This document shows, piece by piece, positions 1-64,000 of a stretch of DNA of 64,000 nt; position 1 is the first letter of the stretch; every line of letters starts with the position of its first letter. A program made the position numbers and the translations under genes. Below the pieces are notes generated by a model. It made no database searches, had not been told where the DNA came from, and was given only the letters and a program-made list of their open reading frames with translations. The DNA comes from Pseudodesulfovibrio nedwellii (lineage in GTDB: Bacteria; Desulfobacterota; Desulfovibrionia; Desulfovibrionales; Desulfovibrionaceae): positions 2,661,501-2,725,500 of the forward strand of contig NZ_AP026709.1 of assembly GCF_027923765.1 (NCBI RefSeq), written 5' to 3'.

Positions 1-789
1 GAATTGTTGTTCCTGAAGAATGCGTAAGATTTTGGCCTGTGTTTTAAGACTCATATCGCCGATTTCATCGAGAAAAAGAATGGAACCATTAGCGAGTTCG
101 AATTTGCCTTCCTGAGCTTTGTCCGCACCAGTGAATGCTCCTTTTTCGTGTCCGAATAATTCGGATTCAATGAGTTCTTCAGGGATTGCGGCGCAGTTGA
201 CTGCGACCAGCGGTCGGTCAGCTCGGCCGGACTGATTGTGGATAGAGCGTGCCACAATCTCTTTGCCTGTTCCATTTTCTCCTGTGATAAGCACCCATGA
301 GTCGGTGGGAGCGACCCTTCCAATGACCTGGTTGAGCGTGTCAATGGCTTCTGATTTTCCGGTGAGGCTGACGGGTTGCTCAGAGGATATGCGGGTCTTG
401 AGTGCGATGTTTTCCTGACGCAGGCGTGAAAATTCTAGGCCGTTGCGAGAAGAAACAACGACTTTTTCGAGGGAAAGAGGTTTTTCGATGAAATCGAAGG
501 CGCCTTTTTTCAAGGCTTGGACTGCGGTTTCAATAGTGCCATGTCCAGAAATCATTATAACAGGCAAGCCTTCATAATCTCTGGAAATGGTATCGAGAAC
601 TTCGAGTCCGTCCATACCGGGCAACCAAATATCAAGAAAAATGAGATCCGGGATGTCTGTACCAAGAATTTCAAGACCTTGTTCGCCGGTTTCGGCTTCG
701 GAAACTTTAAGTCCTTCATCCTCAAGAATTCCGCGTAGGGAGAGGCGGATACCCTCTTCGTCATCGATAATCAGTATTTTTTCACCCAT
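1..789 (-). CDS. Sigma-54-dependent response regulator, NtrC/NtrX type (3' end outside window)
   Basis: Transcription activator for sigma-54 promoters, switched on by phosphorylation from a sensor kinase. The 263 residues present hold a receiver domain (acidic pair D9/D10, phosphoacceptor D53 in [11 protein letters not shown], conserved Lys in FIEKP near 105) and the first part of an AAA+ domain with Walker A GENGTGKE, the sigma-54-contact loop GAFTGA and Walker [10 protein letters not shown]. The C-terminal helix-turn-helix lies beyond base 1. The ATG at 789 gives a standard receiver start ([12 protein letters not shown]). The spacing and the FEKP-to-AAA linker resemble NtrX, but the family is too uniform to name the target. 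No sensor kinase is adjacent inside the window. Confidence 0.93.
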
Positions 790-884
790 TGGTATTTCCT
801 TGCGTAGTGTCGTGACAAAATAGAGTACGAACCTCGTCATCTTATAGATGACAGTGGCCTATGATTCAAGTCGGTGTGTGTTTT

Positions 885-2033
885 TTAGAAATCCCAGTGT
901 TTTTTACGCAATAGGGAGTATGACCGCATTCCGTGAACCATTTCTGCCAGTGGGGAGTTTGCGGCATTGACGAACCAGCGCAGAGTGCGAGGCCCGAAGA
1001 GTTTGACGGATCGAAATAAGAGCCAACGTAACCGGTCAGCTCCTTTGAGTTCCGGTATGATTTGTTGATGAAGCCGTTGTGTATAGAGCGGTATAGGATC
1101 TGTATTCGTGGCAAGACCGTGGGCGACGGATTCGCCTGCGTACATGCCGGAACAGAGCGCAAAGAAAATGCCTTCGCCGAATAACGGTTCAACCAAACCT
1201 CCGGCATCCCCAGCCAGAAGCGTCACTCCGTGAGTTGGCGTTTCAAGGTAGTTTCCATATGGCAAAGGGTGTCCTTGAAAGTCTGAACTATTCTGGCTTT
1301 TTATATCAAGAAAATTTAGAAAATTTTTAAACAGACTGGAAAAGTTGGCGTTCTTATGTTTGAGGCCGCAAATGCCCACAATAATTTTGTCGCGATTGGG
1401 AAAGACCCAACCATACCCGGCTTCCATGAATCCGATGTACAGTTCCGGGTCATCAATTGGTCGTGGGAACTGGTTTTTGTCGAGGTGGATTTCAATGGTG
1501 GGCGCCATGAATTTTCGCATTCGTTCACGATCAATATGAGGAAAAGAACGACGAACCACCGAGTTGGCGCCATCTGCTCCGATGATGAAACGTCCAGAGA
1601 AGGTGTCACCGGATGTGCAGGTAACGACTCCATGCATTGGGTCGGAAGATGTGATCTGCATGTTTTGAAAAATGTCAGCTCCGGCATTTTGGGCTTTATA
1701 GAGCAGGTGTTGGTCGAAAATCTTTCGGTCCACGAAGTGAAACGAGTAGGGCATGAGCCCCTTGGTCAGCAAGCCGGAAAAAGAATGGATGGCGTATCGG
1801 TCTGAGGTATGGTTGATGGCATCAATGTCGGCAAGGGAGTCCGGGGTTTCCCCAAATAGATGCTTGAGGAGTTTGACGGATTTCCATGTGAGTAAACCGC
1901 CACACAATTTTTTGCGTGGAAATTCGGCGCGGTCGAGGATGGCCACGCGGAATCCCTGTCGGGCGAGTGAAAAACCGGCGGCACTACCCGCAAGAGAGCC
2001 GCCGCAAATTATGGCATCGTATTTTTTTGTCAT
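885..2033 (-). CDS. Geranylgeranyl reductase family FAD-dependent oxidoreductase
   Basis: 382-residue flavoprotein of the geranylgeranyl reductase/PHBH-like family, which saturates isoprenoid double bonds or acts on related hydrophobic substrates. The N-terminal dinucleotide-binding segment reads ICGGSLAGSAAGFSLA (about residues 9-24), followed by RKKLCGG, a typical FAD contact; the second FAD motif LLAGDAGGLVEPLFGEGI is in the C-terminal third. Length matches the family (370-400). It lies 95 bp upstream of the response regulator gene on the same strand, but nothing shows a shared function. Substrate could be the menaquinone side chain or a lipid; this is not decidable from sequence. Confidence 0.85.
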   Translation of the reverse strand: MTKKYDAIICGGSLAGSAAGFSLARQGFRVAILDRAEFPRKKLCGGLLTWKSVKLLKHLFGETPDSLADIDAINHTSDRYAIHSFSGLLTKGLMPYSFHFVDRKIFDQHLLYKAQNAGADIFQNMQITSSDPMHGVVTCTSGDTFSGRFIIGADGANSVVRRSFPHIDRERMRKFMAPTIEIHLDKNQFPRPIDDPELYIGFMEAGYGWVFPNRDKIIVGICGLKHKNANFSSLFKNFLNFLDIKSQNSSDFQGHPLPYGNYLETPTHGVTLLAGDAGGLVEPLFGEGIFFALCSGMYAGESVAHGLATNTDPIPLYTQRLHQQIIPELKGADRLRWLLFRSVKLFGPRTLRWFVNAANSPLAEMVHGMRSYSLLRKKHWDF

Positions 2034-2144
2034 GAGAAACTACCGTGTTGGGGTGTCTTTACACTGTCTCATCAGTTTGGCTCAAATTCAAGTCGCTTTT
2101 CATGATGAACAGTGTTCTCCAAAGGTGACGAAGGCCCTCAATTC

Positions 2145-2654
2145 CTACATGGTGTTAATGAGTGATTTGACCTCTTTCCCCTGTTTTTTAAGGTCTAGAT
2201 AGGCGCGTATATCTTTGTCTAGCTTGACAAGAACGCCATTTGTCAATTCTTTCCGCTGTACGCGGCGAACCGGTGTGGTGAAGGTGAATCCGTCGTGCAT
2301 GGTTATTTGAACTTCAAAAAGGATCTGTGTCTTTGGTGTTATTTTTCTGTAGGAGTCCTGCGGGGAAGCTTTAAGTAATATTTTTTTTAAGATTTTTGTG
2401 TGTTTGTTGATATAGTTGACCAGGCGGGAGATTTCTTTGTCCGTTAAATCGTCTTTGCCAATGCTGCCGTTGAATTCGAGTCTTTTGCTGCCAGAATGAG
2501 TAAACATGGATTTGCCTTTATGGATAATATCCAAATTGAAGAAGATGAGCATAGACCCGACGGCAATGAGTATGAGCACGATATTTCTGACAATTTCTAT
2601 GTTTTGGTTTTTTTTCTTCACGCTGATCCTATTCTCAATGGGTTGTGGAGTCAT
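2145..2654 (-). CDS. Hypothetical single-pass membrane protein
   Basis: 169 residues, family not recognised. A short basic N-terminus (ISVKKKNQN) is followed by one hydrophobic helix at about 24-43 (IVRNIVLILIAVGSMLIFF), then a soluble, probably periplasmic, mixed-charge domain with KGSMFTHSGSKRLEFNG-like beta-rich sequence and a lysine-rich tail. The gene sits between the reductase and a divergent gene at 2788. Codon usage resembles its neighbours. Coding status rests on length and a sensible topology; function is unknown. Confidence 0.6.
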   Translation of the reverse strand: MTPQPIENRISVKKKNQNIEIVRNIVLILIAVGSMLIFFNLDIIHKGKSMFTHSGSKRLEFNGSIGKDDLTDKEISRLVNYINKHTKILKKILLKASPQDSYRKITPKTQILFEVQITMHDGFTFTTPVRRVQRKELTNGVLVKLDKDIRAYLDLKKQGKEVKSLINTM

Positions 2655-2787
2655 TCCTATACTATGAAATCAGAGGATGGCAAAGTTCAAGCTTCAGTCT
2701 TGATTTGCGCTGCCCTGCTTGACAAAAAAGAAGGGGAAAGCCTAATTGCACAGTTGAAATCAACCTTTCATTTCCCGACGTGACACT

Positions 2788-4563
2788 ATGGAAAACAGTA
2801 AGATAGCGGCTCTTGTCGAATTGGGCATACTTTGTCGAGGTGAGGCTGTGTCCGTCCATGGAGATGGGACACTTGATTCGGGGCCGCATGAGTATAGTGC
2901 GCATAATCAGTTTTGCCGTTATGAGGTTCCGGTTTATCAGCGGCCTTTTGAAGATAACTCTCAAGCCGCTTATTCGCTCTATGAAGATGGATTGACCGTT
3001 GAAGCGGCTATGGCGCAGACTCGTCTGGTTATCATGCTCGGAGTCGGAGATTCCGTAGAAATGCGTTCTTGTTTGGCAAGTCCGAATACCATTTTGGTTT
3101 TGTTCGAACCTGATGATCGGGCTTTGATCAAATTTCTTGAATCAATTGGTTTGCCTCTGCTCAACAGGAAAAATCTATTTTGTTTTACCGGTGATCCCTA
3201 TTCGTTTAATCCTGCGCTACAGGATCTGCTTCCTCCTGACATGTTTCGACAAGGGACCCCTGCATTTTTCATGACGGACAGGATTAGGACGGACTATGGG
3301 GCTTGGGCAGCACGGATTATTGAATATTTTGAGATTCTTCATTATCGACATGTGATTTATCCTCTGTCAGGCCAGTCGTTCATGTGGTCTCGGCCCATTC
3401 GGCCCATATACCGAGGACTCATGTATGACCAGCAACTCCACGCCTATGAAAACGTAGGTGATTGTTTGGAGTCTCCCCCCATTGGTCATTTGCACAATAT
3501 AGCTTCCGGCTTGGAAGCCATTCTTGTGGCAGCAGGGCCGGACCTTTCTGAAAAATTTGATTTTATACGCCGCAATAAGAATCGGGCAGTCATCATTTGT
3601 GTGAACAACGCTATCAAGCCGTTGGTTGAAGCTGGTATTCATCCGCATTTCGTCATCATAAATGATACATCCGTGGAGTCAGGGCGGGTTTTTAAGCACA
3701 TTCCTCCACTGCCGGAGACTGTTTTGGTGGGGCATTGCCTGTCTGATCTCGGTGGTGAGAAATTTAAGAAGAAGTTTCTCTTCGGGAGTTTTGTACCGGA
3801 AGTATTTGGTCAAAGAAAGATGTTGAAATTGCACGGGTCGGTTCTTTCGACGGCCTTTAGCTTTGCCCGGCATCTCGGCTGTCGTCGATGTGCATTGGTT
3901 GGGGCGCAACTTGCGTCGACCAATCCATGGGGGCTGGGGTATGCGAAAGGAACAGTCAAAGAGGGCCTGACGCAGGAGAGCAAGCCGCTTATTAATCGTC
4001 ATCCGCAACTTTATCCCGTGACAACGGTTTTTGGTGAAGATTTGTATACCACGATGAATTTCAGAGATGCTGCATTGTGGCTTGCTGAGGCCATCCGATT
4101 GTCTGGCGTGGAGTGTGTTAATACTTCCAAAGCCAGTATTTTATATGGTCAGGGGATAGAATATGACCCTGATCCGGATATGGGCGGTGGTGACATTCAG
4201 CGTGTCATGGCAAGTTTATTCAAAGTCGAATCCCCATGCGTAGACCGGGATAACCTTCGTCGTTACCTACGTCATGAAATTGCCATGTGGACTTCCATTA
4301 AGGACGCAGCTTCGGCTGTTTTGGAAGATGATAGCCCTGCTTTTTTGGCCAAGGGTATGGCTATTCTTGTCCAATTGGACAAAAATAATGTTACCAACTT
4401 AGTGCATCGCTATGCCAATTTCAGGAATATTCTTTTTCATAAGAAAGTATTTTTGGGTGATGAAACCACCCGGCAGGAAGGCCTGAGATATTATTTCAAG
4501 AATGTGTGCGGAATGTCTAACGATTTTGTTCAGGCACTTAAGAGTGCGGTGCGGTTGGTTTAA
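2788..4563 (+). CDS. DUF115 / 6-hydroxymethylpterin pyrophosphokinase MptE-like protein (motility accessory factor family)
   Basis: 591-residue protein of the DUF115 (MAF_flag10) family. The central domain begins near residue 225 with the characteristic segment ILVAAGPDLSEKFDFI, then AVIICVNNAIKPLVEAGI and PHFVIINDTS, and ends around residue 400 (CALVGAQLA). Relatives are the bacterial motility accessory factors, linked to flagellin glycosylation by nonulosonic acids, and the archaeal pterin kinase MptE. No flagellin or pseudaminic/legionaminic acid genes lie nearby, so the substrate is unknown. It converges on nadE, and the two stop codons overlap by 4 bp. Confidence 0.82.
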   Translation: MENSKIAALVELGILCRGEAVSVHGDGTLDSGPHEYSAHNQFCRYEVPVYQRPFEDNSQAAYSLYEDGLTVEAAMAQTRLVIMLGVGDSVEMRSCLASPNTILVLFEPDDRALIKFLESIGLPLLNRKNLFCFTGDPYSFNPALQDLLPPDMFRQGTPAFFMTDRIRTDYGAWAARIIEYFEILHYRHVIYPLSGQSFMWSRPIRPIYRGLMYDQQLHAYENVGDCLESPPIGHLHNIASGLEAILVAAGPDLSEKFDFIRRNKNRAVIICVNNAIKPLVEAGIHPHFVIINDTSVESGRVFKHIPPLPETVLVGHCLSDLGGEKFKKKFLFGSFVPEVFGQRKMLKLHGSVLSTAFSFARHLGCRRCALVGAQLASTNPWGLGYAKGTVKEGLTQESKPLINRHPQLYPVTTVFGEDLYTTMNFRDAALWLAEAIRLSGVECVNTSKASILYGQGIEYDPDPDMGGGDIQRVMASLFKVESPCVDRDNLRRYLRHEIAMWTSIKDAASAVLEDDSPAFLAKGMAILVQLDKNNVTNLVHRYANFRNILFHKKVFLGDETTRQEGLRYYFKNVCGMSNDFVQALKSAVRLV

Positions 4564-6218
4564 AGTTTTCGTTTACATGCGAGTGGCATTCGCCAGCCTG
4601 TACCAAAGGAACGCGGTGTAAGCTTGATGCCGGGCGCGGCTTGCCTTCGTTTGAATTCAGCGAATCGCACTAGTTTGAGAATCTGGTCTACGGTTTCAGC
4701 TTCGTACCCAGCCCTTATTATTTCGTCCCGAGACTTGTGCTTTTCAACATGCAGGCCAAGGATCCCATCAAGGATGTCATAGTCTGGCAAGGAGTCCTGA
4801 TCTTTTTGATCCGGGCGTAACTCTGCGGACGGTGGTTTGGTAATGATCGCTTCCGGGATATTGGGCGCAACGTTCTGGTTGTACCATTTGGCCAGTGCGA
4901 AGACTCCGGTCTTGTCCACGTCCGAGATGACAGCGTAGCCACCTGACATGTCGCCGTAGATGGTGCAGTACCCCACGGCCAGTTCAGATTTGTTCCCCGT
5001 GGTCAAGAGCATGGCGCCGAATTTGTTGGACAGGGCCATGAGCAGGTTGCCACGGATTCGGGATTGAATATTTTCCTCGGTGGTGTCTGGTTTGCACCCG
5101 GCAAATGGCTGAGAGAGCGTGGCCTCGAATTGGTCCATAATCGGCTGAATAGGGAGGGTTATGGTCTTGATGCCTGCGTTTTGTGCAAGTTTTAAGGAGT
5201 CGTCAATGCTGCCTTGACTTGAATAAGGAGAGGGCATGAGTACGCAGGTGACATTTTCTTTTCCCAGGGCTTCGGCCGCGACGACTGCCGTTACGGCGGA
5301 ATCAATGCCACCGGATAGTCCTACTAATCCTTTGGAGAATTCACTTTTTTGTACATAGTCACGGGTGCCGATGACCAGTGCTCGCCATGTTTCGGATTCG
5401 CGTGAAAAATCGTCTTTAGCCACGACGTTGGCGGTTAAATCGTTGGTCTCCACTATCAAGACATTTTCCTTGAAGCCGGGAGCGCGGGCTATAAGTGATC
5501 CGTTTGCATCAAATGCACAGGATCGTCCGTCAAAGATTAGATCATCATTGCCGCCAGTCTGGTTGGCGTAGATGAGAGGCGTTGAATATTTTTGAGCCAC
5601 TACGCCGAGCATGTCTTCGCGCAACTGTTGTTTTCCCAAAATCAGAGGGGAGGCGGACAGGTTGAGAATGATGTCGGGCGAGTGGTTTGCTGCATTTTCC
5701 AACGGATCGCGGGTGTAGGAACGTTGATCCCAGTAATCCTTGTCATTCCATGCGTCTTCGCAAATGGTTACGGCCAGAGTTTTATTATTAAATCGTAAAA
5801 TATTGGCTTCGGGGTTCCCTGTGGGGGCTGGTTCGAAATAGCGCGCTTCGTCAAACACATCATAGGTGGGGAGCAGGGTTTTTCTGAAAATCTGCCGCAC
5901 CTTGCCTTCTTTGCAGAACAGGGCGCAGTTATAAACAGGTTTGCCCATCCCTGAATCATTTCGCTCTACTGAGCCAAGTAACAGGGCTGGTCCATCTTTT
6001 AACGCCATGGCCACAGCTTTGGCCTCGGGGAGCACCCTGGATATGAAACCGTCATACAACAACAGGTCTCGCGGTGGGTATCCGGTCAACGCCATTTCTG
6101 AAGTCAGGCACAATTCGGCACCCTGACTGGCAGCGTGTTTGGCTGCTTCAATGATTTTGGCACTGTTGCCTGAAAGGTCTCCGACAATGGGATTGAGTTG
6201 CAGTACGCCGATTTTCAT
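4560..6218 (-). CDS. nadE: Glutamine-dependent NAD+ synthetase
   Basis: Last step of NAD synthesis: ATP-dependent amidation of deamido-NAD with ammonia released from glutamine. The 552 residues comprise an N-terminal nitrilase-type glutaminase domain with the catalytic triad visible as E41 (TSEMALTGYP), K113 (FRKTLLPTYD) and C153 (TICEDAW), and a C-terminal synthetase domain with the P-loop SGGIDS at 302-307. Length fits the short two-domain form found in many Gram-negative bacteria. It is a single gene on the minus strand; its 3' end overlaps the convergent DUF115 gene. Confidence 0.97.
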   Translation of the reverse strand: MKIGVLQLNPIVGDLSGNSAKIIEAAKHAASQGAELCLTSEMALTGYPPRDLLLYDGFISRVLPEAKAVAMALKDGPALLLGSVERNDSGMGKPVYNCALFCKEGKVRQIFRKTLLPTYDVFDEARYFEPAPTGNPEANILRFNNKTLAVTICEDAWNDKDYWDQRSYTRDPLENAANHSPDIILNLSASPLILGKQQLREDMLGVVAQKYSTPLIYANQTGGNDDLIFDGRSCAFDANGSLIARAPGFKENVLIVETNDLTANVVAKDDFSRESETWRALVIGTRDYVQKSEFSKGLVGLSGGIDSAVTAVVAAEALGKENVTCVLMPSPYSSQGSIDDSLKLAQNAGIKTITLPIQPIMDQFEATLSQPFAGCKPDTTEENIQSRIRGNLLMALSNKFGAMLLTTGNKSELAVGYCTIYGDMSGGYAVISDVDKTGVFALAKWYNQNVAPNIPEAIITKPPSAELRPDQKDQDSLPDYDILDGILGLHVEKHKSRDEIIRAGYEAETVDQILKLVRFAEFKRRQAAPGIKLTPRSFGTGWRMPLACKRKL

Positions 6219-6394
6219 AGGGAGTTAGTTACGCGAAAGGATGCAGAGGAGCAACTTTGAAAGCGGTCCCCGTGTGGCTTATTTACCCTTTGAAAGCAGG
6301 AGAGTCGAGGCTGACGAGTTTTGTTTCGGTGTTAACTCAAAAGTGATTTTAGTGTTTATGGAGGTAAGAACGGGGATGACAGGCATGCTGGCAT

Positions 6395-7438
6395 ATGTCA
6401 TTTTGCCCCATGACGTGGCCATTTATATTCCCCCACCCCGAACCTGAACCAGTAAGAACCCGCGTTTGGCCGGTATTCCTGCCTTTTGCTGGATGTCCGT
6501 ATAGGTGTGTTTTTTGCGCCCAGGATAAACAGACCGGCCAGGATGAGGCTGATCTTGAGTCTATACTCCATACATTGGAAATGGATCTTGATGAGGCTTT
6601 GGCCTTGGGACGTGGGCCATATGAATTGGCCTATTTCGGAGGCACGTTCACGGCCTTGCCGTCGCCATGGCCCGAAGCTTTTCTCGGATTGGCCATGCGT
6701 TATCGTGAGCGGGGACTGATCACCCATGTGCGTTGCTCCACTCGGCCCGACTGTGTGGACGAACCTTCTTTGGCTTTGCTCCGCGCTCAAGGGCTTGACA
6801 TGGTGGAACTCGGCATCCAGTCCTTTGATGATGAGGCCCTCAAGACCTCTGGTCGAGGTTACACAGGCGATGTTGCTCGTGCAGCCTGTGAAGCGGTCAA
6901 GGCGTCTGGTTTGGCCCTCGGAGTTCAGTTTCTTCCCGGGCTTCCCGGTGATCGACCCGGTATGTTCGCTTCAGACATGCGTATAGCTGCCGACTTGGAG
7001 CCGGAAACAGCACGTCTGTATCCCTGTTTGGTCATTAATGGCACGCCCATGGCTCGTATGTGGGAGCGCGGCGAGTATGAACCGTGGTCGTTGAAACGCG
7101 CCAAGGTAGAGCTTTCTGAGGTTTTGCCGGTGCTGTGGGAAAAGAATGTCCGTATAATACGACTTGGTCTTGCCCCGGAAGGCACACTGGAAGGAAATAT
7201 ATTGGCCGGGCCGTGGCATCCCGCCTTTGGGCAATCCGTGCGCGGAATGGCCTTGCTTAAAATACTTCGCGCCGAGATTGTTCGTTTTGGAAAGAAGCCG
7301 GTGTGCTTGGATGTTCCTCGTCGATATTCAGGCGAAATTTATGGACACGGCAGGGAACTTGCCCCGCGTTATTTTGAGTTGGGAGTGCCGGAGTCGTCTA
7401 TCACTTTTGTGGATGGGGAGTGCTTTCAGCTTTCATAG
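6395..7438 (+). CDS. Radical SAM protein, Elp3-like
   Basis: 347 residues. The radical SAM cluster motif CPYRCVFCAQ (CxxxCxxC) is close to the N-terminus (about residues 32-41), preceded by the FLPFAGC lead typical of the Elp3/oxygen-independent coproporphyrinogen oxidase-like group, and followed by ELAYFGGTFTALP and GIQSFDDEALKTSGRGYT. The C-terminal acetyltransferase domain of true Elp3 is absent. The earliest in-frame start is ATG 6395 (a stop lies at 6377); ATG 6410 is an alternative and neither has a clear ribosome site. The next gene, an amidohydrolase, follows 149 bp later in the same direction. Substrate unknown. Confidence 0.83.
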   Translation: MSFCPMTWPFIFPHPEPEPVRTRVWPVFLPFAGCPYRCVFCAQDKQTGQDEADLESILHTLEMDLDEALALGRGPYELAYFGGTFTALPSPWPEAFLGLAMRYRERGLITHVRCSTRPDCVDEPSLALLRAQGLDMVELGIQSFDDEALKTSGRGYTGDVARAACEAVKASGLALGVQFLPGLPGDRPGMFASDMRIAADLEPETARLYPCLVINGTPMARMWERGEYEPWSLKRAKVELSEVLPVLWEKNVRIIRLGLAPEGTLEGNILAGPWHPAFGQSVRGMALLKILRAEIVRFGKKPVCLDVPRRYSGEIYGHGRELAPRYFELGVPESSITFVDGECFQLS

Positions 7439-7587
7439 TTTCTGCATTGGACGTTAGGAACGCCTGTGCCAGCGACGTATATTCTTTCCTTTACCCCGAG
7501 AGCAAAAGCGACTATTCCTTACTCTCAGTCCGTGCGCGGACATTTTACCGAACCATAGACCTCATGTAGGGGAGTAGGTGATACCGA

Positions 7588-8718
7588 ATGGTTGAACTCG
7601 TTCGTGCGGCCAAAGCCGCGACTATGACCCCCGGTTCCGAGCCCATCAATGATGCGGGTCTTCTCGTGGACCAGGGAATCATCAAGGAAGTTGGCAGGTA
7701 TAAAGACCTGTCCAAGTCTCATTCTGGTCCAGTCATGGACCTTGGCGATACCTTTCTCGTTCCGGGCCTGATCAATGCCCATTCCCATCTTGAACTGGCT
7801 CATTTGCGAGGCACATGCCCATCCGGTCAGGGATTTGTGACCTGGGTAGAGGATTTGCTCAAGCAGCCCATTTTTGATCTTGATCCCGTAGCACTTGAAT
7901 CAGCCGGACAGGAACTTAAACGATCTGGCACTATTATGGTTGGAGATATCGCCACCCGTTTCGCCAAGGAAATGGCCGGAATGCTTGAAGCATCCGGTCT
8001 TTTTTTTGTGGTCTTTTGTGAAGCCATCGGCGAAACCGTCCCCCGGAAAACCTTTATTCCCTCCGGTGACTTTGAAGCCGGTTTGATTTCCGTGGCAGGG
8101 CATTCTCTTTACACCACCCATGTGGATGTACTTCGAGCCGCCAAGGCCGAGACGCTTGAGAAGGACATTCCTTTTTCTTTGCATTTGGCCGAGCACGACG
8201 AAGAAATTGCCATTATGGCCGGAACTGGAAGTATCTTTCTCGAAATGCTTCAGGCTCGAGGACGTTTGCTTGATTTTGAGCCACCCAAAAAGCGTCCTGT
8301 ACAACAGGCTGCCGCACTCGGTTTGCTCGACGAAACAACGCTTGCCGTTCATTGTGTTAAAGTCTCGGACGAGGATATCGAAACCGTACGCCAGTCCGGT
8401 GCCACAGTCTGTCTTTGTCCTCGATCTAATGAGTTTATCGGTGTGGGGCGTGCGCCATGGGAAAAGTGGCTCGCTTCTGGGACGCCGCTCTGTCTTGGTA
8501 CAGATTCACTCGCGTCTAACCATGACCTCGACCTGTGGAACGAGGCCGTGTATCTTAAGCAGAATTTTGACGGCGAGCTGTCACTGAATGACGTGCTTAC
8601 CATGATGACCCGCAACCCGGCCCGAATCATGGGCGCAGAGCATATTCTCGGCACGCTGGAGCCCGGCAAGGTCGCCGCGTTCGCCAAGGTGCCGGAGAAA
8701 GTGGCGGAGTTGTTTTAG
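7588..8718 (+). CDS. Amidohydrolase family protein (metal-dependent deaminase/hydrolase)
   Basis: 376-residue amidohydrolase of the chlorohydrolase/cytosine deaminase-like branch (TIM barrel). Metal ligands are seen in order: NAHSHLELAHLRG (HxH), HLAEHDEE, AVHCVKVSDED and LGTDSLASNHDLDLW. The C-terminal NPARIMGAEHILGTLEPGK segment is the small beta domain that closes the family. A ribosome site (AGGTGA) precedes ATG 7588. Some relatives deaminate 6-aminodeoxyfutalosine in menaquinone synthesis, and an Elp3-like radical SAM gene lies upstream, but I see no residue that proves this; other nucleoside or pterin substrates are equally possible. Confidence 0.85.
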   Translation: MVELVRAAKAATMTPGSEPINDAGLLVDQGIIKEVGRYKDLSKSHSGPVMDLGDTFLVPGLINAHSHLELAHLRGTCPSGQGFVTWVEDLLKQPIFDLDPVALESAGQELKRSGTIMVGDIATRFAKEMAGMLEASGLFFVVFCEAIGETVPRKTFIPSGDFEAGLISVAGHSLYTTHVDVLRAAKAETLEKDIPFSLHLAEHDEEIAIMAGTGSIFLEMLQARGRLLDFEPPKKRPVQQAAALGLLDETTLAVHCVKVSDEDIETVRQSGATVCLCPRSNEFIGVGRAPWEKWLASGTPLCLGTDSLASNHDLDLWNEAVYLKQNFDGELSLNDVLTMMTRNPARIMGAEHILGTLEPGKVAAFAKVPEKVAELF

Positions 8719-8732
8719 AGGTAGGATAGAAG

Positions 8733-8998
8733 CCGCCTGTGGCGGCGATGTCGGGTGATTTTGTCTCCGACGGGCAAGGGGCTATACCCCTTGCATCCCC
8801 ATTGTCGCTTTGCGAGGTGGGTGAAAACGATTGAAAACGGTGTTCTGAAACGCTGTTAAAATATGATGATCTCAAGCCACGAATGTGGCTTGCTATAAAA
8901 AGTTTTGGAGATTCCCAAGACCCTTTTACAAAAAGGTTCTTGGGCCCCCGGAGGGCTCCCCGAGAGGGCTGCCTGAGGCATATTGGAGGCACACACGA
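8733..8998 (+). repeat. Intergenic hairpin repeat cluster upstream of pyrB (copy 1)
   Basis: No gene is seen in the 281 bp between the amidohydrolase and pyrB. It holds a small GCCGCC/GGCGGC hairpin near 8733, a GGGCAAGGGG/CCCCTTGC stem near 8780, and at 8907-8960 the sequence AAAGTTTTGGAGA followed by a near-perfect palindrome (CCCAAGA-CCCTTTT/AAAAAGG-TTCTTGGG), then GAGGGCT and GCCTGAGGC. This is one copy of a repeat family seen six more times in the window. Here it precedes the pyrB ribosome site directly, so it would be transcribed as leader if the promoter lies upstream. Confidence 0.7.
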
Positions 8999-8999
8999 T

Positions 9000-9929
9000 A
9001 TGAAATGGTTACACAAGGATTTGTTGGACGTATCCCAGTTGTCGAAATCGGAGGTCATGGCGATCTTTGAGACGGCTGGACGATTCCAGGAATTGCAGGA
9101 ACGACCGGTAAAGAAAGTGCCGACCCTGAAAGGGCGGTCCGTGATTTTGTTTTTTGCCGAACCGAGTACCCGCACCAAAACCAGCTTTGACGTTGCTGGA
9201 AAGCGATTGTCCGCGGACACGTTTTCGCTGGCCAAGAGTTCATCCAGCCTGACCAAGGGCGAGTCGCTTAAGGATACGGCCCTGACACTGCAAGCCATGG
9301 CCCCAGACGCCATCGTTATCCGACATTGGTGCTCAGGCGCTGCCCGCTTTTTGGCTGATCGATTGGACTGTGCGGTTATCAATGCCGGTGATGGACGACA
9401 TGCCCATCCTACTCAGGCCATTCTGGATAGTTTTACTTTGCATCAGGAATGGGGCGATGTCGCGGGCAAGACGATTCTTATTTTGGGAGATATTGCCCAT
9501 AGCCGTGTGGCCCGCTCCAATGTCATCATGCTAAATAAGCTGGGCGCAAAAGTCCGGCTGTGCGCACCACGAACACTGATGCCTCCGGCAGTTAAATCCT
9601 GGCCGGTGGAAGTTTATTCCGATCTGACTGAAGCGGTCAAAAATGTTGATGCGGTCATGTGTCTGCGTTTGCAGCTTGAACGTCAGAAAGATGGCCTGCT
9701 GCCTGATTTGCGTGAATACGCCCGGACCTACGGATTGAATCAGAAGCATATCGATCTAGCCAATCAGGACGTGCGTATTCTGCACCCCGGTCCCATGAAT
9801 AGGGGCATTGAGATCAGCTCGGATCTGGCCGATTGTGCCGATTCACTGGTGCTTGATCAGGTGTCGAGCGGTGTGGTCACGCGTATGGCCCTCCTCTTCC
9901 TTTATATGACCCGCAAGGGCGAAGAATAA
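9000..9929 (+). CDS. pyrB: Aspartate carbamoyltransferase, catalytic subunit
   Basis: First committed step of pyrimidine synthesis: carbamoyl phosphate plus L-aspartate give carbamoylaspartate. 309 residues, the usual catalytic-chain length. Seen motifs: carbamoyl phosphate site [22 protein letters not shown], and the aspartate-side segment [13 protein letters not shown] near the end. ATG 9000 is preferred because GGAGG lies 12 bases upstream and the protein then begins [10 protein letters not shown], as in homologues; an in-frame extension to 8883 would translate the hairpin repeat. pyrC starts 12 bp after the stop, giving a pyrBC operon. No pyrI regulatory chain is present. Confidence 0.97.
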
Positions 9930-9941
9930 GTTGGAGAAATA

Positions 9942-11228
9942 ATGATGCCTAAAATAGAATTGATAATTCATAGGGCCACGTTCGACGGCAAGGAAGTGGA
10001 TGTCTTTGTTGCCAAGGGTAAGATCGTTGAGATCAGGAAGTCCGTTGAATCTCTGGATGCAGGTGATGCGAAAGTGGAAGAGGCTTTTGGCCTGACACTG
10101 ATGCCATCCATGACGGATGTGCATGTTCACCTTCGCGAGCCGGGATACGAATATAAAGAAGATGTTGAATCCGGGCTTCGGGCTGCTGCCTGGGGTGGAT
10201 TTTCAAACATTATGTGCATGGCAAATACCAAGCCGGTGAACGACAATGAGTCCGTGACCGAGATGATGCTTGAAAAGGCGCGGAAATCCTGGCCCAAGGG
10301 TCCGCGTCTGTTTCCTATCGGCGCATTGACCAAGGGATTGTCCGGCAAGGAACTGGCTCCCATGGCCGAATTGGCCAAGGCCGGATGCGCGGCGTTTTCC
10401 AATGATGGCGTGCCGGTGAAGTCCACCAAGATTTTTCGTCGGGCCGTGGAATATGCCTCAGATTGGGACCGCGTGGTCATTGATCATTGCGAAGATCCAT
10501 ATATGGGTGTGGCCGCAGGCGTGAACGAAGGCGAAGTTTCCAGCCGTCTGGGATTGCCTGCCCAGCCTGATGTTGCCGAGGCCCTGCAAGTGGCGCGAGA
10601 TATACTCATGGCTGAATATTTGGAGCTGCCCATTCATCTGGCGCATATTTCCTGCCGCAAGTCCGTTGATCTGATTCGTTTTGCCAAGGAACGTGGGGTC
10701 AGGATTACGGCGGAAACCGCGCCGCATTATCTGATTTTTACCGAGGATTATCTGGAAAACGAGGCCACCGAGTTCGACACCAATGCCAAGGTCAATCCGC
10801 CGTTGCGGACGCAGGACGATCAAGACGCCATTTTCGATGCTCTCAATGACGGCACCATCGATTGTCTTGCAACGGACCATGCGCCCCATGCTTCCTACGA
10901 GAAGGAAACCGAGTTTGATGTGGCTCCGTGTGGTATTACCGGGCTGGATACGGCCTTGAGCACGACATGGCAATTGGTGAAGGACGGCAAGTTGACCAAG
11001 GAAGCGTTTACGCGAGCCTGGACCACGGCCCCGTGTGGTATTTTCAAGCTGCCGGTAAATACTTTTCAACCGGACGACCCGGCGGATTTTTTCTTGTTTG
11101 ATGAGGAAGAAGAATGGACAGTCTCCAACCAGACCCTATACTCCAAGGGTAAGAACACTCCGTTGCTTGGTACCACCCTGAAAGGGCGGGTAAAAACCCA
11201 TTTCATTCGGGGCAAAAAGATTGTATAG
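9942..11228 (+). CDS. pyrC: Dihydroorotase (class I, PyrC)
   Basis: Zinc enzyme that cyclises carbamoylaspartate to dihydroorotate. 428 residues, the class I size. Metal and substrate motifs: DVHVHLREPGYEYKED (HxH), HLAHIS, ETAPHYL and ATDHAPHAS. It follows pyrB by 12 bp and shares its transcript, so the two steps are made together. All metal ligands appear present, so it should be an active enzyme rather than the inactive PyrC-like scaffold (PyrX) that accompanies some PyrB chains. Confidence 0.97.
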   Translation: MMPKIELIIHRATFDGKEVDVFVAKGKIVEIRKSVESLDAGDAKVEEAFGLTLMPSMTDVHVHLREPGYEYKEDVESGLRAAAWGGFSNIMCMANTKPVNDNESVTEMMLEKARKSWPKGPRLFPIGALTKGLSGKELAPMAELAKAGCAAFSNDGVPVKSTKIFRRAVEYASDWDRVVIDHCEDPYMGVAAGVNEGEVSSRLGLPAQPDVAEALQVARDILMAEYLELPIHLAHISCRKSVDLIRFAKERGVRITAETAPHYLIFTEDYLENEATEFDTNAKVNPPLRTQDDQDAIFDALNDGTIDCLATDHAPHASYEKETEFDVAPCGITGLDTALSTTWQLVKDGKLTKEAFTRAWTTAPCGIFKLPVNTFQPDDPADFFLFDEEEEWTVSNQTLYSKGKNTPLLGTTLKGRVKTHFIRGKKIV

Positions 11229-11353
11229 CAATGGTTCTGGGGCGGTTGCCTTCAGACAAAAAAATGTGCTGTTCGGTATTGGATAAGACAACATAAGGAC
11301 TACGCAAAGGCTGTTTCTGGAAGCATACGCTTGTGGACAGCCGGAGGAGCAAT

Positions 11354-12700
11354 ATGAGTCAGCCTTTCAAAGATGCTGTCGGCTTTTGTAAAACCATCAT
11401 GCGCAACGGTTACGATGCGTATGTTATCAATGTTCGCCTCCAGGCCCTGACCCTGGATGAGACGGGCGACGAAAAAGAACTCGACATCTGCACTGAGGCC
11501 GGTCTTTCCGAGCTTCAAAAATATTTCCCCAATCTCGAAGAATCTCAGGATAAGGGCATTCTTGGTTATTTGATTGAAGGCGGCGTGAAGTATTACTTCT
11601 ATCCCGCTGATGTCACCGAGGCTTCCTACACGGATGAGGCAGTGTCTGTTATGACACCTCGCCTGTTGAAGCGGTTGGAACAGCGCGGGGATATTCCCTT
11701 GTCCGCTGTCTGTCCGTTTATCCCCAAGGCCAAGGATATGTACGCCGATTTTGCGGACTTTTCCGAAGGTAAAATCCGTTTCAAGGGTGTCCCGGATCAG
11801 GCCCTCAAAAAGGATTACTCCTTGGCATATCGTGCTCTGCGATTTGCGGCCAATTTTGACAAGGAAATCGAGGCCAACTCCTGGATTGCCATTGTACGTA
11901 ATGCTCGGCGAGTGCTTGACTATGTCCCCATGTCCGACTTTTTGGATGAATGGCGCAAGGTCGAGGCCGAAGCAATGTACAAGTTCTTTCGCCTGCTCTT
12001 TGATTCCATGCTCCTGCATGGCCTGATCCCGGAAGTTGCGGCTTTGTCCCGCGTCCATCAGATCAAGAATCCAGAAGAGGGTTCCGAAGAGACTGTGCTT
12101 GAGCACACCTTTGACGTGATGAAGGCGTATCCCGAAGAATTGCCTTATGATTGGTACGGCACCGTTGCGTGTCTGTTCCATGATGTGGGCAAGCTTTACA
12201 CGGCTGAGTTCTACGAGGAAAAGTGGAATTTCCTCCAGCATCATCGTGTGGGGGCCAAGGTTTCCCGTAAGGTTCTCAAGCGTTTGCGTTTTGAGGAACA
12301 GGATATCGACCTTGTGTGCGATTTGGTCCAGAATCACATGCGGCCTCATTTCATGCTTACAGATAAGGGCATCCGTCGTCTGCGTTCTTTGGATGAATAC
12401 CCACGCATCATGGAAATGGTTAAAGCGGACATCAAGGCCCGTGGCGCTTCTTGGCGTGAATTCAATCACAACCTCAAGATGGCTGAGCGCGCCGATATCC
12501 CGGAAGACGAGATCGAGCCGTTTATGGACGGTAATCGGATCATGACGCTCACCGGTCTCAAACCCGGTCCAATCGTCGGCCAGATCCGTGACGAACTGCT
12601 TAAGGCACAGATTGCAGACGACGTTGTCACCGACGAGGACGCCGAAAAGTTTGTCATCGATTATGTCAAAAAGAATCAATGCAAAGGCACGACCTGCTAG
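11354..12700 (+). CDS. HD-domain protein (CCA-adding-enzyme/phosphohydrolase-like)
   Basis: 448 residues starting at ATG 11354, which has CCGGAGGAG six bases upstream; an ATG 21 bases earlier has none. The first 220 residues resemble the nucleotidyltransferase head region of tRNA nucleotidyltransferases only loosely (FRALRFAANFDKEIEANSW-like helix). From about residue 240 an HD domain follows: EHTFDVMKAYP, ACLFHDVGK (metal-binding HD) and QHHRVGAKVS, then QNHMRPHFM. The N-terminal catalytic GG/DxD of a CCA-adding enzyme is not evident, so a pure phosphohydrolase or RNA-repair role is as likely. It ends at the strong terminator at 12701. Confidence 0.8.
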   Translation: MSQPFKDAVGFCKTIMRNGYDAYVINVRLQALTLDETGDEKELDICTEAGLSELQKYFPNLEESQDKGILGYLIEGGVKYYFYPADVTEASYTDEAVSVMTPRLLKRLEQRGDIPLSAVCPFIPKAKDMYADFADFSEGKIRFKGVPDQALKKDYSLAYRALRFAANFDKEIEANSWIAIVRNARRVLDYVPMSDFLDEWRKVEAEAMYKFFRLLFDSMLLHGLIPEVAALSRVHQIKNPEEGSEETVLEHTFDVMKAYPEELPYDWYGTVACLFHDVGKLYTAEFYEEKWNFLQHHRVGAKVSRKVLKRLRFEEQDIDLVCDLVQNHMRPHFMLTDKGIRRLRSLDEYPRIMEMVKADIKARGASWREFNHNLKMAERADIPEDEIEPFMDGNRIMTLTGLKPGPIVGQIRDELLKAQIADDVVTDEDAEKFVIDYVKKNQCKGTTC

Positions 12701-12772
12701 CGCAAGCCACACAAATAAAAAAAGGGCCGCTCGGATTTCCGAGCGGCCCTTTTTTTATTTGTGTGGCTTGCG
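12701..12772. terminator. Bidirectional terminator with a 35-bp perfect stem
   Basis: Directly after the HD-gene stop codon. Bases 12701-12735 pair without a mismatch to 12738-12772 around a 2-base TT loop. The GC-rich top (GGGCCGCTCGGA/TCCGAGCGGCCC) is flanked by an A-run and a T-run, so it can stop transcripts from both directions: the HD gene on plus and the cytochrome operon on minus. The length beyond the GC-rich part is unusual for a terminator. Confidence 0.9.
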
Positions 12773-13146
12773 CAGACGGCTTGCGATAGCGGCGCATCTG
12801 CACATTTTTCTGGCTTCGTTTCATCCTCAACGTAGCTAGGCTACGCCTCCGGTGAAACTTCGCCCGAGAAAATGCACATCTGCACCACTCTCCCAAGCCT
12901 TTCGGCATCGGGGAAAGAGAGCCGTTGTTGGGGTGCGTTCGCACCCCAAGGTACTCCATGCACAGTGCTTTGCTGGTGCTTTTGAGGGAAAGAAAAAGGG
13001 GGCGCTTTAGGCCGGTGAAAATGAGTGCCTTCGCCGAAGGCGACACAAAAAGTTTAGGAAAAGGAAGGGATGGGGGGCTGGGGGAAGGGGAGGAAAGAAC
13101 CTTTTTCAAAGGGTGTTCCCGCCCCTTCCCCCAGCCGTCGGAGATA
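12773..13146. repeat. Intergenic region with long imperfect hairpin and hairpin repeat (copy 2)
   Basis: No gene is supported here. At 12799-12876 two arms of about 37 bases are largely complementary around CGTAGC-TAG-GCTACG. From about 13035 a repeat copy runs to 13142: TTCGCCGAAGGCG small hairpin, AAAGTTTAGGA, then a long stem whose left arm is GGCTGGGGGAAGGGG and whose right arm is CCCCTTCCCCCAGCC, with apex CCTTTTTCAAAGGG, ending CCGTCGGAG. It lies at the 3' side of the cytochrome operon, where on the minus strand it could act as a secondary terminator or mRNA end-protector. Confidence 0.7.
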
Positions 13147-15654
13147 TTATTCCAATCCCATACCTGGATGATGTACTGCGTCTTCCATGGTTTCGCCGTG
13201 GCAGACGACGCAGGTTCCGTTGGCTCCAATGGCTTGAGCTTCATCCATGTATTGGAGCGGCATGACATTGTCGCGATCGGATGCCGGGTAGATGGCGTGC
13301 GGGCTGCCGTGACAGGCGCCGCAATGCATGGCATCCATCTCGTCGCGTCGAGCCGCATAGAGCGTGGCAGGGCCATCGGTCCAGGAGTTGAAAGCCGAGT
13401 CGGTTTCCGGTGGTTGGAAATCCACGTGACAGGTCAGACAATCCGGTTCGTTTAACCACGGGGTGCGTGGATTGATGGCGTCCTGATTGCCCAGAGTTTG
13501 TGGGATGATCAGACCGAGTAATCTGTCAGCGCCGGGAATGGACTGATCCTTTTCGGCCTTGAGTAAGGAGATCGCGTGATCTTCCATGGCTCCATGGCAG
13601 TCTGTGCAGACGAACCCTCCGAGATCGTGCTGTCCGCGCAGGGTGGATTCCGGGTGACATTTAAGACAGGAATCCTCGGCCTCGCGTCCGGCGAGATACA
13701 CGGCGTGAATACCGTGAATGGCGGCGGACAGATTGAGCCGTTTGTCTTTGCCGTCCGTGTCCTGCATCGGGTCGTCATGACAGGAAGCACACTCGACTAC
13801 TCCCTTGCGATTGGAGAGATCGGTGCGGTTCATGCGGTCATGCACAGCCAGAATGTTTTCGACCGTGGCGTTGGCAACACCTGAGTCTCCCTGTGCCCAT
13901 TCGCCGCCGTGACAATTGCGGCATCCCATTTGGTTGGAAGTAGGTAGTGCGACTCGGGCAGTGGCCAGAATTTCCCCGGCGTCGTTGCGTGCTTCAAGGT
14001 TGATAACAGGCAATAGATTGTATGCGCCATTGGCCTGAGACTGAATGGCGAGTTTGGTTTCGAATCGTTCGAACTCTTCGTTGAGGGCTAGTGTGCCGGA
14101 TAAGGACTTACCCTTGAAGCCGTTTTCCACCTGATAGGTAATAACGACGTCTTCAAGTACACGCTCGGGGCCGGGACCGCGCAGGACGAGTTGGGCGCGT
14201 AACGTGTTGGAAGGTGGCAGCAGGGTCCATTTGTCGCTTTGGGCATAGAAACCAGCACCGCGTGCGCACCATGCAGTCAGCACGTATTCTGAAGTATCCG
14301 AGCCAAAAGCCACAGGCTCGACCGATTTCAATTCCGGTAATTCTACCGGGTCCATAGGAGCTTTGTTGTTCAGTTCTTCGCTGATGTACCGGGCCAGAAT
14401 CATGCGTTCGTCCGGGGTTCCGGCAAAAGGCGGCATGTATTTGTTGATCTTGCCCATGCCCGTGAGGAGAGCGTCCAACCCGTTGGTGTTGAATACGGCG
14501 GTGCGTTTGCGAATATCGTTCATGGGACCGCCGATTGAATGGCAGGCGGAACATTCGAGCTGATACAGGAATGCGCCGGCTTGTTTCCAGTTGTCTTCGG
14601 TGATGCCTTTTTTGAGTTCCGGCGGTGCCCATTTGGCAGAGGCAATGGCTCCGTTCTGGTTGATGATCGGCATATGCGCCTTGACGATGGACGTTGAATA
14701 GACCGTATCCCAGATAAGATACGGCTTGCGTCCGGCTTCGCGTACGAATTCAAAGGAACCGAAAAGTCCTTGTCCGGCCAGAAGAACGACCAGTGCCAGC
14801 GGGAAACTGATGAGTCGTGGGGCTCGGATGGCGAGCAACAGTCCTCCGATAAGTGTTGCCAGACTGAACATCCAGAACCATTGCATGAATACGGCGACAC
14901 GGTGGGATTTGAATGCGACCATCTCATATTGACCGGCAGGCAGGGCGGCTATGTACCACCAGCCTGAGACGATGACGGCCAGTACACCAAGGGTCGTCCA
15001 GACTGAGCAGGAGCGCACCGCGAGCATGCGGGTGTCGTCGTCCTTGATGCGTGTAGCTGTGACGAATCCGAAAAGACCGGCACAAGCCGCACTGAAGAAA
15101 GTGCGGAAGACCAGTGAAGGCCAGAAAGTCGGGTTGAATAAACCATCCCAGAAGTCTTTGGTTTGCAACCAGTCTCCGGGCGTGAGCATGAAGCCGATGA
15201 TGCCGTTGATGAGAAACAGGGAGAACCAACCGAAGATGAAATAGAGCCAGCCCACGATGACGTGGTCGCGGCGATTCATGGTGTTCCATGTATAGTAATA
15301 GATTATGAGCGCGACAATTTCGCCGAGAAAACAAACCCACTCGGCAGCCCAGCCAAAGACGAATTGGTGGATGAGAGTGATGGTCGCCTCAGGTGCAATG
15401 AGTGCGATGGTGAACCAGATGGCCACGCCGGATACCCCGCCGAAAGCCATGGTCAGAAGTAGGAAGAAACGGGTGTGTTTTTTGGCCCATTCAAGCAGGT
15501 GCATGTTGTTGGTACGGTATGCCGCCTGTTCGGTCAGGACGAGGAACAGTCCGCCACCGACAGCGAAATGGGCTACATAAACATGGATGGTCGCGATAAA
15601 GGCGATCCAGAAGCCGCCGGCCAGAGTTGTGAGTTGCCAGATGGGGTATTCCAT
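13147..15654 (-). CDS. Cytochrome bd-superfamily (CydA-like) membrane domain fused to an eight-haem c-type cytochrome
   Basis: 835 residues. Residues 1-320 carry about eight or nine membrane helices with CydA hallmarks: an N-terminal helix with H24 and H29 (IHVYVAHF) and REAGRKPYL at 305-313, matching the GRQPW signature of bd oxidases. Then come eight CxxCH motifs: CSACH 368-372, CRNCH 578-582, CASCH 622-626, CLKCH 663-667, CTDCH 683-687, CLTCH 739-743, CGACH 778-782 and CVVCH 815-819. The first belongs to a mono-haem class I domain; the other seven form a periplasmic multihaem domain. Likely role: quinone-linked or periplasmic electron transfer; oxygen reduction is possible but unproven. 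It is translationally coupled to the partner gene 3 bp upstream. Confidence 0.9.
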   Translation of the reverse strand: MEYPIWQLTTLAGGFWIAFIATIHVYVAHFAVGGGLFLVLTEQAAYRTNNMHLLEWAKKHTRFFLLLTMAFGGVSGVAIWFTIALIAPEATITLIHQFVFGWAAEWVCFLGEIVALIIYYYTWNTMNRRDHVIVGWLYFIFGWFSLFLINGIIGFMLTPGDWLQTKDFWDGLFNPTFWPSLVFRTFFSAACAGLFGFVTATRIKDDDTRMLAVRSCSVWTTLGVLAVIVSGWWYIAALPAGQYEMVAFKSHRVAVFMQWFWMFSLATLIGGLLLAIRAPRLISFPLALVVLLAGQGLFGSFEFVREAGRKPYLIWDTVYSTSIVKAHMPIINQNGAIASAKWAPPELKKGITEDNWKQAGAFLYQLECSACHSIGGPMNDIRKRTAVFNTNGLDALLTGMGKINKYMPPFAGTPDERMILARYISEELNNKAPMDPVELPELKSVEPVAFGSDTSEYVLTAWCARGAGFYAQSDKWTLLPPSNTLRAQLVLRGPGPERVLEDVVITYQVENGFKGKSLSGTLALNEEFERFETKLAIQSQANGAYNLLPVINLEARNDAGEILATARVALPTSNQMGCRNCHGGEWAQGDSGVANATVENILAVHDRMNRTDLSNRKGVVECASCHDDPMQDTDGKDKRLNLSAAIHGIHAVYLAGREAEDSCLKCHPESTLRGQHDLGGFVCTDCHGAMEDHAISLLKAEKDQSIPGADRLLGLIIPQTLGNQDAINPRTPWLNEPDCLTCHVDFQPPETDSAFNSWTDGPATLYAARRDEMDAMHCGACHGSPHAIYPASDRDNVMPLQYMDEAQAIGANGTCVVCHGETMEDAVHHPGMGLE

Positions 15655-15657
15655 GAC

Positions 15658-16701
15658 TTAGCTCCTCCCCTGACGTGAATTGAAGTAGAGTTTGATCATG
15701 TAGGCCATGGCAGCGAGGCCTACGATCAGGAATCCGAGGAAAAGATAGAAGGAGCCGTAGCGACCAGTTACTGGTGTGGACTCGATGGAGAACCACGGCG
15801 CAATGTACAGGGTGCGCAACCAATGGCGGGTGCATACCATGAAGAAGACAGTGATGATCGCCCAGATGGTGGCTTTTTTCGGTTCTTTTTTGAAGCCTGC
15901 GATGAGCATGAATGCGGCGGCGATCAGTGAAGCGATTAACGTCCCGGTAGCCGGGATGTTCCGTCCCATGAATGCGAGAAGGATATCCTGAGGCAGTGCG
16001 GCCAGAAACCAGATGCCTACGGCCAGATTAACGAGAGTTGCACGGGTGAACCAGAGCATGCCGGTGTCGATCATATCGTCGTTGGTTCGGATCTGACCAA
16101 GCAGGGCTACGAACAGCCCGCCGATGGCGAGTGCTCCGGTCATGAAGTGCAGGAACCGGGGATAAATGACCGGATCTGACCAATTGAGAAAAGCTCCATC
16201 TGTATTGAAGTATTTCAGCCATGTTTCGGGCTGTAACATGATGGTCATGTTGTTGGAGAACATCCAGCCCACGTAGAGCAGGCCAAGAATGGACGCTGCG
16301 AAAAGTGCGGTGCGGACTGCGTTGCTCATGGATTCGTATTTGAATTTATAAATGTAGAATCCGTAGTAGGAGAACATCAAGGCCGCGATTACGGCGAGCC
16401 ACCATCCCCCCATAATAACGGAGCTGACGTAATCGAAGTGTCCGTAATTGACTTGAAGGAAGAGGAGGGGAGCCACACCCATGTTGATGGTCAGAGCAAG
16501 CAAAGGCGGTAGTTTCATACCGACTTCTTTGATTATAACTCCTTGACCTCGTAGACTTTTTGTCAATCCTATGACCGCCGAACCAAGTAGGGCGTTCATG
16601 AAAAGCAGGTGAGCCGTGAGGGTGACGATGAGCAAGATATCAAACCATGCCCAATGGATGGGTACAGGTTCGGCCAGTGGAATGAGTGATGCGGGATTCA
16701 C
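15658..16701 (-). CDS. Integral membrane partner subunit, cytochrome bd-like
   Basis: 347 residues, about eight or nine hydrophobic helices and almost no soluble domain. The sequence begins at GTG 16701 with GGAGAA ten bases upstream (alternatives are far inside the first helix). Histidines in membrane-proximal positions (H17, and H in FLHFMTGALAIGG and CTRHWLRTLY) could ligate haem b. The fold resembles the CydA-like half of its neighbour more than classic CydB. Its last codons contain the GGGGAGGAG ribosome site of the downstream octahaem gene, so the two subunits are made in a fixed order. It probably forms the heterodimeric membrane core of one complex. Confidence 0.8.
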   Translation of the reverse strand: MNPASLIPLAEPVPIHWAWFDILLIVTLTAHLLFMNALLGSAVIGLTKSLRGQGVIIKEVGMKLPPLLALTINMGVAPLLFLQVNYGHFDYVSSVIMGGWWLAVIAALMFSYYGFYIYKFKYESMSNAVRTALFAASILGLLYVGWMFSNNMTIMLQPETWLKYFNTDGAFLNWSDPVIYPRFLHFMTGALAIGGLFVALLGQIRTNDDMIDTGMLWFTRATLVNLAVGIWFLAALPQDILLAFMGRNIPATGTLIASLIAAAFMLIAGFKKEPKKATIWAIITVFFMVCTRHWLRTLYIAPWFSIESTPVTGRYGSFYLFLGFLIVGLAAMAYMIKLYFNSRQGRS

Positions 16702-16889
16702 AGGAGTTCTCCTTCATATTTATCCAGACTGTGAACCGTATTGTATATGGTAATTATTGTTAGTGCACAACATCCTTTTTCTTTGGCCTCGGTCTGACAC
16801 TAATGAAAAGTTTAATTATTATAGTGACAAAAGCTTTATATCCCGTGTAAAAGGGCTGTAAGTCTATTTTTTTGATATAGGAGGCGGTT

Positions 16890-19058
16890 ATGAAAATAGG
16901 TTTTAAGATAACTTCGCTTGGCGCTGTTCTCATAGGTCTGACTGTAACGTGTATCCTTGGTATTTTGCTTTGGCAGAGTGGCAATATGCAGGAAACGTTG
17001 ACGGAGAGTTTTGATAAGCAGGCTCGACACGAAGTGGAATTGGCCGTTGTCGATGCCGGTAACATGTTGGCGACCCAGCACGCCACTTTGGCGAAGCAAT
17101 TGGAGAATGACATGCATGTCGTTCTCGATATTGTTCAACGAAATGGGGGCTTTCACCTGTTGGATGAAACGGTTGATTGGAAGGCTGTGAACCAGATTTC
17201 GAAAAATGCATCGACTGTTTCACTCGACAAGATGGCTCTTGGAACAGAATGGCTTGGGCAAAATGCTGATCCTAATGTCTCGACCCCCATGGTGGACGAG
17301 ATTATGAAAATGACAGGAACCACCTGTACTGTTTTTCAGACCATGAATTCTCAAGGCGACCTGTTAAGGGTCGCGACTAATATCCTCAAGACAGACGGTA
17401 ATCGTGCTGTTGGGACATTTGTCCCCAGCTCAAGCATCGTAGCTCAAACGGTGAAGTCCGGGCAGACTTTTCGGGGGACGGCTTTTGTGGTCAATGCGTG
17501 GTATCTGACGCAGTACAGGCCCATCAAGAATGCGTCCGGTACGGTGATCGGTTGTCTCTATGTCGGTATCTTGCAGGAGGGTGTGCAGGAATTGCGGCAG
17601 GGCATCAAGTCCGTTGTACTTGGTGAAACCGGGTATATGGCTGTTCTGGGAGGTTCGGGCAAAGGCGAGGGCGTGGTTAAAATGCATAAGGATAAGTCGC
17701 TTGAGGGACAGAATGTGCTTCAAACGACCGATGCAGAGGGAAATACTGTTTTTAAAGAATTGATCGAAGCCGCTCAGGCGAACGACGGAAAGCCTGTAAC
17801 CAAAGCGGCCATGCTTGCCGATCGTGGGGGAGTTGAGCCTCGTGCCGTGCTTTTGAGTGCAACGTATTTCAAGCCTTGGAATTGGGTTATCGTAGGCACC
17901 GGGTATGTGGAAGAGTTCCTTGGCGGCAAGAGGGCTGCGGATGCGGCATTGGACAGTACGACGTGGTGGACCATACTGATAGGTGTGGTCATGCTTGTGA
18001 TTGGCGTGTTGGTCTTTTTCTTCTTTGCCAACAAGATGAGCCGTTCCATTGGCAAGGCTGTATCGGTTATGTCTGAGATCAGTCAGGGGAATCTGGATGT
18101 TCCCGCGCTTGATGCGGATACGAGTCGATTCAGGGACGAACTGGATGAGCTGGGTGAATCGGTTAACGCCATGGGTGAGCGGCTTCGTGACATTGTGCAT
18201 AATGTCCAATCCTCTGCGCAGAGTGTGACTCAGGGTAGCGCCGAATTGGCGAATACCTCGCAGTCGATTTCCGCAGGCGCATCCAATCAAGCTGCTTCTG
18301 TTGAAGAAGTCTCGGCTTCCATGGAAGAGATGACCTCCAATATTGAGCAGAATACAGAGAACGCTCAACAGACTGAAGGCATTGCGCGGCAGGCTGCGGG
18401 CGATGCTTCCAAGGGCGGTGAGTCGGTGAGTCGGACGGTGGATGCCATGCGTCAGATCGCCGACAAGATCGCGATTATTGAGGAAATAGCCCGTCAGACA
18501 AACCTGTTGGCATTGAACGCGGCTATCGAAGCTGCCCGCGCCGGTGAACATGGCAAGGGTTTTGCGGTTGTTGCCGCCGAAGTGCGTAAGTTGGCAGAAC
18601 GAAGCGGTGTTGCTGCCGCCGAGATCAGTGAGCTTTCGGCCAGCAGTGTCGATATAGCAGAACAGGCCGGGAAGATGTTGGGCAAGATGGTTCCAGATAT
18701 CACCCGGACTGCCGAACTTGTTTTGGAGATATCCACGGCTAGCCATGAGCAGACCACTGGTTCATCCCAAATCAAGAACGCCATTCTCGAATTGGACCGT
18801 GTGGTGCAGCAGAACTCGGCAGAGTCTGAAGAATTGGCTGCTTCGTCCGAAGAACTGGCTGGTCATGCCGCTCAGTTGCAGCAGGTTATCGGTTTCTTCC
18901 GGCTTCGTGCAGGAACGACTGCCCCGTCTGCATCGGTCAGCGTTAACCGTATCAATTCGCCCAAGCCGTTGCCTTCTGCTTCTCCCAAAACATCCCCGAC
19001 TCCGTCCGGTATGAATCTGGATATGGGGGAAGATGACTCTGGGTTCGAGCGTTTTTAG
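16890..19058 (+). CDS. Methyl-accepting chemotaxis protein with periplasmic Cache domain
   Basis: 722-residue chemoreceptor. TM1 spans about residues 9-28; the periplasmic part (about 30-350) is a Cache_3/Cache_2-type sensor ([43 protein letters not shown]); TM2 is about 357-380 ([20 protein letters not shown]); HAMP follows; the cytoplasmic hairpin tip, [20 protein letters not shown], is near 530. It lacks a C-terminal CheR-tethering pentapeptide and ends in an acidic tail. GGAGG lies seven bases before ATG 16890. It is divergent from the cytochrome operon across 188 bp. Ligand unknown; such Cache domains usually bind small carboxylates. Confidence 0.95.
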
Positions 19059-19158
19059 TTGTGTAAGTAATACTTTGTCGAGGTCCGTGCTGCATTGTGT
19101 GGCGCGGGCCTTGTTTTTTGGGTAAAAAGAAGAGAAAGTCCCCTCCAAGGAGAACCAT

Positions 19159-19929
19159 ATGGGCAAGATACTGCTTTTCGATGCCGGGAATACCAACACC
19201 AAACTTTGTCTGGCCGATGATCAAGGGCTGGGCGAGAGTTATACCCTGCCAACACGTCCGGCCAATACCGATGATGATTGGGGACTCAAAATCGAGTCTA
19301 TTTTGCTCCGTGAGGATGTGGACCCGGCAGACATTGAAGCCTGCGTTATTTCCAGCGTGGTGCCGCCGCTCGATCCGCTTATTTCCCGCATGGCGCGACG
19401 TTTTCTCAACTGTGAGGCGCTTTTTGCCGCCCGCGATTTGCCCATTGATATGGACAATGAATACGCTCGTCCAGAACAGGTGGGAGCGGATATATTGGTC
19501 GGGTGTTACTCAGCACGCATGACCTATGACGACAAGAATCTTATCGTTATCGATTTCGGCACAGCTACGACCTTGGCCTGTGTCCAAAACACCGCGTTCA
19601 AGGGTGGGCTGATCTGTCCCGGCGTCCTGTCATCTGCCGGAGCTTTAGCTGGAGGTACTGCAAAACTCCCTAAAGTGGATCTGACGGTGTCTGATGAGTC
19701 TATAACGTGGGGAAAAACCACAGAAGAGTGTCTCAATCAAGGTCTTGTTTTTGGTTTTGCGTCTATGGTTGATGGCCTTGTCGACAAGCTGTCAGTGCAA
19801 TTGAAAGATCCTTTTGTGGTGGCAACAGGTGGCTTGGCTCGGACCATTGCACAGGTTTCCGATTCCATTGATGAACTGCGTCCCGATCTGGTCATGGAAG
19901 GATTGTGGATGGCATATTATAATCGGTAG
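19159..19929 (+). CDS. coaX: Type III pantothenate kinase
   Basis: Phosphorylates pantothenate in the first step of coenzyme A synthesis. 256 residues, the normal CoaX length. The ASKHA-fold nucleotide motifs are FDAGNTNTKLCL (residues 6-17) and IDFGTATTLAC (about 128-138); EQVGADILVGC and ATGGLARTIA also fit. AAGGAG precedes ATG 19159. A lipoprotein gene follows after 30 bp and may share the transcript. As a type III enzyme it is expected to be insensitive to CoA feedback. Confidence 0.95.
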   Translation: MGKILLFDAGNTNTKLCLADDQGLGESYTLPTRPANTDDDWGLKIESILLREDVDPADIEACVISSVVPPLDPLISRMARRFLNCEALFAARDLPIDMDNEYARPEQVGADILVGCYSARMTYDDKNLIVIDFGTATTLACVQNTAFKGGLICPGVLSSAGALAGGTAKLPKVDLTVSDESITWGKTTEECLNQGLVFGFASMVDGLVDKLSVQLKDPFVVATGGLARTIAQVSDSIDELRPDLVMEGLWMAYYNR

Positions 19930-19959
19930 CAGCGGTTTCATTTTGAAATTGGAGATATC

Positions 19960-20550
19960 ATGTTCAAACACATCTCACTCATTCTACTGTTGCTTTTCCT
20001 TTTGATTGGTTGCGCGGAAAAGAAAGTTGGAACAACCTCTCTTGTTTCGGCGACACTTCCCTATTCCATATATCTTCCAAGTGACTGGAAAGCCATTCCA
20101 GACAGCAAGGTCCTGTCGTCAGATTTCAAAGCCTTTGCCACATTGGAGGATGGTGTTTTTGGAGGTGCATATACTGGAGCACCAACGGCAGATATCCGTC
20201 TTCCGCTGATGGGTTTTACACAACTGAATACCGGCAAGGTGTCAGTTTCCGAGTTCTATTTCGTGGCGGACGGGATAGACGGTTTGATGATGAAAATGTT
20301 TGGGGATGAGAATTTGAAAGCAGTAGTGAATGGGAAAAAATTTGATGAAAAGAGAAAATGTGTTTTGATGGATACGACAATTTTTTACGAAGGTGGCCTT
20401 TCTCTTGATATTGATTACGCCATGTTTTTTACTGAAAAGGGGATGTTGTTGGCTTTTGGTGCCGCTGCTCCTCAGGACAGGCAGACAAAAGACGTCTTTA
20501 AGCGCGCTTTTGCGAACTTGATTCTTTCGCCGGAACTTCAGTATCAATAG
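19960..20550 (+). CDS. Hypothetical lipoprotein
   Basis: 196 residues. A lipoprotein signal peptide (MFKHISLILLLLFLLIGC) ends in the lipobox LIGC, so Cys18 should be acylated. The mature part (about 178 residues) begins AEKKVGTTSLVSATLPYSIY and has an alternating beta/alpha pattern with VNGKKFDEKRKCVLMDTTIF; family not recognised. GGAG stands before the ATG. It lies 30 bp after coaX. Function unknown; probably outer-membrane or inner-membrane-anchored on the periplasmic side. Confidence 0.8.
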   Translation: MFKHISLILLLLFLLIGCAEKKVGTTSLVSATLPYSIYLPSDWKAIPDSKVLSSDFKAFATLEDGVFGGAYTGAPTADIRLPLMGFTQLNTGKVSVSEFYFVADGIDGLMMKMFGDENLKAVVNGKKFDEKRKCVLMDTTIFYEGGLSLDIDYAMFFTEKGMLLAFGAAAPQDRQTKDVFKRAFANLILSPELQYQ

Positions 20551-20668
20551 TCTCTCTCTGTGAAATAATAACTGCGTTCACCCAATGGGGCATATATAGA
20601 ATTGAGCATTGTAGGGTTTTCATCTAGAGTCCTGCAATCAAGACGTTAATTTTTTTCATCAATCATAG

Positions 20669-21967
<1,299 letters not shown>

Positions 21968-21985
21968 AAGAACGCATCACATAAC

Positions 21986-22015
21986 GGGCCGCTCATATGG
22001 GCGGCCCTTTTTTTT
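21986..22015 (+). terminator. Rho-independent terminator of eno
   Basis: Stem GGGCCGC/GCGGCCC, extended by two more pairs, loop ATAT, then eight T. It starts 18 bp after the enolase stop and ends 15 bp before the next start. Confidence 0.92.
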
Positions 22016-22029
22016 ACCCGGAGGTTTGA

Positions 22030-22440
22030 ATGAAGAAATCGCTGTGTTCTCTGCTTACACTGACTTTTCTGCTTCTTGCTGCCAATGCCTTTGCCGGTGA
22101 TATCCCGGATATGAAAGGGACCTGGGTTTGCGATGCAACGGTTGTGGCGAGTGTGGAGCGGGGGATTTATGAAAATCAGTCAGCTAAAAGTACTCTTGTT
22201 ATCGAAGAGCAACAGGGCCGTGTTTTTACGGGGCATAAAACGTGGGTCGTGAAAGGAAAAATCTTTACCGAAAAAATTGTGGGCGGCATCGCCTCGGACG
22301 GTGAAATTTATATTTCTGAAGAGAATGACGGCCAGATTTTGGGCGACCTCAACAAACGTGGCGATTCATTTGTGGTTTTTTATGTGGAGAGCGGTTCCAC
22401 GGCCAAGGTCGTTGAATTGACATACAAGAAGGCTCAATAG
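22030..22440 (+). CDS. Hypothetical secreted protein
   Basis: 136 residues with a clear Sec signal peptide (MKKSLCSLLTLTFLLLAANAFA, cleavage after AFA) and a 114-residue mature domain rich in short beta strands (GTWVCDATVV, STLVIEEQQGRVFTG, DGEIYISEENDGQILGDL), like lipocalin-type or small beta-barrel periplasmic proteins. Family not recognised. GGAGG lies seven bases before the ATG. The short distance to the eno terminator suggests its own promoter is weak or overlaps the terminator; some read-through is likely. Confidence 0.75.
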   Translation: MKKSLCSLLTLTFLLLAANAFAGDIPDMKGTWVCDATVVASVERGIYENQSAKSTLVIEEQQGRVFTGHKTWVVKGKIFTEKIVGGIASDGEIYISEENDGQILGDLNKRGDSFVVFYVESGSTAKVVELTYKKAQ

Positions 22441-22464
22441 CCGTCCTCATATATCCAAGCAATG

Positions 22465-22499
22465 AAAAGGGCACTTCCATATGAAGTGCCCTTTTTTTA
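22465..22499. terminator. Bidirectional terminator between secreted protein and MATE genes
   Basis: AAAAGGGCACTTC pairs with GAAGTGCCCTTTT across a 5-base loop, with A-run and T-run on the two sides. The T-run contains the stop codon of the convergent MATE gene (22497-22499), so one hairpin serves both. Confidence 0.92.
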
Positions 22500-23846
22500 T
22501 GTTGGAACGGCGACCTCGGGCCTGACGTATCGGTGTCTGTACTTCATGAAGAAGAATATAGACATTCCAACTGCCGCGATTTCTGACATGGGCACGGAGA
22601 GCCAGACTCCGGTTAGACCGAATAGTGGCGGCAGAAGTACGATGAATCCCAGAGTGAAGACAAAGGATTTCAGAAAGGAAATGAGTGCGGATATCTTGCC
22701 GTTGTTTACGGAAGTGAAGAATCCCGAGGCGAGAATACTGACGCCTTCGAGTAGGAAGCTGAAAGCGAAGATTGCCAGTGCGCCTTCGGCAATGGCTATT
22801 ACGGCCTGTTCGTCCTTGGCAAAGAGTCTGATGATGTCACTTCCGTAGAATATGGCAACGAGGAATGAGAGAATGGATGCCCCCACCATGATCAGTGCCG
22901 ACGTGCGAACCAGTTCTCTGATCTTGGCGAAGTTACGTCTCCCATAGTTGAAGCTTATGGCTGGGGATACCCCGATGCTCAGGCCGATATGTACCGAAGA
23001 CAGGAGATAGTATGTGTACATCATGATGGAGAGTGCGGCCACGCCGTATTCACCAGCATAGGAGAGTACAACGTAGTTGAAAACAAGCGTCTTCACGCCT
23101 GCCGATAGTTCAGACACCATCTCGGATGATCCATTGACCATGGCATTTCTCAGAAATCGGAAATCCATGGTGGGGCGTGCAAAACGGAGCATCCGCGCCT
23201 TGAAAATGAAATAGTAGATGCCGATGGCAACGGCAACGGCGATGCCTGCGCTGGAGGCGAGACCTGCCCCGCTGATTCCCATGTCGAACTTGGCGATGAG
23301 GATATAGTCTAACGTAGCATTGGTCAGTCCTGCACCAACGGTGGTGCAGAATGCCCAGCCGGGGCTGCCGTCCAGACGCATGAAATATTCGACGGTCACT
23401 TGCAGTATGACCGCACCTAATCCATAGATGATCGCGTTTAGATAGCTTATGCAATAGGGCAGAAGCTTGTCGGTTGCCCCGAGAAGAAGTGCTACTCTGT
23501 CAGTGCCCATTCCCTTGACCAGAAGAATGATCCCCACCATCAGGAAGAGAAGCACGCTAACGGTTAACGTGAAGTGTGCGAAGGCTTTTTCCGATTGTTG
23601 CTTACCGAGTTCAATGCCGATGATGGCGCTGGCTCCGGCGGCAAACATGACGCCTACTCCAAAAGTGAGGCAGAAAAGGGGCATGACGATATTGACCGAG
23701 GCCATGGCGAGAGGTCCGGCGTACCGTGCGATAAACAGGGCGTCCACGATCGTGTACAGCGAGATCGAAATCATGCTGAGCACGGACGGAGTGACAAACT
23801 TAGCGTAATCCAGTGCGGACCACTTTTTGCTGAAAAACTGTTCCAT
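22497..23846 (-). CDS. MATE family multidrug/metabolite exporter
   Basis: 449 residues, about twelve membrane helices in two MatE repeats (ALFIARYAGPLAMASVNIV in the first; RRNFAKIRELVRTSALIM opening the second half). Proteins of this family export cationic drugs or metabolites by Na+ or H+ antiport. ATG 23846 has AAGGAA eight bases upstream; a TTG one codon earlier is less likely. It is divergent from a MerR-type regulator 92 bp away, which probably controls it. Closest in appearance to the MepA/DinF-like group. Confidence 0.92.
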   Translation of the reverse strand: MEQFFSKKWSALDYAKFVTPSVLSMISISLYTIVDALFIARYAGPLAMASVNIVMPLFCLTFGVGVMFAAGASAIIGIELGKQQSEKAFAHFTLTVSVLLFLMVGIILLVKGMGTDRVALLLGATDKLLPYCISYLNAIIYGLGAVILQVTVEYFMRLDGSPGWAFCTTVGAGLTNATLDYILIAKFDMGISGAGLASSAGIAVAVAIGIYYFIFKARMLRFARPTMDFRFLRNAMVNGSSEMVSELSAGVKTLVFNYVVLSYAGEYGVAALSIMMYTYYLLSSVHIGLSIGVSPAISFNYGRRNFAKIRELVRTSALIMVGASILSFLVAIFYGSDIIRLFAKDEQAVIAIAEGALAIFAFSFLLEGVSILASGFFTSVNNGKISALISFLKSFVFTLGFIVLLPPLFGLTGVWLSVPMSEIAAVGMSIFFFMKYRHRYVRPEVAVPT

Positions 23847-23899
23847 CAAATCTATTCCTTGAAAGGGTATTTTTTCTTTCTTGAATGGAGCATGGTGTA

Positions 23900-23912
23900 T
23901 ATAGTAACTATA
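23900..23912. promoter_or_regulatory. Candidate MerR-family operator between exporter and regulator
   Basis: A perfect 13-bp dyad TATAGT-A-ACTATA lies in the 92 bp between the two divergent starts. On the minus strand it falls in the spacer after a good -35 (TTGACC, 23917-23912 side), followed 19 bases later by a poor -10; over-long 19-bp spacers with a central dyad are the mark of MerR-activated promoters. The -10 is weak (CATGCT), so the exact promoter is uncertain. Confidence 0.5.
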
Positions 23913-23938
23913 GGGTCAAGCAAAAAAGGCAGAAAGTT

Positions 23939-24742
23939 ATGAAAATCAGATTTTCCACGGGCGAAATGGCAAAACATTTTGGCATCTCAAAGCAGACACT
24001 TATATATTACGATACAATAGGGCTTTTCAGGCCACGGTGGACAAATGAGGAAACCGGATATCGATCCTATTCCATCGAACAAAATGAGATACTGGATACG
24101 ATTCTTGCGTTGAAAAATCTTGGTATGCCGCTCAAGAAAATTCGTGATTATTTGAATCTGCCAACAATTGAAGAGCGCATTTGTTTGCTTGAGAAGCAGG
24201 AGGAGCGCATTAAGAATAAAATTAAAGTCATCACCAGAGCGAGGAAACGGGTCAATTCCATGCTTGCCGCATTCAGAGATCGTTCGAAAATTGTTCCTTT
24301 CGAGATGGGGGTCAAGCGGGTGGAGCAGAGAAGTCTGTTCAGCGAATCTGTTAGCGAGCCGTATGACCTATATCAATTGGAAATAGCTATTAAGCGGCTA
24401 CTTGAAAGAACGCAGGTACGGGGAGATACCGATTTGCATGAATTCATGGGGGTGGTGGATGCCCCTGCTGTAAATGTGCGGTTATTCATGAAAGTAGGAC
24501 AATATGTGAAGTCCGGCGGCAATGATCGCCTTGAAGCCGGGGATTATGCCTATATATACCATAAAGGATCGTACGATACGGTTTATCTTTCACAAAAGAA
24601 GCTTGAGAATTTTATGGAAGAGATGGGACTTGAAAAAGTCGGGTTGATTTATGAAAATATCATGTTGGATTATTTGGCTGTGTCCAATGAAGATGAGTAT
24701 CTTATTGAAGTGATGGTGCCTGTTGTTCGGCGGAGTTCTTGA
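23939..24742 (+). CDS. MerR family transcriptional regulator (BmrR/BltR-like, effector-binding C-terminus)
   Basis: 267 residues from ATG 23939. The N-terminal winged helix is typical: FSTGEMAKHFGISKQTLIYYDTIGL, then GYRSYS and ILALKNLGMPLKKIRDYLN, followed by a long dimerisation helix (about 75-115). The C-terminal 150 residues look like a GyrI-like small-molecule-binding domain (RVEQRSLFS, GDYAYIYHKGSYDTVYLS, EYLIEVMVPV). An upstream in-frame start at 23885 would place the dyad operator inside the coding region and is rejected. By position and type it should activate the divergent MATE gene when it binds a drug-like ligand. Confidence 0.9.
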   Translation: MKIRFSTGEMAKHFGISKQTLIYYDTIGLFRPRWTNEETGYRSYSIEQNEILDTILALKNLGMPLKKIRDYLNLPTIEERICLLEKQEERIKNKIKVITRARKRVNSMLAAFRDRSKIVPFEMGVKRVEQRSLFSESVSEPYDLYQLEIAIKRLLERTQVRGDTDLHEFMGVVDAPAVNVRLFMKVGQYVKSGGNDRLEAGDYAYIYHKGSYDTVYLSQKKLENFMEEMGLEKVGLIYENIMLDYLAVSNEDEYLIEVMVPVVRRSS

Positions 24743-24943
24743 ATTTCGGTGTGTTGTCGTATTGTAATGGCAGAGCACGTTGTCTGTTGTTCTTCTGTAT
24801 ATCGGGTATGACAGGAATATGTGTGTTGCATAGTTCGGCCTTTTTCTTTAGGTAGCGGCCAATGCCTGCGAAAATCCGCCAGGGGTGGTTGGCTTTGAAG
24901 CAGCAAAATTTCATGTGATCCTGAAAGCCGTGGAGGCAAAACG
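24743..24943 (+). other. Non-coding leader region before folD
   Basis: No gene is seen. At 24858-24893 GCCAA pairs with TTGGC and, inside it, CCTG pairs with CAGG, giving a two-step hairpin about 50 bases before the folD start. There is no T-run after it, so it is not a terminator. It could be a leader structure of folD or chance; it does not match a folate riboswitch that I can recognise. Confidence 0.35.
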
Positions 24944-25801
24944 ATGATTCTTCTGGACGGTAAGGAAACAGCGGCAACTATACGAGCCGAGATCAGAGAG
25001 GAAGTGGACGGACTGGGCGGCAAGTATGGTCGTAAACCCGGACTGGCCGTAGTGTTGGTGGGCGAAGATCCGGCCAGCCAGGTGTATGTACGGAACAAGG
25101 AACGGGCTTGTACGGACTGTGGTATCGAATCCATCCCGCATCGCCTTGATTCAGCCAGTCAGCATGAGCTGGAAGGTTTGATTCAGGAGTTGAACCGTGA
25201 TGTGAATGTGGACGGTATCCTTGTGCAGCTTCCCCTGCCCGAAGGGCTGGACTCCCAGAAAATTTTGGATCTTATCGACCCGGATAAGGATGTCGATGGA
25301 TTTCATCCGGTCAATGTGGGCAAGATGTCCCTCGGTTTGCCCGGTTTCAAACCGTGTACTCCTGCCGGTGTCATCAATCTTTTGAAACGGTATGACCTGG
25401 ACCCGGCCTGCAAGAAAGCCGTGGTTATCGGCCGTTCCAATATCGTGGGCAAACCGCTTGCCATGATGTTGTCCCAGAGCGGTCCGTGCGCTAACGCAAC
25501 AGTCACGCTGTGTCATTCGCGCACGCAGGACCTCAAGGCCGAGTGCCTGGAAGCCGATTTCGTGTTCGCAGCCATTGGCAAACCCAACTTCGTGACCGCC
25601 GATATGGTCAAGGAAGGGGCTGTCGTGGTGGATGTTGGTATCAATCGTACCGACGAAGGTCTGGCAGGGGATTGCGATTTCGAATCCCTCAAGGATAAGG
25701 TCCACGCAATGACGCCAGTACCCGGTGGTGTCGGTCCCATGACCATTGCTCAGTTGATGGTTAACACGCTGGAAGCTTTTAAGATGCACGTTGGCGCATA
25801 G
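24944..25801 (+). CDS. folD: Bifunctional methylenetetrahydrofolate dehydrogenase/methenyltetrahydrofolate cyclohydrolase
   Basis: Interconverts 5,10-methylene-, 5,10-methenyl- and 10-formyl-tetrahydrofolate with NADP+. 285 residues. Seen: [18 protein letters not shown] (catalytic Lys in the YxxxK region), [26 protein letters not shown], the nucleotide-binding turn [17 protein letters not shown], and the C-terminal [21 protein letters not shown] is seven bases before ATG. A single gene closed by its own terminator. It supplies methylene-THF for the methyl cycle that ends in metH at 36885. Confidence 0.98.
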
Positions 25802-25828
25802 CGCAAACAACGACAAATCAGTCTGTAA

Positions 25829-25859
25829 AACGGGCCGGTATATCCGGTCCGTTTTTTTT
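25829..25859 (+). terminator. Rho-independent terminator of folD
   Basis: ACGGGCCGG pairs with CCGGTCCGT (one G-T wobble) around a short TATAT loop, followed by eight T. Confidence 0.9.
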
Positions 25860-25905
25860 GTTTATGAGATGTAAAGATACTCGTCGAACGTCCGATAAGA
25901 CCTGT

Positions 25906-26781
25906 ATGCAAATTCAAGCTGCCCATATGAATTACAGCTTCATGGAGAAGTTGAAAGCACGACAAAGCCAGGGGGAAAACCTTGGTGCTGCCGGAGCTTT
26001 GCTTGAGAATCAACCCGGAATGCGTCTTGGGCAGATGGCAGACATCAACCCTGCGAAAGACGGACTGACGCCTGCACGTAAAGCTTTGGCCAATGCTCCG
26101 GGACAAGCGGATAAGTTACCGGAATCTTTCTCGGAGACTCTGGGTGAAGTTTTTGCCAATGAGATCGTCCGGCGCATGGATGATACAGCCGGCGAAGATG
26201 GGCAGCCCAAGGACCCGTCTGATCTGCGTGATTCCCTTGCATCCACCATGGACTGGATTCGTGAACGGTTCGGCGACGAAACCGCTGCAGCCGCGTCAGG
26301 CATGATTTTTCAATCCACATCTTCCGGCGTTACTGAAGATACTTTGGGCGAGGGGCTGCTCAATACCCTCAAGTTCATTGATCGCAATTTCGGATTTGCC
26401 GCCGGTGACGCTGCTATTGCCAACTTCAACAGCGGTATTAATTCTTCCATTAACGGGTTCTTTGATAACGGCAAGCAGGAATTGTTTTTTGCGGTAGATT
26501 CTCCGCCGCAGGACGGGCCGAGTGCCACACAGGACCTTACCGCACGTGTTGTCGTGCAGGCGCTTCAGGCGGGGATTGTCGACGATGATGCGGAAGATCC
26601 GCTGACAGGTGTTCTCGACGACCTCAAGGAAGAACTCAACAAGATCGCAGAGCTTCAGGATTTGACATCAAAGCTTGAAGCGAAGTTTAACCCGACTGCG
26701 GCCAACACCGAAGCTGCACACGCCGCGTATCAGGCCCAGCCCGGATTCAGTGAGCCGCAGTTCACCAGTCTCACCGTATAA
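25906..26781 (+). CDS. Hypothetical protein, acidic, alpha-helical
   Basis: 291 residues from ATG 25906 (MQIQAAHMNYSFME); ATG 25927 is an equally good start, neither with a clear ribosome site. A TTG at 25858 would sit inside the folD terminator and is rejected. The protein is acidic and helical without signal peptide or membrane segment; a recurrent feature is WIRERFGDETAAAASGMIF and a central GLLNTLKFIDRNFGFAAGDAAIANFNSGIN-like helical block. Family not recognised with confidence; proteins of this look (DUF5610-like) occur in sulfate reducers near flagellar genes, but none is nearby. It ends at a terminator. Confidence 0.7.
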   Translation: MQIQAAHMNYSFMEKLKARQSQGENLGAAGALLENQPGMRLGQMADINPAKDGLTPARKALANAPGQADKLPESFSETLGEVFANEIVRRMDDTAGEDGQPKDPSDLRDSLASTMDWIRERFGDETAAAASGMIFQSTSSGVTEDTLGEGLLNTLKFIDRNFGFAAGDAAIANFNSGINSSINGFFDNGKQELFFAVDSPPQDGPSATQDLTARVVVQALQAGIVDDDAEDPLTGVLDDLKEELNKIAELQDLTSKLEAKFNPTAANTEAAHAAYQAQPGFSEPQFTSLTV

Positions 26782-26802
26782 AATATTTCGTTTGACCCCA
26801 TG

Positions 26803-26830
26803 AAGCCGGCCCGAAAGAGTCGGCTTTTTT
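26803..26830 (+). terminator. Rho-independent terminator
   Basis: AAGCCG pairs with CGGCTT across a 12-base loop, followed by a T-run and a second T-run (26834-26840), after the stop at 26781. Confidence 0.75.
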
Positions 26831-26971
26831 GCGTTTTTTTTCGCCCATGATGGTGAATTCCATTGAAGGGGTTGAGTTCGCAGTGCGCATACCAGATAGT
26901 GGTGTTTTAAAAAGGTTGGGTATGCGCCTAATTCTCTTGACATGGAAAGCTAAAAGCATAGTCTCCGCCCC

Positions 26972-27862
26972 ATGAACTTCCTGACTCCTGGCATGCGATA
27001 CATGCTCCTCGGAACTTTTCTTTTTTCCCTCGGATCGCTCAGCGTCAAGCTGGCGGGCATGCGTGTGCCAACGACGGAAATATTGTTTGTTCGCGGGATT
27101 ATTGGCGTGGGGTTGTGCTGGTATATTTTACGTCGAGCTGGTGTTGGCGTGTTTGGTCAGCGTAAGTTAGCTCTTTTCTTTCGCGGTCTGCTCGGTTTTA
27201 CATCAATGCTGGCGGAATTTTATACCATTGTTCATCTGCCGTTGGCGGATGCATTGGTCCTGTTGTTTTCACATCCGATAGTGGTGGCGCTTCTGGGGTG
27301 GGTCGTTCTGCGAGAACGTTTGTCAAAGGGCAGCATGGTCGCAGTTTTGATATCTCTTGTCGGCGTGACTGTGGTCTGTCGTCCCGGTGTCCTGTTTGGG
27401 ACGGGAAATTCCATGGACCCGTTCTTGTTGGGTGTGGCCCTGTTGGCTGTGCTTTTAACTTCCGTAGCCATCTTGACCGTGCGTAGTCTGGCAAAGACCG
27501 AACATCCGGCAGTCGTGATGTTTTATCCTCCGCTGTTTATCGCATTGCTTGCGCCGATATTTTATGGTGAATGGGTCGTGCCGACAATGAGCGAGTGGTT
27601 CATGATACTTGGGGTGGCTGTGTTTATGAATATGGGACAGTATTACATGACCCGTGGATATGCTATTGAGTCGGCCGCTCGTATCAGCGGGGTTTCCAGT
27701 CTGGAGATCGTGTTTGCCGCCATGTGGGGTATGATGTTTCTTGGGGAGATACCGGATGTCTGGACCGTACTTGGTGGGTCGCTTATTGTCTTCGGCACAC
27801 TTGTTTTGGGTAAGTGCGGAAGAAAGGAAATGCTTACTCCGCCGCAGGGGCCGTCAGCTTGA
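26972..27862 (+). CDS. DMT superfamily (EamA-type) transporter
   Basis: 296 residues, ten predicted membrane helices as two EamA repeats: the first from about residue 8 (MLLGTFLFSLGSLSVKLAG) to 130, the second from about 150 (LGVALLAVLLTSVAILTV) to 285. LADALVLLFSHPIVVALLGW and SVSSLEIVFAAMWGMMFLGE fit the family signature at the end of each repeat. Exporters of this family move metabolites or amino acids; substrate not predictable. Its 3' end overlaps that of the convergent binding-protein gene by 29 bp. Confidence 0.9.
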   Translation: MNFLTPGMRYMLLGTFLFSLGSLSVKLAGMRVPTTEILFVRGIIGVGLCWYILRRAGVGVFGQRKLALFFRGLLGFTSMLAEFYTIVHLPLADALVLLFSHPIVVALLGWVVLRERLSKGSMVAVLISLVGVTVVCRPGVLFGTGNSMDPFLLGVALLAVLLTSVAILTVRSLAKTEHPAVVMFYPPLFIALLAPIFYGEWVVPTMSEWFMILGVAVFMNMGQYYMTRGYAIESAARISGVSSLEIVFAAMWGMMFLGEIPDVWTVLGGSLIVFGTLVLGKCGRKEMLTPPQGPSA

Positions 27863-28637
27863 GGACGGTTCGCTGATTGATCTTGAGTTCCTTTAAGTCT
27901 TTGCCCCAGTATTTTTCAATCAACTCGTCCATGAGGCCGCTCTTTTGTGCTTTGATAAGTCCGTTTCGAATGATGGGCTCAAGGTGTCTGGCAGACGGAT
28001 GCAAGAAGAACCAGAAATCACTGTCATAGGAGAAAAGAAGGGTGGATTCGACTTCGACGTCTTGTTTTTCTTTTATTTCATTCAGTATTTCACCGACCCC
28101 TCGTGACAGGTAGTCCACATTCCGATCCTGACTGGCAACCATTGGGTATAATGCACGCCAATCACCATCTTTTTCCATGAATTTTAGCGAGTTTTTCCGC
28201 CAGACTTGCACATCATACCAACCTTTGCCAAAGCCGCCAACCTTGCCGAGTTGTTTGAATTGTTGAAGGTTTTCAATATGAGAATATATTTGTGCCTGCC
28301 CCTTGGGAATAACCAGAATTCGTTTGCCGATGAGATCTTTCGTAAGATCTACTCTTACGGGGACAAGGGGGAGTTCTTGGGTTTTAGCTTTATGAAACCA
28401 TCGAATGTCAGTCTCGCCTGATAGAAACATTTCCATACTACGTTTTAATGGGACGACACCTAGTGATTGCAGGGTGACAGTATATCCGGCATCTTCAAGG
28501 GAATGGGTCAGCAATTCGTGAAAATACTGATGATTACCAGTGGGGAGTTCCGTGACACGGATGGTGATATTTTCTGCCCATGACGAACAGGGCAGCATGC
28601 ATACAATGATAAGGGCTGCAAATAAACGGATCAACAT
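27834..28637 (-). CDS. Periplasmic substrate-binding protein (SBP family 3-like)
   Basis: 267 residues. Signal peptide MLIRLFAALIIVCMLPCSSWA with cleavage after SWA; the mature domain begins ENITIRVTELPTGNHQYFHELL and shows the two-lobe pattern of bacterial extracellular solute-binding proteins of the amino-acid type (LIGKRILVIPKGQAQ, SGETDIRWF, YLSRGVGEIL, GLIKAQKSGLMDELIEKYW). No permease or ATPase is adjacent, so it could be an orphan receptor for a sensor or part of an unlinked ABC system. It starts 5 bp after the PilZ gene stop and is probably co-transcribed with it. Confidence 0.8.
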   Translation of the reverse strand: MLIRLFAALIIVCMLPCSSWAENITIRVTELPTGNHQYFHELLTHSLEDAGYTVTLQSLGVVPLKRSMEMFLSGETDIRWFHKAKTQELPLVPVRVDLTKDLIGKRILVIPKGQAQIYSHIENLQQFKQLGKVGGFGKGWYDVQVWRKNSLKFMEKDGDWRALYPMVASQDRNVDYLSRGVGEILNEIKEKQDVEVESTLLFSYDSDFWFFLHPSARHLEPIIRNGLIKAQKSGLMDELIEKYWGKDLKELKINQRTVLKLTAPAAE

Positions 28638-28642
28638 AATGA

Positions 28643-28999
28643 TCAGAATTTTTCGAAAATTTGGAGAAGTTCTTCGTCGACATCGTCTGGTTCATTTGCA
28701 TTGAGTGTGACTAAGCGATGTAGGAAGGTGAAGCTCAGTTCATCCATTTCCTTGAACGCCATGGCCGATTCAGCCTTGCCATGACGGACTATTTCTCCAT
28801 CTACCACGATACGGATTCCGGGCGACAGCGGCAGGTGTAACTCGCAATGCGTTCCGGGTGCACAATCTTCACATCCGGTCAGAAGTGCGCCCTTGAGACT
28901 GATGTTCTTGGTACCCACGGGAATGACAACATCCCCGATGCTGACGTAGGCTTCGAATCCTGCGGCGACGCGTGTACTGCGGCGTTTGTTCTTGGACAT
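28643..28999 (-). CDS. PilZ-domain protein (c-di-GMP effector)
   Basis: 118 residues, essentially one PilZ domain. Both ligand motifs are present: RRSTR (residues 6-10, the RxxxR motif) and NISLKG (about 33-38, the D/NxSxxG motif), so c-di-GMP binding is likely. The C-terminal tail is acidic. The binding-protein gene follows 5 bp later on the same transcript. Target process unknown; motility or surface attachment is usual for the family. Confidence 0.88.
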   Translation of the reverse strand: MSKNKRRSTRVAAGFEAYVSIGDVVIPVGTKNISLKGALLTGCEDCAPGTHCELHLPLSPGIRIVVDGEIVRHGKAESAMAFKEMDELSFTFLHRLVTLNANEPDDVDEELLQIFEKF

Positions 29000-29054
29000 A
29001 GTGTGTCCCCCCTAAGGAATTGATAGCATGAATTTATATGTATCTCAAAGAAAA

Positions 29055-29082
29055 GGGCCGGGATGCATACGCATCCCGGCCC
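29055..29082 (-). terminator. Terminator after glpX
   Basis: GGGCCGGGATGC pairs perfectly (12 bp) with its complement across a 4-base loop ATAC. On the minus strand it is followed by CTTTTCTTT, so it ends the sigma factor-to-glpX run. Confidence 0.88.
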
Positions 29083-29106
29083 TGATAAGAACGTATCCCG
29101 GCAGGC

Positions 29107-30090
29107 CTAGTCGTATTTGACTGAGCTGATCTGCATGAGGGTTTCCCAGTTGTGGATGGCTTCCACGTAGCGGATAGTGCCTGTTTTGCCGCGCATGACC
29201 AGGGAAGAGGTCTCTGCGCCATGACCGTGGTAGGTGACACCTTTCAGGAAGGTGCCGCCGGAGATGCCAGTGGCAGCGAAGAACAGGTCTTCGGATTTGA
29301 CCAGATCAGACACGGTCAGCACACGACGAACGTCCATGCCGAATTCGGCCAGCGCGTTCTTTTCCGTCTGCTTCTGCGGGTCGAGTTTGGCGAACATCTC
29401 ACCGCCCATGATACGGATGGCGATGGCGGAAAGCACTCCTTCTGGGGTGCCGCCGGTGCCCATCATGACATCGACTTCGCAGCGCGGATCAATGGCCATG
29501 AGAGAAGCGGTGATGTCGCCGTCACTGTGCAACTGGATGCGTGCGCCAGCTTCACGGATCTCGGAGATCAGTTTTTTGTGGCGTGGTTTGTCCAGAACAA
29601 AGACGACCAGATCGTCCACATCCTTGTCCAATGCGCGAGCAATGAGTTTCAGGTTGTGGCCAGTGGGAGCTTCGATGTCTACTACGTCTTTGGCCTGAGA
29701 AGGCACGACGAGTTTTTGCATGTAGTAGCTCGGGCCTGGATCGAACATGGATCCGGCAGGGGCCACGCCGACAACTGCAATGGCATTGGGACGGCCATTG
29801 GCGAGCAGGTTGGTGCCTTCCAGCGGATCAACAGCGATGTCGACCTTGGGGCCTTGTCCCAGTCCGAGTTTTTCACCGGCGTAGAGCATGGGAGCATCGT
29901 CCTTCTCGCCCTCACCGATCATTACACGGCCTTGTATTTCCAATGTATTGAAGCTCAGGCGCATGGCATCGACAGCCGCTTGGTCTGCGGAAATCTTGTC
30001 ACCTTTACCAAGCCAACGGGCGCAGGCTAATGCTGCTGCCTCAGTGACGCGGACCAGGTCCAATGCGAGGTTTTTTTGTGGGGCTTCCAT
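29107..30090 (-). CDS. glpX: Class II fructose-1,6-bisphosphatase
   Basis: Gluconeogenic hydrolysis of fructose-1,6-bisphosphate. 327 residues. Family signatures: GEGEKDDAPMLYAGE (metal-binding Glu/Asp), DIAVDPLEGTNL (metal site) and MMGTGGTPEGVLSA. AGGAG lies eight bases before the ATG. Only 9 bp separate it from tkt, so they are one operon with rpiB. The grouping suits an anaerobe that builds sugars from C2-C3 acids. Some class II enzymes also take sedoheptulose-1,7-bisphosphate, which would fit the tkt neighbour. Confidence 0.97.
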   Translation of the reverse strand: MEAPQKNLALDLVRVTEAAALACARWLGKGDKISADQAAVDAMRLSFNTLEIQGRVMIGEGEKDDAPMLYAGEKLGLGQGPKVDIAVDPLEGTNLLANGRPNAIAVVGVAPAGSMFDPGPSYYMQKLVVPSQAKDVVDIEAPTGHNLKLIARALDKDVDDLVVFVLDKPRHKKLISEIREAGARIQLHSDGDITASLMAIDPRCEVDVMMGTGGTPEGVLSAIAIRIMGGEMFAKLDPQKQTEKNALAEFGMDVRRVLTVSDLVKSEDLFFAATGISGGTFLKGVTYHGHGAETSSLVMRGKTGTIRYVEAIHNWETLMQISSVKYD

Positions 30091-30099
30091 GTGATACTC

Positions 30100-32064
30100 C
30101 TAGTATTTCTCTCGAATCATTCGGGCAAAGTTTTCGGGGGTGAACCCGTATTTGTCGGACAGGATCTTGCCGGGGGCGCTGGCACCGAAATGGTCCAGGC
30201 CGAGGACGACACCGTTCAGGCCGACGTATTTATACCACAGGGGAGTGCGACCGGCTTCCGCTGCAGCGCGAGCCGTGACTTCCGGGGGCAACACTTCATT
30301 TTTATACGATTCGGGCTGATCGTCAAACAATTTGGTGGAAGGCATGGAGACCACGCGTACCTTGCGTTTGAGCACCTTGGCTGTTTCCAGACACAGGGCG
30401 ACTTCGGAGCCGGAACCAATCAGGATAAGATCAGGGGTGCCGTCGCAGTCCTTGAGGACATAGCCACCCTTGCGGGGGCCATCGGTCACAGCCGGATATT
30501 CGGCGGGATCGAGAACGGGCAGACCCTGACGGGTCAGGAATATAGTGGACGGCATTTCTTCCTGCGTAATGGCGATATCCAGGCAGACCGCGGTCTCCAT
30601 GGCATCGGCTGGACGCAGGTCGATGAGATCCGGGATCAGACGCAGGGAACTGACGTGCTCGATGGGCTGATGAGTCGGACCGTCTTCACCGACCCAGAAA
30701 GAATCGTGGGTGAAGACATATAATACCGGCAGTTTTTGCAGTGCAGACATGCGGATGGCATTGCGACAGTAATCGGCAAAGGTCAGGAACGTTGCGCCGA
30801 AAGGCATCAGGCCGCCGTGCAACTGTAAACCGTTCATGATGGCAGCCATGGGGAATTCGCGGACGCCGAAGGCAAGGTTACGGGAACCGTATCCGGTTAC
30901 ACCAAAGTCGCCGTAGGTATCGCGGAAGTGCTGCGTTTGGTTGGACGGATCGAGGTCGGCAGAACCTCCTACCAGTGTGGGCAGGGATTCCATGACTGAA
31001 TTCAGGCAAGCACCCCATGCCTTGCGGGTGGCCATGGTTTCACCGGGGGTGAACTCGGGCCAGTCGATTTTGCGCTCGGAGCGCGGCATGGTGACTTCTT
31101 TCCACATGGAGGCAAATTCGGGATCGCCCAGTTTTTCGTCGACCACTGCCTGCCAGTCGGCAGCGTTTTTGCGCAGACCGTCAAAGCGGGATTGGAAGTT
31201 GGCAACCACGTCCTCAGGGACATAAAAGTTCTCGGCGGGCAGGCCGAGTTTTTCTTTGGTGGCTGAAATTTCCTCTGTGGACAGCGGGGAGCCGTGAGTC
31301 TTGTGACTGCCTTCCATGGTGGCGCAGCCTTTTGCCATGGTGGTGTGACCGATGATCAGGGTGGGCTTGCCCGTTTCGAGCTGGCCTTCTTTGATGGCGG
31401 CGCGGATTTCGTCCTGATTGTGGCCGTCCACTTCCAGAACCTGCCAGCACATGCCTTCAAAGACCTTGCGGTGATCGGTACAATCAACTTGGCTACAGGG
31501 GCTTGCGAGCTGAATCTTGTTGGAATCATAGTAGATGATGAGTTTACCAAGACCCCACAGACCGGCCAGAGACGCGGCACCAAGAGCTACTGGTTCCTGA
31601 ATGTCTCCGTCGCAGGACACAGCGTAGGTGTAATGGTCCATGACATCGCTACCAAGCTTGTCGCGCAGGTGCGCTTCGGCGGCGGCAAAGCCTACGGATA
31701 CTGCGAAACCCTGACCCAGCGGACCGGATGTGGCTTCCACGCCCGGAGTCTCGTTCACTTCGGGATGGCCGGGAGTACGTGAACCGAGCTGGCGGAATTC
31801 CTTGAGGTCGTCAAGGCTGAGCAGGCCGTTCAGGTGCAGCAGGCTGTAAAGCAGCATGGACTCGTGTCCGGCGGCCATGATGAAGCGGTCCCGGTTGAAC
31901 CATTTGGTGTCATCCGGGTTGGTGTTCAGGAACTCGGAGAACAGGATAGTGGCATAGTCTGAGGAGGACATTGCGCCGCCTGGATGGCCTGAATTGGCCT
32001 TGGCAACGCCGTCCATGATCAACCCTTTGACCACGGCGATGGTCTTGTCCGTCATCTGTGTCAT
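30100..32064 (-). CDS. tkt: Transketolase
   Basis: Thiamine-diphosphate enzyme that transfers C2 units between sugar phosphates. 654 residues, normal length. Seen: AKANSGHPGGAMSSSDYA (substrate His), GPLGQGFAVSVGFA, the ThDP motif opening SCDGDIQEPVALGA and closing YYDSNKIQL, and in the second domain DSFWVGEDGPTHQPIEHVS. It lies between rpiB (25 bp upstream) and glpX (9 bp downstream). Together they run the non-oxidative pentose phosphate pathway. Confidence 0.98.
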   Translation of the reverse strand: MTQMTDKTIAVVKGLIMDGVAKANSGHPGGAMSSSDYATILFSEFLNTNPDDTKWFNRDRFIMAAGHESMLLYSLLHLNGLLSLDDLKEFRQLGSRTPGHPEVNETPGVEATSGPLGQGFAVSVGFAAAEAHLRDKLGSDVMDHYTYAVSCDGDIQEPVALGAASLAGLWGLGKLIIYYDSNKIQLASPCSQVDCTDHRKVFEGMCWQVLEVDGHNQDEIRAAIKEGQLETGKPTLIIGHTTMAKGCATMEGSHKTHGSPLSTEEISATKEKLGLPAENFYVPEDVVANFQSRFDGLRKNAADWQAVVDEKLGDPEFASMWKEVTMPRSERKIDWPEFTPGETMATRKAWGACLNSVMESLPTLVGGSADLDPSNQTQHFRDTYGDFGVTGYGSRNLAFGVREFPMAAIMNGLQLHGGLMPFGATFLTFADYCRNAIRMSALQKLPVLYVFTHDSFWVGEDGPTHQPIEHVSSLRLIPDLIDLRPADAMETAVCLDIAITQEEMPSTIFLTRQGLPVLDPAEYPAVTDGPRKGGYVLKDCDGTPDLILIGSGSEVALCLETAKVLKRKVRVVSMPSTKLFDDQPESYKNEVLPPEVTARAAAEAGRTPLWYKYVGLNGVVLGLDHFGASAPGKILSDKYGFTPENFARMIREKY

Positions 32065-32089
32065 CTTAATATACCCTTTCTAAAAGTTG

Positions 32090-32530
32090 TTATTGGGAAA
32101 CTGTGTCGATGAGATCGATGCGCCGCTGGTGTCGATCACCACCGAACTCTGTTTCCAGAAAATCTTTGAGAATCCCCAGGGCCAACCCCTGGCCGGTGAC
32201 GCGTTCTCCGAGACAGAGGACGCGTGCATCATTGTGCTCGCGGGCCATGCGAGCGAGAAATTCGTTGGTGCAGAGGGCTGCACGGACGCCCATACGATTG
32301 GCGGTCATGGTCATGCCCTGACCGGTTCCGCAGATGAGCACGCCGAGCTTTGTGTCGTCTGCCTTAACTTTTTTGCAGACTTTGGCCGCAAAGAGCGGAT
32401 AGTCGCAGGAGTCCAGGCAGTCCGGTCCCTCATCCTCCACCGTATACCCCCATTCCTTGAGAGTCTTGATGAACAGGGCTTTGAGATTGAAGCCCCCGTG
32501 GTCGGAGCCGATGACGATGGTTTTGCTCAC
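32090..32530 (-). CDS. rpiB: Ribose-5-phosphate isomerase B
   Basis: Interconverts ribose-5-phosphate and ribulose-5-phosphate. 146 residues from GTG 32530, which has AAAGGGG eight bases upstream; this start gives VSKTIVIGSDHGGFNLK, the usual beginning, while a TTG ten codons earlier adds nothing conserved. Further motifs: GVLICGTGQGMTMTANR (active-site loop), HNDARVLCLGERV. First enzyme of an rpiB-tkt-glpX set. Confidence 0.95.
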   Translation of the reverse strand: MSKTIVIGSDHGGFNLKALFIKTLKEWGYTVEDEGPDCLDSCDYPLFAAKVCKKVKADDTKLGVLICGTGQGMTMTANRMGVRAALCTNEFLARMAREHNDARVLCLGERVTGQGLALGILKDFLETEFGGDRHQRRIDLIDTVSQ

Positions 32531-32592
32531 AGCATTTTCCCCTTTGCTGTTCGGTGACAAGGCAATAATGCCCGTCTGTTTTCGAACAGCCC

Positions 32593-32907
32593 TTAACCTT
32601 GATTGTTGTCGTGCAGGTCCTTCATGCGCTCTTCACGGTCGCCTGCTAATTCGCTCTTGAGGGTGGCAATTTCTTCTTTCAGAAAAGCGATCTGCTTGAG
32701 GCAGAGCTCCTTTTCGGCCTTTTTCCCTCTGGGCTCCTCGGCGATACGTCCGAGCATGCCATATTCCCGATCCAATTCTTTTTCAAGCCTTCTCACCTCA
32801 AAGCGGCTGAGCTGGGAACGGATCAACCATTTCATTTCAGCTACCCAGGTCTTGAGTCCAAGCAAAAAGATTTCCGTGACGGATTCATTTTGGGTATTCT
32901 TGTCCAT
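32593..32907 (-). CDS. Hypothetical coiled-coil protein
   Basis: 104 residues, highly charged and helical; residues 30-95 (RFEVRRLEKELDREYGML, KQIAFLKEEIATLKSEL) form a likely coiled coil. No signal peptide. Its ATG overlaps the stop of the upstream lipoprotein gene (TAATG), so it is translationally coupled to it. Function unknown. Confidence 0.75.
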   Translation of the reverse strand: MDKNTQNESVTEIFLLGLKTWVAEMKWLIRSQLSRFEVRRLEKELDREYGMLGRIAEEPRGKKAEKELCLKQIAFLKEEIATLKSELAGDREERMKDLHDNNQG

Positions 32908-33791
32908 TATTTATCCTCGTACACTACAGGGATTTCCCCGTTTTTTTGGTTATGATAGCCATTGTCCAGCCGAATGGGAGTAATTCCGTTCGGTAGAATC
33001 AGGTTCAGCGACTTGGCAGGCCATGCCGCAATCATAAGCTCACGGGACTTTATGTGCAAGACGCCCTTCTCTCCGTTGTCCAGAGCCAGGGTTATCTTGT
33101 CGGGGAGCGGAGCCACATCGGACGTGCTTTCTTCGAATCGGTTGATTTCGAGCAGCCATTTGTGGGCGTTTTCGTATGACTTGGTTGTTCTGCCTTCGAC
33201 GCGAACAGGGCGGCCCACCACGTCCAGCGTGATGGAAGAGATCAGCCCGTTGTCAAAAGTGAAAATGTATCCACCCTGTGAAGAGGTTACTCGGTCTGCA
33301 GTGGTATATCGTTTAGGGGCCAGCCCGGAGAAATCACCGACCAGAACATTGCCCAGTTCGGATAGGGAAAATGGGAAGGGCATGCCCAGACGGGTTGCTC
33401 CCAACACCGGGCTTATATGGGTATAGGCTTCCTCATCCGAGGGATAGAAAACCAGTAGCCCGTTGTCGTCTTCACGGATGTGCGCCAGAAGTTTGCCGAT
33501 GGATGCGGCTACGTCCAGACGCATGGCTCCGTCAAAATTGCCCCACATGGTCATGATGGTTCGGTTGGTGCGTTTGCGGGGTTTGATGCGGGTGTAATAG
33601 AGACTTGCCTTAACCTTCATGCCTGCGGCTTTGGGTGAAACGCAATAGTGCCGCCTGAAGGATTTCCAAGCGGCGTCTGGGGTGGACATGATTGTGCCGG
33701 GCGGGGTTTTCGGCGTGCAACCGAATGCCATGACCAGCAACAGGGCGACCGCTGATGTCGCCAAAGGCTTCAACAGGGTCTGACAAATCAT
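32907..33791 (-). CDS. Lipoprotein, LolB/DUF4292-like
   Basis: 294 residues. N-terminal lipoprotein signal with lipobox MAFGC (Cys25). The mature part has the pattern of LolB-like/DUF4292 half-barrel lipoproteins (MTMWGNFDGAMRLDVAASIG, LLVFYPSDEEAYTH, ITLDVVGRPVRVEGRT), a fold used to carry acyl chains to the outer membrane. The identification is by general pattern, not by firm residues. It overlaps the TPR lipoprotein gene by 4 bp (ATGA), a pairing that suggests a common envelope role. Confidence 0.72.
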   Translation of the reverse strand: MICQTLLKPLATSAVALLLVMAFGCTPKTPPGTIMSTPDAAWKSFRRHYCVSPKAAGMKVKASLYYTRIKPRKRTNRTIMTMWGNFDGAMRLDVAASIGKLLAHIREDDNGLLVFYPSDEEAYTHISPVLGATRLGMPFPFSLSELGNVLVGDFSGLAPKRYTTADRVTSSQGGYIFTFDNGLISSITLDVVGRPVRVEGRTTKSYENAHKWLLEINRFEESTSDVAPLPDKITLALDNGEKGVLHIKSRELMIAAWPAKSLNLILPNGITPIRLDNGYHNQKNGEIPVVYEDK

Positions 33792-35542
33792 AGGTTTTTC
33801 AGCTTCTTTTTGATTGCGTCAGTGTCGGAGTGTCCGAATTTGAGGGCGTAGTTATAGCCCTTGCGAGCTTCTTTGATCTTGCCTGCGGCAACAGCGATGT
33901 CGCCATAGTGCTCCCAAATGGTCGGGTCCGTGTCTGCGACATCGACGGCGTAACGGACATATTCCCACGCCTTGTCGATATTTCCTTTCTTGAAGTGGAC
34001 CCAAGCGACGGAATCAAGGATGTACCCGTTTTCTGGGTCAAGGGCAGATGCCTTGGTGACCAGCACCAGAGCCCGGTCCAGTTCGCGGTTCTCTTCGGCC
34101 AGCGTATAGCCGACATAATTCAGGGCATTGGCGTGATCCGGGTGGGACCGAACCACGATTTCCATCAGGGCTAACCCTTCGACTCGTTTGCCCATGGCTT
34201 CATAAGTCATGGCCAGTTCATAGGTCAGTTCTGGGTCGTTTTTCAGTCGGGCAAGCCCTTGTTTCAGTGCGCGCTCGGACCTGGTCAGATCCCCGCTGTG
34301 TTTGTGCAGGGTTGATTCAAGGATGTAGAAAATGGGTGCGTCGGGATACAGTTCCTTGCCTTTGATCGCGATCTCAAGAGCTTGTTTTTCTTTGCCTTGA
34401 AGGCTGAAAATTTGGGCTTTGAATCGTAAAGCATGTGGGTAGAGTCGGTCAGTTTTTGCGACCTTATCGAGATATTCAAGCGCCTTGTCCGGGTCGTTCT
34501 CGCCTTCGTCAGCGATGACGGCCTTGTAGAAATAATATTCTGCTGGGGTCGTTCCGTCCGATGTCAGCATATCCAGAGCCGTGGACCCCTGAGCGAAGAA
34601 ATCGTCATTGATGAACATGAGTACCGCGTCCAGAATGAAGCTTTTGGAGGGCGGACCGTCCAGCGTCAACTGTAACGCTTTGGCCGGATTGTTCAATTTG
34701 AGGTTGAGATTGATGAGCCGAAGCCGAGCCTCGGGGAAGGAGCCGTTTTGTTCCAGTATTGAGGTATAGATTTTTTCGGCGGAGACGTAATCTTTGGCCA
34801 GTTCGTATTGGAAGGCCAGTTCAACCAGAGCTTCCGTGAACTCTGGGTCCATGGCAACAGCCTTTTTCAGGCTGGCAATGGCTGATTTACGCATGCCGAG
34901 GTTCCCTTGGACGCGTCCCATGATGTAAATGGCATCGGCGCTGCGTTCTTTTTCGGGAATCTGTTTGAGAACATCGAGGGCCTGGGCATCTTTGCCTGCG
35001 TCCATGAGCATCTGGCCGAGCCGTTCACGGGCTTGAACGTCTTCAGGGCGTTTGGCTAGATATTCATTCATGACATTGATGGCGTCCTCCACACGGTTAT
35101 CCGCAATGTAGGAGTTGGCCAGATAGATGGTCAGCATTTGATCATCCGGGAAGAGTGCCAGTCCTTCCTTGAGCGTTGCACGGGAGCGGCTTGTTCCTTC
35201 CGGGTGATTCCAGAACAGGCCCGCCTTTTCCAGATATAATTCAGGAGAAGGTTCCACGGTCAGAATACGGTCAAGGGCTTCAACTGCATTGATATGAAGT
35301 TGGTTGGCTTGTTCGTCGGTCAGCGTACTCCGTTTGCCTTGGGTCACATGTCGTTGCAGCTGCTGCATTTGATCCCGGTACAGGAGATAGTCGTAGTTCA
35401 GTTGCGCGGATTGGCTCAGTGGCCGGTCCGTTGCGGGCATTGTCGAAGTTCTCTTCTGGGCGCAACCGGTGAGGGCCAAAAATGCGAGAAGCATTAAGGC
35501 TGCCATCGTTGCGTGAAATTCAATCCGGTGCGTGTGTGTCAT
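33788..35542 (-). CDS. TPR-repeat lipoprotein
   Basis: 584 residues. Lipoprotein signal ending LTGC (about Cys27), then at least ten tetratricopeptide repeats: examples are VEDAINVMNEYLAKRPEDVQ, AIASLKKAVAMDPEFTEALV and LALMEIVVRSHPDHANALNY. Such proteins scaffold envelope assemblies (PilF/PgaA-like). The next gene, a LolB-like lipoprotein, overlaps it by 4 bp and the sigma factor gene ends 33 bp upstream. Partner unknown. Confidence 0.88.
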   Translation of the reverse strand: MTHTHRIEFHATMAALMLLAFLALTGCAQKRTSTMPATDRPLSQSAQLNYDYLLYRDQMQQLQRHVTQGKRSTLTDEQANQLHINAVEALDRILTVEPSPELYLEKAGLFWNHPEGTSRSRATLKEGLALFPDDQMLTIYLANSYIADNRVEDAINVMNEYLAKRPEDVQARERLGQMLMDAGKDAQALDVLKQIPEKERSADAIYIMGRVQGNLGMRKSAIASLKKAVAMDPEFTEALVELAFQYELAKDYVSAEKIYTSILEQNGSFPEARLRLINLNLKLNNPAKALQLTLDGPPSKSFILDAVLMFINDDFFAQGSTALDMLTSDGTTPAEYYFYKAVIADEGENDPDKALEYLDKVAKTDRLYPHALRFKAQIFSLQGKEKQALEIAIKGKELYPDAPIFYILESTLHKHSGDLTRSERALKQGLARLKNDPELTYELAMTYEAMGKRVEGLALMEIVVRSHPDHANALNYVGYTLAEENRELDRALVLVTKASALDPENGYILDSVAWVHFKKGNIDKAWEYVRYAVDVADTDPTIWEHYGDIAVAAGKIKEARKGYNYALKFGHSDTDAIKKKLKNL

Positions 35543-35575
35543 CCGTTTATCCCGGTTGGAGCGGTCAAAGCACGA

Positions 35576-36607
35576 TTAATTCTGCTTGACTACCCAGTCC
35601 TTGGAAAAGTCTTTAATTCTGCCGGTCATGTGCTCGCGGATTTTTGCCAGTAATCTGGCTTCAATCTGTCGCACCCGTTCCCGTGTAACGCCGAATCGTT
35701 CACCGATTTCACGCAGAGTCACGGGGTCCTCGGAAAGCAGCCTGTCATCAAGGATGGTTGCTTCTTTTTCATTGAGGGTAGGCCGGATTTCCTTGAGGTT
35801 GTCCAGCAGGAGGTCCACAATCTGATTGTTGGCGATAGATTCTTCGACGCCCGGTCCCAAAGATGGCAGAAAGTCCATCTTGGTGGCATCGGAGTCTTCA
35901 CCCAAAGGTGTGTTCAACGACATGTCATTCTTGGACAGACGTTGGTCCATTTCGACGATCTCGGCTTCGGAAACGCCAAGTCGTTCACTCAGGACTTCGG
36001 TTGTCGGATCGAATCCCATGGTCTGAAGGCGTTGCCGTTCCTTGTTCAGATTGTAAAACAGTTTACGCTGAGTCTGGGTGGTCCCGATTTTGACCATCCG
36101 CCAGTTGTCCATGATATATTTCAGGATGTAGGCTTTGACCCAAAATGCAGCGTAATAGGAAAATTTGATGCCTTTTTCAGGGTCGAATTTGGTTACGGCT
36201 TTGAGCAGGCCTACATTGCCTTCCTGAATAAGATCCAGCCCGTTCTGCATCCAGCGTCGCTGGAAGTCCATGGCGATTTTGACCACCAGTCGAAGGTGAG
36301 AAGAGACGAGCTGGAATGCGGCATCCTGATCGTTTTCTTCCTGTACGCGTTTGGCGAGCGCATATTCTTCTTCCGGTTCCAACATGGGGAATCGGGCTAT
36401 TTCCTTGAGATAAAGCTGCAAAGGATCCCGAACCCTGACCTCCTTGGAAGAGGGCATCGGGACAAATGCGGGGAGCTTCGACTCCAGCCCTGCGGCTTTG
36501 GCCGGGGCATTGATGGGGACAGCATTCGGCTTTGGTGTATCGAGGTCCTTTTCTTCAAGGTCTACGATTTCCGGCTCGACTGCGGTCTTTGTCTCTTGTG
36601 ATGTCAT
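35576..36607 (-). CDS. rpoH: RNA polymerase sigma factor, RpoH/sigma-32-like
   Basis: 343 residues from ATG 36607 (MTSQETK); an open extension to 36832 is rejected because it is not conserved in character. Region 1.2/2: VRDPLQLYLKEIARFPMLEPEEEYALAKR, then SSHLRLVVKIAMDFQRR and LIQEGNVGLLKAVTKFDPEKG (core binding), region 2.4 FSYYAAFWVKAYILKYIMDN, and region 4.2 LREIGERFGVTRERVRQIEARLL for the -35 element. An acidic 70-residue head is unusual for RpoH (about 285 residues). It is a heat-shock-type group 2/3 sigma factor by sequence; regulon not shown here. Confidence 0.9.
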   Translation of the reverse strand: MTSQETKTAVEPEIVDLEEKDLDTPKPNAVPINAPAKAAGLESKLPAFVPMPSSKEVRVRDPLQLYLKEIARFPMLEPEEEYALAKRVQEENDQDAAFQLVSSHLRLVVKIAMDFQRRWMQNGLDLIQEGNVGLLKAVTKFDPEKGIKFSYYAAFWVKAYILKYIMDNWRMVKIGTTQTQRKLFYNLNKERQRLQTMGFDPTTEVLSERLGVSEAEIVEMDQRLSKNDMSLNTPLGEDSDATKMDFLPSLGPGVEESIANNQIVDLLLDNLKEIRPTLNEKEATILDDRLLSEDPVTLREIGERFGVTRERVRQIEARLLAKIREHMTGRIKDFSKDWVVKQN

Positions 36608-36884
36608 GCTATATTTTGTGTGGGTGATTGTTGGACCCAGTTCAATACTTAATATAAAGAGCGAAAAAGGGACACTATAGATTTTATTTGACCTTATCAA
36701 TGTTTTTCGGGAAGGCCGACTATGTGCAAATCCTTGCCTTTTCTTGCATCCAGCGTATCTCTCTCGGTGAGAAAACGCTTGATTTTTCGTGTTTTCATAG
36801 CTATATCGAGATATCTTGATATAAGAATACACCCTCTGCCAAGAGTGGCGATCAAAGCCCGAGGCAGGTCATACGGAGGATAGA
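36608..36884. other. Divergent promoter region between rpoH-like and metH genes
   Basis: No gene. On the plus strand it holds the metH promoter and operator at 36779-36823. On the minus strand, AT-rich sequence with TTGATA and TATAGT lies at about 36660-36700, a possible but short-spaced promoter for the sigma factor. Confidence 0.5.
36779..36823 (+). promoter_or_regulatory. metH promoter with overlapping SahR-like operator
   Basis: A -35 TTGATT (36779-36784) and a -10 TATATC (36802-36807) are separated by exactly 17 bases. A 22-bp palindrome spans 36802-36823: TATATCGAGAT on the left and ATCTTGATATA on the right, with one mismatched pair. Thus the operator begins at the first base of the -10, a repressor position. 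In sulfate reducers the ArsR-family S-adenosylhomocysteine sensor SahR is known to control methyl-cycle genes including metH; a motif of this form upstream of metH fits it. The regulator gene is not in the window. Confidence 0.7.
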
Positions 36885-39299
36885 GTGCCCGATTTCAGGT
36901 CCATACTTGACGACGACAGGATATATTTCTTTGACGGTGGTTACGGCACCTTGCTGCAAGGCAGGGGGCTTCCGGCTGGGCTTTCTCCCGAATTGTGGGG
37001 GTTAAAGGAGCCTGATGTTATCCGTGGTGTGCATCAGGATTACCTGGATGCCGGTGCGAATGTTCTGACAACCAATACCTTTGGCGGCTCCCGGCCTAAG
37101 CTTGGTCTTGATGCTGATCCGTATGAGCTGAACAAGGCCATGACCCGGATCGCTCGAGAAGTGGCCGGAGACACTGCCTTTGTCGCCGCATCCATCGGAC
37201 CTACCGGTCATTTTGTGCAGCCGCTCGGTGACATGACTTTCCGTGAATTGGTGGACATATACAAAGAGCAGATCAAAGGGTGTGTTGACGGCGGTGCCGA
37301 CCTCATCCTTGGTGAAACGCATTTCGATCTGGCAGAGGCTCGGGCCGTGGTTATCGCCACTCGTCTGGTCTGCGATTTACCAGTGGCCATGTCCATGACA
37401 TTTGAAGGGCCAGCTTCCTTGACCGGTACTTCGCCGCTGACATTCGTGGATACTATGCAGAATATGGGCGTGGAGCTTATTGGTACCAACTGTTCCGCCG
37501 GTCCCGAGCAGATGCACGAAACCCTGCGTTCCTGGCAGTGCCGATTGGAGACCCCGACCTTTGCCGAGGCCAATGCGGGACTTCCCGAATTGGACGACGA
37601 TGGCAACACCTCTTTCCGCCTGCCGCCCGAGCCATTTGCTGAACAGGCTGTCGGATTTGTGGATCTCGGTGCAAAATTTATCGGTGGTTGCTGTGGCACT
37701 ACCCCCGACCATATCCGTGCCCTGCGAATCAAGGTGGGGGACGCCTCGTGGAAACGGCCGCAAAAAATGGACAACGCCCAGATGGTGCTGACCTCCCGTT
37801 CTATTTCCGTGCCTATTGGTTTTGATCATCCCGGTGTGATCATCGGTGAACGAATCAATCCCACTGGCAAAAAGCAGCTTATCGCGGAATTGCAGGAAGG
37901 AGTGTTTACCGAAGCCCATCGGTTTGCCACCGAACAAATTGAACTCGGTGCACCTGTGCTCGACGTCAACGTGGGTGCGCCCATGGTGAATGAAGTTGAG
38001 TTGCTGCCTGAGCTTGTCACTTCCCTTGTTGGTCGGTTCACCACGCCGCTGTCCATCGATTCTAATGACCCCAAAGCCGTTGAAGCCGGCTTGTGGAATT
38101 ACCCTGGTTCACCGTTGGTTAATTCCATCTCCGGTGAACCCGGCAAGATGGAAGAACTCGGTCCCCTGTGTAAACTCTTTGGCGCTCCGTTCATCCTTTT
38201 GCCTATTGTGGGCAACAAATTGCCGGTCACTGCCAAAGAGCGGCTGGTTGTTATCGCTGATCTTTTGGCTCAGGCCGATAACCTAGGTATACCGCGCCGT
38301 TTGATTATGGTGGACGCGCTTGCTTTGACCGTTTCTTCTAAGCCCGAAGCAGCCCGTCATTCCCTTGATGTCATGCGTCACTGCCGTGACGAATGGGGAT
38401 TGCCAACTACCATCGGGTTGTCGAACATTTCCTTCGGGTTGCCTGCTCGTGAATTGCTCAATTCAACTTTCCTGAGCATTTCCATGGTGTCGGGATTATG
38501 TTCATTTATATCCAATCCGAACTCAGAGCGTATTCAAGAGGCGTTGCATACTACCGAGGTCTTGCTTAATCGCGATCCGCAGGCCGAGCGGTATATCGAG
38601 AAGTTCTCCGATTGGACCGGCGGCGGTGGTGCTGCCCAATCAGGGTCTGCTCCTGCCAAAGGTGATGATACACAAGGCCTGTCTCCTGTGCAGGCTGCCG
38701 TGATCAAAGGTAATAAGGACGGCATTCTTACTCTCGTAGATGTCGAACTTGAAGCGGGCATCAAAGCTATGGATATCGTCAATGACATGCTCATTCCCGG
38801 TATTCTTATCGTCGGTGATAAATATGAAAATAAGGAATATTTTCTGCCGCAGCTTTTGCAGTCCGCCGAGACTATGCAGAACGCTTTCAAGCGTCTTCAA
38901 CCGTTGCTCGAAGAGGACGGCGATGCAGGCGAAAAGCCTGTTGTCATTATGGCCACTGTTGAAGGTGATATTCACGACATCGGCAAGAACATCGTCTGTT
39001 TGATGCTCAAGAACTATGGGTTTGACGTTGTTGATCTCGGTAAAGATGTGTCTGCCGACAAGATCGTTGACGCTGCCGAGGAAAATGACGCAGCCATTAT
39101 CGGATTGTCTGCGCTTATGACCACGACCATGGTGCGCATGGAAGACACTGTGAAGCTTGTTGAAGAGCGTGGTCTCAAGGCCAAGGTCATCATCGGCGGG
39201 GCTGTTGTTACCGAGAAGTTCTGTAATGCCATCGGTGCGGCCGGCTGGTCCACCGACGCTGTCTCCGCCGTCAAGCTGGCACAAAGATTGACGCAATAA
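36885..39299 (+). CDS. metH: Cobalamin-dependent methionine synthase, short form lacking the reactivation domain
   Basis: 804 residues from GTG 36885 (GGAGG seven bases before). Domain order: homocysteine-binding barrel 1-290 with zinc ligands C203 (GTNCSAG), C269 and C270 (GGCCGTTPD); pterin-binding barrel about 310-575 (VIIGERINPTGKKQ); B12 cap and binding domain about 600-800 with DIHDIG (D695, H697, G700) for the cobalt ligand. It transfers a methyl group from methyl-THF to homocysteine. The fourth, AdoMet-dependent activation domain of 1,200-residue MetH is missing, as in many anaerobes, so reactivation needs another protein. The SahR-like site upstream ties it to SAH levels. Confidence 0.96.
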   Translation: MPDFRSILDDDRIYFFDGGYGTLLQGRGLPAGLSPELWGLKEPDVIRGVHQDYLDAGANVLTTNTFGGSRPKLGLDADPYELNKAMTRIAREVAGDTAFVAASIGPTGHFVQPLGDMTFRELVDIYKEQIKGCVDGGADLILGETHFDLAEARAVVIATRLVCDLPVAMSMTFEGPASLTGTSPLTFVDTMQNMGVELIGTNCSAGPEQMHETLRSWQCRLETPTFAEANAGLPELDDDGNTSFRLPPEPFAEQAVGFVDLGAKFIGGCCGTTPDHIRALRIKVGDASWKRPQKMDNAQMVLTSRSISVPIGFDHPGVIIGERINPTGKKQLIAELQEGVFTEAHRFATEQIELGAPVLDVNVGAPMVNEVELLPELVTSLVGRFTTPLSIDSNDPKAVEAGLWNYPGSPLVNSISGEPGKMEELGPLCKLFGAPFILLPIVGNKLPVTAKERLVVIADLLAQADNLGIPRRLIMVDALALTVSSKPEAARHSLDVMRHCRDEWGLPTTIGLSNISFGLPARELLNSTFLSISMVSGLCSFISNPNSERIQEALHTTEVLLNRDPQAERYIEKFSDWTGGGGAAQSGSAPAKGDDTQGLSPVQAAVIKGNKDGILTLVDVELEAGIKAMDIVNDMLIPGILIVGDKYENKEYFLPQLLQSAETMQNAFKRLQPLLEEDGDAGEKPVVIMATVEGDIHDIGKNIVCLMLKNYGFDVVDLGKDVSADKIVDAAEENDAAIIGLSALMTTTMVRMEDTVKLVEERGLKAKVIIGGAVVTEKFCNAIGAAGWSTDAVSAVKLAQRLTQ

Positions 39300-39597
39300 A
39301 AGATGTCTCTGACGGCTGGGTGAAGGGGAAGAAAAACCCTTTCGAGAAAGGTCCTTTTTTCCCCTTTCACCCAGTCCTTTATCCCCTTCTTTTTCCGAAG
39401 CTTTTTATGGGCGCCTTTGCGCCTGTTTGCAAAAAATGAATAGAGTACATCTATTTAATTTCATTTCGTTATCGGTCATTTGCCGATGAGAGGTGTGCTT
39501 CTTTGCGTTCTGTGTCGGCAAGTGCTAGGACATCTGCGGCTGACAGGCATTCCTGCGGCCCAAAAAATAGAGGGGTTGCTCGCCCCGGAGATGAATT
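39300..39597 (-). repeat. Non-coding region with hairpin repeat (copy 3)
   Basis: Just after metH, 39306-39415 holds a repeat copy in minus orientation: CTGACGGCTGGGTGAAGGGG pairs with CCCCTTTCACCCAG, apex CCCTTTCGAGAAAGG, then TTCCGAAGCTTTTTATGGGCGC. It probably helps end the metH transcript. The remaining 180 bp up to the next gene show no gene; a short pair of hairpins (GGGGTTGCTCGCCCC at about 39572) lies just before the ribosome site of the next gene. Confidence 0.65.
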
Positions 39598-40395
39598 ATG
39601 CACAACGACGAGACTCAAGAATTTCTGGCTTCGCTTCCCGAGTTGGAAGAGGGCAAGACATATTGTTTTAAATGTTATCCCGGCATTGAATGTTTCAATG
39701 CCTGTTGTAGCGATCTGGACATGATCCTGACGCCGTATGACATTCTGCGTATGCGTGGGGCATTAAATATGTCCAGCATCGAATTTTTGCGCGTATACAC
39801 CACCGGACACCATGCCCCGGATACCAACTTCCCGGTGTTCAAGTTTCGTATGACCGATGATAAGGCTCGGACTTGTGCCTTTGTTTCGGACAAGGGCTGC
39901 CGTATTTACAATGATCGTCCTGGCGCATGCCGCATGTACCCATTGGGTCGTGCCACCAAGCCCGACGGGAAGGGTGGCGTGTCCGAGCAGTTCTTCGTCG
40001 TCAAGGAAGATCACTGTAAGGGCTTCTTGGAAAAAGACGAATGGACCGGCAATTCATGGAAGGAAGACCAAGGTTTTCAAGAGTATACCGCGCACAATGA
40101 TCGGTACATGTACATCTTGTCCCGTATCAAGCAGGAAAGCCATCCCGTATCCGAGAAAATGAGCCATATGGCCGTTCTGGCGTTGTACAAAGTCGACGAG
40201 TTTCAGCGGTTCATTACGAAAATGCGTCTTTTTGAACGCGTTGAGGTGGACGAAAAGCGTCAAAAAGCGATATTGGAAAATGAACATGTTGCCTTGGCTT
40301 TTGCCATGGATTGGTTTGAGCTCATGCTCTTCCATGATAGCAGCAAACTTAAGATCAAGGGAGTGACGCCGCGTGGGCCTGCCTGTAAATCCTAA
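39598..40395 (+). CDS. YkgJ family zinc/iron-chelating cysteine-cluster protein
   Basis: 265 residues. The cysteine cluster of the YkgJ/UPF0153 family is complete: CFKCYPGIECFNACC near residue 22 and then CAFVSDKGCRIYNDRPGACRMYP around 100-120, which likely binds a metal ion. The rest is helical with many charged residues. CGGAG lies about ten bases before ATG 39598. The next gene, rfaE2, overlaps by 23 bp. Function of the family is unknown. Confidence 0.88.
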   Translation: MHNDETQEFLASLPELEEGKTYCFKCYPGIECFNACCSDLDMILTPYDILRMRGALNMSSIEFLRVYTTGHHAPDTNFPVFKFRMTDDKARTCAFVSDKGCRIYNDRPGACRMYPLGRATKPDGKGGVSEQFFVVKEDHCKGFLEKDEWTGNSWKEDQGFQEYTAHNDRYMYILSRIKQESHPVSEKMSHMAVLALYKVDEFQRFITKMRLFERVEVDEKRQKAILENEHVALAFAMDWFELMLFHDSSKLKIKGVTPRGPACKS

Positions 40396-40858
40396 ACTCA
40401 TGTCCATCCGTACTTTCTTGAAAAAGAAGGCGGAGTTCATGCCCGGCCACAAGCTGGTCTTTACCAATGGTTGCTTCGACGTGCTGCACTCTGGTCATGT
40501 TGATTTGCTGACACGTACCCGTGCGCTTGGTGATTCTCTGGTTCTCGGTCTCAACTCCGATGAATCTGTCAAGATGCTTGGCAAGGGGGATGATCGTCCT
40601 TTGAATAATCAGGATGATCGTGCGTTTGTCTTGGCCGGACTGACATGCGTGGATTACGTCGTCATTTTTCATGAATCCACGCCGCTTGAGTTGATCAAGG
40701 CGTGTCGTCCGCAGGTTCTCGTCAAGGGTGGCGATTGGCCCGTGAATACAATCGTGGGCGCAGATGTTGTGGAAAAAGCGGGTGGTGAAGTGCACAGCCT
40801 TCCCTTGCTTGAAGGATATTCGACAACGGACTTTCTTGAGAAGGTCCGAAACAGTTAA
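40373..40858 (+). CDS. rfaE2: D-glycero-beta-D-manno-heptose 1-phosphate adenylyltransferase
   Basis: 161 residues; GTG 40373 is the most upstream start, ATG 40400 (MSIRTFLKKK) an alternative. Nucleotidyltransferase motif TNGCFDVLHSGHVDLL contains the HxGH signature, followed by GLNSDESVKMLGKGDDRPLN and GYSTTDFLEKV. It is the C-terminal half of HldE as a separate protein, adding AMP to heptose-1-phosphate in ADP-heptose synthesis for LPS core. The kinase half is not in the window. It overlaps the YkgJ gene end by 23 bp. Confidence 0.93.
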   Translation: MGLPVNPKLMSIRTFLKKKAEFMPGHKLVFTNGCFDVLHSGHVDLLTRTRALGDSLVLGLNSDESVKMLGKGDDRPLNNQDDRAFVLAGLTCVDYVVIFHESTPLELIKACRPQVLVKGGDWPVNTIVGADVVEKAGGEVHSLPLLEGYSTTDFLEKVRNS

Positions 40859-40867
40859 TTGGTAGTT

Positions 40868-41917
40868 ATGCAGAAATTTAAATTAGTCAGCATGGTCAAA
40901 GCCGCGGGTTGAGCGGCTAAGATCGCTCCAGGGGACCTGGAGATAGCACTTTCCGGACTGAATGTCCGACACGATGACCGCGTTATTGCAGGAGGCCCTG
41001 GCGATAACGAGGACGCTGCTATTGTGTCTTTCCCCGCTGGCAAGGCACTTGTACAGACCGTGGATTTCTTTACGCCGGTCGTCAATGATCCGTACCAGTT
41101 CGGACGCATTGCCGCAGCCAACGCTCTTTCTGATGTCTACGCCATGGGAGGCGAACCCTGGACGGCCATGAACATCGTTTGTTTTCCTTCGGATAAATTG
41201 CCGTTGGAAGTGCTGACGGCCATCCTCCAGGGAGGACAGGATGCCGTGGACGAGGCAGGGGCTATCGCTGCCGGTGGTCACAGCGTGGATGACGATGAAA
41301 TTAAATTTGGAATGGCCGTGTCTGGCATTGTGGACCCGAACTGTTTCGCATCAAATCGGGGCGTTGAACCCGGCGATGAACTGATTTTGACCAAGCCTAT
41401 CGGGACTGGAGTACTGGCAACGGCGGTCAAAGGCGAAATGCCGGGTTACGAGCCGATGGAAGCCATTTTGTATGAAACCTGCGGTCGGCTTAACAAGACG
41501 GGTGGCGCGGTTATTCGGGAATTCGGTGTGAAAGGTGCAACCGATATTACCGGCTTTGGTCTTGGTGGTCATCTGCTTGAATTGGCTGAGGCGAGTAACG
41601 TTCGTTTGGAATTGCGTATGAAGAATGTTCCGCTGTTGCCAGGAGCTTTGGAGATGGCCTCCATGGGAATGTTGCCTGCCGGGTCCATTTGCAACCGTAA
41701 ATATTATTTGCCCAAAGTGGATGTTGCCGAAGGGCTGGATCCCATTCATTTTGATTTGATGTTCGATGCCCAGACCTCGGGCGGTCTTCTTTTGGCAGTC
41801 AAGCCGGATCAGCTCGATCAGGCTATGAACATGCTTATTCATGCCGGTGACGTTGCTGCCCATGTCGGCAGGGCTTATGCTATTTCTCCCGGCCAGGCCT
41901 CATTGGCAATTCTTTGA
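40868..41917 (+). CDS. selD: Selenide, water dikinase (selenophosphate synthetase), selenoprotein with in-frame UGA as selenocysteine
   Basis: Makes selenophosphate from selenide and ATP, the Se donor for selenocysteyl-tRNA. ATG 40868 opens MQKFKLVSMVKAAG, and codon 15 (40910-40912) is TGA; reading through gives G-U-AAKIAPGDLE, exactly the catalytic Cys/Sec site of SelD. The rest stays in frame for 349 residues: GGPGDNEDAAIV, QTVDFFTPVVNDPYQFG, AANALSDVYAMG, AAGGHSVDDDEIKFG. A conventional reading that stops at TGA would miss the first 52 residues. The hairpin after TGA supports insertion. It follows rfaE2 by 9 bp. Confidence 0.95.
40910..40947 (+). promoter_or_regulatory. Bacterial SECIS element for selD
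   Basis: Directly after the TGA (40910-40912): a lower stem GCTA/TAGC (40916-40919 with 40944-40947) and an upper stem CTCCAG/CTGGAG (40926-40931 with 40937-40942) with a 5-base GGGAC loop. A stem-loop whose apical loop lies about 20 bases past the UGA and begins with G residues is the usual bacterial SECIS shape bound by SelB. Confidence 0.85.
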
Positions 41918-41922
41918 TTTGA

Positions 41923-44900
41923 TCAGATCTTTTCGGGTGTGGTCATTTCGGTCATGACGCGTTCTATTTCTTTTCGCAGTTTTTCCATGTCAAACGGTTT
42001 GGCGATGTAGCCGTTCATCCCCGCTTCCATGAATCGGTCCTTGTCTCCTTTCATGGCGTGTGCCGTCAGCGCTATAATCGGTATGTCGATACCGAGATCC
42101 TGACGTATGGCGCGGGTGGTTTCCACACCATCCAATCCCGGCATTTGGATATCGGTGAGAAAGAGGTCAAAAGGTTCACACTTGAGTTTCTCCAAGGCCT
42201 TTTCACCACTGTCGACGCACAGTGGGACGTGTCCGAATTTTTTCAGAAGACGTTCCACGACGACTCGATTGACGCGCTCGTCTTCCGCCACCAATATGGA
42301 CAATCCCTGTTTATGCAATCCGTTCAACTGGGCGGACGAGCATTGTGACGGTTCCGCAACCCGTTTGGCTTGAATGGTAAAGATGATCGTGGTGCCTTCA
42401 TTCAAACGGCTTTCAACATACAGATTGCCGTTCATGAGCGAGACCAGTCGGTGCACGATGCCCAAACCGAGCCCTGTGCCTTGATATTTGCGTGTCGTGG
42501 ATCCGTCTGCCTGGGTAAATGGGTCGAATACATCCGTGACTTTGTCGGCGGGAATTCCAATACCTGTGTCTGTTACCTGAAAAAAAATGCTGACGGTGTC
42601 ATCCTTCGAGGTGGAATTCAGAGGGTAGGCCTCGACATGGATGGAGCCTTGGTCTGTGAATTTGGCAGCGTTGCCGACGAGATTGAACAAGATTTGTCGG
42701 AGTCGTCCTTTATCGGCCATGAAAAAACGAGGGAGGTCTGGATCAATGGTCCACACCATATTCAGGCCACGTTCTTCGACATCAAGTCGGAAGGTTCCGA
42801 TTACCGAGTCGAGCATTTCACCCAGTTCAAATTCGCTTTCTTCTAGCTCCAGTTTACCGGATTCAACTTTGGATAAATCAAGAATATCATTGAGAATTTG
42901 TAGAAGGTTGCGACCTGAATTAAGTGCTGTATTCAGATAATCCTGCTGTGTTGTTTCCAGAGAGGTGAGTTGTAATAATTGCATCATGCCGAGCAGGCCG
43001 TTGAGCGGTGTTCTAATTTCGTGACTCATATTTGCCAGAAATTCGTTTTTTGACAGGCTGGCAGCTTGTGCTTCCACCATGGCGTGTTCCAGTTCTACGG
43101 CCATGGTTTTTAGTACAGTAATATCCGTACCCATGTGCATGTGTACCAATCGTCCACGCAACCATTCAATTGCGCTGTCATAATTGAGATACCATGTTTT
43201 GTGCTCTTCGCTGTATCGTTCAGAAACAAAGGTCCCCGCAGGCTTGCCGTTTTCGTCGATGATCTTGTCCTTGGCGCAGAGTTCACACTTTTTGTCGCGG
43301 CCGCGGACGTGTTGGTAACAGGAGGTGGTGGCGTCACACAAACCGAATCGGTCCCGCATGTGGGCGTTCATGAAGAGAATTTCGTTGGTTTCCAAGTCGG
43401 AAACATAAATATAGGCACTCATGCCGTCGAGAATGGTCAATAGTCTTTGATGGGCCTGTTTGACCTCTGTGATATCCGCAACCATGGCAAAAGCGCCCAG
43501 ATGATCTCCGTCTTCCGAAGTCAAAGGTGATGCTGACACCAATCCCCAGACCACGTGACCGTCTTTGTGGACGAATTGTCGTTCATAGCGGTTGCGCTTG
43601 CCGTGTAGAACCTCTCCTGCGTGTTTTCTGAAGTCTTTCAGTTCCTGAGGCAGGAGGAATTGTGTGTATCTTCGTCCAATAACATCAACAGCGTCATAGC
43701 CGAGGAATTTTGCCATGATGTCATTGACATATGTAATGCGCCAGTCGGTATCCAATCCTACGATGCCTTCGTTGGCGGTTTCCACGATGAGGCGGTATTG
43801 TTCCTGGGTCTTTTTTCTGGCTTCCTCAGCGTATCGAGAGTCGGTGACGTCTCTGGCGTAGACCGCGATAGTGGTCACCTTGTTTCCATCGACCACTGGA
43901 TAGATGACACTTTCCAGCATTCTGCCACCCCAGACAGTATCTTCTGACACCGGCCGTTCTGCTGTTTTGGCTTTGGTGAAGGCTTCTTTGACGGTATTCG
44001 CCAACATGTCCGGCATGAAATCGAAGATATTGCAGCCGATGGCCTGTTCCACAGAGCGGCCAAGAATACTTGCCAAAGTTTGATTTGCGGCTAAAATCGT
44101 GCCTTTTAGTTCAAATAGGCCGACCGGTTCCGTAATGGCGTCCAACAAGGCGCGAACAGAGTGTTGGCTTTTCTTGAGCCGTTCTTCCATTTTTTTTCGA
44201 TCAGTAATATCACGCGATGAACCGACAGACCCGAGCCATGTGCCGGACGTATCCCACAGAGCCTTGATGACGGATTCGACCCAAACCGTGGCCCCGTCCT
44301 TACAAAAAAGTTCCAATTCTATTCGTGTAATTGTGACATCATCACCAAGAAGGGCTTTTTCGCGAGCCTCATCAAAGGCTACTTTGAGTCGGACTTTAGA
44401 ATCAGAAGGCATGCCGTCTTCGCCATTTGTTCCGACTACTTCTTCCGGGGTGAACCCGCGCTGTCGTTTTACCGATGGGCTGACGTACGTATATATGAAA
44501 TCAGGGCCCATTGCCCAAATGACGTCATCTGTATTTTCAGCCATGAACCGGTATCGCTCATATGATTTGGCCGCTTCGAATTCAGCTGATTTTTGGGCTG
44601 TGAGGTCGCGGACTGTTCCCCATGTCCCGCCTTTGATTTGACTATTGGGGCAGTCCCATAAATTGACCTGAACCTGAATACGGTGTCCATCCGCCCGTAC
44701 TAATTCTTTTTCGAATTTAATATCGTTTTCTTCGCTACTCAAGATATTGCGGATGAATTCGGCTTCAGCTTCACGATTTTCAGGCGGAGCGAAATCCAGA
44801 GGAGTTTTGCCGATCAACTCTTCCGCAGGGTATCCGAGCATGGTGCAAAAAGCTGGGTTAACTTTGAGAATGACACCTTCGGGATTGGTATAAACGAGGC

Positions 44901-45021
44901 CATCGCTGCTGGATTCGAACAACGCTTTGAAGCATCCGTCAGTCAACTCAAAGTCTTTGATTTTTATTTGACTGGATTGTTCGTTGGTGGGCTGGCCTTG
45001 CAGCGTTGTTTTTTTGGTCAT
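41923..45021 (-). CDS. Hybrid sensor histidine kinase with several PAS domains and a receiver
   Basis: 1,032 residues from ATG 45021 (MTKKTTLQGQ). An open reading 294 codons upstream runs through rocD on the other strand and is rejected. There are four or five PAS/PAC units (examples: DGCFKALFESSSDGLVYTN, NTDDVIWAMGPDFIYTYVS, ILAANQTLASILGRSVEQ, ANEGIVGLDTDWRITYV), no membrane segment, then HisKA with H667 (NMSHEIRTPLNG), HATPase (DTGIGIPADKV and GTGLGLGIVHRLV) and a receiver with phosphoacceptor D957 (LTDIQMPGLDG). A cysteine pair in KKCELCAKDK follows one PAS. It is a cytoplasmic phosphorelay starter; the partner is unknown. Confidence 0.95.
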   Translation of the reverse strand: MTKKTTLQGQPTNEQSSQIKIKDFELTDGCFKALFESSSDGLVYTNPEGVILKVNPAFCTMLGYPAEELIGKTPLDFAPPENREAEAEFIRNILSSEENDIKFEKELVRADGHRIQVQVNLWDCPNSQIKGGTWGTVRDLTAQKSAEFEAAKSYERYRFMAENTDDVIWAMGPDFIYTYVSPSVKRQRGFTPEEVVGTNGEDGMPSDSKVRLKVAFDEAREKALLGDDVTITRIELELFCKDGATVWVESVIKALWDTSGTWLGSVGSSRDITDRKKMEERLKKSQHSVRALLDAITEPVGLFELKGTILAANQTLASILGRSVEQAIGCNIFDFMPDMLANTVKEAFTKAKTAERPVSEDTVWGGRMLESVIYPVVDGNKVTTIAVYARDVTDSRYAEEARKKTQEQYRLIVETANEGIVGLDTDWRITYVNDIMAKFLGYDAVDVIGRRYTQFLLPQELKDFRKHAGEVLHGKRNRYERQFVHKDGHVVWGLVSASPLTSEDGDHLGAFAMVADITEVKQAHQRLLTILDGMSAYIYVSDLETNEILFMNAHMRDRFGLCDATTSCYQHVRGRDKKCELCAKDKIIDENGKPAGTFVSERYSEEHKTWYLNYDSAIEWLRGRLVHMHMGTDITVLKTMAVELEHAMVEAQAASLSKNEFLANMSHEIRTPLNGLLGMMQLLQLTSLETTQQDYLNTALNSGRNLLQILNDILDLSKVESGKLELEESEFELGEMLDSVIGTFRLDVEERGLNMVWTIDPDLPRFFMADKGRLRQILFNLVGNAAKFTDQGSIHVEAYPLNSTSKDDTVSIFFQVTDTGIGIPADKVTDVFDPFTQADGSTTRKYQGTGLGLGIVHRLVSLMNGNLYVESRLNEGTTIIFTIQAKRVAEPSQCSSAQLNGLHKQGLSILVAEDERVNRVVVERLLKKFGHVPLCVDSGEKALEKLKCEPFDLFLTDIQMPGLDGVETTRAIRQDLGIDIPIIALTAHAMKGDKDRFMEAGMNGYIAKPFDMEKLRKEIERVMTEMTTPEKI

Positions 45022-45114
45022 GGCCGTCTGTTTTCCCTTGGATGGTGCATCTTTTGTACGATAGGCGAGAAGTATACTTTTTTCATCACAAATACCAATT
45101 ATTTTCCTTGTGAC

Positions 45115-45143
45115 TTGATGCAAATGACGATGGCAGGTAGTAT
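45115..45143 (+). promoter_or_regulatory. Candidate rocD promoter
   Basis: TTGATG (45115-45120) and TAGTAT (45138-45143) with a 17-base spacer, about 35 bases before the rocD start, inside the 156 bp shared with the divergent kinase. Each hexamer matches 4 of 6 positions. Confidence 0.5.
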
Positions 45144-45177
45144 GTTCACAAACTGAAAATTCAGGGGGGGGAAAGAG

Positions 45178-46377
45178 ATGAAGTCGGATCAATACATTTT
45201 GCTTGAAGATGAGTTTGGCGCGCAGAATTACAAGCCGCTTGATGTGGTCATTGAACGGGGCGAAGGTATCTGGGTCTGGGACGTGGACGGTAACAAGTAC
45301 ATGGATTGTCTTTCTGCCTATTCTGCTGTGAATCAAGGCCATTGCAATCCCAAGATTATGGGCGCCATGTTTGAGCAGGCCAAAAAACTCACTTTGACTT
45401 CCCGTGCTTTTCGCAATGACCAGCTCGGTCCTCTCTATAAAGAGCTGTGTGATTTGACCAATTCCCACAAGGTACTTCCCATGAATTCTGGAGCGGAAGC
45501 CGTTGAGACAGCCATCAAAGCCGTTCGCAAGTGGGGTTATCAGGTTAAGGGAGTTCCCGAAAATAAGGCAGAAATTATTGTTTGTCGGAATAATTTTCAC
45601 GGGAGGACCATCACCATCATTTCCTTTTCTACCGACCCGATTTCCACCACGGGATTCGGCCCGTTCACGCCGGGTTTCAAGGTTGTCGATTTTGGAGATG
45701 CCGCCGCATTTGAAGCTGCCATCAACGACAACACTGTGGCCTTTCTTGTGGAACCCATTCAGGGCGAGGCTGGAGTCATCATCCCACCTGACGGGTATCT
45801 TAAGGATATTCGTCGTATCTGCGATGAAAAAAGCATCGTTCTCATTTTCGACGAGATTCAGACTGGTCTCGGCCGTACCGGTGCGCTTCTGGCCGAAGAG
45901 CATGAAGGTGTCGAAGCAGATCTTACTCTTATAGGCAAAGCCCTTTCTGGTGGATTTTATCCGGTTTCAGCGGTGCTTTCCAATACCGAAGTGCTCGGTG
46001 TGCTCAAGCCCGGCGAGCATGGTTCCACCTTTGGCGGCAATCCGCTCGCTTGTGCCGTAGCCCGGGCTGCACTCAAGGTGCTCGTCGAAGACAATCTCAT
46101 CGAGAACGCCCAGAGAATGGGTGAGTATTTCATGGAAGGGCTGCGTAAAATCAAGAATTCCAAGATTAAGGAAGTGCGTGGGCGCGGTCTGCTCATTGGT
46201 GTTGAATTTCATGACAACGCAGGTGGTGCGCGCCAATATTGCGAAAAGCTTAAGGAAGTCGGATTACTCTGCAAGGAGACCCACGAAACCATTATTCGGT
46301 TCGCTCCGCCGCTTGTTATTACTAAAGCCGACATCAATTGGGCTCTTGAAAGAATCGTGCCCATTTTGAGTCAATAA
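45178..46377 (+). CDS. rocD: Ornithine--oxo-acid transaminase
   Basis: PLP enzyme converting ornithine and 2-oxoglutarate to glutamate semialdehyde and glutamate. 399 residues, close to known RocD. Seen: [66 protein letters not shown], and [15 protein letters not shown] with the PLP-Lys, then [16 protein letters not shown] strong AGGGGGGGG site precedes the ATG. A related acetylornithine aminotransferase is the main alternative; the sequence [14 protein letters not shown] and length favour RocD. Confidence 0.92.
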
Positions 46378-46505
46378 AGCCTCCTACGGGCCTACCAGCG
46401 GTCGCTTCCCGCGGGGTCAGGATGCTGTCCTGGACCTGCCAGAGAACCTTTTGAAAAAGGTTCTCTGGACTCTCCAAAACTTTATATGTCGCCTTTGGCG
46501 AAGGA
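46378..46505 (-). repeat. Hairpin repeat after rocD (copy 4)
   Basis: Minus-orientation copy: GCCTCCTACGGGCC, a GGTCAGGATGCTGTCCTGGACC stem, then CCAGAGAACC-TTTTGAAAAA-GGTTCTCTGG at 46439-46468 with ten paired bases, ACTCTCCAAAACTTT and TCGCCTTTGGCGAAGG. Compared with copy 1, the arm sequence differs (AGAGAACC here, AAGACCC there) while still pairing. Confidence 0.75.
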
Positions 46506-46514
46506 GTAATAAAC

Positions 46515-46547
46515 AAAGTCCCTGATATATGTCAGGGACTTTTTTTA
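46515..46547. terminator. Terminator after rocD
   Basis: AAAGTCCCTGA pairs perfectly with TCAGGGACTTT over a 6-base loop, then seven T. It is bounded by an A-run as well and may also serve the minus-strand tatD. Confidence 0.9.
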
Positions 46548-46559
46548 TTTATTTTATCC

Positions 46560-46613
46560 CCGCGAAGCGGCATTAAAAAATTTAGGAAAAGGAAGGGATG
46601 GGGGGCTGGGGGC
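46560..46613 (+). repeat. Truncated hairpin repeat (copy 5) next to the tatD stop
   Basis: The left half of the copy-2 type repeat: TTTAGGAAAAGGAAGG, then a GGGGGGCTGGGGG tract, identical over about 32 bases to 13055-13086. The right half is missing; the tatD stop codon begins at 46616, a few bases later. Confidence 0.7.
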
Positions 46614-46615
46614 AC

Positions 46616-47434
46616 TTACAACCCAAAAAAACGTCGAGCGTTGTCGCCGGTGATTTGCCAGATATCTTCGAGAGACCGACCTTTGATTTGGGCGATGCGT
46701 TGTGCTGTGAACGCGGCAAGAGCCGGATGATTTCGTTTGCCGCGCCATGGTTCAGGAGTGAGATATGGACAATCGGTTTCGATCATGAGTCGGTCAAAGG
46801 GGATTCGGGCAACGGCGGCTTGGGTCTCTTCAGATTTTTTACGATACGTCACGGGGCCGGGAATGGATATATACCAGCCGTTGTTGATGATTCTTTCGGC
46901 GAGATCGATACCTGCGCCGAAACAGTGCCAGAGGACGGGATAATCCTTGAGTCCCTGTTCTTCGAGAATGGCGAGGGTGTCGTCGTTGGCATCGCGCGAG
47001 TGAATGATTATTGGCAGGGATAACTCTCGGGCCAAGACTATTTGTTTGATGAACGCGGCTTTCTGGATATCGTGAGGCACTCGTTCCCAATAATAATCGA
47101 GTCCGATTTCACCTACGCCCTTGAGCCGTGGGTCGGCCTTGAAATGATCGCGCATGCGGTTGAGCACATCGTCGGTCAGGTCGTTGGCATTGTTTGGATG
47201 GATACCGAGTAGAAAGGAAATATGTGGGTGCTTGTCGAAGAGTGACCGATTCTTTTCGTAGGCATCGGGTCCGAGAAAGACGTTGATGATTTGGCTGAAT
47301 CCCGAGGCTGTAGCACGGGCAATGAGTTCGTCTCGATCTTCGTCAAAGTCTTCAAGATCGAGATGCGCGTGAGAATCCACGCCCCCGGCAGAGAGTGCCA
47401 GGGATTCCGGTTCAGGGCGTTTTTTTTTGGACAT
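46616..47434 (-). CDS. tatD: TatD family metal-dependent hydrolase (DNase)
   Basis: 272 residues. Metal ligands of the TIM-barrel family are all visible: DSHAHLDLEDF near the N-terminus, GEIGLDYYW, IIIHSRDANDD, LWHCFGAGIDLA and MIETDCPYLTPEPWRGKRNHP. Length and the C-terminal segment match 3'-5' exonuclease TatD/YcfH. It ends next to the truncated repeat and lies 7 bp from a glycosyltransferase gene upstream on the same strand. Confidence 0.95.
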   Translation of the reverse strand: MSKKKRPEPESLALSAGGVDSHAHLDLEDFDEDRDELIARATASGFSQIINVFLGPDAYEKNRSLFDKHPHISFLLGIHPNNANDLTDDVLNRMRDHFKADPRLKGVGEIGLDYYWERVPHDIQKAAFIKQIVLARELSLPIIIHSRDANDDTLAILEEQGLKDYPVLWHCFGAGIDLAERIINNGWYISIPGPVTYRKKSEETQAAVARIPFDRLMIETDCPYLTPEPWRGKRNHPALAAFTAQRIAQIKGRSLEDIWQITGDNARRFFGL

Positions 47435-47441
47435 GGTGTGT

Positions 47442-48428
47442 TTAGAGTGCGTCCCATGCGGTCAGGACAGCGAGTTTTTGTTCATCGGTACTGTATGCGT
47501 CGGCGGTTTCCTGACCCGATTCCAGGGCCGCTGCCATATAAAGGTTATTTTTTTTGACCATGGTGACGGCCTCTTCCAGACAGAGTGCGGCATCCAGGAC
47601 ATCGCCGTCCGCACACCATAAGCCGTTTCCGGCCCAGTCCACTTCGCGGAGTTTGATCCATGGAGTGTAGCGTGGTTCGGGTTGAATCTGGCGCATGTAA
47701 TCCCATCCACCGAAACCTGTGAATCCAACAGGCAAACAGCCGCAGGCCATGGCCTCAAGAGGAGGGAGCGGACAGCCTTCGGGAAAGCCTGTTACGAGAA
47801 ATATGTGTGCGGTCCGCAGGGCATCGGCCACCTGATGGGTGTCCATACCTTCGATGGGCAGCCAGTTTACGGCACTTGGTCCGACGCGGTGTTCGAAAAT
47901 AGCTTTGATCTGTTGGGCCAGAGCTTTGTTTTTGCGTGGCATGTAGGCCACGGTAATACGGCCTGGTTTTTTAGCGTTTGATGTGTGGTAGATTGAGCGG
48001 TCGATGCCTGGTCGGATGATGGGGGCGTCTTTGAAGGTACTTTGTTTGACGAATTGGGAGACAGGGTCGGATACGGCGAGGAATTCCACGGGCAGATTGT
48101 GCCAATCAACACCCTCGGGCAATGCGGAAAACAAGTAGGCCCAGTTCTGCACATAGTTGACGCAGTGTGCGCCAGCTTCCATGCCGGGGGCCAACGCGTT
48201 GACCCAACCCTCTGGAACTAGCCAGAGAGAGTCTTTGGTCAGTCGCAGATCAGTCCATTCGATGATCGGAGCGGCATCAGCCAGTCCGTCGGGTCGCCAG
48301 CCACCTTTTTCGCGAGCCACAAGACAGACATCTCGGTTAGCCTGATGAAGAATGTCGGCAATCTGTCGTAAGACGGTGATGCCACCGGTTGGTTTGTTGA
48401 CTGGAGGCAGAAAAATACATGTTTTCAT
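47442..48428 (-). CDS. Glycosyltransferase, GT4-like (GT-B fold)
   Basis: 328 residues. N-terminal domain begins MKTCIFLPPVNKPTGGITVL (glycine-rich donor loop KPTGGI); the C-terminal nucleotide-sugar domain has KPGRITVAYMPRKNKAL, FLVTGFPEGCPLPPLEAMAC with the family Glu pair, and GCLPVGFTGFGG. No membrane helix. Acceptor and sugar unknown. It precedes tatD by 7 bp and probably shares its transcript. A 10-bp GC-rich hairpin (48476-48511) stands in its leader. Confidence 0.85.
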   Translation of the reverse strand: MKTCIFLPPVNKPTGGITVLRQIADILHQANRDVCLVAREKGGWRPDGLADAAPIIEWTDLRLTKDSLWLVPEGWVNALAPGMEAGAHCVNYVQNWAYLFSALPEGVDWHNLPVEFLAVSDPVSQFVKQSTFKDAPIIRPGIDRSIYHTSNAKKPGRITVAYMPRKNKALAQQIKAIFEHRVGPSAVNWLPIEGMDTHQVADALRTAHIFLVTGFPEGCPLPPLEAMACGCLPVGFTGFGGWDYMRQIQPEPRYTPWIKLREVDWAGNGLWCADGDVLDAALCLEEAVTMVKKNNLYMAAALESGQETADAYSTDEQKLAVLTAWDAL

Positions 48429-48475
48429 GATGCTTTAATTGAAACCATAATCCGTCGGATTTGGCAAGGAAAGGG

Positions 48476-48511
48476 TGCGGGGCGGACGAGGAGAGGGAGG
48501 CCCGCCCCGCA
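48476..48511. other. GC-rich hairpin in the leader of the glycosyltransferase gene
   Basis: TGCGGGGCGG pairs perfectly with CCGCCCCGCA around a 16-base purine-rich loop. No T-run follows on either strand. The 252 bp between the glycosyltransferase and the DMT transporter hold only this and the terminator at 48648; no gene. Confidence 0.5.
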
Positions 48512-48642
48512 GCAAGGGAAGGAGTTTTACGCTGAGTTGTGGGTATGTTTAACCCCTTGGCAGGGGCGGTGCTTTTCAGAGAGGTGTCGGATTTGTTGCG
48601 ATAGAGCGACAAGGATTCTCGCCGAAGGCGCATCTTCCCAAT

Positions 48643-48666
48643 AAAAAAGGCCGCTTCAAGCGGCCT
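48643..48666 (-). terminator. Terminator of the DMT transporter gene
   Basis: GGCCGCT pairs with AGCGGCC with a 3-base loop; six A on the plus strand give the T-run on the minus strand, 15 bp after the stop codon at 48681. Confidence 0.85.
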
Positions 48667-48680
48667 CTCCTTGCCCTTCT

Positions 48681-49592
48681 CTAGGGCTTAAGCTGACTCA
48701 ATAGCATCCCTGCCAACATCAACCCACAACCCATCAACGCCCGCAAACTCAACACTTCACCAAGCATCAAACACCCACCAATAACTCCAAATACCGCTTC
48801 AAGGCTGAGAAGGACGGCAGCATGGGCCGGTTGCGCATCGCGCTGCGCAATCACCTGCAAGGTATACGCAATACCCACGGACAGGAAACCACCGTAAGCA
48901 ATCGCCGGGGCTGCGCCAATAAGGCCTGTCATGGTGATTTCTTCGGTGGCGACAGCGCCAATAAGACTCAGGACTGCGCAGGCCGAGAATTGTACAATGG
49001 ACAGTTTGATGGCGTCCACCGCATCCAGACCGGGGGAAAGTTTACCCACGAGAAGCACGTGTCCTGCCCAAAACACTGCGCTGACAAGGACCAACATGTC
49101 ACCAAAGGAGATGGCGAGATCGGAGGTGACTGACAGCAAGTACATGCCGACAACGGCCAATCCTGCGCCAACCCAGGTTCCCCATCCGGTTTTTTGGGCC
49201 AGAAAGAGACCGAATATTGGGACGAAAACGACGTATAGGCCGGTGATGAATCCCGCTTTGCCGGCTGTGGTAGCTTCGAAGCCAAACTTGGCAAGTTGGG
49301 GGCCGGCGAGTCCCATTTGTTGCAAGGAGGCTCCCACGAACAGTGCAATGCCGAGTAGTCCTCCTCCGATAAGCATTTTTTTTCTATCCACACCCGTTGT
49401 GTTGGAGGAGCGGTATTTCTGCATGTAGAGAATGAGTGGGACTAGAGCAAGTGCGCCCAGAGCAAATCGAATACCATTGAAGGTGAGCGGACCAACGTGG
49501 TCCATGCCCACGCGTTGCGCCACAAAGGCCAGCCCCCAGATGACGGCTGTGATGAAGAGCAAAATGTCGGCGCGAAGTGTACGAGAATTCAA
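48681..49592 (-). CDS. DMT superfamily (EamA-type) transporter
   Basis: 303 residues, ten membrane helices in two EamA repeats (ADILLFITAVIWGLAFVAQR opens the first, LAISFGDMLVLVSAVFWAGH the second; GCLMLGEVLSLRALMGCGL closes). The start is TTG 49592, supported by GGAG eight bases upstream; the next Met is beyond helix 1. The second such exporter in the window (the other at 26972), with little similarity between them beyond family. Substrate unknown. Confidence 0.88.
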   Translation of the reverse strand: MNSRTLRADILLFITAVIWGLAFVAQRVGMDHVGPLTFNGIRFALGALALVPLILYMQKYRSSNTTGVDRKKMLIGGGLLGIALFVGASLQQMGLAGPQLAKFGFEATTAGKAGFITGLYVVFVPIFGLFLAQKTGWGTWVGAGLAVVGMYLLSVTSDLAISFGDMLVLVSAVFWAGHVLLVGKLSPGLDAVDAIKLSIVQFSACAVLSLIGAVATEEITMTGLIGAAPAIAYGGFLSVGIAYTLQVIAQRDAQPAHAAVLLSLEAVFGVIGGCLMLGEVLSLRALMGCGLMLAGMLLSQLKP

Positions 49593-49665
49593 GCGGTAAT
49601 CTCCTTTGAAAAGATCACCTCATGTACTGCATTCGTTTACTGGCGGCAAGCGCACAGAGCGGGTA

Positions 49666-50247
49666 TTACTCGGTGGAAGCTTCTTCCGCTTTCATCTTAT
49701 CAACGGCGGCATTGGCTTTTTCCGCCAGTGATTTGATCATGTCCAGCAGATAGGGTTCAGCCTCGGGGGAGCCCTCGCGGGGAGCCCATTCCGGGATGTT
49801 TTTGTCGGAGTCCGGTTTATAAGGGCCGGTCTTGGTTTCGAATATCAAGGTGTCCGGTTTAAGCGGAATGAATGTGTGATAGACGTGCGGAGCTACGTCG
49901 ATGCCGAAATTTTCCGTCCCGGGCTGAAGCAAAATGGTTTGTTCGACTTTTCCGTCATCACTGAATTGCACGTAAAGCATGGATCCGGCCATAACCAGAA
50001 CGGTTTCGTCCTTGGGCGGGTCAAGATGCCGGTGGGGCATTACATATGTGCCCGGCTGCATGGCGTTGAACATGCGGTGAGCAAGTGCATCGTGGGATGT
50101 GTGCAGCTTTTGCAGCATCCGTTTGCGAGGAGCCTCCCTGGACTGGGCCAGCAAATCGCCGACCATGGTCAGGCTCAAGGGGGTGACATCGGTGTCGGGC
50201 GCATCCATAGCCACGGGAAGTTCGGTGGATTGTTGAGTCATGGGCAA
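49666..50247 (-). CDS. WbuC family cupin protein
   Basis: About 193 residues. The cupin core has VMPHRHLDPPKDETVLVM (metal-ligand HxH and E), GSMLYVQFSDDG and VAPHVYHTFIPL, which fits WbuC-type cupins found in polysaccharide loci. The start may be TTG 50247 (AGGA eleven bases upstream) or ATG 50241, two codons apart. The C-terminal 40 residues are a charged helix with KANAAVDKMKAEEAS. It lies next to the GNAT/deacetylase/glycosyltransferase cluster, which fits a polysaccharide role. Confidence 0.82.
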   Translation of the reverse strand: MPMTQQSTELPVAMDAPDTDVTPLSLTMVGDLLAQSREAPRKRMLQKLHTSHDALAHRMFNAMQPGTYVMPHRHLDPPKDETVLVMAGSMLYVQFSDDGKVEQTILLQPGTENFGIDVAPHVYHTFIPLKPDTLIFETKTGPYKPDSDKNIPEWAPREGSPEAEPYLLDMIKSLAEKANAAVDKMKAEEASTE

Positions 50248-50281
50248 GAGATATCCTGCCCATGAACTTTCGGCAAGTCGG

Positions 50282-51142
50282 CTAGTCGAGCTTTAACCCG
50301 AGAAGTGACAACTCTGAGTATGTCAGGTCGATATCACGGGGATGCACTCGTGAAGATTTGTAGAAGCGTGGCGACTTAATGATTTCCACTTCGGCTCCGG
50401 GACCGTCATCTTCCACAAACCGACGGTCAGCAGCCAGTACACATTCGTTGTCGGGGAGCAGGGCCTCCGCAATGTGCTGTGCCCGTTGGGTGAACAGTGT
50501 GGGATTGCTTCGATACAAAACATCGTAATAGACGCGATCTCCATGCTTCACTGTTCTGGAAAGAAGCAACAAGCATTGTGAACAACGGGTGGTTACCAAT
50601 ACTGGCATAACACGAAGGGGAACGTGGTCATCAAAGAAAGGCAAGTCTTGAGGGGCGGAGTGGGAACGAATTTTTCCGGGATCAACGATCAGTTCCAAGT
50701 TGTCATAGGGAACTTCGGTTTTGTGCCAGAGCAGTCGTTCTTCTTCAAGGACGTTCATGCCGAGAGACTTGAAGAAATCGATCCGTTTGGGAGAAAGGGA
50801 GAAAACAGTGTAGGTCGTTTCCGGGTCGGCCGTGGCCATTTCGAGCATTCTGCTCCCCAGGCCGTTTTTCCGGTATTCTTTGAGAATGTACCAAGATGTG
50901 AAGTTGGTAAATCGTTCCCAGCACCCGTCAATGATGCGGTGGGAACAGATGTGGCCGTGAAAGCCAACAATCTTTCCTTTGTCTTCGGCCACAATGCCGA
51001 AGTCCGGTTTTCCTGAACACCAACCATGGGTAAAGAGAGCTCGCCATCGCTTTGGGGGGAAGGCTGGGTTCATGTGTTTTGTCAGTAGGGCGCAGATGGC
51101 GTCAAAATCATTCGGTGTGGCTCGACGCAGTATGGCAGTCAT
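50282..51142 (-). CDS. GNAT family N-acetyltransferase
   Basis: 286 residues from ATG 51142, with AGGAAG six bases upstream (a longer reading from 51169 lacks a site). The N-terminal half is a GNAT fold: LRRATPNDFDAICALL, GIVAEDKGKIVGFHGH and the acetyl-CoA loop segment KEYRKNGLGSRMLEMA (R/Q-x-x-G-x-G/A). The C-terminal 130 residues are unlike known domains. It begins 8 bp after the deacetylase gene and is on its transcript. The acceptor may be an amino sugar. Confidence 0.85.
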   Translation of the reverse strand: MTAILRRATPNDFDAICALLTKHMNPAFPPKRWRALFTHGWCSGKPDFGIVAEDKGKIVGFHGHICSHRIIDGCWERFTNFTSWYILKEYRKNGLGSRMLEMATADPETTYTVFSLSPKRIDFFKSLGMNVLEEERLLWHKTEVPYDNLELIVDPGKIRSHSAPQDLPFFDDHVPLRVMPVLVTTRCSQCLLLLSRTVKHGDRVYYDVLYRSNPTLFTQRAQHIAEALLPDNECVLAADRRFVEDDGPGAEVEIIKSPRFYKSSRVHPRDIDLTYSELSLLGLKLD

Positions 51143-51150
51143 GGAACTTC

Positions 51151-51933
51151 CTATTTTGGTTGCGGCCAAATATCAGCCGGAACAAGCCATGTAACGCCAG
51201 TGTGCGCGGTGGTCAAGGCGAAGATGTCTTCAATAAATTGCCAAGCATCCCGGTCCATTTCAAGATGATGTGTGAGCAGGCATGTTGGTTCGCTTTTGTC
51301 TGCAACGCCGGTTCGTTTCTCTTTCAGGTGGTTGACCAGAGAGTGAATGCATTTTTCCTGTCCAGCGAATCGAGCTTCTTTCTTTTTCCAGCTCAGGACA
51401 TCGCAATGGGCATCGGCTACACGCAGATCGTTTGGCGGTACGGGGCGATTTTTTTTGTAGCTGGCGGACAGACCGCGAAAGCCCATGACAGGCAGGTAAA
51501 AAAGAAGTTCGGGGTCAATGCGGTTCCACGGTGGTACCAAAACAGGAACAAATCGGGTTTTGAAAAGTTGGCTGAGTTTGAGCATTCCGTCACGTAACTC
51601 GTCGAGCACAACGGATTTAGGCCTGTGTAATCCCAATTCCCAGGCACCTATGCCGGAGCCGGACGGAGCGTGGTTTGTATGGGCATAGCCGTGTTGAAGA
51701 ATCCAGAGATGCGACGCACCAGATACGGTTTTGCGCATAGGTTCACCGGTTTTGGCCGGGACTGTCGCCAGTCCGCACGGCACGTCATACCGGTCGCTGA
51801 TACGGATGAGCTGGTCCAGTTCCACTGTGGGTTCTGCTGCATCATCATCTCGCCACCAGAGTTCGGCCATCATATCGGCGCGCTTCCAGGCGTTGAGTTC
51901 CTGCAAAAGTGTGTTCATATTATCATGGGTCAT
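51151..51933 (-). CDS. Polysaccharide deacetylase-like protein
   Basis: 260 residues from ATG 51933 (MTHDNMNTLL) with AAGGAG six bases upstream. The NodB-like (CE4) pattern is partial: WWRDDDAAEPTVELDQLI (metal-binding DDD), ILQHGYAHTNHAP (HxxxH) and FVPVLVPPWNRIDPEL (PPW). Terminal HHLEMDRDAWQFI is typical of the subset in sulfate reducers. Catalytic Asp and His are present, so deacetylase activity is likely. The radical SAM gene diverges 99 bp away; the GNAT follows 8 bp downstream. Confidence 0.87.
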   Translation of the reverse strand: MTHDNMNTLLQELNAWKRADMMAELWWRDDDAAEPTVELDQLIRISDRYDVPCGLATVPAKTGEPMRKTVSGASHLWILQHGYAHTNHAPSGSGIGAWELGLHRPKSVVLDELRDGMLKLSQLFKTRFVPVLVPPWNRIDPELLFYLPVMGFRGLSASYKKNRPVPPNDLRVADAHCDVLSWKKKEARFAGQEKCIHSLVNHLKEKRTGVADKSEPTCLLTHHLEMDRDAWQFIEDIFALTTAHTGVTWLVPADIWPQPK

Positions 51934-52032
51934 ATTCTCCTTTTGTATCAAAGGTTCTCCACAAAAGCCAATGGCTCCTCTGGCGTTTTCGCGCAATCCG
52001 TGGCAGGACCATGCTCGGAGGCCACAATTGAC

Positions 52033-53142
52033 ATGAATGTACCCCGTAACAGCATTATTTGGAATATGACGCGGAAGTGTAATTTCCGTTGTGAATATTG
52101 TTATTTCCCCCACGACAACACTCCGGTAACAGAGACATTGTCTGCCGAGCGCATCAAGGATTTTCTCGATAATACCGGGGAAATCTGGAAGGTGGGGCTG
52201 ACCGGTGGTGAGCCTTTTATCTATCCGAATTTTGTGGATGTGTGTGAGGTCTTGACGTCTTCACACATCATTGGTGTGGATACCAATCTGTCCGTATCCT
52301 CCAAGGTCAAAGAGTTTGCTGAGCGCATTGACCCAAACCGGGTGCACAATCTGTATGTGGCTTTGCATATTGAGGAGCGGGAACGGATTAAGGGCGTGGA
52401 TGCCTTTATCCGAAATGCACAGCTTCTCATGGACAAGGGTTTCGAGATTATCGTCAACTATGTGGTCCATCCAACGCTGGAAGGCCGTTTTCAGGCTGAC
52501 CGGGAGTTTTATGCCAGCCACGGCATCACCATCACGCCCCGTCCGTTCAAGGGTGAGCATGATGGGCGACGGTATCCCGAAGCCTATGGTGATCGGGCTC
52601 AGGTCATTTTTGGCGATCACCCCGAGCAGGGCAAGAAGGTCGCCTTCAATTTTTATGGTGTTCCCTGTTCCGCAGGGCGGACCCTGTTGCGTATGGAACC
52701 GGATGGAACCATCTTTCGGTGCCCCGGAGACAAGACCGTACTCGGCAATGTCATGGATGAAGTTACGCTGTATGAAGGGCATGAGCCGTGCATCAAGAAA
52801 CGGTGTCCCTGTCGCGGACTGGATCATGTGCAGTTGACCGATTTTGAAGCGCATATGGTGGACGGTGTTCAGTACGCCGTGGTGGCTGATAACGAACAGT
52901 CCAGGTTTGCATTTGAGCAGGCTACGGCGTTGGTTCCCAATGATCCGTGTGCAGAGAACAATCTTGGTGTGCTGGCGTGGCGTCGGGACGATCGAGAGGA
53001 TGCCCTTCTTCATTTTGAGAATGCACTCAAGAGCGTGCCGGACAACACGCTTTATGGCCGTAATCGCGATGGGGCACAGGCTGCACAGGCTGACTTTGAT
53101 CCGCAGATATGTCTGGATGTGAATTCTGATCTGATAAAGTAG
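52033..53142 (+). CDS. Radical SAM/SPASM-like protein with C-terminal TPR segment
   Basis: 369 residues from ATG 52033. Radical SAM motif CNFRCEYC (residues 15-22), then GLTGGEPFIYPN. A second cysteine set follows: PCSAGRTLLRMEPDGTIFRC and EPCIKKRCPC, the SPASM/Twitch-like arrangement that holds extra iron-sulfur clusters. Residues about 290-345 form a TPR-like helix pair (AFEQATALVPNDPCAENNLG, EDALLHFENALKSVPDN). Such fusions may modify a peptide or sugar held by the TPR part. It diverges from the deacetylase gene; a glycosyltransferase follows. Substrate unknown. Confidence 0.85.
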   Translation: MNVPRNSIIWNMTRKCNFRCEYCYFPHDNTPVTETLSAERIKDFLDNTGEIWKVGLTGGEPFIYPNFVDVCEVLTSSHIIGVDTNLSVSSKVKEFAERIDPNRVHNLYVALHIEERERIKGVDAFIRNAQLLMDKGFEIIVNYVVHPTLEGRFQADREFYASHGITITPRPFKGEHDGRRYPEAYGDRAQVIFGDHPEQGKKVAFNFYGVPCSAGRTLLRMEPDGTIFRCPGDKTVLGNVMDEVTLYEGHEPCIKKRCPCRGLDHVQLTDFEAHMVDGVQYAVVADNEQSRFAFEQATALVPNDPCAENNLGVLAWRRDDREDALLHFENALKSVPDNTLYGRNRDGAQAAQADFDPQICLDVNSDLIK

Positions 53143-53230
53143 AGGTGGCGTCATACTCGAATCTCGGGTAAGGGTCGCAATGTTGGCTTTTCTGGACAGA
53201 ATGAACTCAAGACGGTAACGTCGCACCGTT

Positions 53231-53260
53231 GCCGAAATAGGATGATATTCGGCGTTTTTT
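53231..53260 (+). terminator. Terminator between radical SAM and glycosyltransferase genes
   Basis: GCCGAA pairs with TTCGGC across an 11-base loop, followed by six T. It ends only 20 bases before the ATG of the next gene (53280), so that gene is probably read from its own short promoter or by read-through. Confidence 0.75.
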
Positions 53261-53279
53261 ATTGCCGCAGATAAACGAT

Positions 53280-54488
53280 ATGGAATCGAAAGCATATAAT
53301 ATACTGATGTATTCCCATGACACTTATGGTCTGGGACATATCCGACGCACCATGGCTATTGCCAGGAATCTGGTGGCGCAGGATGTGAACATTCTCATTG
53401 TTACCGGTTCCCCCATCGTCGGGCGGTATACCATGCCCAAGGGTATTGATTTTGTCCGTATGCCAGGCATGATCAAGAAAACCAACGCCATTTACGTTCC
53501 TCATTCCATTAAGGTTGATCCCAAGATCGCCATTTCCATTCGCAAAAATATTATTTCTGCCACTGCCAAGGCATTTAAGCCGGATCTTTTTGTCGTGGAT
53601 AAAGTACCTACCGGCCTCAAGGGCGAGGTCCTGCCCACCTTGAAGTGGATCAAGAAGAACCTGCCGTGTACCCGCGTGGTACTTGGTTTACGTGATATTC
53701 TGGATGATGCCGAATCCACTCGTGCGGATTGGAAACGTAAGCAATTTCCTGAAGTTTTGCGCGATCTTTATTCCGAGATCTGGGTGTATGGCTATAAAGC
53801 CATGTATGACCCGATCACTGAATATGCCTTTCCTGATGACATTGCGGAAAAGACTGTTTTTACAGGTTACATTCCGCGAAAAGTTCCGCGTACCCGCAAG
53901 GTCAGGCGTAAGCATAAGCAGGTTGTTGTCACCATCGGCGGTGGCGGTGACGGTTACAACGTGCTGGATACCTATCTCAAGATGCTTGAGACCAATGGTA
54001 CCGTTGATTTCAAGACGCTCATGATTACTGGCCCGTTTCTTTCGCCAGAGCGGTTGGACGAATTGGCCGACCGCGCCCGTGCTCTCAAGGTTCAGATTAA
54101 GCCGTTCGTACGGAACATGGAAAAACGTATGGCCAAGGCCGATCTGGTGGTTTCGATGGGTGGCTACAACACCATGTGCGAAATTTTGTCCCTGAAAAAG
54201 CCGGCTTTGATTATCCCCCGTGACAATCCACGCCAGGAACAGCTCATCCGCGCCAAGGTTTTCAAAAAGCGTGGGCTGTGCGATTTTATCAAGTGGGGCG
54301 AAGTCACGCCTGAAACCATGCGGAAAAAGATCAATGGCCTGTTGGAAAACCCGACCCCCTACACAGCTGAACTTGAGACCTTTGCCATGACCGGTCTGGA
54401 AGTCATGCGTGAACGGCTTGAATATTTTCGAGAGCATTGCTTCTCTGAAGAAGTGTCCGAAGAAAACAGCGAAAGAGACTCCTCATAA
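53280..54488 (+). CDS. MurG-like glycosyltransferase (COG4671 type)
   Basis: 402 residues from ATG 53280; an in-frame TTG at 53262 is weaker. GT-B fold like MurG/Glyco_tran_28: N-terminal MYSHDTYGLGHIRRTMAIAR (glycine motif near the start) and C-terminal VTIGGGGDGYNVLDTYL and LVVSMGGYNTMCEILSLKKP for the nucleotide-sugar. The stop and the next start share one A (TAATG), so it is coupled to the GT4 gene. Sugar donor unknown. Confidence 0.87.
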   Translation: MESKAYNILMYSHDTYGLGHIRRTMAIARNLVAQDVNILIVTGSPIVGRYTMPKGIDFVRMPGMIKKTNAIYVPHSIKVDPKIAISIRKNIISATAKAFKPDLFVVDKVPTGLKGEVLPTLKWIKKNLPCTRVVLGLRDILDDAESTRADWKRKQFPEVLRDLYSEIWVYGYKAMYDPITEYAFPDDIAEKTVFTGYIPRKVPRTRKVRRKHKQVVVTIGGGGDGYNVLDTYLKMLETNGTVDFKTLMITGPFLSPERLDELADRARALKVQIKPFVRNMEKRMAKADLVVSMGGYNTMCEILSLKKPALIIPRDNPRQEQLIRAKVFKKRGLCDFIKWGEVTPETMRKKINGLLENPTPYTAELETFAMTGLEVMRERLEYFREHCFSEEVSEENSERDSS

Positions 54489-55759
54489 TGACGACCGAAT
54501 CCAAAAAGAAAACCCTTGGCATGGTGCTCAAGGGGTATCCGCGCATTTCCGAGACATTTATTTCCAACGAAATTCGTTTGCTTGAAGAGATGGGATTCAA
54601 CATCCATATTTACTCCATGCGCGCTCCCCGTGAAAATTTTTCTCACAAGTCCATCAAGGATATTAAGGCTAAAGTTACGTATCTGCCGTCTTCCATGGTC
54701 TGGGGGTTTCCGGCCTTCCTCTGGTACAACATTCGCCTCTTTTGCAAGATGCCCAAGCGGTACATGGAATGTCTTAAGCTTATGAAGTCCCGTTTTGCGT
54801 TGGCTCCCAAAAAGTATACTTGGGTCAAGCACATGCTTCAGGCCGGGTACATCATGCAGAAATCCGTGCTCGACGATGGTGTTGATCTGGCCCATATGCA
54901 CGGTCATTTTGCGCATACGCCGACAACTGTTACCATGTACGCTGCTTTTCTTGCCGATATCCCGTTTTCCTTCACTGCCCATGCCAAGGATATTTATACT
55001 CAGGACCCGCGTCGTATTCAGGATAAAGTTGATCGGGCCAAGTTCGTGGTCACCTGTACAAAATACAATGCCAACCATCTTGAAAAAACAGTGGGCGGAA
55101 AGAAGCCTATCCATTGTGTGTATCACGGTATTAATCTTGACCTGTTTTCACCCAATGGGCGTGGAATCAAAGCCAAGACGCCGTATCATATTTTGACGGT
55201 CGCTCGTTTTGTGGAAAAGAAAGGGCTGGACACCGTGCTTATGGCCCTCGCCAAGCTGCGGAGCGAAGGGCTTGATTTTCGCTACACTCTTGTGGGCGAG
55301 GGTAAGGCTAAATTCAATCGCAAGATCGAAAAGCTTATTCAGGATCTTGGTCTCAATGATGTGACCACATTGACCGGCACTATTACTCACGATGACGTTA
55401 TCGAGTTGCTCGGTTCGTCCGATTGTTTCACCTTGGGGTGTCGTGAAGCCAAGGACGGAGATCGGGACGGCATCCCCAATGTGGTGGCCGAATCCATGGC
55501 AACGGGTGTGCCTGTCACTGCCACGGATGTGTCCGGTGTTCCCGAATTGGTGGTCCACGAAGAAACCGGCCTGCTTTGTCCATCCAACGATGTAGATGCT
55601 TTGGCCGACATCATTCGTCGGTCCCTCACTGACGACGAGTTGCGCGCCCGGATAATTCCCGCTGCCAACGAGACTGTGCACGAACTTTTCAATAACAAGA
55701 AGCTCATCAACACGTTGGGCGAAATATACAAGTCGCACGGCGTTCCCTGTTCCAAATAA
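54488..55759 (+). CDS. Glycosyltransferase, GT4 family (WcaL/AmsK-like)
   Basis: 423 residues. GT-B fold: LKGYPRISETFISNEIRLLEEM at the start, HMHGHFAHTPTTVTMYAA and FSFTAHAKDIYTQDPRR in the acceptor domain, and HILTVARFVEKKGLDTVL plus GIPNVVAESMATGVPVTATD (E-x7-E motif) in the donor domain. The N-terminal segment matches colanic-acid type exopolysaccharide glycosyltransferases. Coupled to the MurG-like gene. Confidence 0.93.
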   Translation: MTTESKKKTLGMVLKGYPRISETFISNEIRLLEEMGFNIHIYSMRAPRENFSHKSIKDIKAKVTYLPSSMVWGFPAFLWYNIRLFCKMPKRYMECLKLMKSRFALAPKKYTWVKHMLQAGYIMQKSVLDDGVDLAHMHGHFAHTPTTVTMYAAFLADIPFSFTAHAKDIYTQDPRRIQDKVDRAKFVVTCTKYNANHLEKTVGGKKPIHCVYHGINLDLFSPNGRGIKAKTPYHILTVARFVEKKGLDTVLMALAKLRSEGLDFRYTLVGEGKAKFNRKIEKLIQDLGLNDVTTLTGTITHDDVIELLGSSDCFTLGCREAKDGDRDGIPNVVAESMATGVPVTATDVSGVPELVVHEETGLLCPSNDVDALADIIRRSLTDDELRARIIPAANETVHELFNNKKLINTLGEIYKSHGVPCSK

Positions 55760-55762
55760 GAA

Positions 55763-55862
55763 GAGTGCCTGCCGGCGGCCTCCTTCGGAGAGACAAGGGC
55801 GCTGCCCTTGACCCGCCAAAGGGCGAACCCCTTTGGAATCCCATGTCGCCTTCGGCGAAGTA
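55763..55862 (-). repeat. Hairpin repeat after the GT4 gene (copy 6)
   Basis: Minus-orientation copy: GCCGGCGGCC, GACAAGGGCGCTGCCCTTGACCC stem, then CCAAAGGG-CGAA-CCCCTTTGG, ATCCC and TCGCCTTCGGCGA. It begins four bases after the stop at 55759. Confidence 0.75.
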
Positions 55863-55908
55863 TGTAACTGTTATGGTTACTATTTGAGTTAAAGAAATGA
55901 TTTATGCG

Positions 55909-55944
55909 GCGCATCATGTTTTTAAGCATGGTGCGCTTTTTTTT
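55909..55944. terminator. Terminator between inverted repeats 6 and 7
   Basis: GCGCATCATG pairs with CATGGTGCGC (one G-T pair) around an 8-base loop, then eight T on the plus strand. It lies between two repeat copies in opposite orientation, about 150 bp after the GT4 stop. Confidence 0.8.
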
Positions 55945-55960
55945 GTGCTTGATGGATTGC

Positions 55961-56087
55961 CTTTCGCCGAAGGCGGCACAAAAAGTTTAGGAAGGAGAGA
56001 GGGATAGGGGGTCTGGGGGAAAGGGAGAGAGGGAAGCCCTTTTCAAAGGGTTCCTTCTCTCCCTTTCCCCCAGCCGCCGGAGGCATC
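55961..56087 (+). repeat. Hairpin repeat before metW (copy 7)
   Basis: TTCGCCGAAGGCG, AAAGTTTAGGA, then a very long stem of about 28 pairs (left CTGGGGGAAAGGGAGAGAG, right CTCTCCCTTTCCCCCAG), apex CCCTTTTCAAAGGG, then GCCGCCGGAGGC. The metW stop codon follows at 56090, so on the minus strand it could terminate metX-metW. No gene lies in 55760-56089. Confidence 0.75.
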
Positions 56088-56089
56088 TT

Positions 56090-56695
56090 CTATCCCTTAC
56101 TCTGTCCCAACATGAAAATGCCGAAGGTGGCAAAGAGGTTGGGCAGGAAGGTAATGACTCGACCTTTTTCATCGTGATGATAGGTGGAAATGGCAACTTC
56201 CTTGACGATAGGCACATTCATGCCCTCGCAGAACCGGAGAAAGTCGGTGATAGGTATGACCCGAATGTTAGGGGTGTTGTACCACTCGTAGGGGAGCTCC
56301 TTGGACATGGGCGCACGTCCTGTGAAGAACATCTGAAGCCGGTTCTTGTAGTGGGTGAAATTGGGGAACGAGACGATTCCGAGCTTGCCGACCCGAAGCA
56401 TGTCCCGGATACAGGTTTCGGGATCGGATACCTGCATGAGCGCTTGGGATAAAATGACGTAGTCGAAGGCATTGTCGGGGTAATCTTCGAGTTCTTCGTA
56501 GATGTCGCCGTGAATGACGGATAGCCCCTTGGAAATGGCTTGGCCTGCAGCATCTTCGTCGATTTCTATACCCGTGCCGATGATGTGTTTTTCTTGCGTG
56601 AGGTAACTGAGCAGAGAGCCGGTTCTGCAACCGAGGTCGAGAACTTTGCTGCCCGGTTTTATCCATGACGCAATGACTTGAAGATCAAAACGCAT
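56090..56695 (-). CDS. metW: Methionine biosynthesis protein MetW
   Basis: 201 residues, a class I SAM-dependent methyltransferase-like fold: VLDLGCRTGSLLSYL (motif I), GTGIEIDEDAAGQAIS, VIHGDIYEEL and FDYVILSQALMQVSDPE. MetW partners MetX in homoserine acetylation/methionine synthesis in many Proteobacteria. Its ATG shares one base with the metX stop (TAATG), so the two are coupled. Confidence 0.96.
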   Translation of the reverse strand: MRFDLQVIASWIKPGSKVLDLGCRTGSLLSYLTQEKHIIGTGIEIDEDAAGQAISKGLSVIHGDIYEELEDYPDNAFDYVILSQALMQVSDPETCIRDMLRVGKLGIVSFPNFTHYKNRLQMFFTGRAPMSKELPYEWYNTPNIRVIPITDFLRFCEGMNVPIVKEVAISTYHHDEKGRVITFLPNLFATFGIFMLGQSKG

Positions 56696-57873
56696 TATTT
56701 GTCCCCCGTGATTTCGTTGCTGACCCGATTGAGAAAGCCGGAGAGCAGCCCGTTGAGGCGATCATTGGGCAACAGAAATGCATCGTGACCCCATGGCGCC
56801 TCGATTTCGCAGAAACTGACATCCAGCCCGTTTTTTTTCATGGCTTTGACCATGGCCTTGGATTGGTAGGTCGGATAGAGCCAGTCCGATGTGAATGAGA
56901 TAACCAGATAGCGGCATGATGCGCGGGAAAATGCTGAGACGAGAGACCCTTCGCCGTGCTGGTTTTCCAAATTGAAATAGTCGGCGGCCTTGGTCAGATA
57001 GAGGAAAGAATTGGCGTCGAATCGATCAACAAATTTATTGCCTTGATAACGCAAATAGCTTTCGACCTGAAAATCGGCCTCGAAATCAAAGGAAAGTTCG
57101 ACGCGATCCTGAAGTCGGCGGTCGAATTTGTGGCGCATGGATTCATCGGACAGATAGGTGATGTGTCCGACCATGCGGGCCACGGCCAGCCCATGCTCGG
57201 GGCGGCCAGTCTCGTAATAATCGCCCTTGTTCCATGTGGGGTCGGCCATGATGGCTTGCCGCGCGACTTCGTTGAAGGCGATGGCTTGGGCCGAGTGCTT
57301 GGTGGTGGTGGCGAGTGGCAGGGCAGCGCGGACTCGATCGGGATACCGTACAGACCATTCAAGGACTTGCATGCCGCCGACGGAACCGCCTGCAACGGCC
57401 AAAAGTGTGTCGATGCCGAGGTGATCGACAAGCCGACGCTGGCAGCGCACCATGTCGCCGATAGTTACCACCGGGAAAGAGGTTCCGTATGGGTGGTTGG
57501 TTTCCGGGTTGCGTGTCATTGGTCCGGTGGACCCCATGCACCCGCCAATGGTGTTGGAACAAATGATGAAATATTTGTCCGTGTCGATGGGCTTGCCCGG
57601 TCCGACCATGAGATCCCACCAACCTGGCTTGGGATCTTCTTCATTGTAATATCCGGCAACATGGGAGTCACCGGTCAGGGCGTGACAAACGAGGATGGCG
57701 TTGGACTTGTCCTCGTTCAGCGTGCCGCAGGTCTCATAGGCCAGTGTTACCGATGGAAGAGTGCGGCCTGAATCCAGAGTCAGTCCAGAACCGCCTTCGT
57801 CAAACGTGAAGGTTTCTTTCTTGACCAGTCCCACGGATGGCCCGTCAGCATTGTGTTCAATATATTCGCTCAT
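56695..57873 (-). CDS. metX: Homoserine O-acetyltransferase
   Basis: Acetylates homoserine with acetyl-CoA (or succinylates in some relatives) to begin methionine synthesis. 392 residues, alpha/beta hydrolase fold with nucleophile Ser in AGGSVGGMQVLEW, Asp in SFTSDWLYPTYQS and His in APWGHDAFLLP. VCHALTGDSHVAGYYNEED (oxyanion side) fits. It is coupled to metW. The stop of the MarR gene lies only 46 bp upstream, so it may be on the same transcript. Confidence 0.97.
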   Translation of the reverse strand: MSEYIEHNADGPSVGLVKKETFTFDEGGSGLTLDSGRTLPSVTLAYETCGTLNEDKSNAILVCHALTGDSHVAGYYNEEDPKPGWWDLMVGPGKPIDTDKYFIICSNTIGGCMGSTGPMTRNPETNHPYGTSFPVVTIGDMVRCQRRLVDHLGIDTLLAVAGGSVGGMQVLEWSVRYPDRVRAALPLATTTKHSAQAIAFNEVARQAIMADPTWNKGDYYETGRPEHGLAVARMVGHITYLSDESMRHKFDRRLQDRVELSFDFEADFQVESYLRYQGNKFVDRFDANSFLYLTKAADYFNLENQHGEGSLVSAFSRASCRYLVISFTSDWLYPTYQSKAMVKAMKKNGLDVSFCEIEAPWGHDAFLLPNDRLNGLLSGFLNRVSNEITGDK

Positions 57874-57919
57874 GTCGTGAAAGTACGGCAGAGCGGTTTA
57901 GGGGTCAATGGTCAGGCTG

Positions 57920-58330
57920 TTAGAACTCTTTGTTCATGATTTTCAGACAGCGTAACAGGGTGTCGTGGTCTTCAGGTGGACAGGCTCCGATGAGTTCTTC
58001 GGTCAGCTGCAAATGCAGCCTGTCGTGTTCTTCGAAGAGGGCGTCTCCCTTGTCCGTCAATTCGACGTTGATGGACCGACGATCAGTGTCGTGGGGCTTG
58101 CGGCGAACGCATCCCTTTGACTCCAGCCTGTCCACAAGCACAGTCAGTGTACCTGTGGTGATGCCCATGGCTTCGGCCAGCTCTTTCATACGCATGGCTC
58201 CATGGATGCCGAGAATTTCCAGAGTATGCATTTGTGGCAGGGTCATGCCCTTTTCCCGCACCACATCGTGTTCCCACGATGAGAGTTTTTCAAAGAATTC
58301 GATAATGGCGTGGTTGATTTCGTTGATCAT
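57920..58330 (-). CDS. MarR family transcriptional regulator
   Basis: 136 residues with the winged helix MRMKELAEAMGITTGTLTVLVDRLESKGCVRRKPHDTDRR (helix-turn-helix then wing), flanked by dimerisation helices (HAIIEFFEKLSSWEHDV; HLQLTEELIGACPPED). It begins 9 bp after the histidine-rich exporter gene and is in its operon, so it likely controls the exporter through the repeat sites near 59094-59140. Ligand could be a metal or sulfur compound. Confidence 0.9.
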   Translation of the reverse strand: MINEINHAIIEFFEKLSSWEHDVVREKGMTLPQMHTLEILGIHGAMRMKELAEAMGITTGTLTVLVDRLESKGCVRRKPHDTDRRSINVELTDKGDALFEEHDRLHLQLTEELIGACPPEDHDTLLRCLKIMNKEF

Positions 58331-58339
58331 GGTCGTCTC

Positions 58340-59065
58340 CTAAGTCGTAGATGTATACAGACTGTATGCACCAAAGGCTATGGTCATGACACCGGCAGTC
58401 CGCATGACCATTGGTTCGACCCAATCCTGTTCAAGTGTGCGAACGAAACCCGCGGCCTTGTATATCGCATAGATGACCGTTCCAAGAGCGGCGGCCGTGC
58501 CGATAGCATATGCACCGAATACCATAGTTCCTTTGAGGAGACTCCCAGAGTCCAGAGCATATGTATACATGATAGCCACGGTTGGGCATGGCACGATCAT
58601 GTTGACGAAACCAATGGAGAATAATCCCCACGTTGTGATGGTATGGGCAGAAGGAGCCTTGTGCGTGTGGCCACAACTACCGTGGCCGTGCTGACATGTG
58701 TGTTCGTGCTCATTCTTGTGTGAGTGCGTATGTCCGTGGTCGTGGTTATGCAGCAGGGAAGGTTTGACGATAAGGATGAGTCCAAGTGTAAGGAGTACCC
58801 CAAAGGTGATGATATCAATATAAAAGGAAAAGGATGCCGGGATTGCCAAAGAAATGGAACCGAGGGTCAGGCCGATGATAAGACAGGCGAGGGAAGTGCC
58901 TGTAATGAATGCTGAGGTCAGGGAGAACACTCGTTTTCCGTTTTTTTCGCCATATACAAATGGAGCCAGAACCAGCCACGAATGACCGCATGGATTTATG
59001 CCGTGAACAAGGCCGAGCACGATACTACTCTGAAGGGCTACCCAGAAAATTGAATCTAAAGGCAT
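58340..59065 (-). CDS. Membrane exporter with a histidine-rich loop (NicO/TauE-SafE-like)
   Basis: 241 residues from ATG 59065 (MPLDSIFW), AGAG in front. Six or seven membrane helices; an LVHGINPCGHSWLVLAPF segment in helix 1-2 resembles the NicO and TauE/SafE families. Between helices is a metal-binding loop with about fifteen His in 40 residues (HNHDHGHTHSHKNEHEHT and CQHGHGSCGHTHKAPSAH), as in Ni/Co/Zn exporters such as RcnA. A metal exporter is the best guess; sulfite or sulfonate export is an alternative. Its regulator is the next gene. Confidence 0.8.
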   Translation of the reverse strand: MPLDSIFWVALQSSIVLGLVHGINPCGHSWLVLAPFVYGEKNGKRVFSLTSAFITGTSLACLIIGLTLGSISLAIPASFSFYIDIITFGVLLTLGLILIVKPSLLHNHDHGHTHSHKNEHEHTCQHGHGSCGHTHKAPSAHTITTWGLFSIGFVNMIVPCPTVAIMYTYALDSGSLLKGTMVFGAYAIGTAAALGTVIYAIYKAAGFVRTLEQDWVEPMVMRTAGVMTIAFGAYSLYTSTT

Positions 59066-59093
59066 ATGAATCTCTTTTGTTTGAATGTGGTAT

Positions 59094-59140
59094 AGTTTGA
59101 ATGCCAAGATATATATTTATAGTTTAGTTTGATAGTCAAG
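59094..59140 (-). promoter_or_regulatory. Promoter and paired repeats upstream of the exporter-marR operon
   Basis: Two direct 15-base repeats, AGTTTGAATGCCAAG (59094-59108) and AGTTTGATAGTCAAG (59126-59140), sit 32 bp apart (about three helix turns). On the minus strand the first one gives -35 TTGACT (59139-59134), with ATATAT (59116-59111) 17 bases later as -10. Each repeat contains TTGA-CTA-TCAA or a relative, a short dyad of the MarR type. The sites therefore flank the -10. Confidence 0.6.
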
Positions 59141-59156
59141 GTAAAGTGGCAAAAAA

Positions 59157-59185
59157 AAGGAAACGCCTGTAATTAACGTTTCCTT
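59157..59185 (-). terminator. Terminator of the mscS gene
   Basis: AAGGAAACG pairs with CGTTTCCTT across an 11-base loop; on the minus strand an eight-T run follows. It stands about 55 bp after the MscS stop. Confidence 0.85.
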
Positions 59186-59240
59186 AGTGCTTTTAAAAGA
59201 CAGTAAATCAGTGTGTTATCGGATCGTCGAGGTTGGTTTA

Positions 59241-60551
59241 TCACTTCGATTTTTCGTTGTTTTCCAGCGTTACAGATAATTCCGAGCCGGACTTGAGGAA
59301 CAGGTCGCGTTGTGGGAACGGGAATTCGATGCCGTGTTCATGGAACAGGTTCCATATGTTGAGAAGTACCTCGCTTCGCACGTTGGCGACACCGCTTTCC
59401 GCGTCGCTGATCCAGATGCGGAGCTGGAGGTCTACTGAATTGTCACCGAAACCGATGAGGCGAGAGGCCGGAGCGGGATTGCGGAGGGCGCGCTTGACGC
59501 CTGTGCATGCAGTGATCAGGAGCTCCAATGCCTTTTCGACATCGGAGTCATAGGCAATGCCTACCGGAATTTTGATACGGACGTTTTTGTCTTTGTGGGT
59601 CCAGTTAATGACCTCGCCGGAAATGAGTAGCTCGTTGGGAATGAGATATTCCATTCCATCACGGGTGAGGATGGAGGCGTAGCGTCCGTGCATCTCGCTG
59701 ACGACACCAAAGACCGTGCCGACCTCAATGGTGTCCCCCGGCTTGATGGATTTGTCCATGAGCAAGAGAATGCCTGCCACATAGTTGGAAAAGATGGTTT
59801 TGAGGCCGAACCCGATACCAACACCGAGTGCGCTTGAAAAAATGGCGAGGCTGGTCAGGTCGATGCCCACGCTGGACATGGCGAACAGGATGGCCGCTGT
59901 ATATAGCCCAGTTTTGACCGCTTTGGTCATGAGAACCTGAACCGAAGGAGACAATCCTGAAATGGCGTTAATACGGTTCGTGGCGAATTGAGCAACAATG
60001 ACTGCGGCCTGGAGGAACAGTGCGGCTAGCGCCATGCCTTTGATGACCCCAAAGGCCGTGAAGGACGTCTCGCCGACGGTGATGCGCAGGCCTTCCAGAA
60101 AACCCGTGATCGGGGAGAGCAATCCGAAGATGCTGAGGGCTGCGACGGTCCAGACTATCACAGCCACACCGCGTGCGAGTGTGTGGTTGGGCATCATGCT
60201 TGTCAGGAATCGGATAATGATCCAGGCCACAGCCAGATCGCTGGCTGCGTCAAGTACTCGGGGCGTTAAATCCATGGACCAGAATATCGCTGCGCAAACC
60301 TGCATTAAAACGATGAACAGGGCCACATTGCCAACGTCCACCAAGGCCCTGAGTAGGGAGCGGCCAAGGTCGTTTTTAATAGTATCGTCCACCCATGCGA
60401 ACAAGCGGCGTTCCAGACCTCGCCAAAGAAGGACTGTCAACAGATAGGCACCGAAAACGCATCCCCATTGGGCAAGCATTGCTCCGGTCAGTACCGTGGA
60501 GTGAAGCCAGTCACTGAGGAATTTGATCGCGAATTCTATTTTTTCTTGCAT
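59241..60551 (-). CDS. MscS family mechanosensitive ion channel
   Basis: 436 residues. Five or six N-terminal membrane helices, then the pore-lining helix and beta domain typical of MscS: AIFSSALGVGIGFGLKTIFSNYVAGILLL, then KPGDTIEVGTVFGVVSEMHGRYASIL and PNELLISGEVINWTHKD. Larger than E. coli MscS (286) because of additional TM helices at the start. It opens under hypo-osmotic stress. Confidence 0.94.
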   Translation of the reverse strand: MQEKIEFAIKFLSDWLHSTVLTGAMLAQWGCVFGAYLLTVLLWRGLERRLFAWVDDTIKNDLGRSLLRALVDVGNVALFIVLMQVCAAIFWSMDLTPRVLDAASDLAVAWIIIRFLTSMMPNHTLARGVAVIVWTVAALSIFGLLSPITGFLEGLRITVGETSFTAFGVIKGMALAALFLQAAVIVAQFATNRINAISGLSPSVQVLMTKAVKTGLYTAAILFAMSSVGIDLTSLAIFSSALGVGIGFGLKTIFSNYVAGILLLMDKSIKPGDTIEVGTVFGVVSEMHGRYASILTRDGMEYLIPNELLISGEVINWTHKDKNVRIKIPVGIAYDSDVEKALELLITACTGVKRALRNPAPASRLIGFGDNSVDLQLRIWISDAESGVANVRSEVLLNIWNLFHEHGIEFPFPQRDLFLKSGSELSVTLENNEKSK

Positions 60552-60575
60552 GGGCAGCCTTATGTCCGGTGAGTG

Positions 60576-61439
60576 TTAGCTTCGGGCTATCAGGTCGATA
60601 ACTGTTCCTGCAAACAAGGCCACGGAAATAATGCCGTTCATGGTGAAGAAGGCGACGTTTACACGACTCATGTCGTCGGGTTTGACGAGCAGGTGTTCGG
60701 CCATGAGAATAAGTCCCATTGCCGAGGCTGTGATGAAGTAGATGACGCCAAGGCCTGCGGCCCAGCCTGCAAGCAGGAAGAATGCTGCGGTGGTCGCATG
60801 ACTCAAGGTGGAGATGCCGAGTGCGGCAGGCACACCCAGTCTGGCCGGGATGGAAAACAGGTTTCGTTTGCGGTCAAAGTCTGCATCCTGACAGGCATAC
60901 AGCAAATCGAACCCTGCGACCCACATGGTCACGCCGCAAAAAAGCAGGACCGCGGGCAGCGTCACGGTTGGTTCTACACACAACCAGCCAGCAACCGGAG
61001 CCAATCCCAGTACCGAACCGAGTGCGAAGTGGCACCAGTAGGTGAACCGTTTGCAGAAGCTGTATGAGGCGGACATGATCAGGGCAACCGGCGACAGTTT
61101 GAGGCACAGAGGATTCATCATGGCGCAGGCAACGATGAAGACCACGGCGGTTCCCACAATGAACATCAAGGTGAAGGCCGTTGAGAGTTCGCCTGTAACC
61201 AGTTCTCGTTTCTGAGTGCGTGGATTTTCGCGGTCGATGTCGAGGTCCGCATATCTGTTGAAGGCCATGGCGAATGAGCGGACTGCGACCATGGCCACTG
61301 TCAGCACAACCAGATTGTAGAATCCCGGCCAGCCGTCTGCGGCCAGAAATGCGCCCATATATGCAAAAGGCAGGGCAAAGATCGAGTGTTCAATTTTGAT
61401 CATCCGGCACACCGTGCCGAGGTCTTTGACGAGTTTCAT
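60576..61439 (-). CDS. UbiA family prenyltransferase, 4-hydroxybenzoate polyprenyltransferase-like (MqnP-like)
   Basis: 287 residues, nine membrane helices. First aspartate-rich motif NRYADLDID at residues 61-69; second, CQDADFDRK, at about 187-195. Both bind the Mg-diphosphate of the polyprenyl donor. The sequence fits the MqnP type that prenylates 1,4-dihydroxy-6-naphthoate in the futalosine route to menaquinone, which Desulfovibrionaceae use; UbiA (ubiquinone) is the alternative but this group lacks ubiquinone. No other mqn gene is adjacent. Confidence 0.87.
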   Translation of the reverse strand: MKLVKDLGTVCRMIKIEHSIFALPFAYMGAFLAADGWPGFYNLVVLTVAMVAVRSFAMAFNRYADLDIDRENPRTQKRELVTGELSTAFTLMFIVGTAVVFIVACAMMNPLCLKLSPVALIMSASYSFCKRFTYWCHFALGSVLGLAPVAGWLCVEPTVTLPAVLLFCGVTMWVAGFDLLYACQDADFDRKRNLFSIPARLGVPAALGISTLSHATTAAFFLLAGWAAGLGVIYFITASAMGLILMAEHLLVKPDDMSRVNVAFFTMNGIISVALFAGTVIDLIARS

Positions 61440-61459
61440 GTGGTGCCTGTTTTTTATTA

Positions 61460-61903
61460 TTAATACCTGTTTATCAGCGTTGCCCCGATGATGAGGAGGA
61501 AAACGCCGGCTATTCTCTGCCAGGAAATGGTGTGTACGTTAAAGCTTATTAATCCGTAGTGGTCAAGGATCAAGGCGGCTATGAATTGTCCGGCCAGAAG
61601 CCATGCCATCATGGTCGCCGCGCCAAGTTTCCCCGCCAGAATGATGATGGCGAAGACAAAGAACGCGCCAAGTGCGCCGCCTGTCCACGCCCACAGCGGG
61701 GCAGATGTTGCCATGCCCAGAGATGGAACAGGTGCTTTGGTGGCGAATGCGTAGGCGATCAGGACCAATGTGCCGATGGCGAATGAGGCCGTGGCAGCCC
61801 AGACGGGGTCTCCCAGTGATCCTTTCAGTCGTAAATTGATACCTGCCTGTACCGGCATCATGGCTCCGGCCAGCAGGGCGAATATGACATACATCCATTT
61901 CAT
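61460..61903 (-). CDS. YdcZ/DUF606 family DMT transporter
   Basis: 147 residues from ATG 61903 with GGAG six bases upstream (the longer reading from 61936 lacks a site). Five membrane helices. GINLRLKGSLGDPVWAATASFAIGTL and GALGAFFVFAIIILAGKLGA are typical of the half-size DMT family DUF606, which works as a dimer. Substrate unknown. Confidence 0.85.
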   Translation of the reverse strand: MKWMYVIFALLAGAMMPVQAGINLRLKGSLGDPVWAATASFAIGTLVLIAYAFATKAPVPSLGMATSAPLWAWTGGALGAFFVFAIIILAGKLGAATMMAWLLAGQFIAALILDHYGLISFNVHTISWQRIAGVFLLIIGATLINRY

Positions 61904-62076
61904 GACGACTCCAGTGTGATTTGTCATTTGAAACACTATCGCTGTTTAATGCGTTCGTCCATGGCTTTGGGAGCGGAGTTACGCGGAATTGTTTGTTGTC
62001 TGTAACCGAAGCGGCACCCATTATTCCCTCGAAATCTTTATGAAGGTATCGAATCAATCAGACAAGGAGGACCCTA

Positions 62077-62424
62077 ATGACCAAGACACAGATCAAGGAA
62101 ATTCGTATGCACCTCGTACAGGGGTTGAACACCATGACAGAGCCTGACGTTGATGAAGCTCTGGTCGTGGAAAATTGTCCGGACGATACCGATTTTGCAT
62201 CTCAACTGGCTCAGCATGGGCTGAATGTATCAATACATCGACGTCGTGTGACACGAATTCGGGAGATGGAAGACGCACTTCGGCGGTTGGCAGAAACCGA
62301 TTACGGCGTGTGCGAGGAATGCGGCGAAGAGATTGGCGTAGCCCGACTCAAGGCCAATCCTGCGGCTCGGTTGTGTGTCCTTTGTCAGTCTGCGGCGGAA
62401 GAAGGGCTTACACGTTGTGCTTAA
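62077..62424 (+). CDS. DksA/TraR family C4-type zinc finger protein
   Basis: 115 residues. The C-terminal zinc finger reads CEECGEEIGVARLKANPAARLC-VLC, with two CxxC pairs, as in DksA/TraR. The N-terminal half (MTKTQIKEIRMHLVQGLNTM, SIHRRRVTRIREMEDALRRLAETDYG) forms the coiled-coil that enters the RNA polymerase secondary channel in DksA; the tip acidic DxxDxA is not evident. AAGGAGG precedes the ATG. The next gene begins 26 bp later. Confidence 0.92.
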   Translation: MTKTQIKEIRMHLVQGLNTMTEPDVDEALVVENCPDDTDFASQLAQHGLNVSIHRRRVTRIREMEDALRRLAETDYGVCEECGEEIGVARLKANPAARLCVLCQSAAEEGLTRCA

Positions 62425-62450
62425 CGCACTTTTTTCCCATGGAGGTTCCC

Positions 62451-64000
62451 ATGGCTGGCTTTAAGTTTTCCGTGGACATGCATGTTCATTCCAAATTTTC
62501 CACCCGTCCGTCGCAATGGATTTTGCAAAAGATCGGGTGCCCGGAAAGTTTCACCGAACCACTTGATTTGTACAACATTGCCCGCGCTCGTGGCATGGAT
62601 ATGGTCACGATCACTGATCATAACACCATTGATGGTGCGCTGGAGATAGCCCATTTGCCGGGGACATTTATTTCTGAGGAGATCACGACATATTTCCCGG
62701 AAGACAAGTGCAAGCTTCACGTGCTTGCTTATCATATATCCGAGTCGCAGCATGACGACATTCAACGATGCCGTGAGAATCTGTTCGATCTTGTTCCCTA
62801 CCTACGGGAACAGGGCATCGTCCATGTCCTGGCGCACCCGCTTTTTGCCGTCAACGACCGCCTGACGCCTGCCCATTTTGAGCAGGCGTTGCTGCTTTTT
62901 GACGTGTTTGAGGAAAATGGTACCCGCGACGCTCGGCAGAACAAGACGCTCCGGGATATCATCACCAAGCTGACGCCTATGGATATCGAGCGCATGTCAA
63001 ACACCTACGGCATCAAGCCTCATGGAGATGTCCCGTGGGAAAAAGGGCTGACCGGCGGGTCCGATGATCACAGCTCGCTCAACATTGCGCGCATGTATAC
63101 CCGGTTTACGGGTGGCCCGTGCATCAACAGTGTTTTGGACGGTGTGGTGAATCACACGTGCGCACCCGCAGGTACTCCGGCCACACCCCGCACCATGGCG
63201 CATAATCTGTACGGCATCGGCTATCAGTTCTATTGTTCACGCACGGGGAACATGCGTCCTGAGGTGTCGGAACATCTGTGCTTTCGATTTCTCAAGTCGA
63301 TACTGGCCCCGGGTGAGGAAAAGAAGCCGACGCTTTCCAGTTTTTTTCAGCGACTCATCGGGCGAGGCAAGGCTACTTTGCATAGAGAATACGGCCCGAG
63401 CGACTCCGTGCAGGAGCTGTTGCTCAAGGAAGCCGGGGATATTATCGCCCACGACCCTACGTTGATGCGTATTGCACAGGGCAATGTCAACGATGTGGTT
63501 GAGCTGGAAAAGGAATGGGCGCGATTTGTTTCACTTGCGGCCAACCGGGTTCTTTCCGAATTTGCGGATCGGACGCTGAACTCGGTGCTTGGCGCGAATC
63601 TGTTTGATGTTTTTCATTCCATTGGATCGGCGGGGTCGCTCTATGCCCTGCTTGCTCCATATTTTGTCGGGTATGATCTTTTCTCCTCGGAACGTAGTTT
63701 TTCTCGGGAATGCATGGCCCGGTTTCAGCATAAAAAGAGTTCTCGAACCGGCGATGATCTTAAAATAGCACATTTTACGGATACCTTTGACGAGATCAAT
63801 GGCGTGGCCCGGACCATTCGACAACAGCTCAAAATGGTGGCCCGTCACGGCAAGGATATGACCGTGATAACCTGCGGAGCCAATGCGGATGTTCCCGGTG
63901 CGGTCAGCTTTACTCCAGTAGGGCGGTTTTCTGTTCCTGAATACCCGGAAATAACGCTTTCCTATCCACCGTTTCTGGAAATGCTGACGCATTGTTTCGA
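62451..64000 (+). CDS. PHP-domain protein fused to a GT4-type glycosyltransferase (3' end outside window)
   Basis: The reading frame is open to the window end, with 516 complete codons. ATG 62451 has GGAGG seven bases upstream. Residues 1-260 form a PHP phosphoesterase domain: SVDMHVHSKFS, VTITDHNTIDG, LAHPLF and GGSDDHSSLN carry metal ligands. A linker of about 170 residues follows. From about residue 440 a glycosyltransferase domain begins with HFTDTFDEINGVARTIRQQL, the opening of a GT4 enzyme. The whole gene likely continues for some 1 kb past the window. The fusion links hydrolysis of a phosphate ester with sugar transfer; substrate unknown. Confidence 0.9.
   Translation, partial: MAGFKFSVDMHVHSKFSTRPSQWILQKIGCPESFTEPLDLYNIARARGMDMVTITDHNTIDGALEIAHLPGTFISEEITTYFPEDKCKLHVLAYHISESQHDDIQRCRENLFDLVPYLREQGIVHVLAHPLFAVNDRLTPAHFEQALLLFDVFEENGTRDARQNKTLRDIITKLTPMDIERMSNTYGIKPHGDVPWEKGLTGGSDDHSSLNIARMYTRFTGGPCINSVLDGVVNHTCAPAGTPATPRTMAHNLYGIGYQFYCSRTGNMRPEVSEHLCFRFLKSILAPGEEKKPTLSSFFQRLIGRGKATLHREYGPSDSVQELLLKEAGDIIAHDPTLMRIAQGNVNDVVELEKEWARFVSLAANRVLSEFADRTLNSVLGANLFDVFHSIGSAGSLYALLAPYFVGYDLFSSERSFSRECMARFQHKKSSRTGDDLKIAHFTDTFDEINGVARTIRQQLKMVARHGKDMTVITCGANADVPGAVSFTPVGRFSVPEYPEITLSYPPFLEMLTHCF

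Follow-up and report, generated by a model that had tools for sequence, protein, structure and literature searches.

Two adjoining genes in Pseudodesulfovibrio nedwellii, one of which joins a membrane core of the cytochrome bd type to a chain of eight c-type haem sites, raise the question of which way electrons run through their products and to what acceptor. The window, by which we mean the whole stretch of 64,000 nucleotides analysed (contig NZ_AP026709.1, positions 2,661,501 to 2,725,500), carries both genes on its minus strand, first the membrane partner P0002 (15658..16701; 347 aa) and then, after 3 bp, the large subunit P0001 (13147..15654; 835 aa). P0001 comprises a CydA-like core of eight helices (residues 1-323; 14686..15654, minus strand), a mono-haem cytochrome c domain (352-428; 14371..14601, minus strand), a beta-rich linker domain (451-576; 13927..14304, minus strand) and a heptahaem cytochrome c domain (578-835; 13150..13923, minus strand). 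A Pfam scan placed Cyt_bd_oxida_I at residues 17-229, a class I cytochrome match below the cut-off at 358-424, and MtrC/MtrF-like, c7 and c3 multihaem matches between 573 and 827; P0002, which lacks CxxCH, gave zero Pfam matches at E values up to 1. The fused CydA-like and octahaem gene with an adjoining membrane partner, as reported by a first-pass annotation of the DNA, was confirmed by the eight CxxCH motifs, the Cyt_bd_oxida_I match and the 3 bp gap.

At least 553 relatives were confirmed in the named collection, and the best 80 loci were analysed. The core was compared in a joint alignment of 32 canonical CydA rows (31 of them different), 47 octahaem sequences including that of the source, 7 mono-haem, 11 presumed cable bacterial and 2 three-gene sequences, and structures were modelled from alignments of 46 (P0001) and 43 (partner) sequences hand-chosen from the 80 loci. 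Residues H24, E105, E112, E306 and R309 of P0001 correspond to E. coli H19, E99, E107, E445 and R448, and all five are kept in 47/47 octahaem and 7/7 mono-haem sequences; in the E. coli enzyme, haems d and b595 are described as having Glu99 and Glu445 as ligands (PMC6853902). The counterpart of E445-GRQPW is REAGRKPYL (residues 305-313; 14716..14742, minus strand). The two helix-3 glutamates are 7 residues apart, compared with 8 in canonical CydA, and E. coli E74 is a tryptophan in the P0001 family. The model of the P0001 core has the CydA fold of the cytochrome bd superfamily.

The ligand pair of the low-spin haem b558 (H186 and M393) was not found in the 47 aligned octahaem sequences. Phenylalanine (44) or leucine (3) occupies the H186 position, and M393 falls on a gap in 47/47; a profile alignment instead pairs M393 with P0001 residue 266, where a single sequence of the 47 has methionine, and residues 250-273 contain no methionine conserved among them. 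In the model, helix 6 spans residues 206-236 and the next two helices residues 240-249 and 251-275, so that no Q loop is seen between helices 6 and 7. Because H24, E105, E112 and E306 are kept and the b558 ligands and Q loop are absent, the P0001 core is, by alignment and model, one that retains the oxygen half of CydA without the quinol half. Plain CydAB identity is ruled out by the same two absences. The last (ninth) CydA helix appears to be replaced by the cytochrome domains, which would be periplasmic if the core has CydA topology. The CydA-like core with a bd-type fold and conserved oxygen-site residues thus stands as the first-pass annotation had it, and the mapping of bd haem ligands that it proposed as a check recovered the oxygen-site ligands and the fold but not the ligands of b558; its suggested link to the quinone pool through this core finds no support.

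The partner proved to belong to the same superfamily, as had been supposed. Its profile matches that of the P0001 core (hhalign probability 97.9%, E = 3e-12, 295 columns), so that, as in a CydAA'-like pair, the partner is homologous to the CydA subunit, although a direct comparison of the P0002 profile with canonical CydA gave no match (probability 0.1%, E = 0.49). A role as CydB seems unlikely on sequence, although the fold by itself does not decide between the two. Five residues of P0002 (H31, H185, R182, R292 and R296) are invariant in 44 aligned partners, in all of which the two histidines fall on the H19 and H186 positions; E105 and E112 of P0001 align with W100 and A107 in the profile alignment. 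A haem b may be bound at H31/H185 of the partner. Where P0001 has E306 (E. coli E445), 33 of the 44 partners have aspartate and 5 have glutamate, and given these 38 sequences a second high-spin haem may be bound there, although P0002 itself has H293. A further histidine of P0001, H29, lies five residues past the H19 counterpart and is kept in 47/47 octahaem sequences, in 50/51 of a second alignment (which left out L002, L003 and L032) and in 7/7 mono-haem cores; its counterpart in the partner, N36, is kept in 44/44.

The conserved histidines of the partner are also what favours the strongest of three rival explanations, which we rank as a quinone site in the partner, then another small substrate, then an electron exit. 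Since the partner keeps H31 and H185, it could house a menaquinone site that feeds the oxygen site or the octahaem chain, perhaps through a haem b on these two residues, or that receives electrons from cytochrome c3. P0001 itself has neither a Q loop in the model nor the b558 pair, however, and the quinol site of E. coli bd lies in CydA, under the Q loop and beside b558 (PMC13189123). The retained oxygen site would moreover be idle if electrons ran only between quinone and the c haems, and we consider a quinone-linked complex unlikely.

The eight CxxCH sites, one in a mono-haem domain and seven beyond it, are borne out by comparison with relatives. Chance origin of the motifs is ruled out by 2000 shuffles of the tail, in which the motif count averaged 0.018 and never exceeded 1. 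Exactly eight were counted in 74 of the 75 genes that could be read from the 80 loci (the gene was not returned by the open reading frame filter in L126, L128, L149, L179 and L192), and the exception, L186, has seven and lies outside the alignment. All eight motifs are invariant in the 47 aligned sequences, as are M407 and, in the haem region, seven more histidines. The invariant M407 suggests that the mono-haem (CSACH, residues 368-372) is probably His/Met-ligated, and the seven histidines, candidate distal ligands of the heptahaem domain, that the other haems are probably bis-His. In the family around L194, one octahaem gene is split over two frames (G596:C1:2935773-2938405), which reflects either a broken gene or a sequencing error.

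The lack of a quinol site together with eight additional haems points to probable reduction of O2 by electrons that proteins outside the inner membrane supply. We regard it as reasonably probable, on alignment and model, that the pair is a bd-type cytochrome c:oxygen reductase used for oxygen defence or micro-oxic respiration. P0001 and P0002 would form a heterodimer of two CydA-type membrane subunits, with a di-haem O2-reducing site in the large subunit whose haems would sit on H24, E105 and E306, and with E112 on the proton path. Electrons would come from a periplasmic pool of cytochromes of the tetrahaem c3 type, which hydrogenases or formate dehydrogenases would supply, and pass along the heptahaem wire to the His/Met mono-haem. 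From there they would reach the di-haem site, perhaps by way of a haem b on H31/H185 in the partner, and at that site O2 would be reduced to water with cytoplasmic protons. On this scheme, haem loading and haem type, the haem in the partner, the donor, the direction of flow and O2 as the substrate are all predictions. The first-pass annotation had offered two directions, to oxygen as protection or outward, and the first is the one that we would favour.

The source genome, a single 3.76 Mb contig with a completeness of 99.99%, is compatible with this scheme. PF02085 matches thirteen stretches of it; five of these lie in frames as long as a single c3 protein (136-148 aa), and donors of the proposed kind therefore seem to exist. 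It also encodes canonical CydAB and has no PF00115 match, the sign of a haem-copper oxidase that was looked for; as far as the searched families show, the pair would be its sole cytochrome c-linked oxidase. Points against the oxidase reading are that the hosts are mostly anaerobes, that tryptophan stands in for E74, that the helix-3 glutamates are one residue closer together than in CydA, that the partner profile gave no direct match to canonical CydA, and that L186 has one haem motif fewer. Sulfate reducers can consume O2, and for the model species CydAB and a haem-copper cytochrome c oxidase have been described as membrane oxidases (PMC4383621). Tentatively, and with less assurance than for the assignment of the pair itself, we propose a third membrane route of O2 reduction, widespread in sulfate reducers and their kin, in which a bd oxidase of two CydA-type subunits would draw on the cytochrome c3 pool rather than on quinol and would wire periplasmic H2 and formate oxidation to O2, bypassing the quinone pool.

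The surroundings of the pair were compared across the 80 loci. A P0002-type partner lies directly upstream of the octahaem gene in 71 of them. Among the nine others (L125, L135, L150, L171, L145, L153, L158, L191 and L199), L125, L135 and L150 start at a contig end, L171 offers no more than 1,060 bases upstream, and a search of the genomes of L145, L158 and L191 (Desulfonema magnum and two relatives) located the partner at another place in each (3/3). The two-gene unit in the window is preceded by a putative promoter on the minus strand (16742..16770; TTGTGC, 17 bp, TATACA), read by eye without statistics; when 21 members of the genus are aligned, its TTG and some of its TAT prove conserved. 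Some of the genus also have an AT-rich palindrome of the type AATTATAATT about 110-123 bases before the partner start (16771-16889 of the window). A chemotaxis receptor with a Cache_3-Cache_2 sensor (16890-19058) is divergent from the pair, and of the 29 genus loci L003-L031 (source locus counted), 21 have the start of such a receptor next to the pair.

A membrane protein family occurs near the pair, on the same strand and mostly just downstream, in 13 of the 80 loci. Its member in L189 (10852-11466), the only one scanned, matches Pfam NnrU, a hint towards nitrogen oxides or the handling of haem. This family, together with the ability of canonical bd oxidases to act in NO detoxification (PMC10839748), is consistent with a di-haem site that reduces nitric oxide or peroxide instead of O2 through the same electron route. 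The retained residues are those of an oxygen reductase, however, and the family was not seen in the remaining 67 loci (contig ends truncate some of them); we hold such a substrate to be distinctly improbable.

Apart from the partner, clustering of the neighbours returned no family present in more than 14 of the 80 loci, and the neighbourhood thus gives no support to the outward flow to metals that the first-pass annotation had raised. Conserved neighbouring genes of an outer-membrane porin-cytochrome conduit did not emerge from this clustering, which included no porin-specific search, and the representatives shown for families found in at least eight loci lack CxxCH. An exit of electrons to periplasmic or extracellular acceptors such as metals, with the bd core as a mere anchor, would suit the MtrC/MtrF-like and c7/c3-like matches of the heptahaem domain but appears very improbable given a strictly conserved oxygen site, no quinol site, no conserved outer-membrane partner gene nearby in the 80 loci and the existence of mono-haem relatives without any multihaem part.

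The pair seems to be widespread in sulfate reducers and similar anaerobes, and little described. P0001 is matched in 102, and P0002 in 99, of 148 relatives at genus, family or order level. An even sample of 395 genomes across the phylum gave 81 with a P0001 match, which by hand count of rows divide into 19 with core and heptahaem domain (the source genome included), 51 with the core without the heptahaem domain and 11 with the heptahaem domain only or a short stretch. Hosts among the matches listed include Desulfovibrionaceae, Desulfobulbaceae, Desulfobacteraceae, Desulfuromusa, Desulfarculus and metagenome-assembled genomes labelled Krumholzibacteriia and CSSED10-310.

Relatives vary the cytochrome part and keep the core and partner. 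One-haem variants (L048, L055-L061) and two- or three-haem variants (L049, L051, L053) were identified. Next to L049, in L286 (5010-9435), a separate gene with eight CxxCH (Pfam Cytochrome_cB) follows the three-haem core and its partner, as if the octahaem part had been swapped. Two Desulfovibrionaceae loci, L291 (5192-8994) and L292 (4370-8282), contain three genes encoding a two-CxxCH cytochrome (SoxA/TsdA-like in L291), a mono-haem CydA-type core and a CydA'-like partner that itself has two CxxCH. On a core tree that took in 50 octahaem rows, the octahaem label takes three changes to explain, and a single gain with two losses would account for them. The branch of octahaem and derived rows has support of 97/98 and that of the mono-haem rows 100/100, with the caveat that long cable and mono-haem branches may join falsely.

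Thirteen genomes of presumed cable bacteria or close relatives (G597-G609; L236-L248) each yielded a one-haem relative of the core as the only CydA-type gene found. The label follows a globin-multihaem fusion marker (truncated haemoglobins in 12, a globin-CxxCH fusion frame in 7, G606 by similarity only). In this gene CydA is fused to cytochrome c and the motif reads RE(R/K)ARKPY; CxxCH occurs once in 11 of the 13, twice in L238 and not at all in L248, whose frame ends early, which rules out cable bacteria as octahaem carriers. The 11 sequences used in alignments and tree (L244, a near twin of L243, and the truncated L248 were left out) keep H186 but not E107. A profile search found a P0002-type partner in 0/13 of these genomes, compared with 3/3 other genomes positive. 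Cable bacteria reportedly have CydA homologues only, without a complete terminal oxidase (PMC10030654), and the gene found here may be that lone homologue.

Among the matches listed, the titles and abstract openings of openly licensed literature contained no description of a CydA-multihaem fusion, no activity, spectrum or phenotype of a family member came to light, and the parts consulted of a D. alaskensis fitness paper and a Desulfovibrionaceae electron-transfer paper hold nothing on the gene pair. If the proposed reading is true, a further oxidase, in which eight c haems connect to a bd oxygen site, could escape annotation, as its partner has no Pfam match; the pair would also show bd chemistry uncoupled from quinol, and the donor question would become testable.

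Canonical cytochrome bd quinol oxidase (CydAB, qOR) differs from P0001 in having the b558 pair, a Q loop and nine helices, against none, none and eight; P0001 adds eight c haems, and its partner matches the CydA-type core and is unlikely, on sequence, to be a CydB. Alternative complex III and multihaem respiratory complexes have, to our knowledge, no oxygen site, and sequence identity in those rows is 6-12%. The mono-haem CydA-c with a partner in other Thermodesulfobacteriota (L055-L061) shares the core residues, the place of the c haem and an adjacent partner, but lacks the beta and heptahaem domains, has its partner downstream rather than upstream (7/7) and forms its own clade. The cc(o/b)o3 oxidase of Desulfovibrio vulgaris is a haem-copper enzyme with a fold different from that of bd. 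It is likewise a cytochrome c-linked oxygen reductase of a sulfate reducer, and uses c553 (PMC4383621). The bd superfamily comprises qOR, OR-C and OR-N branches, as relayed from Murali, Gennis and Hemp (2021) in other papers (among them PMC10839748), where OR-N is described as likely to use cytochrome c and two CydA-type proteins are hypothesised to associate. By that second-hand description, the pair resembles OR-C and OR-N (including CydAA' and the OR-N of Nitrospinota) in its lack of a quinol site, its presumed cytochrome c donor and its two CydA-type subunits, and would be set apart from them by the octahaem fusion.
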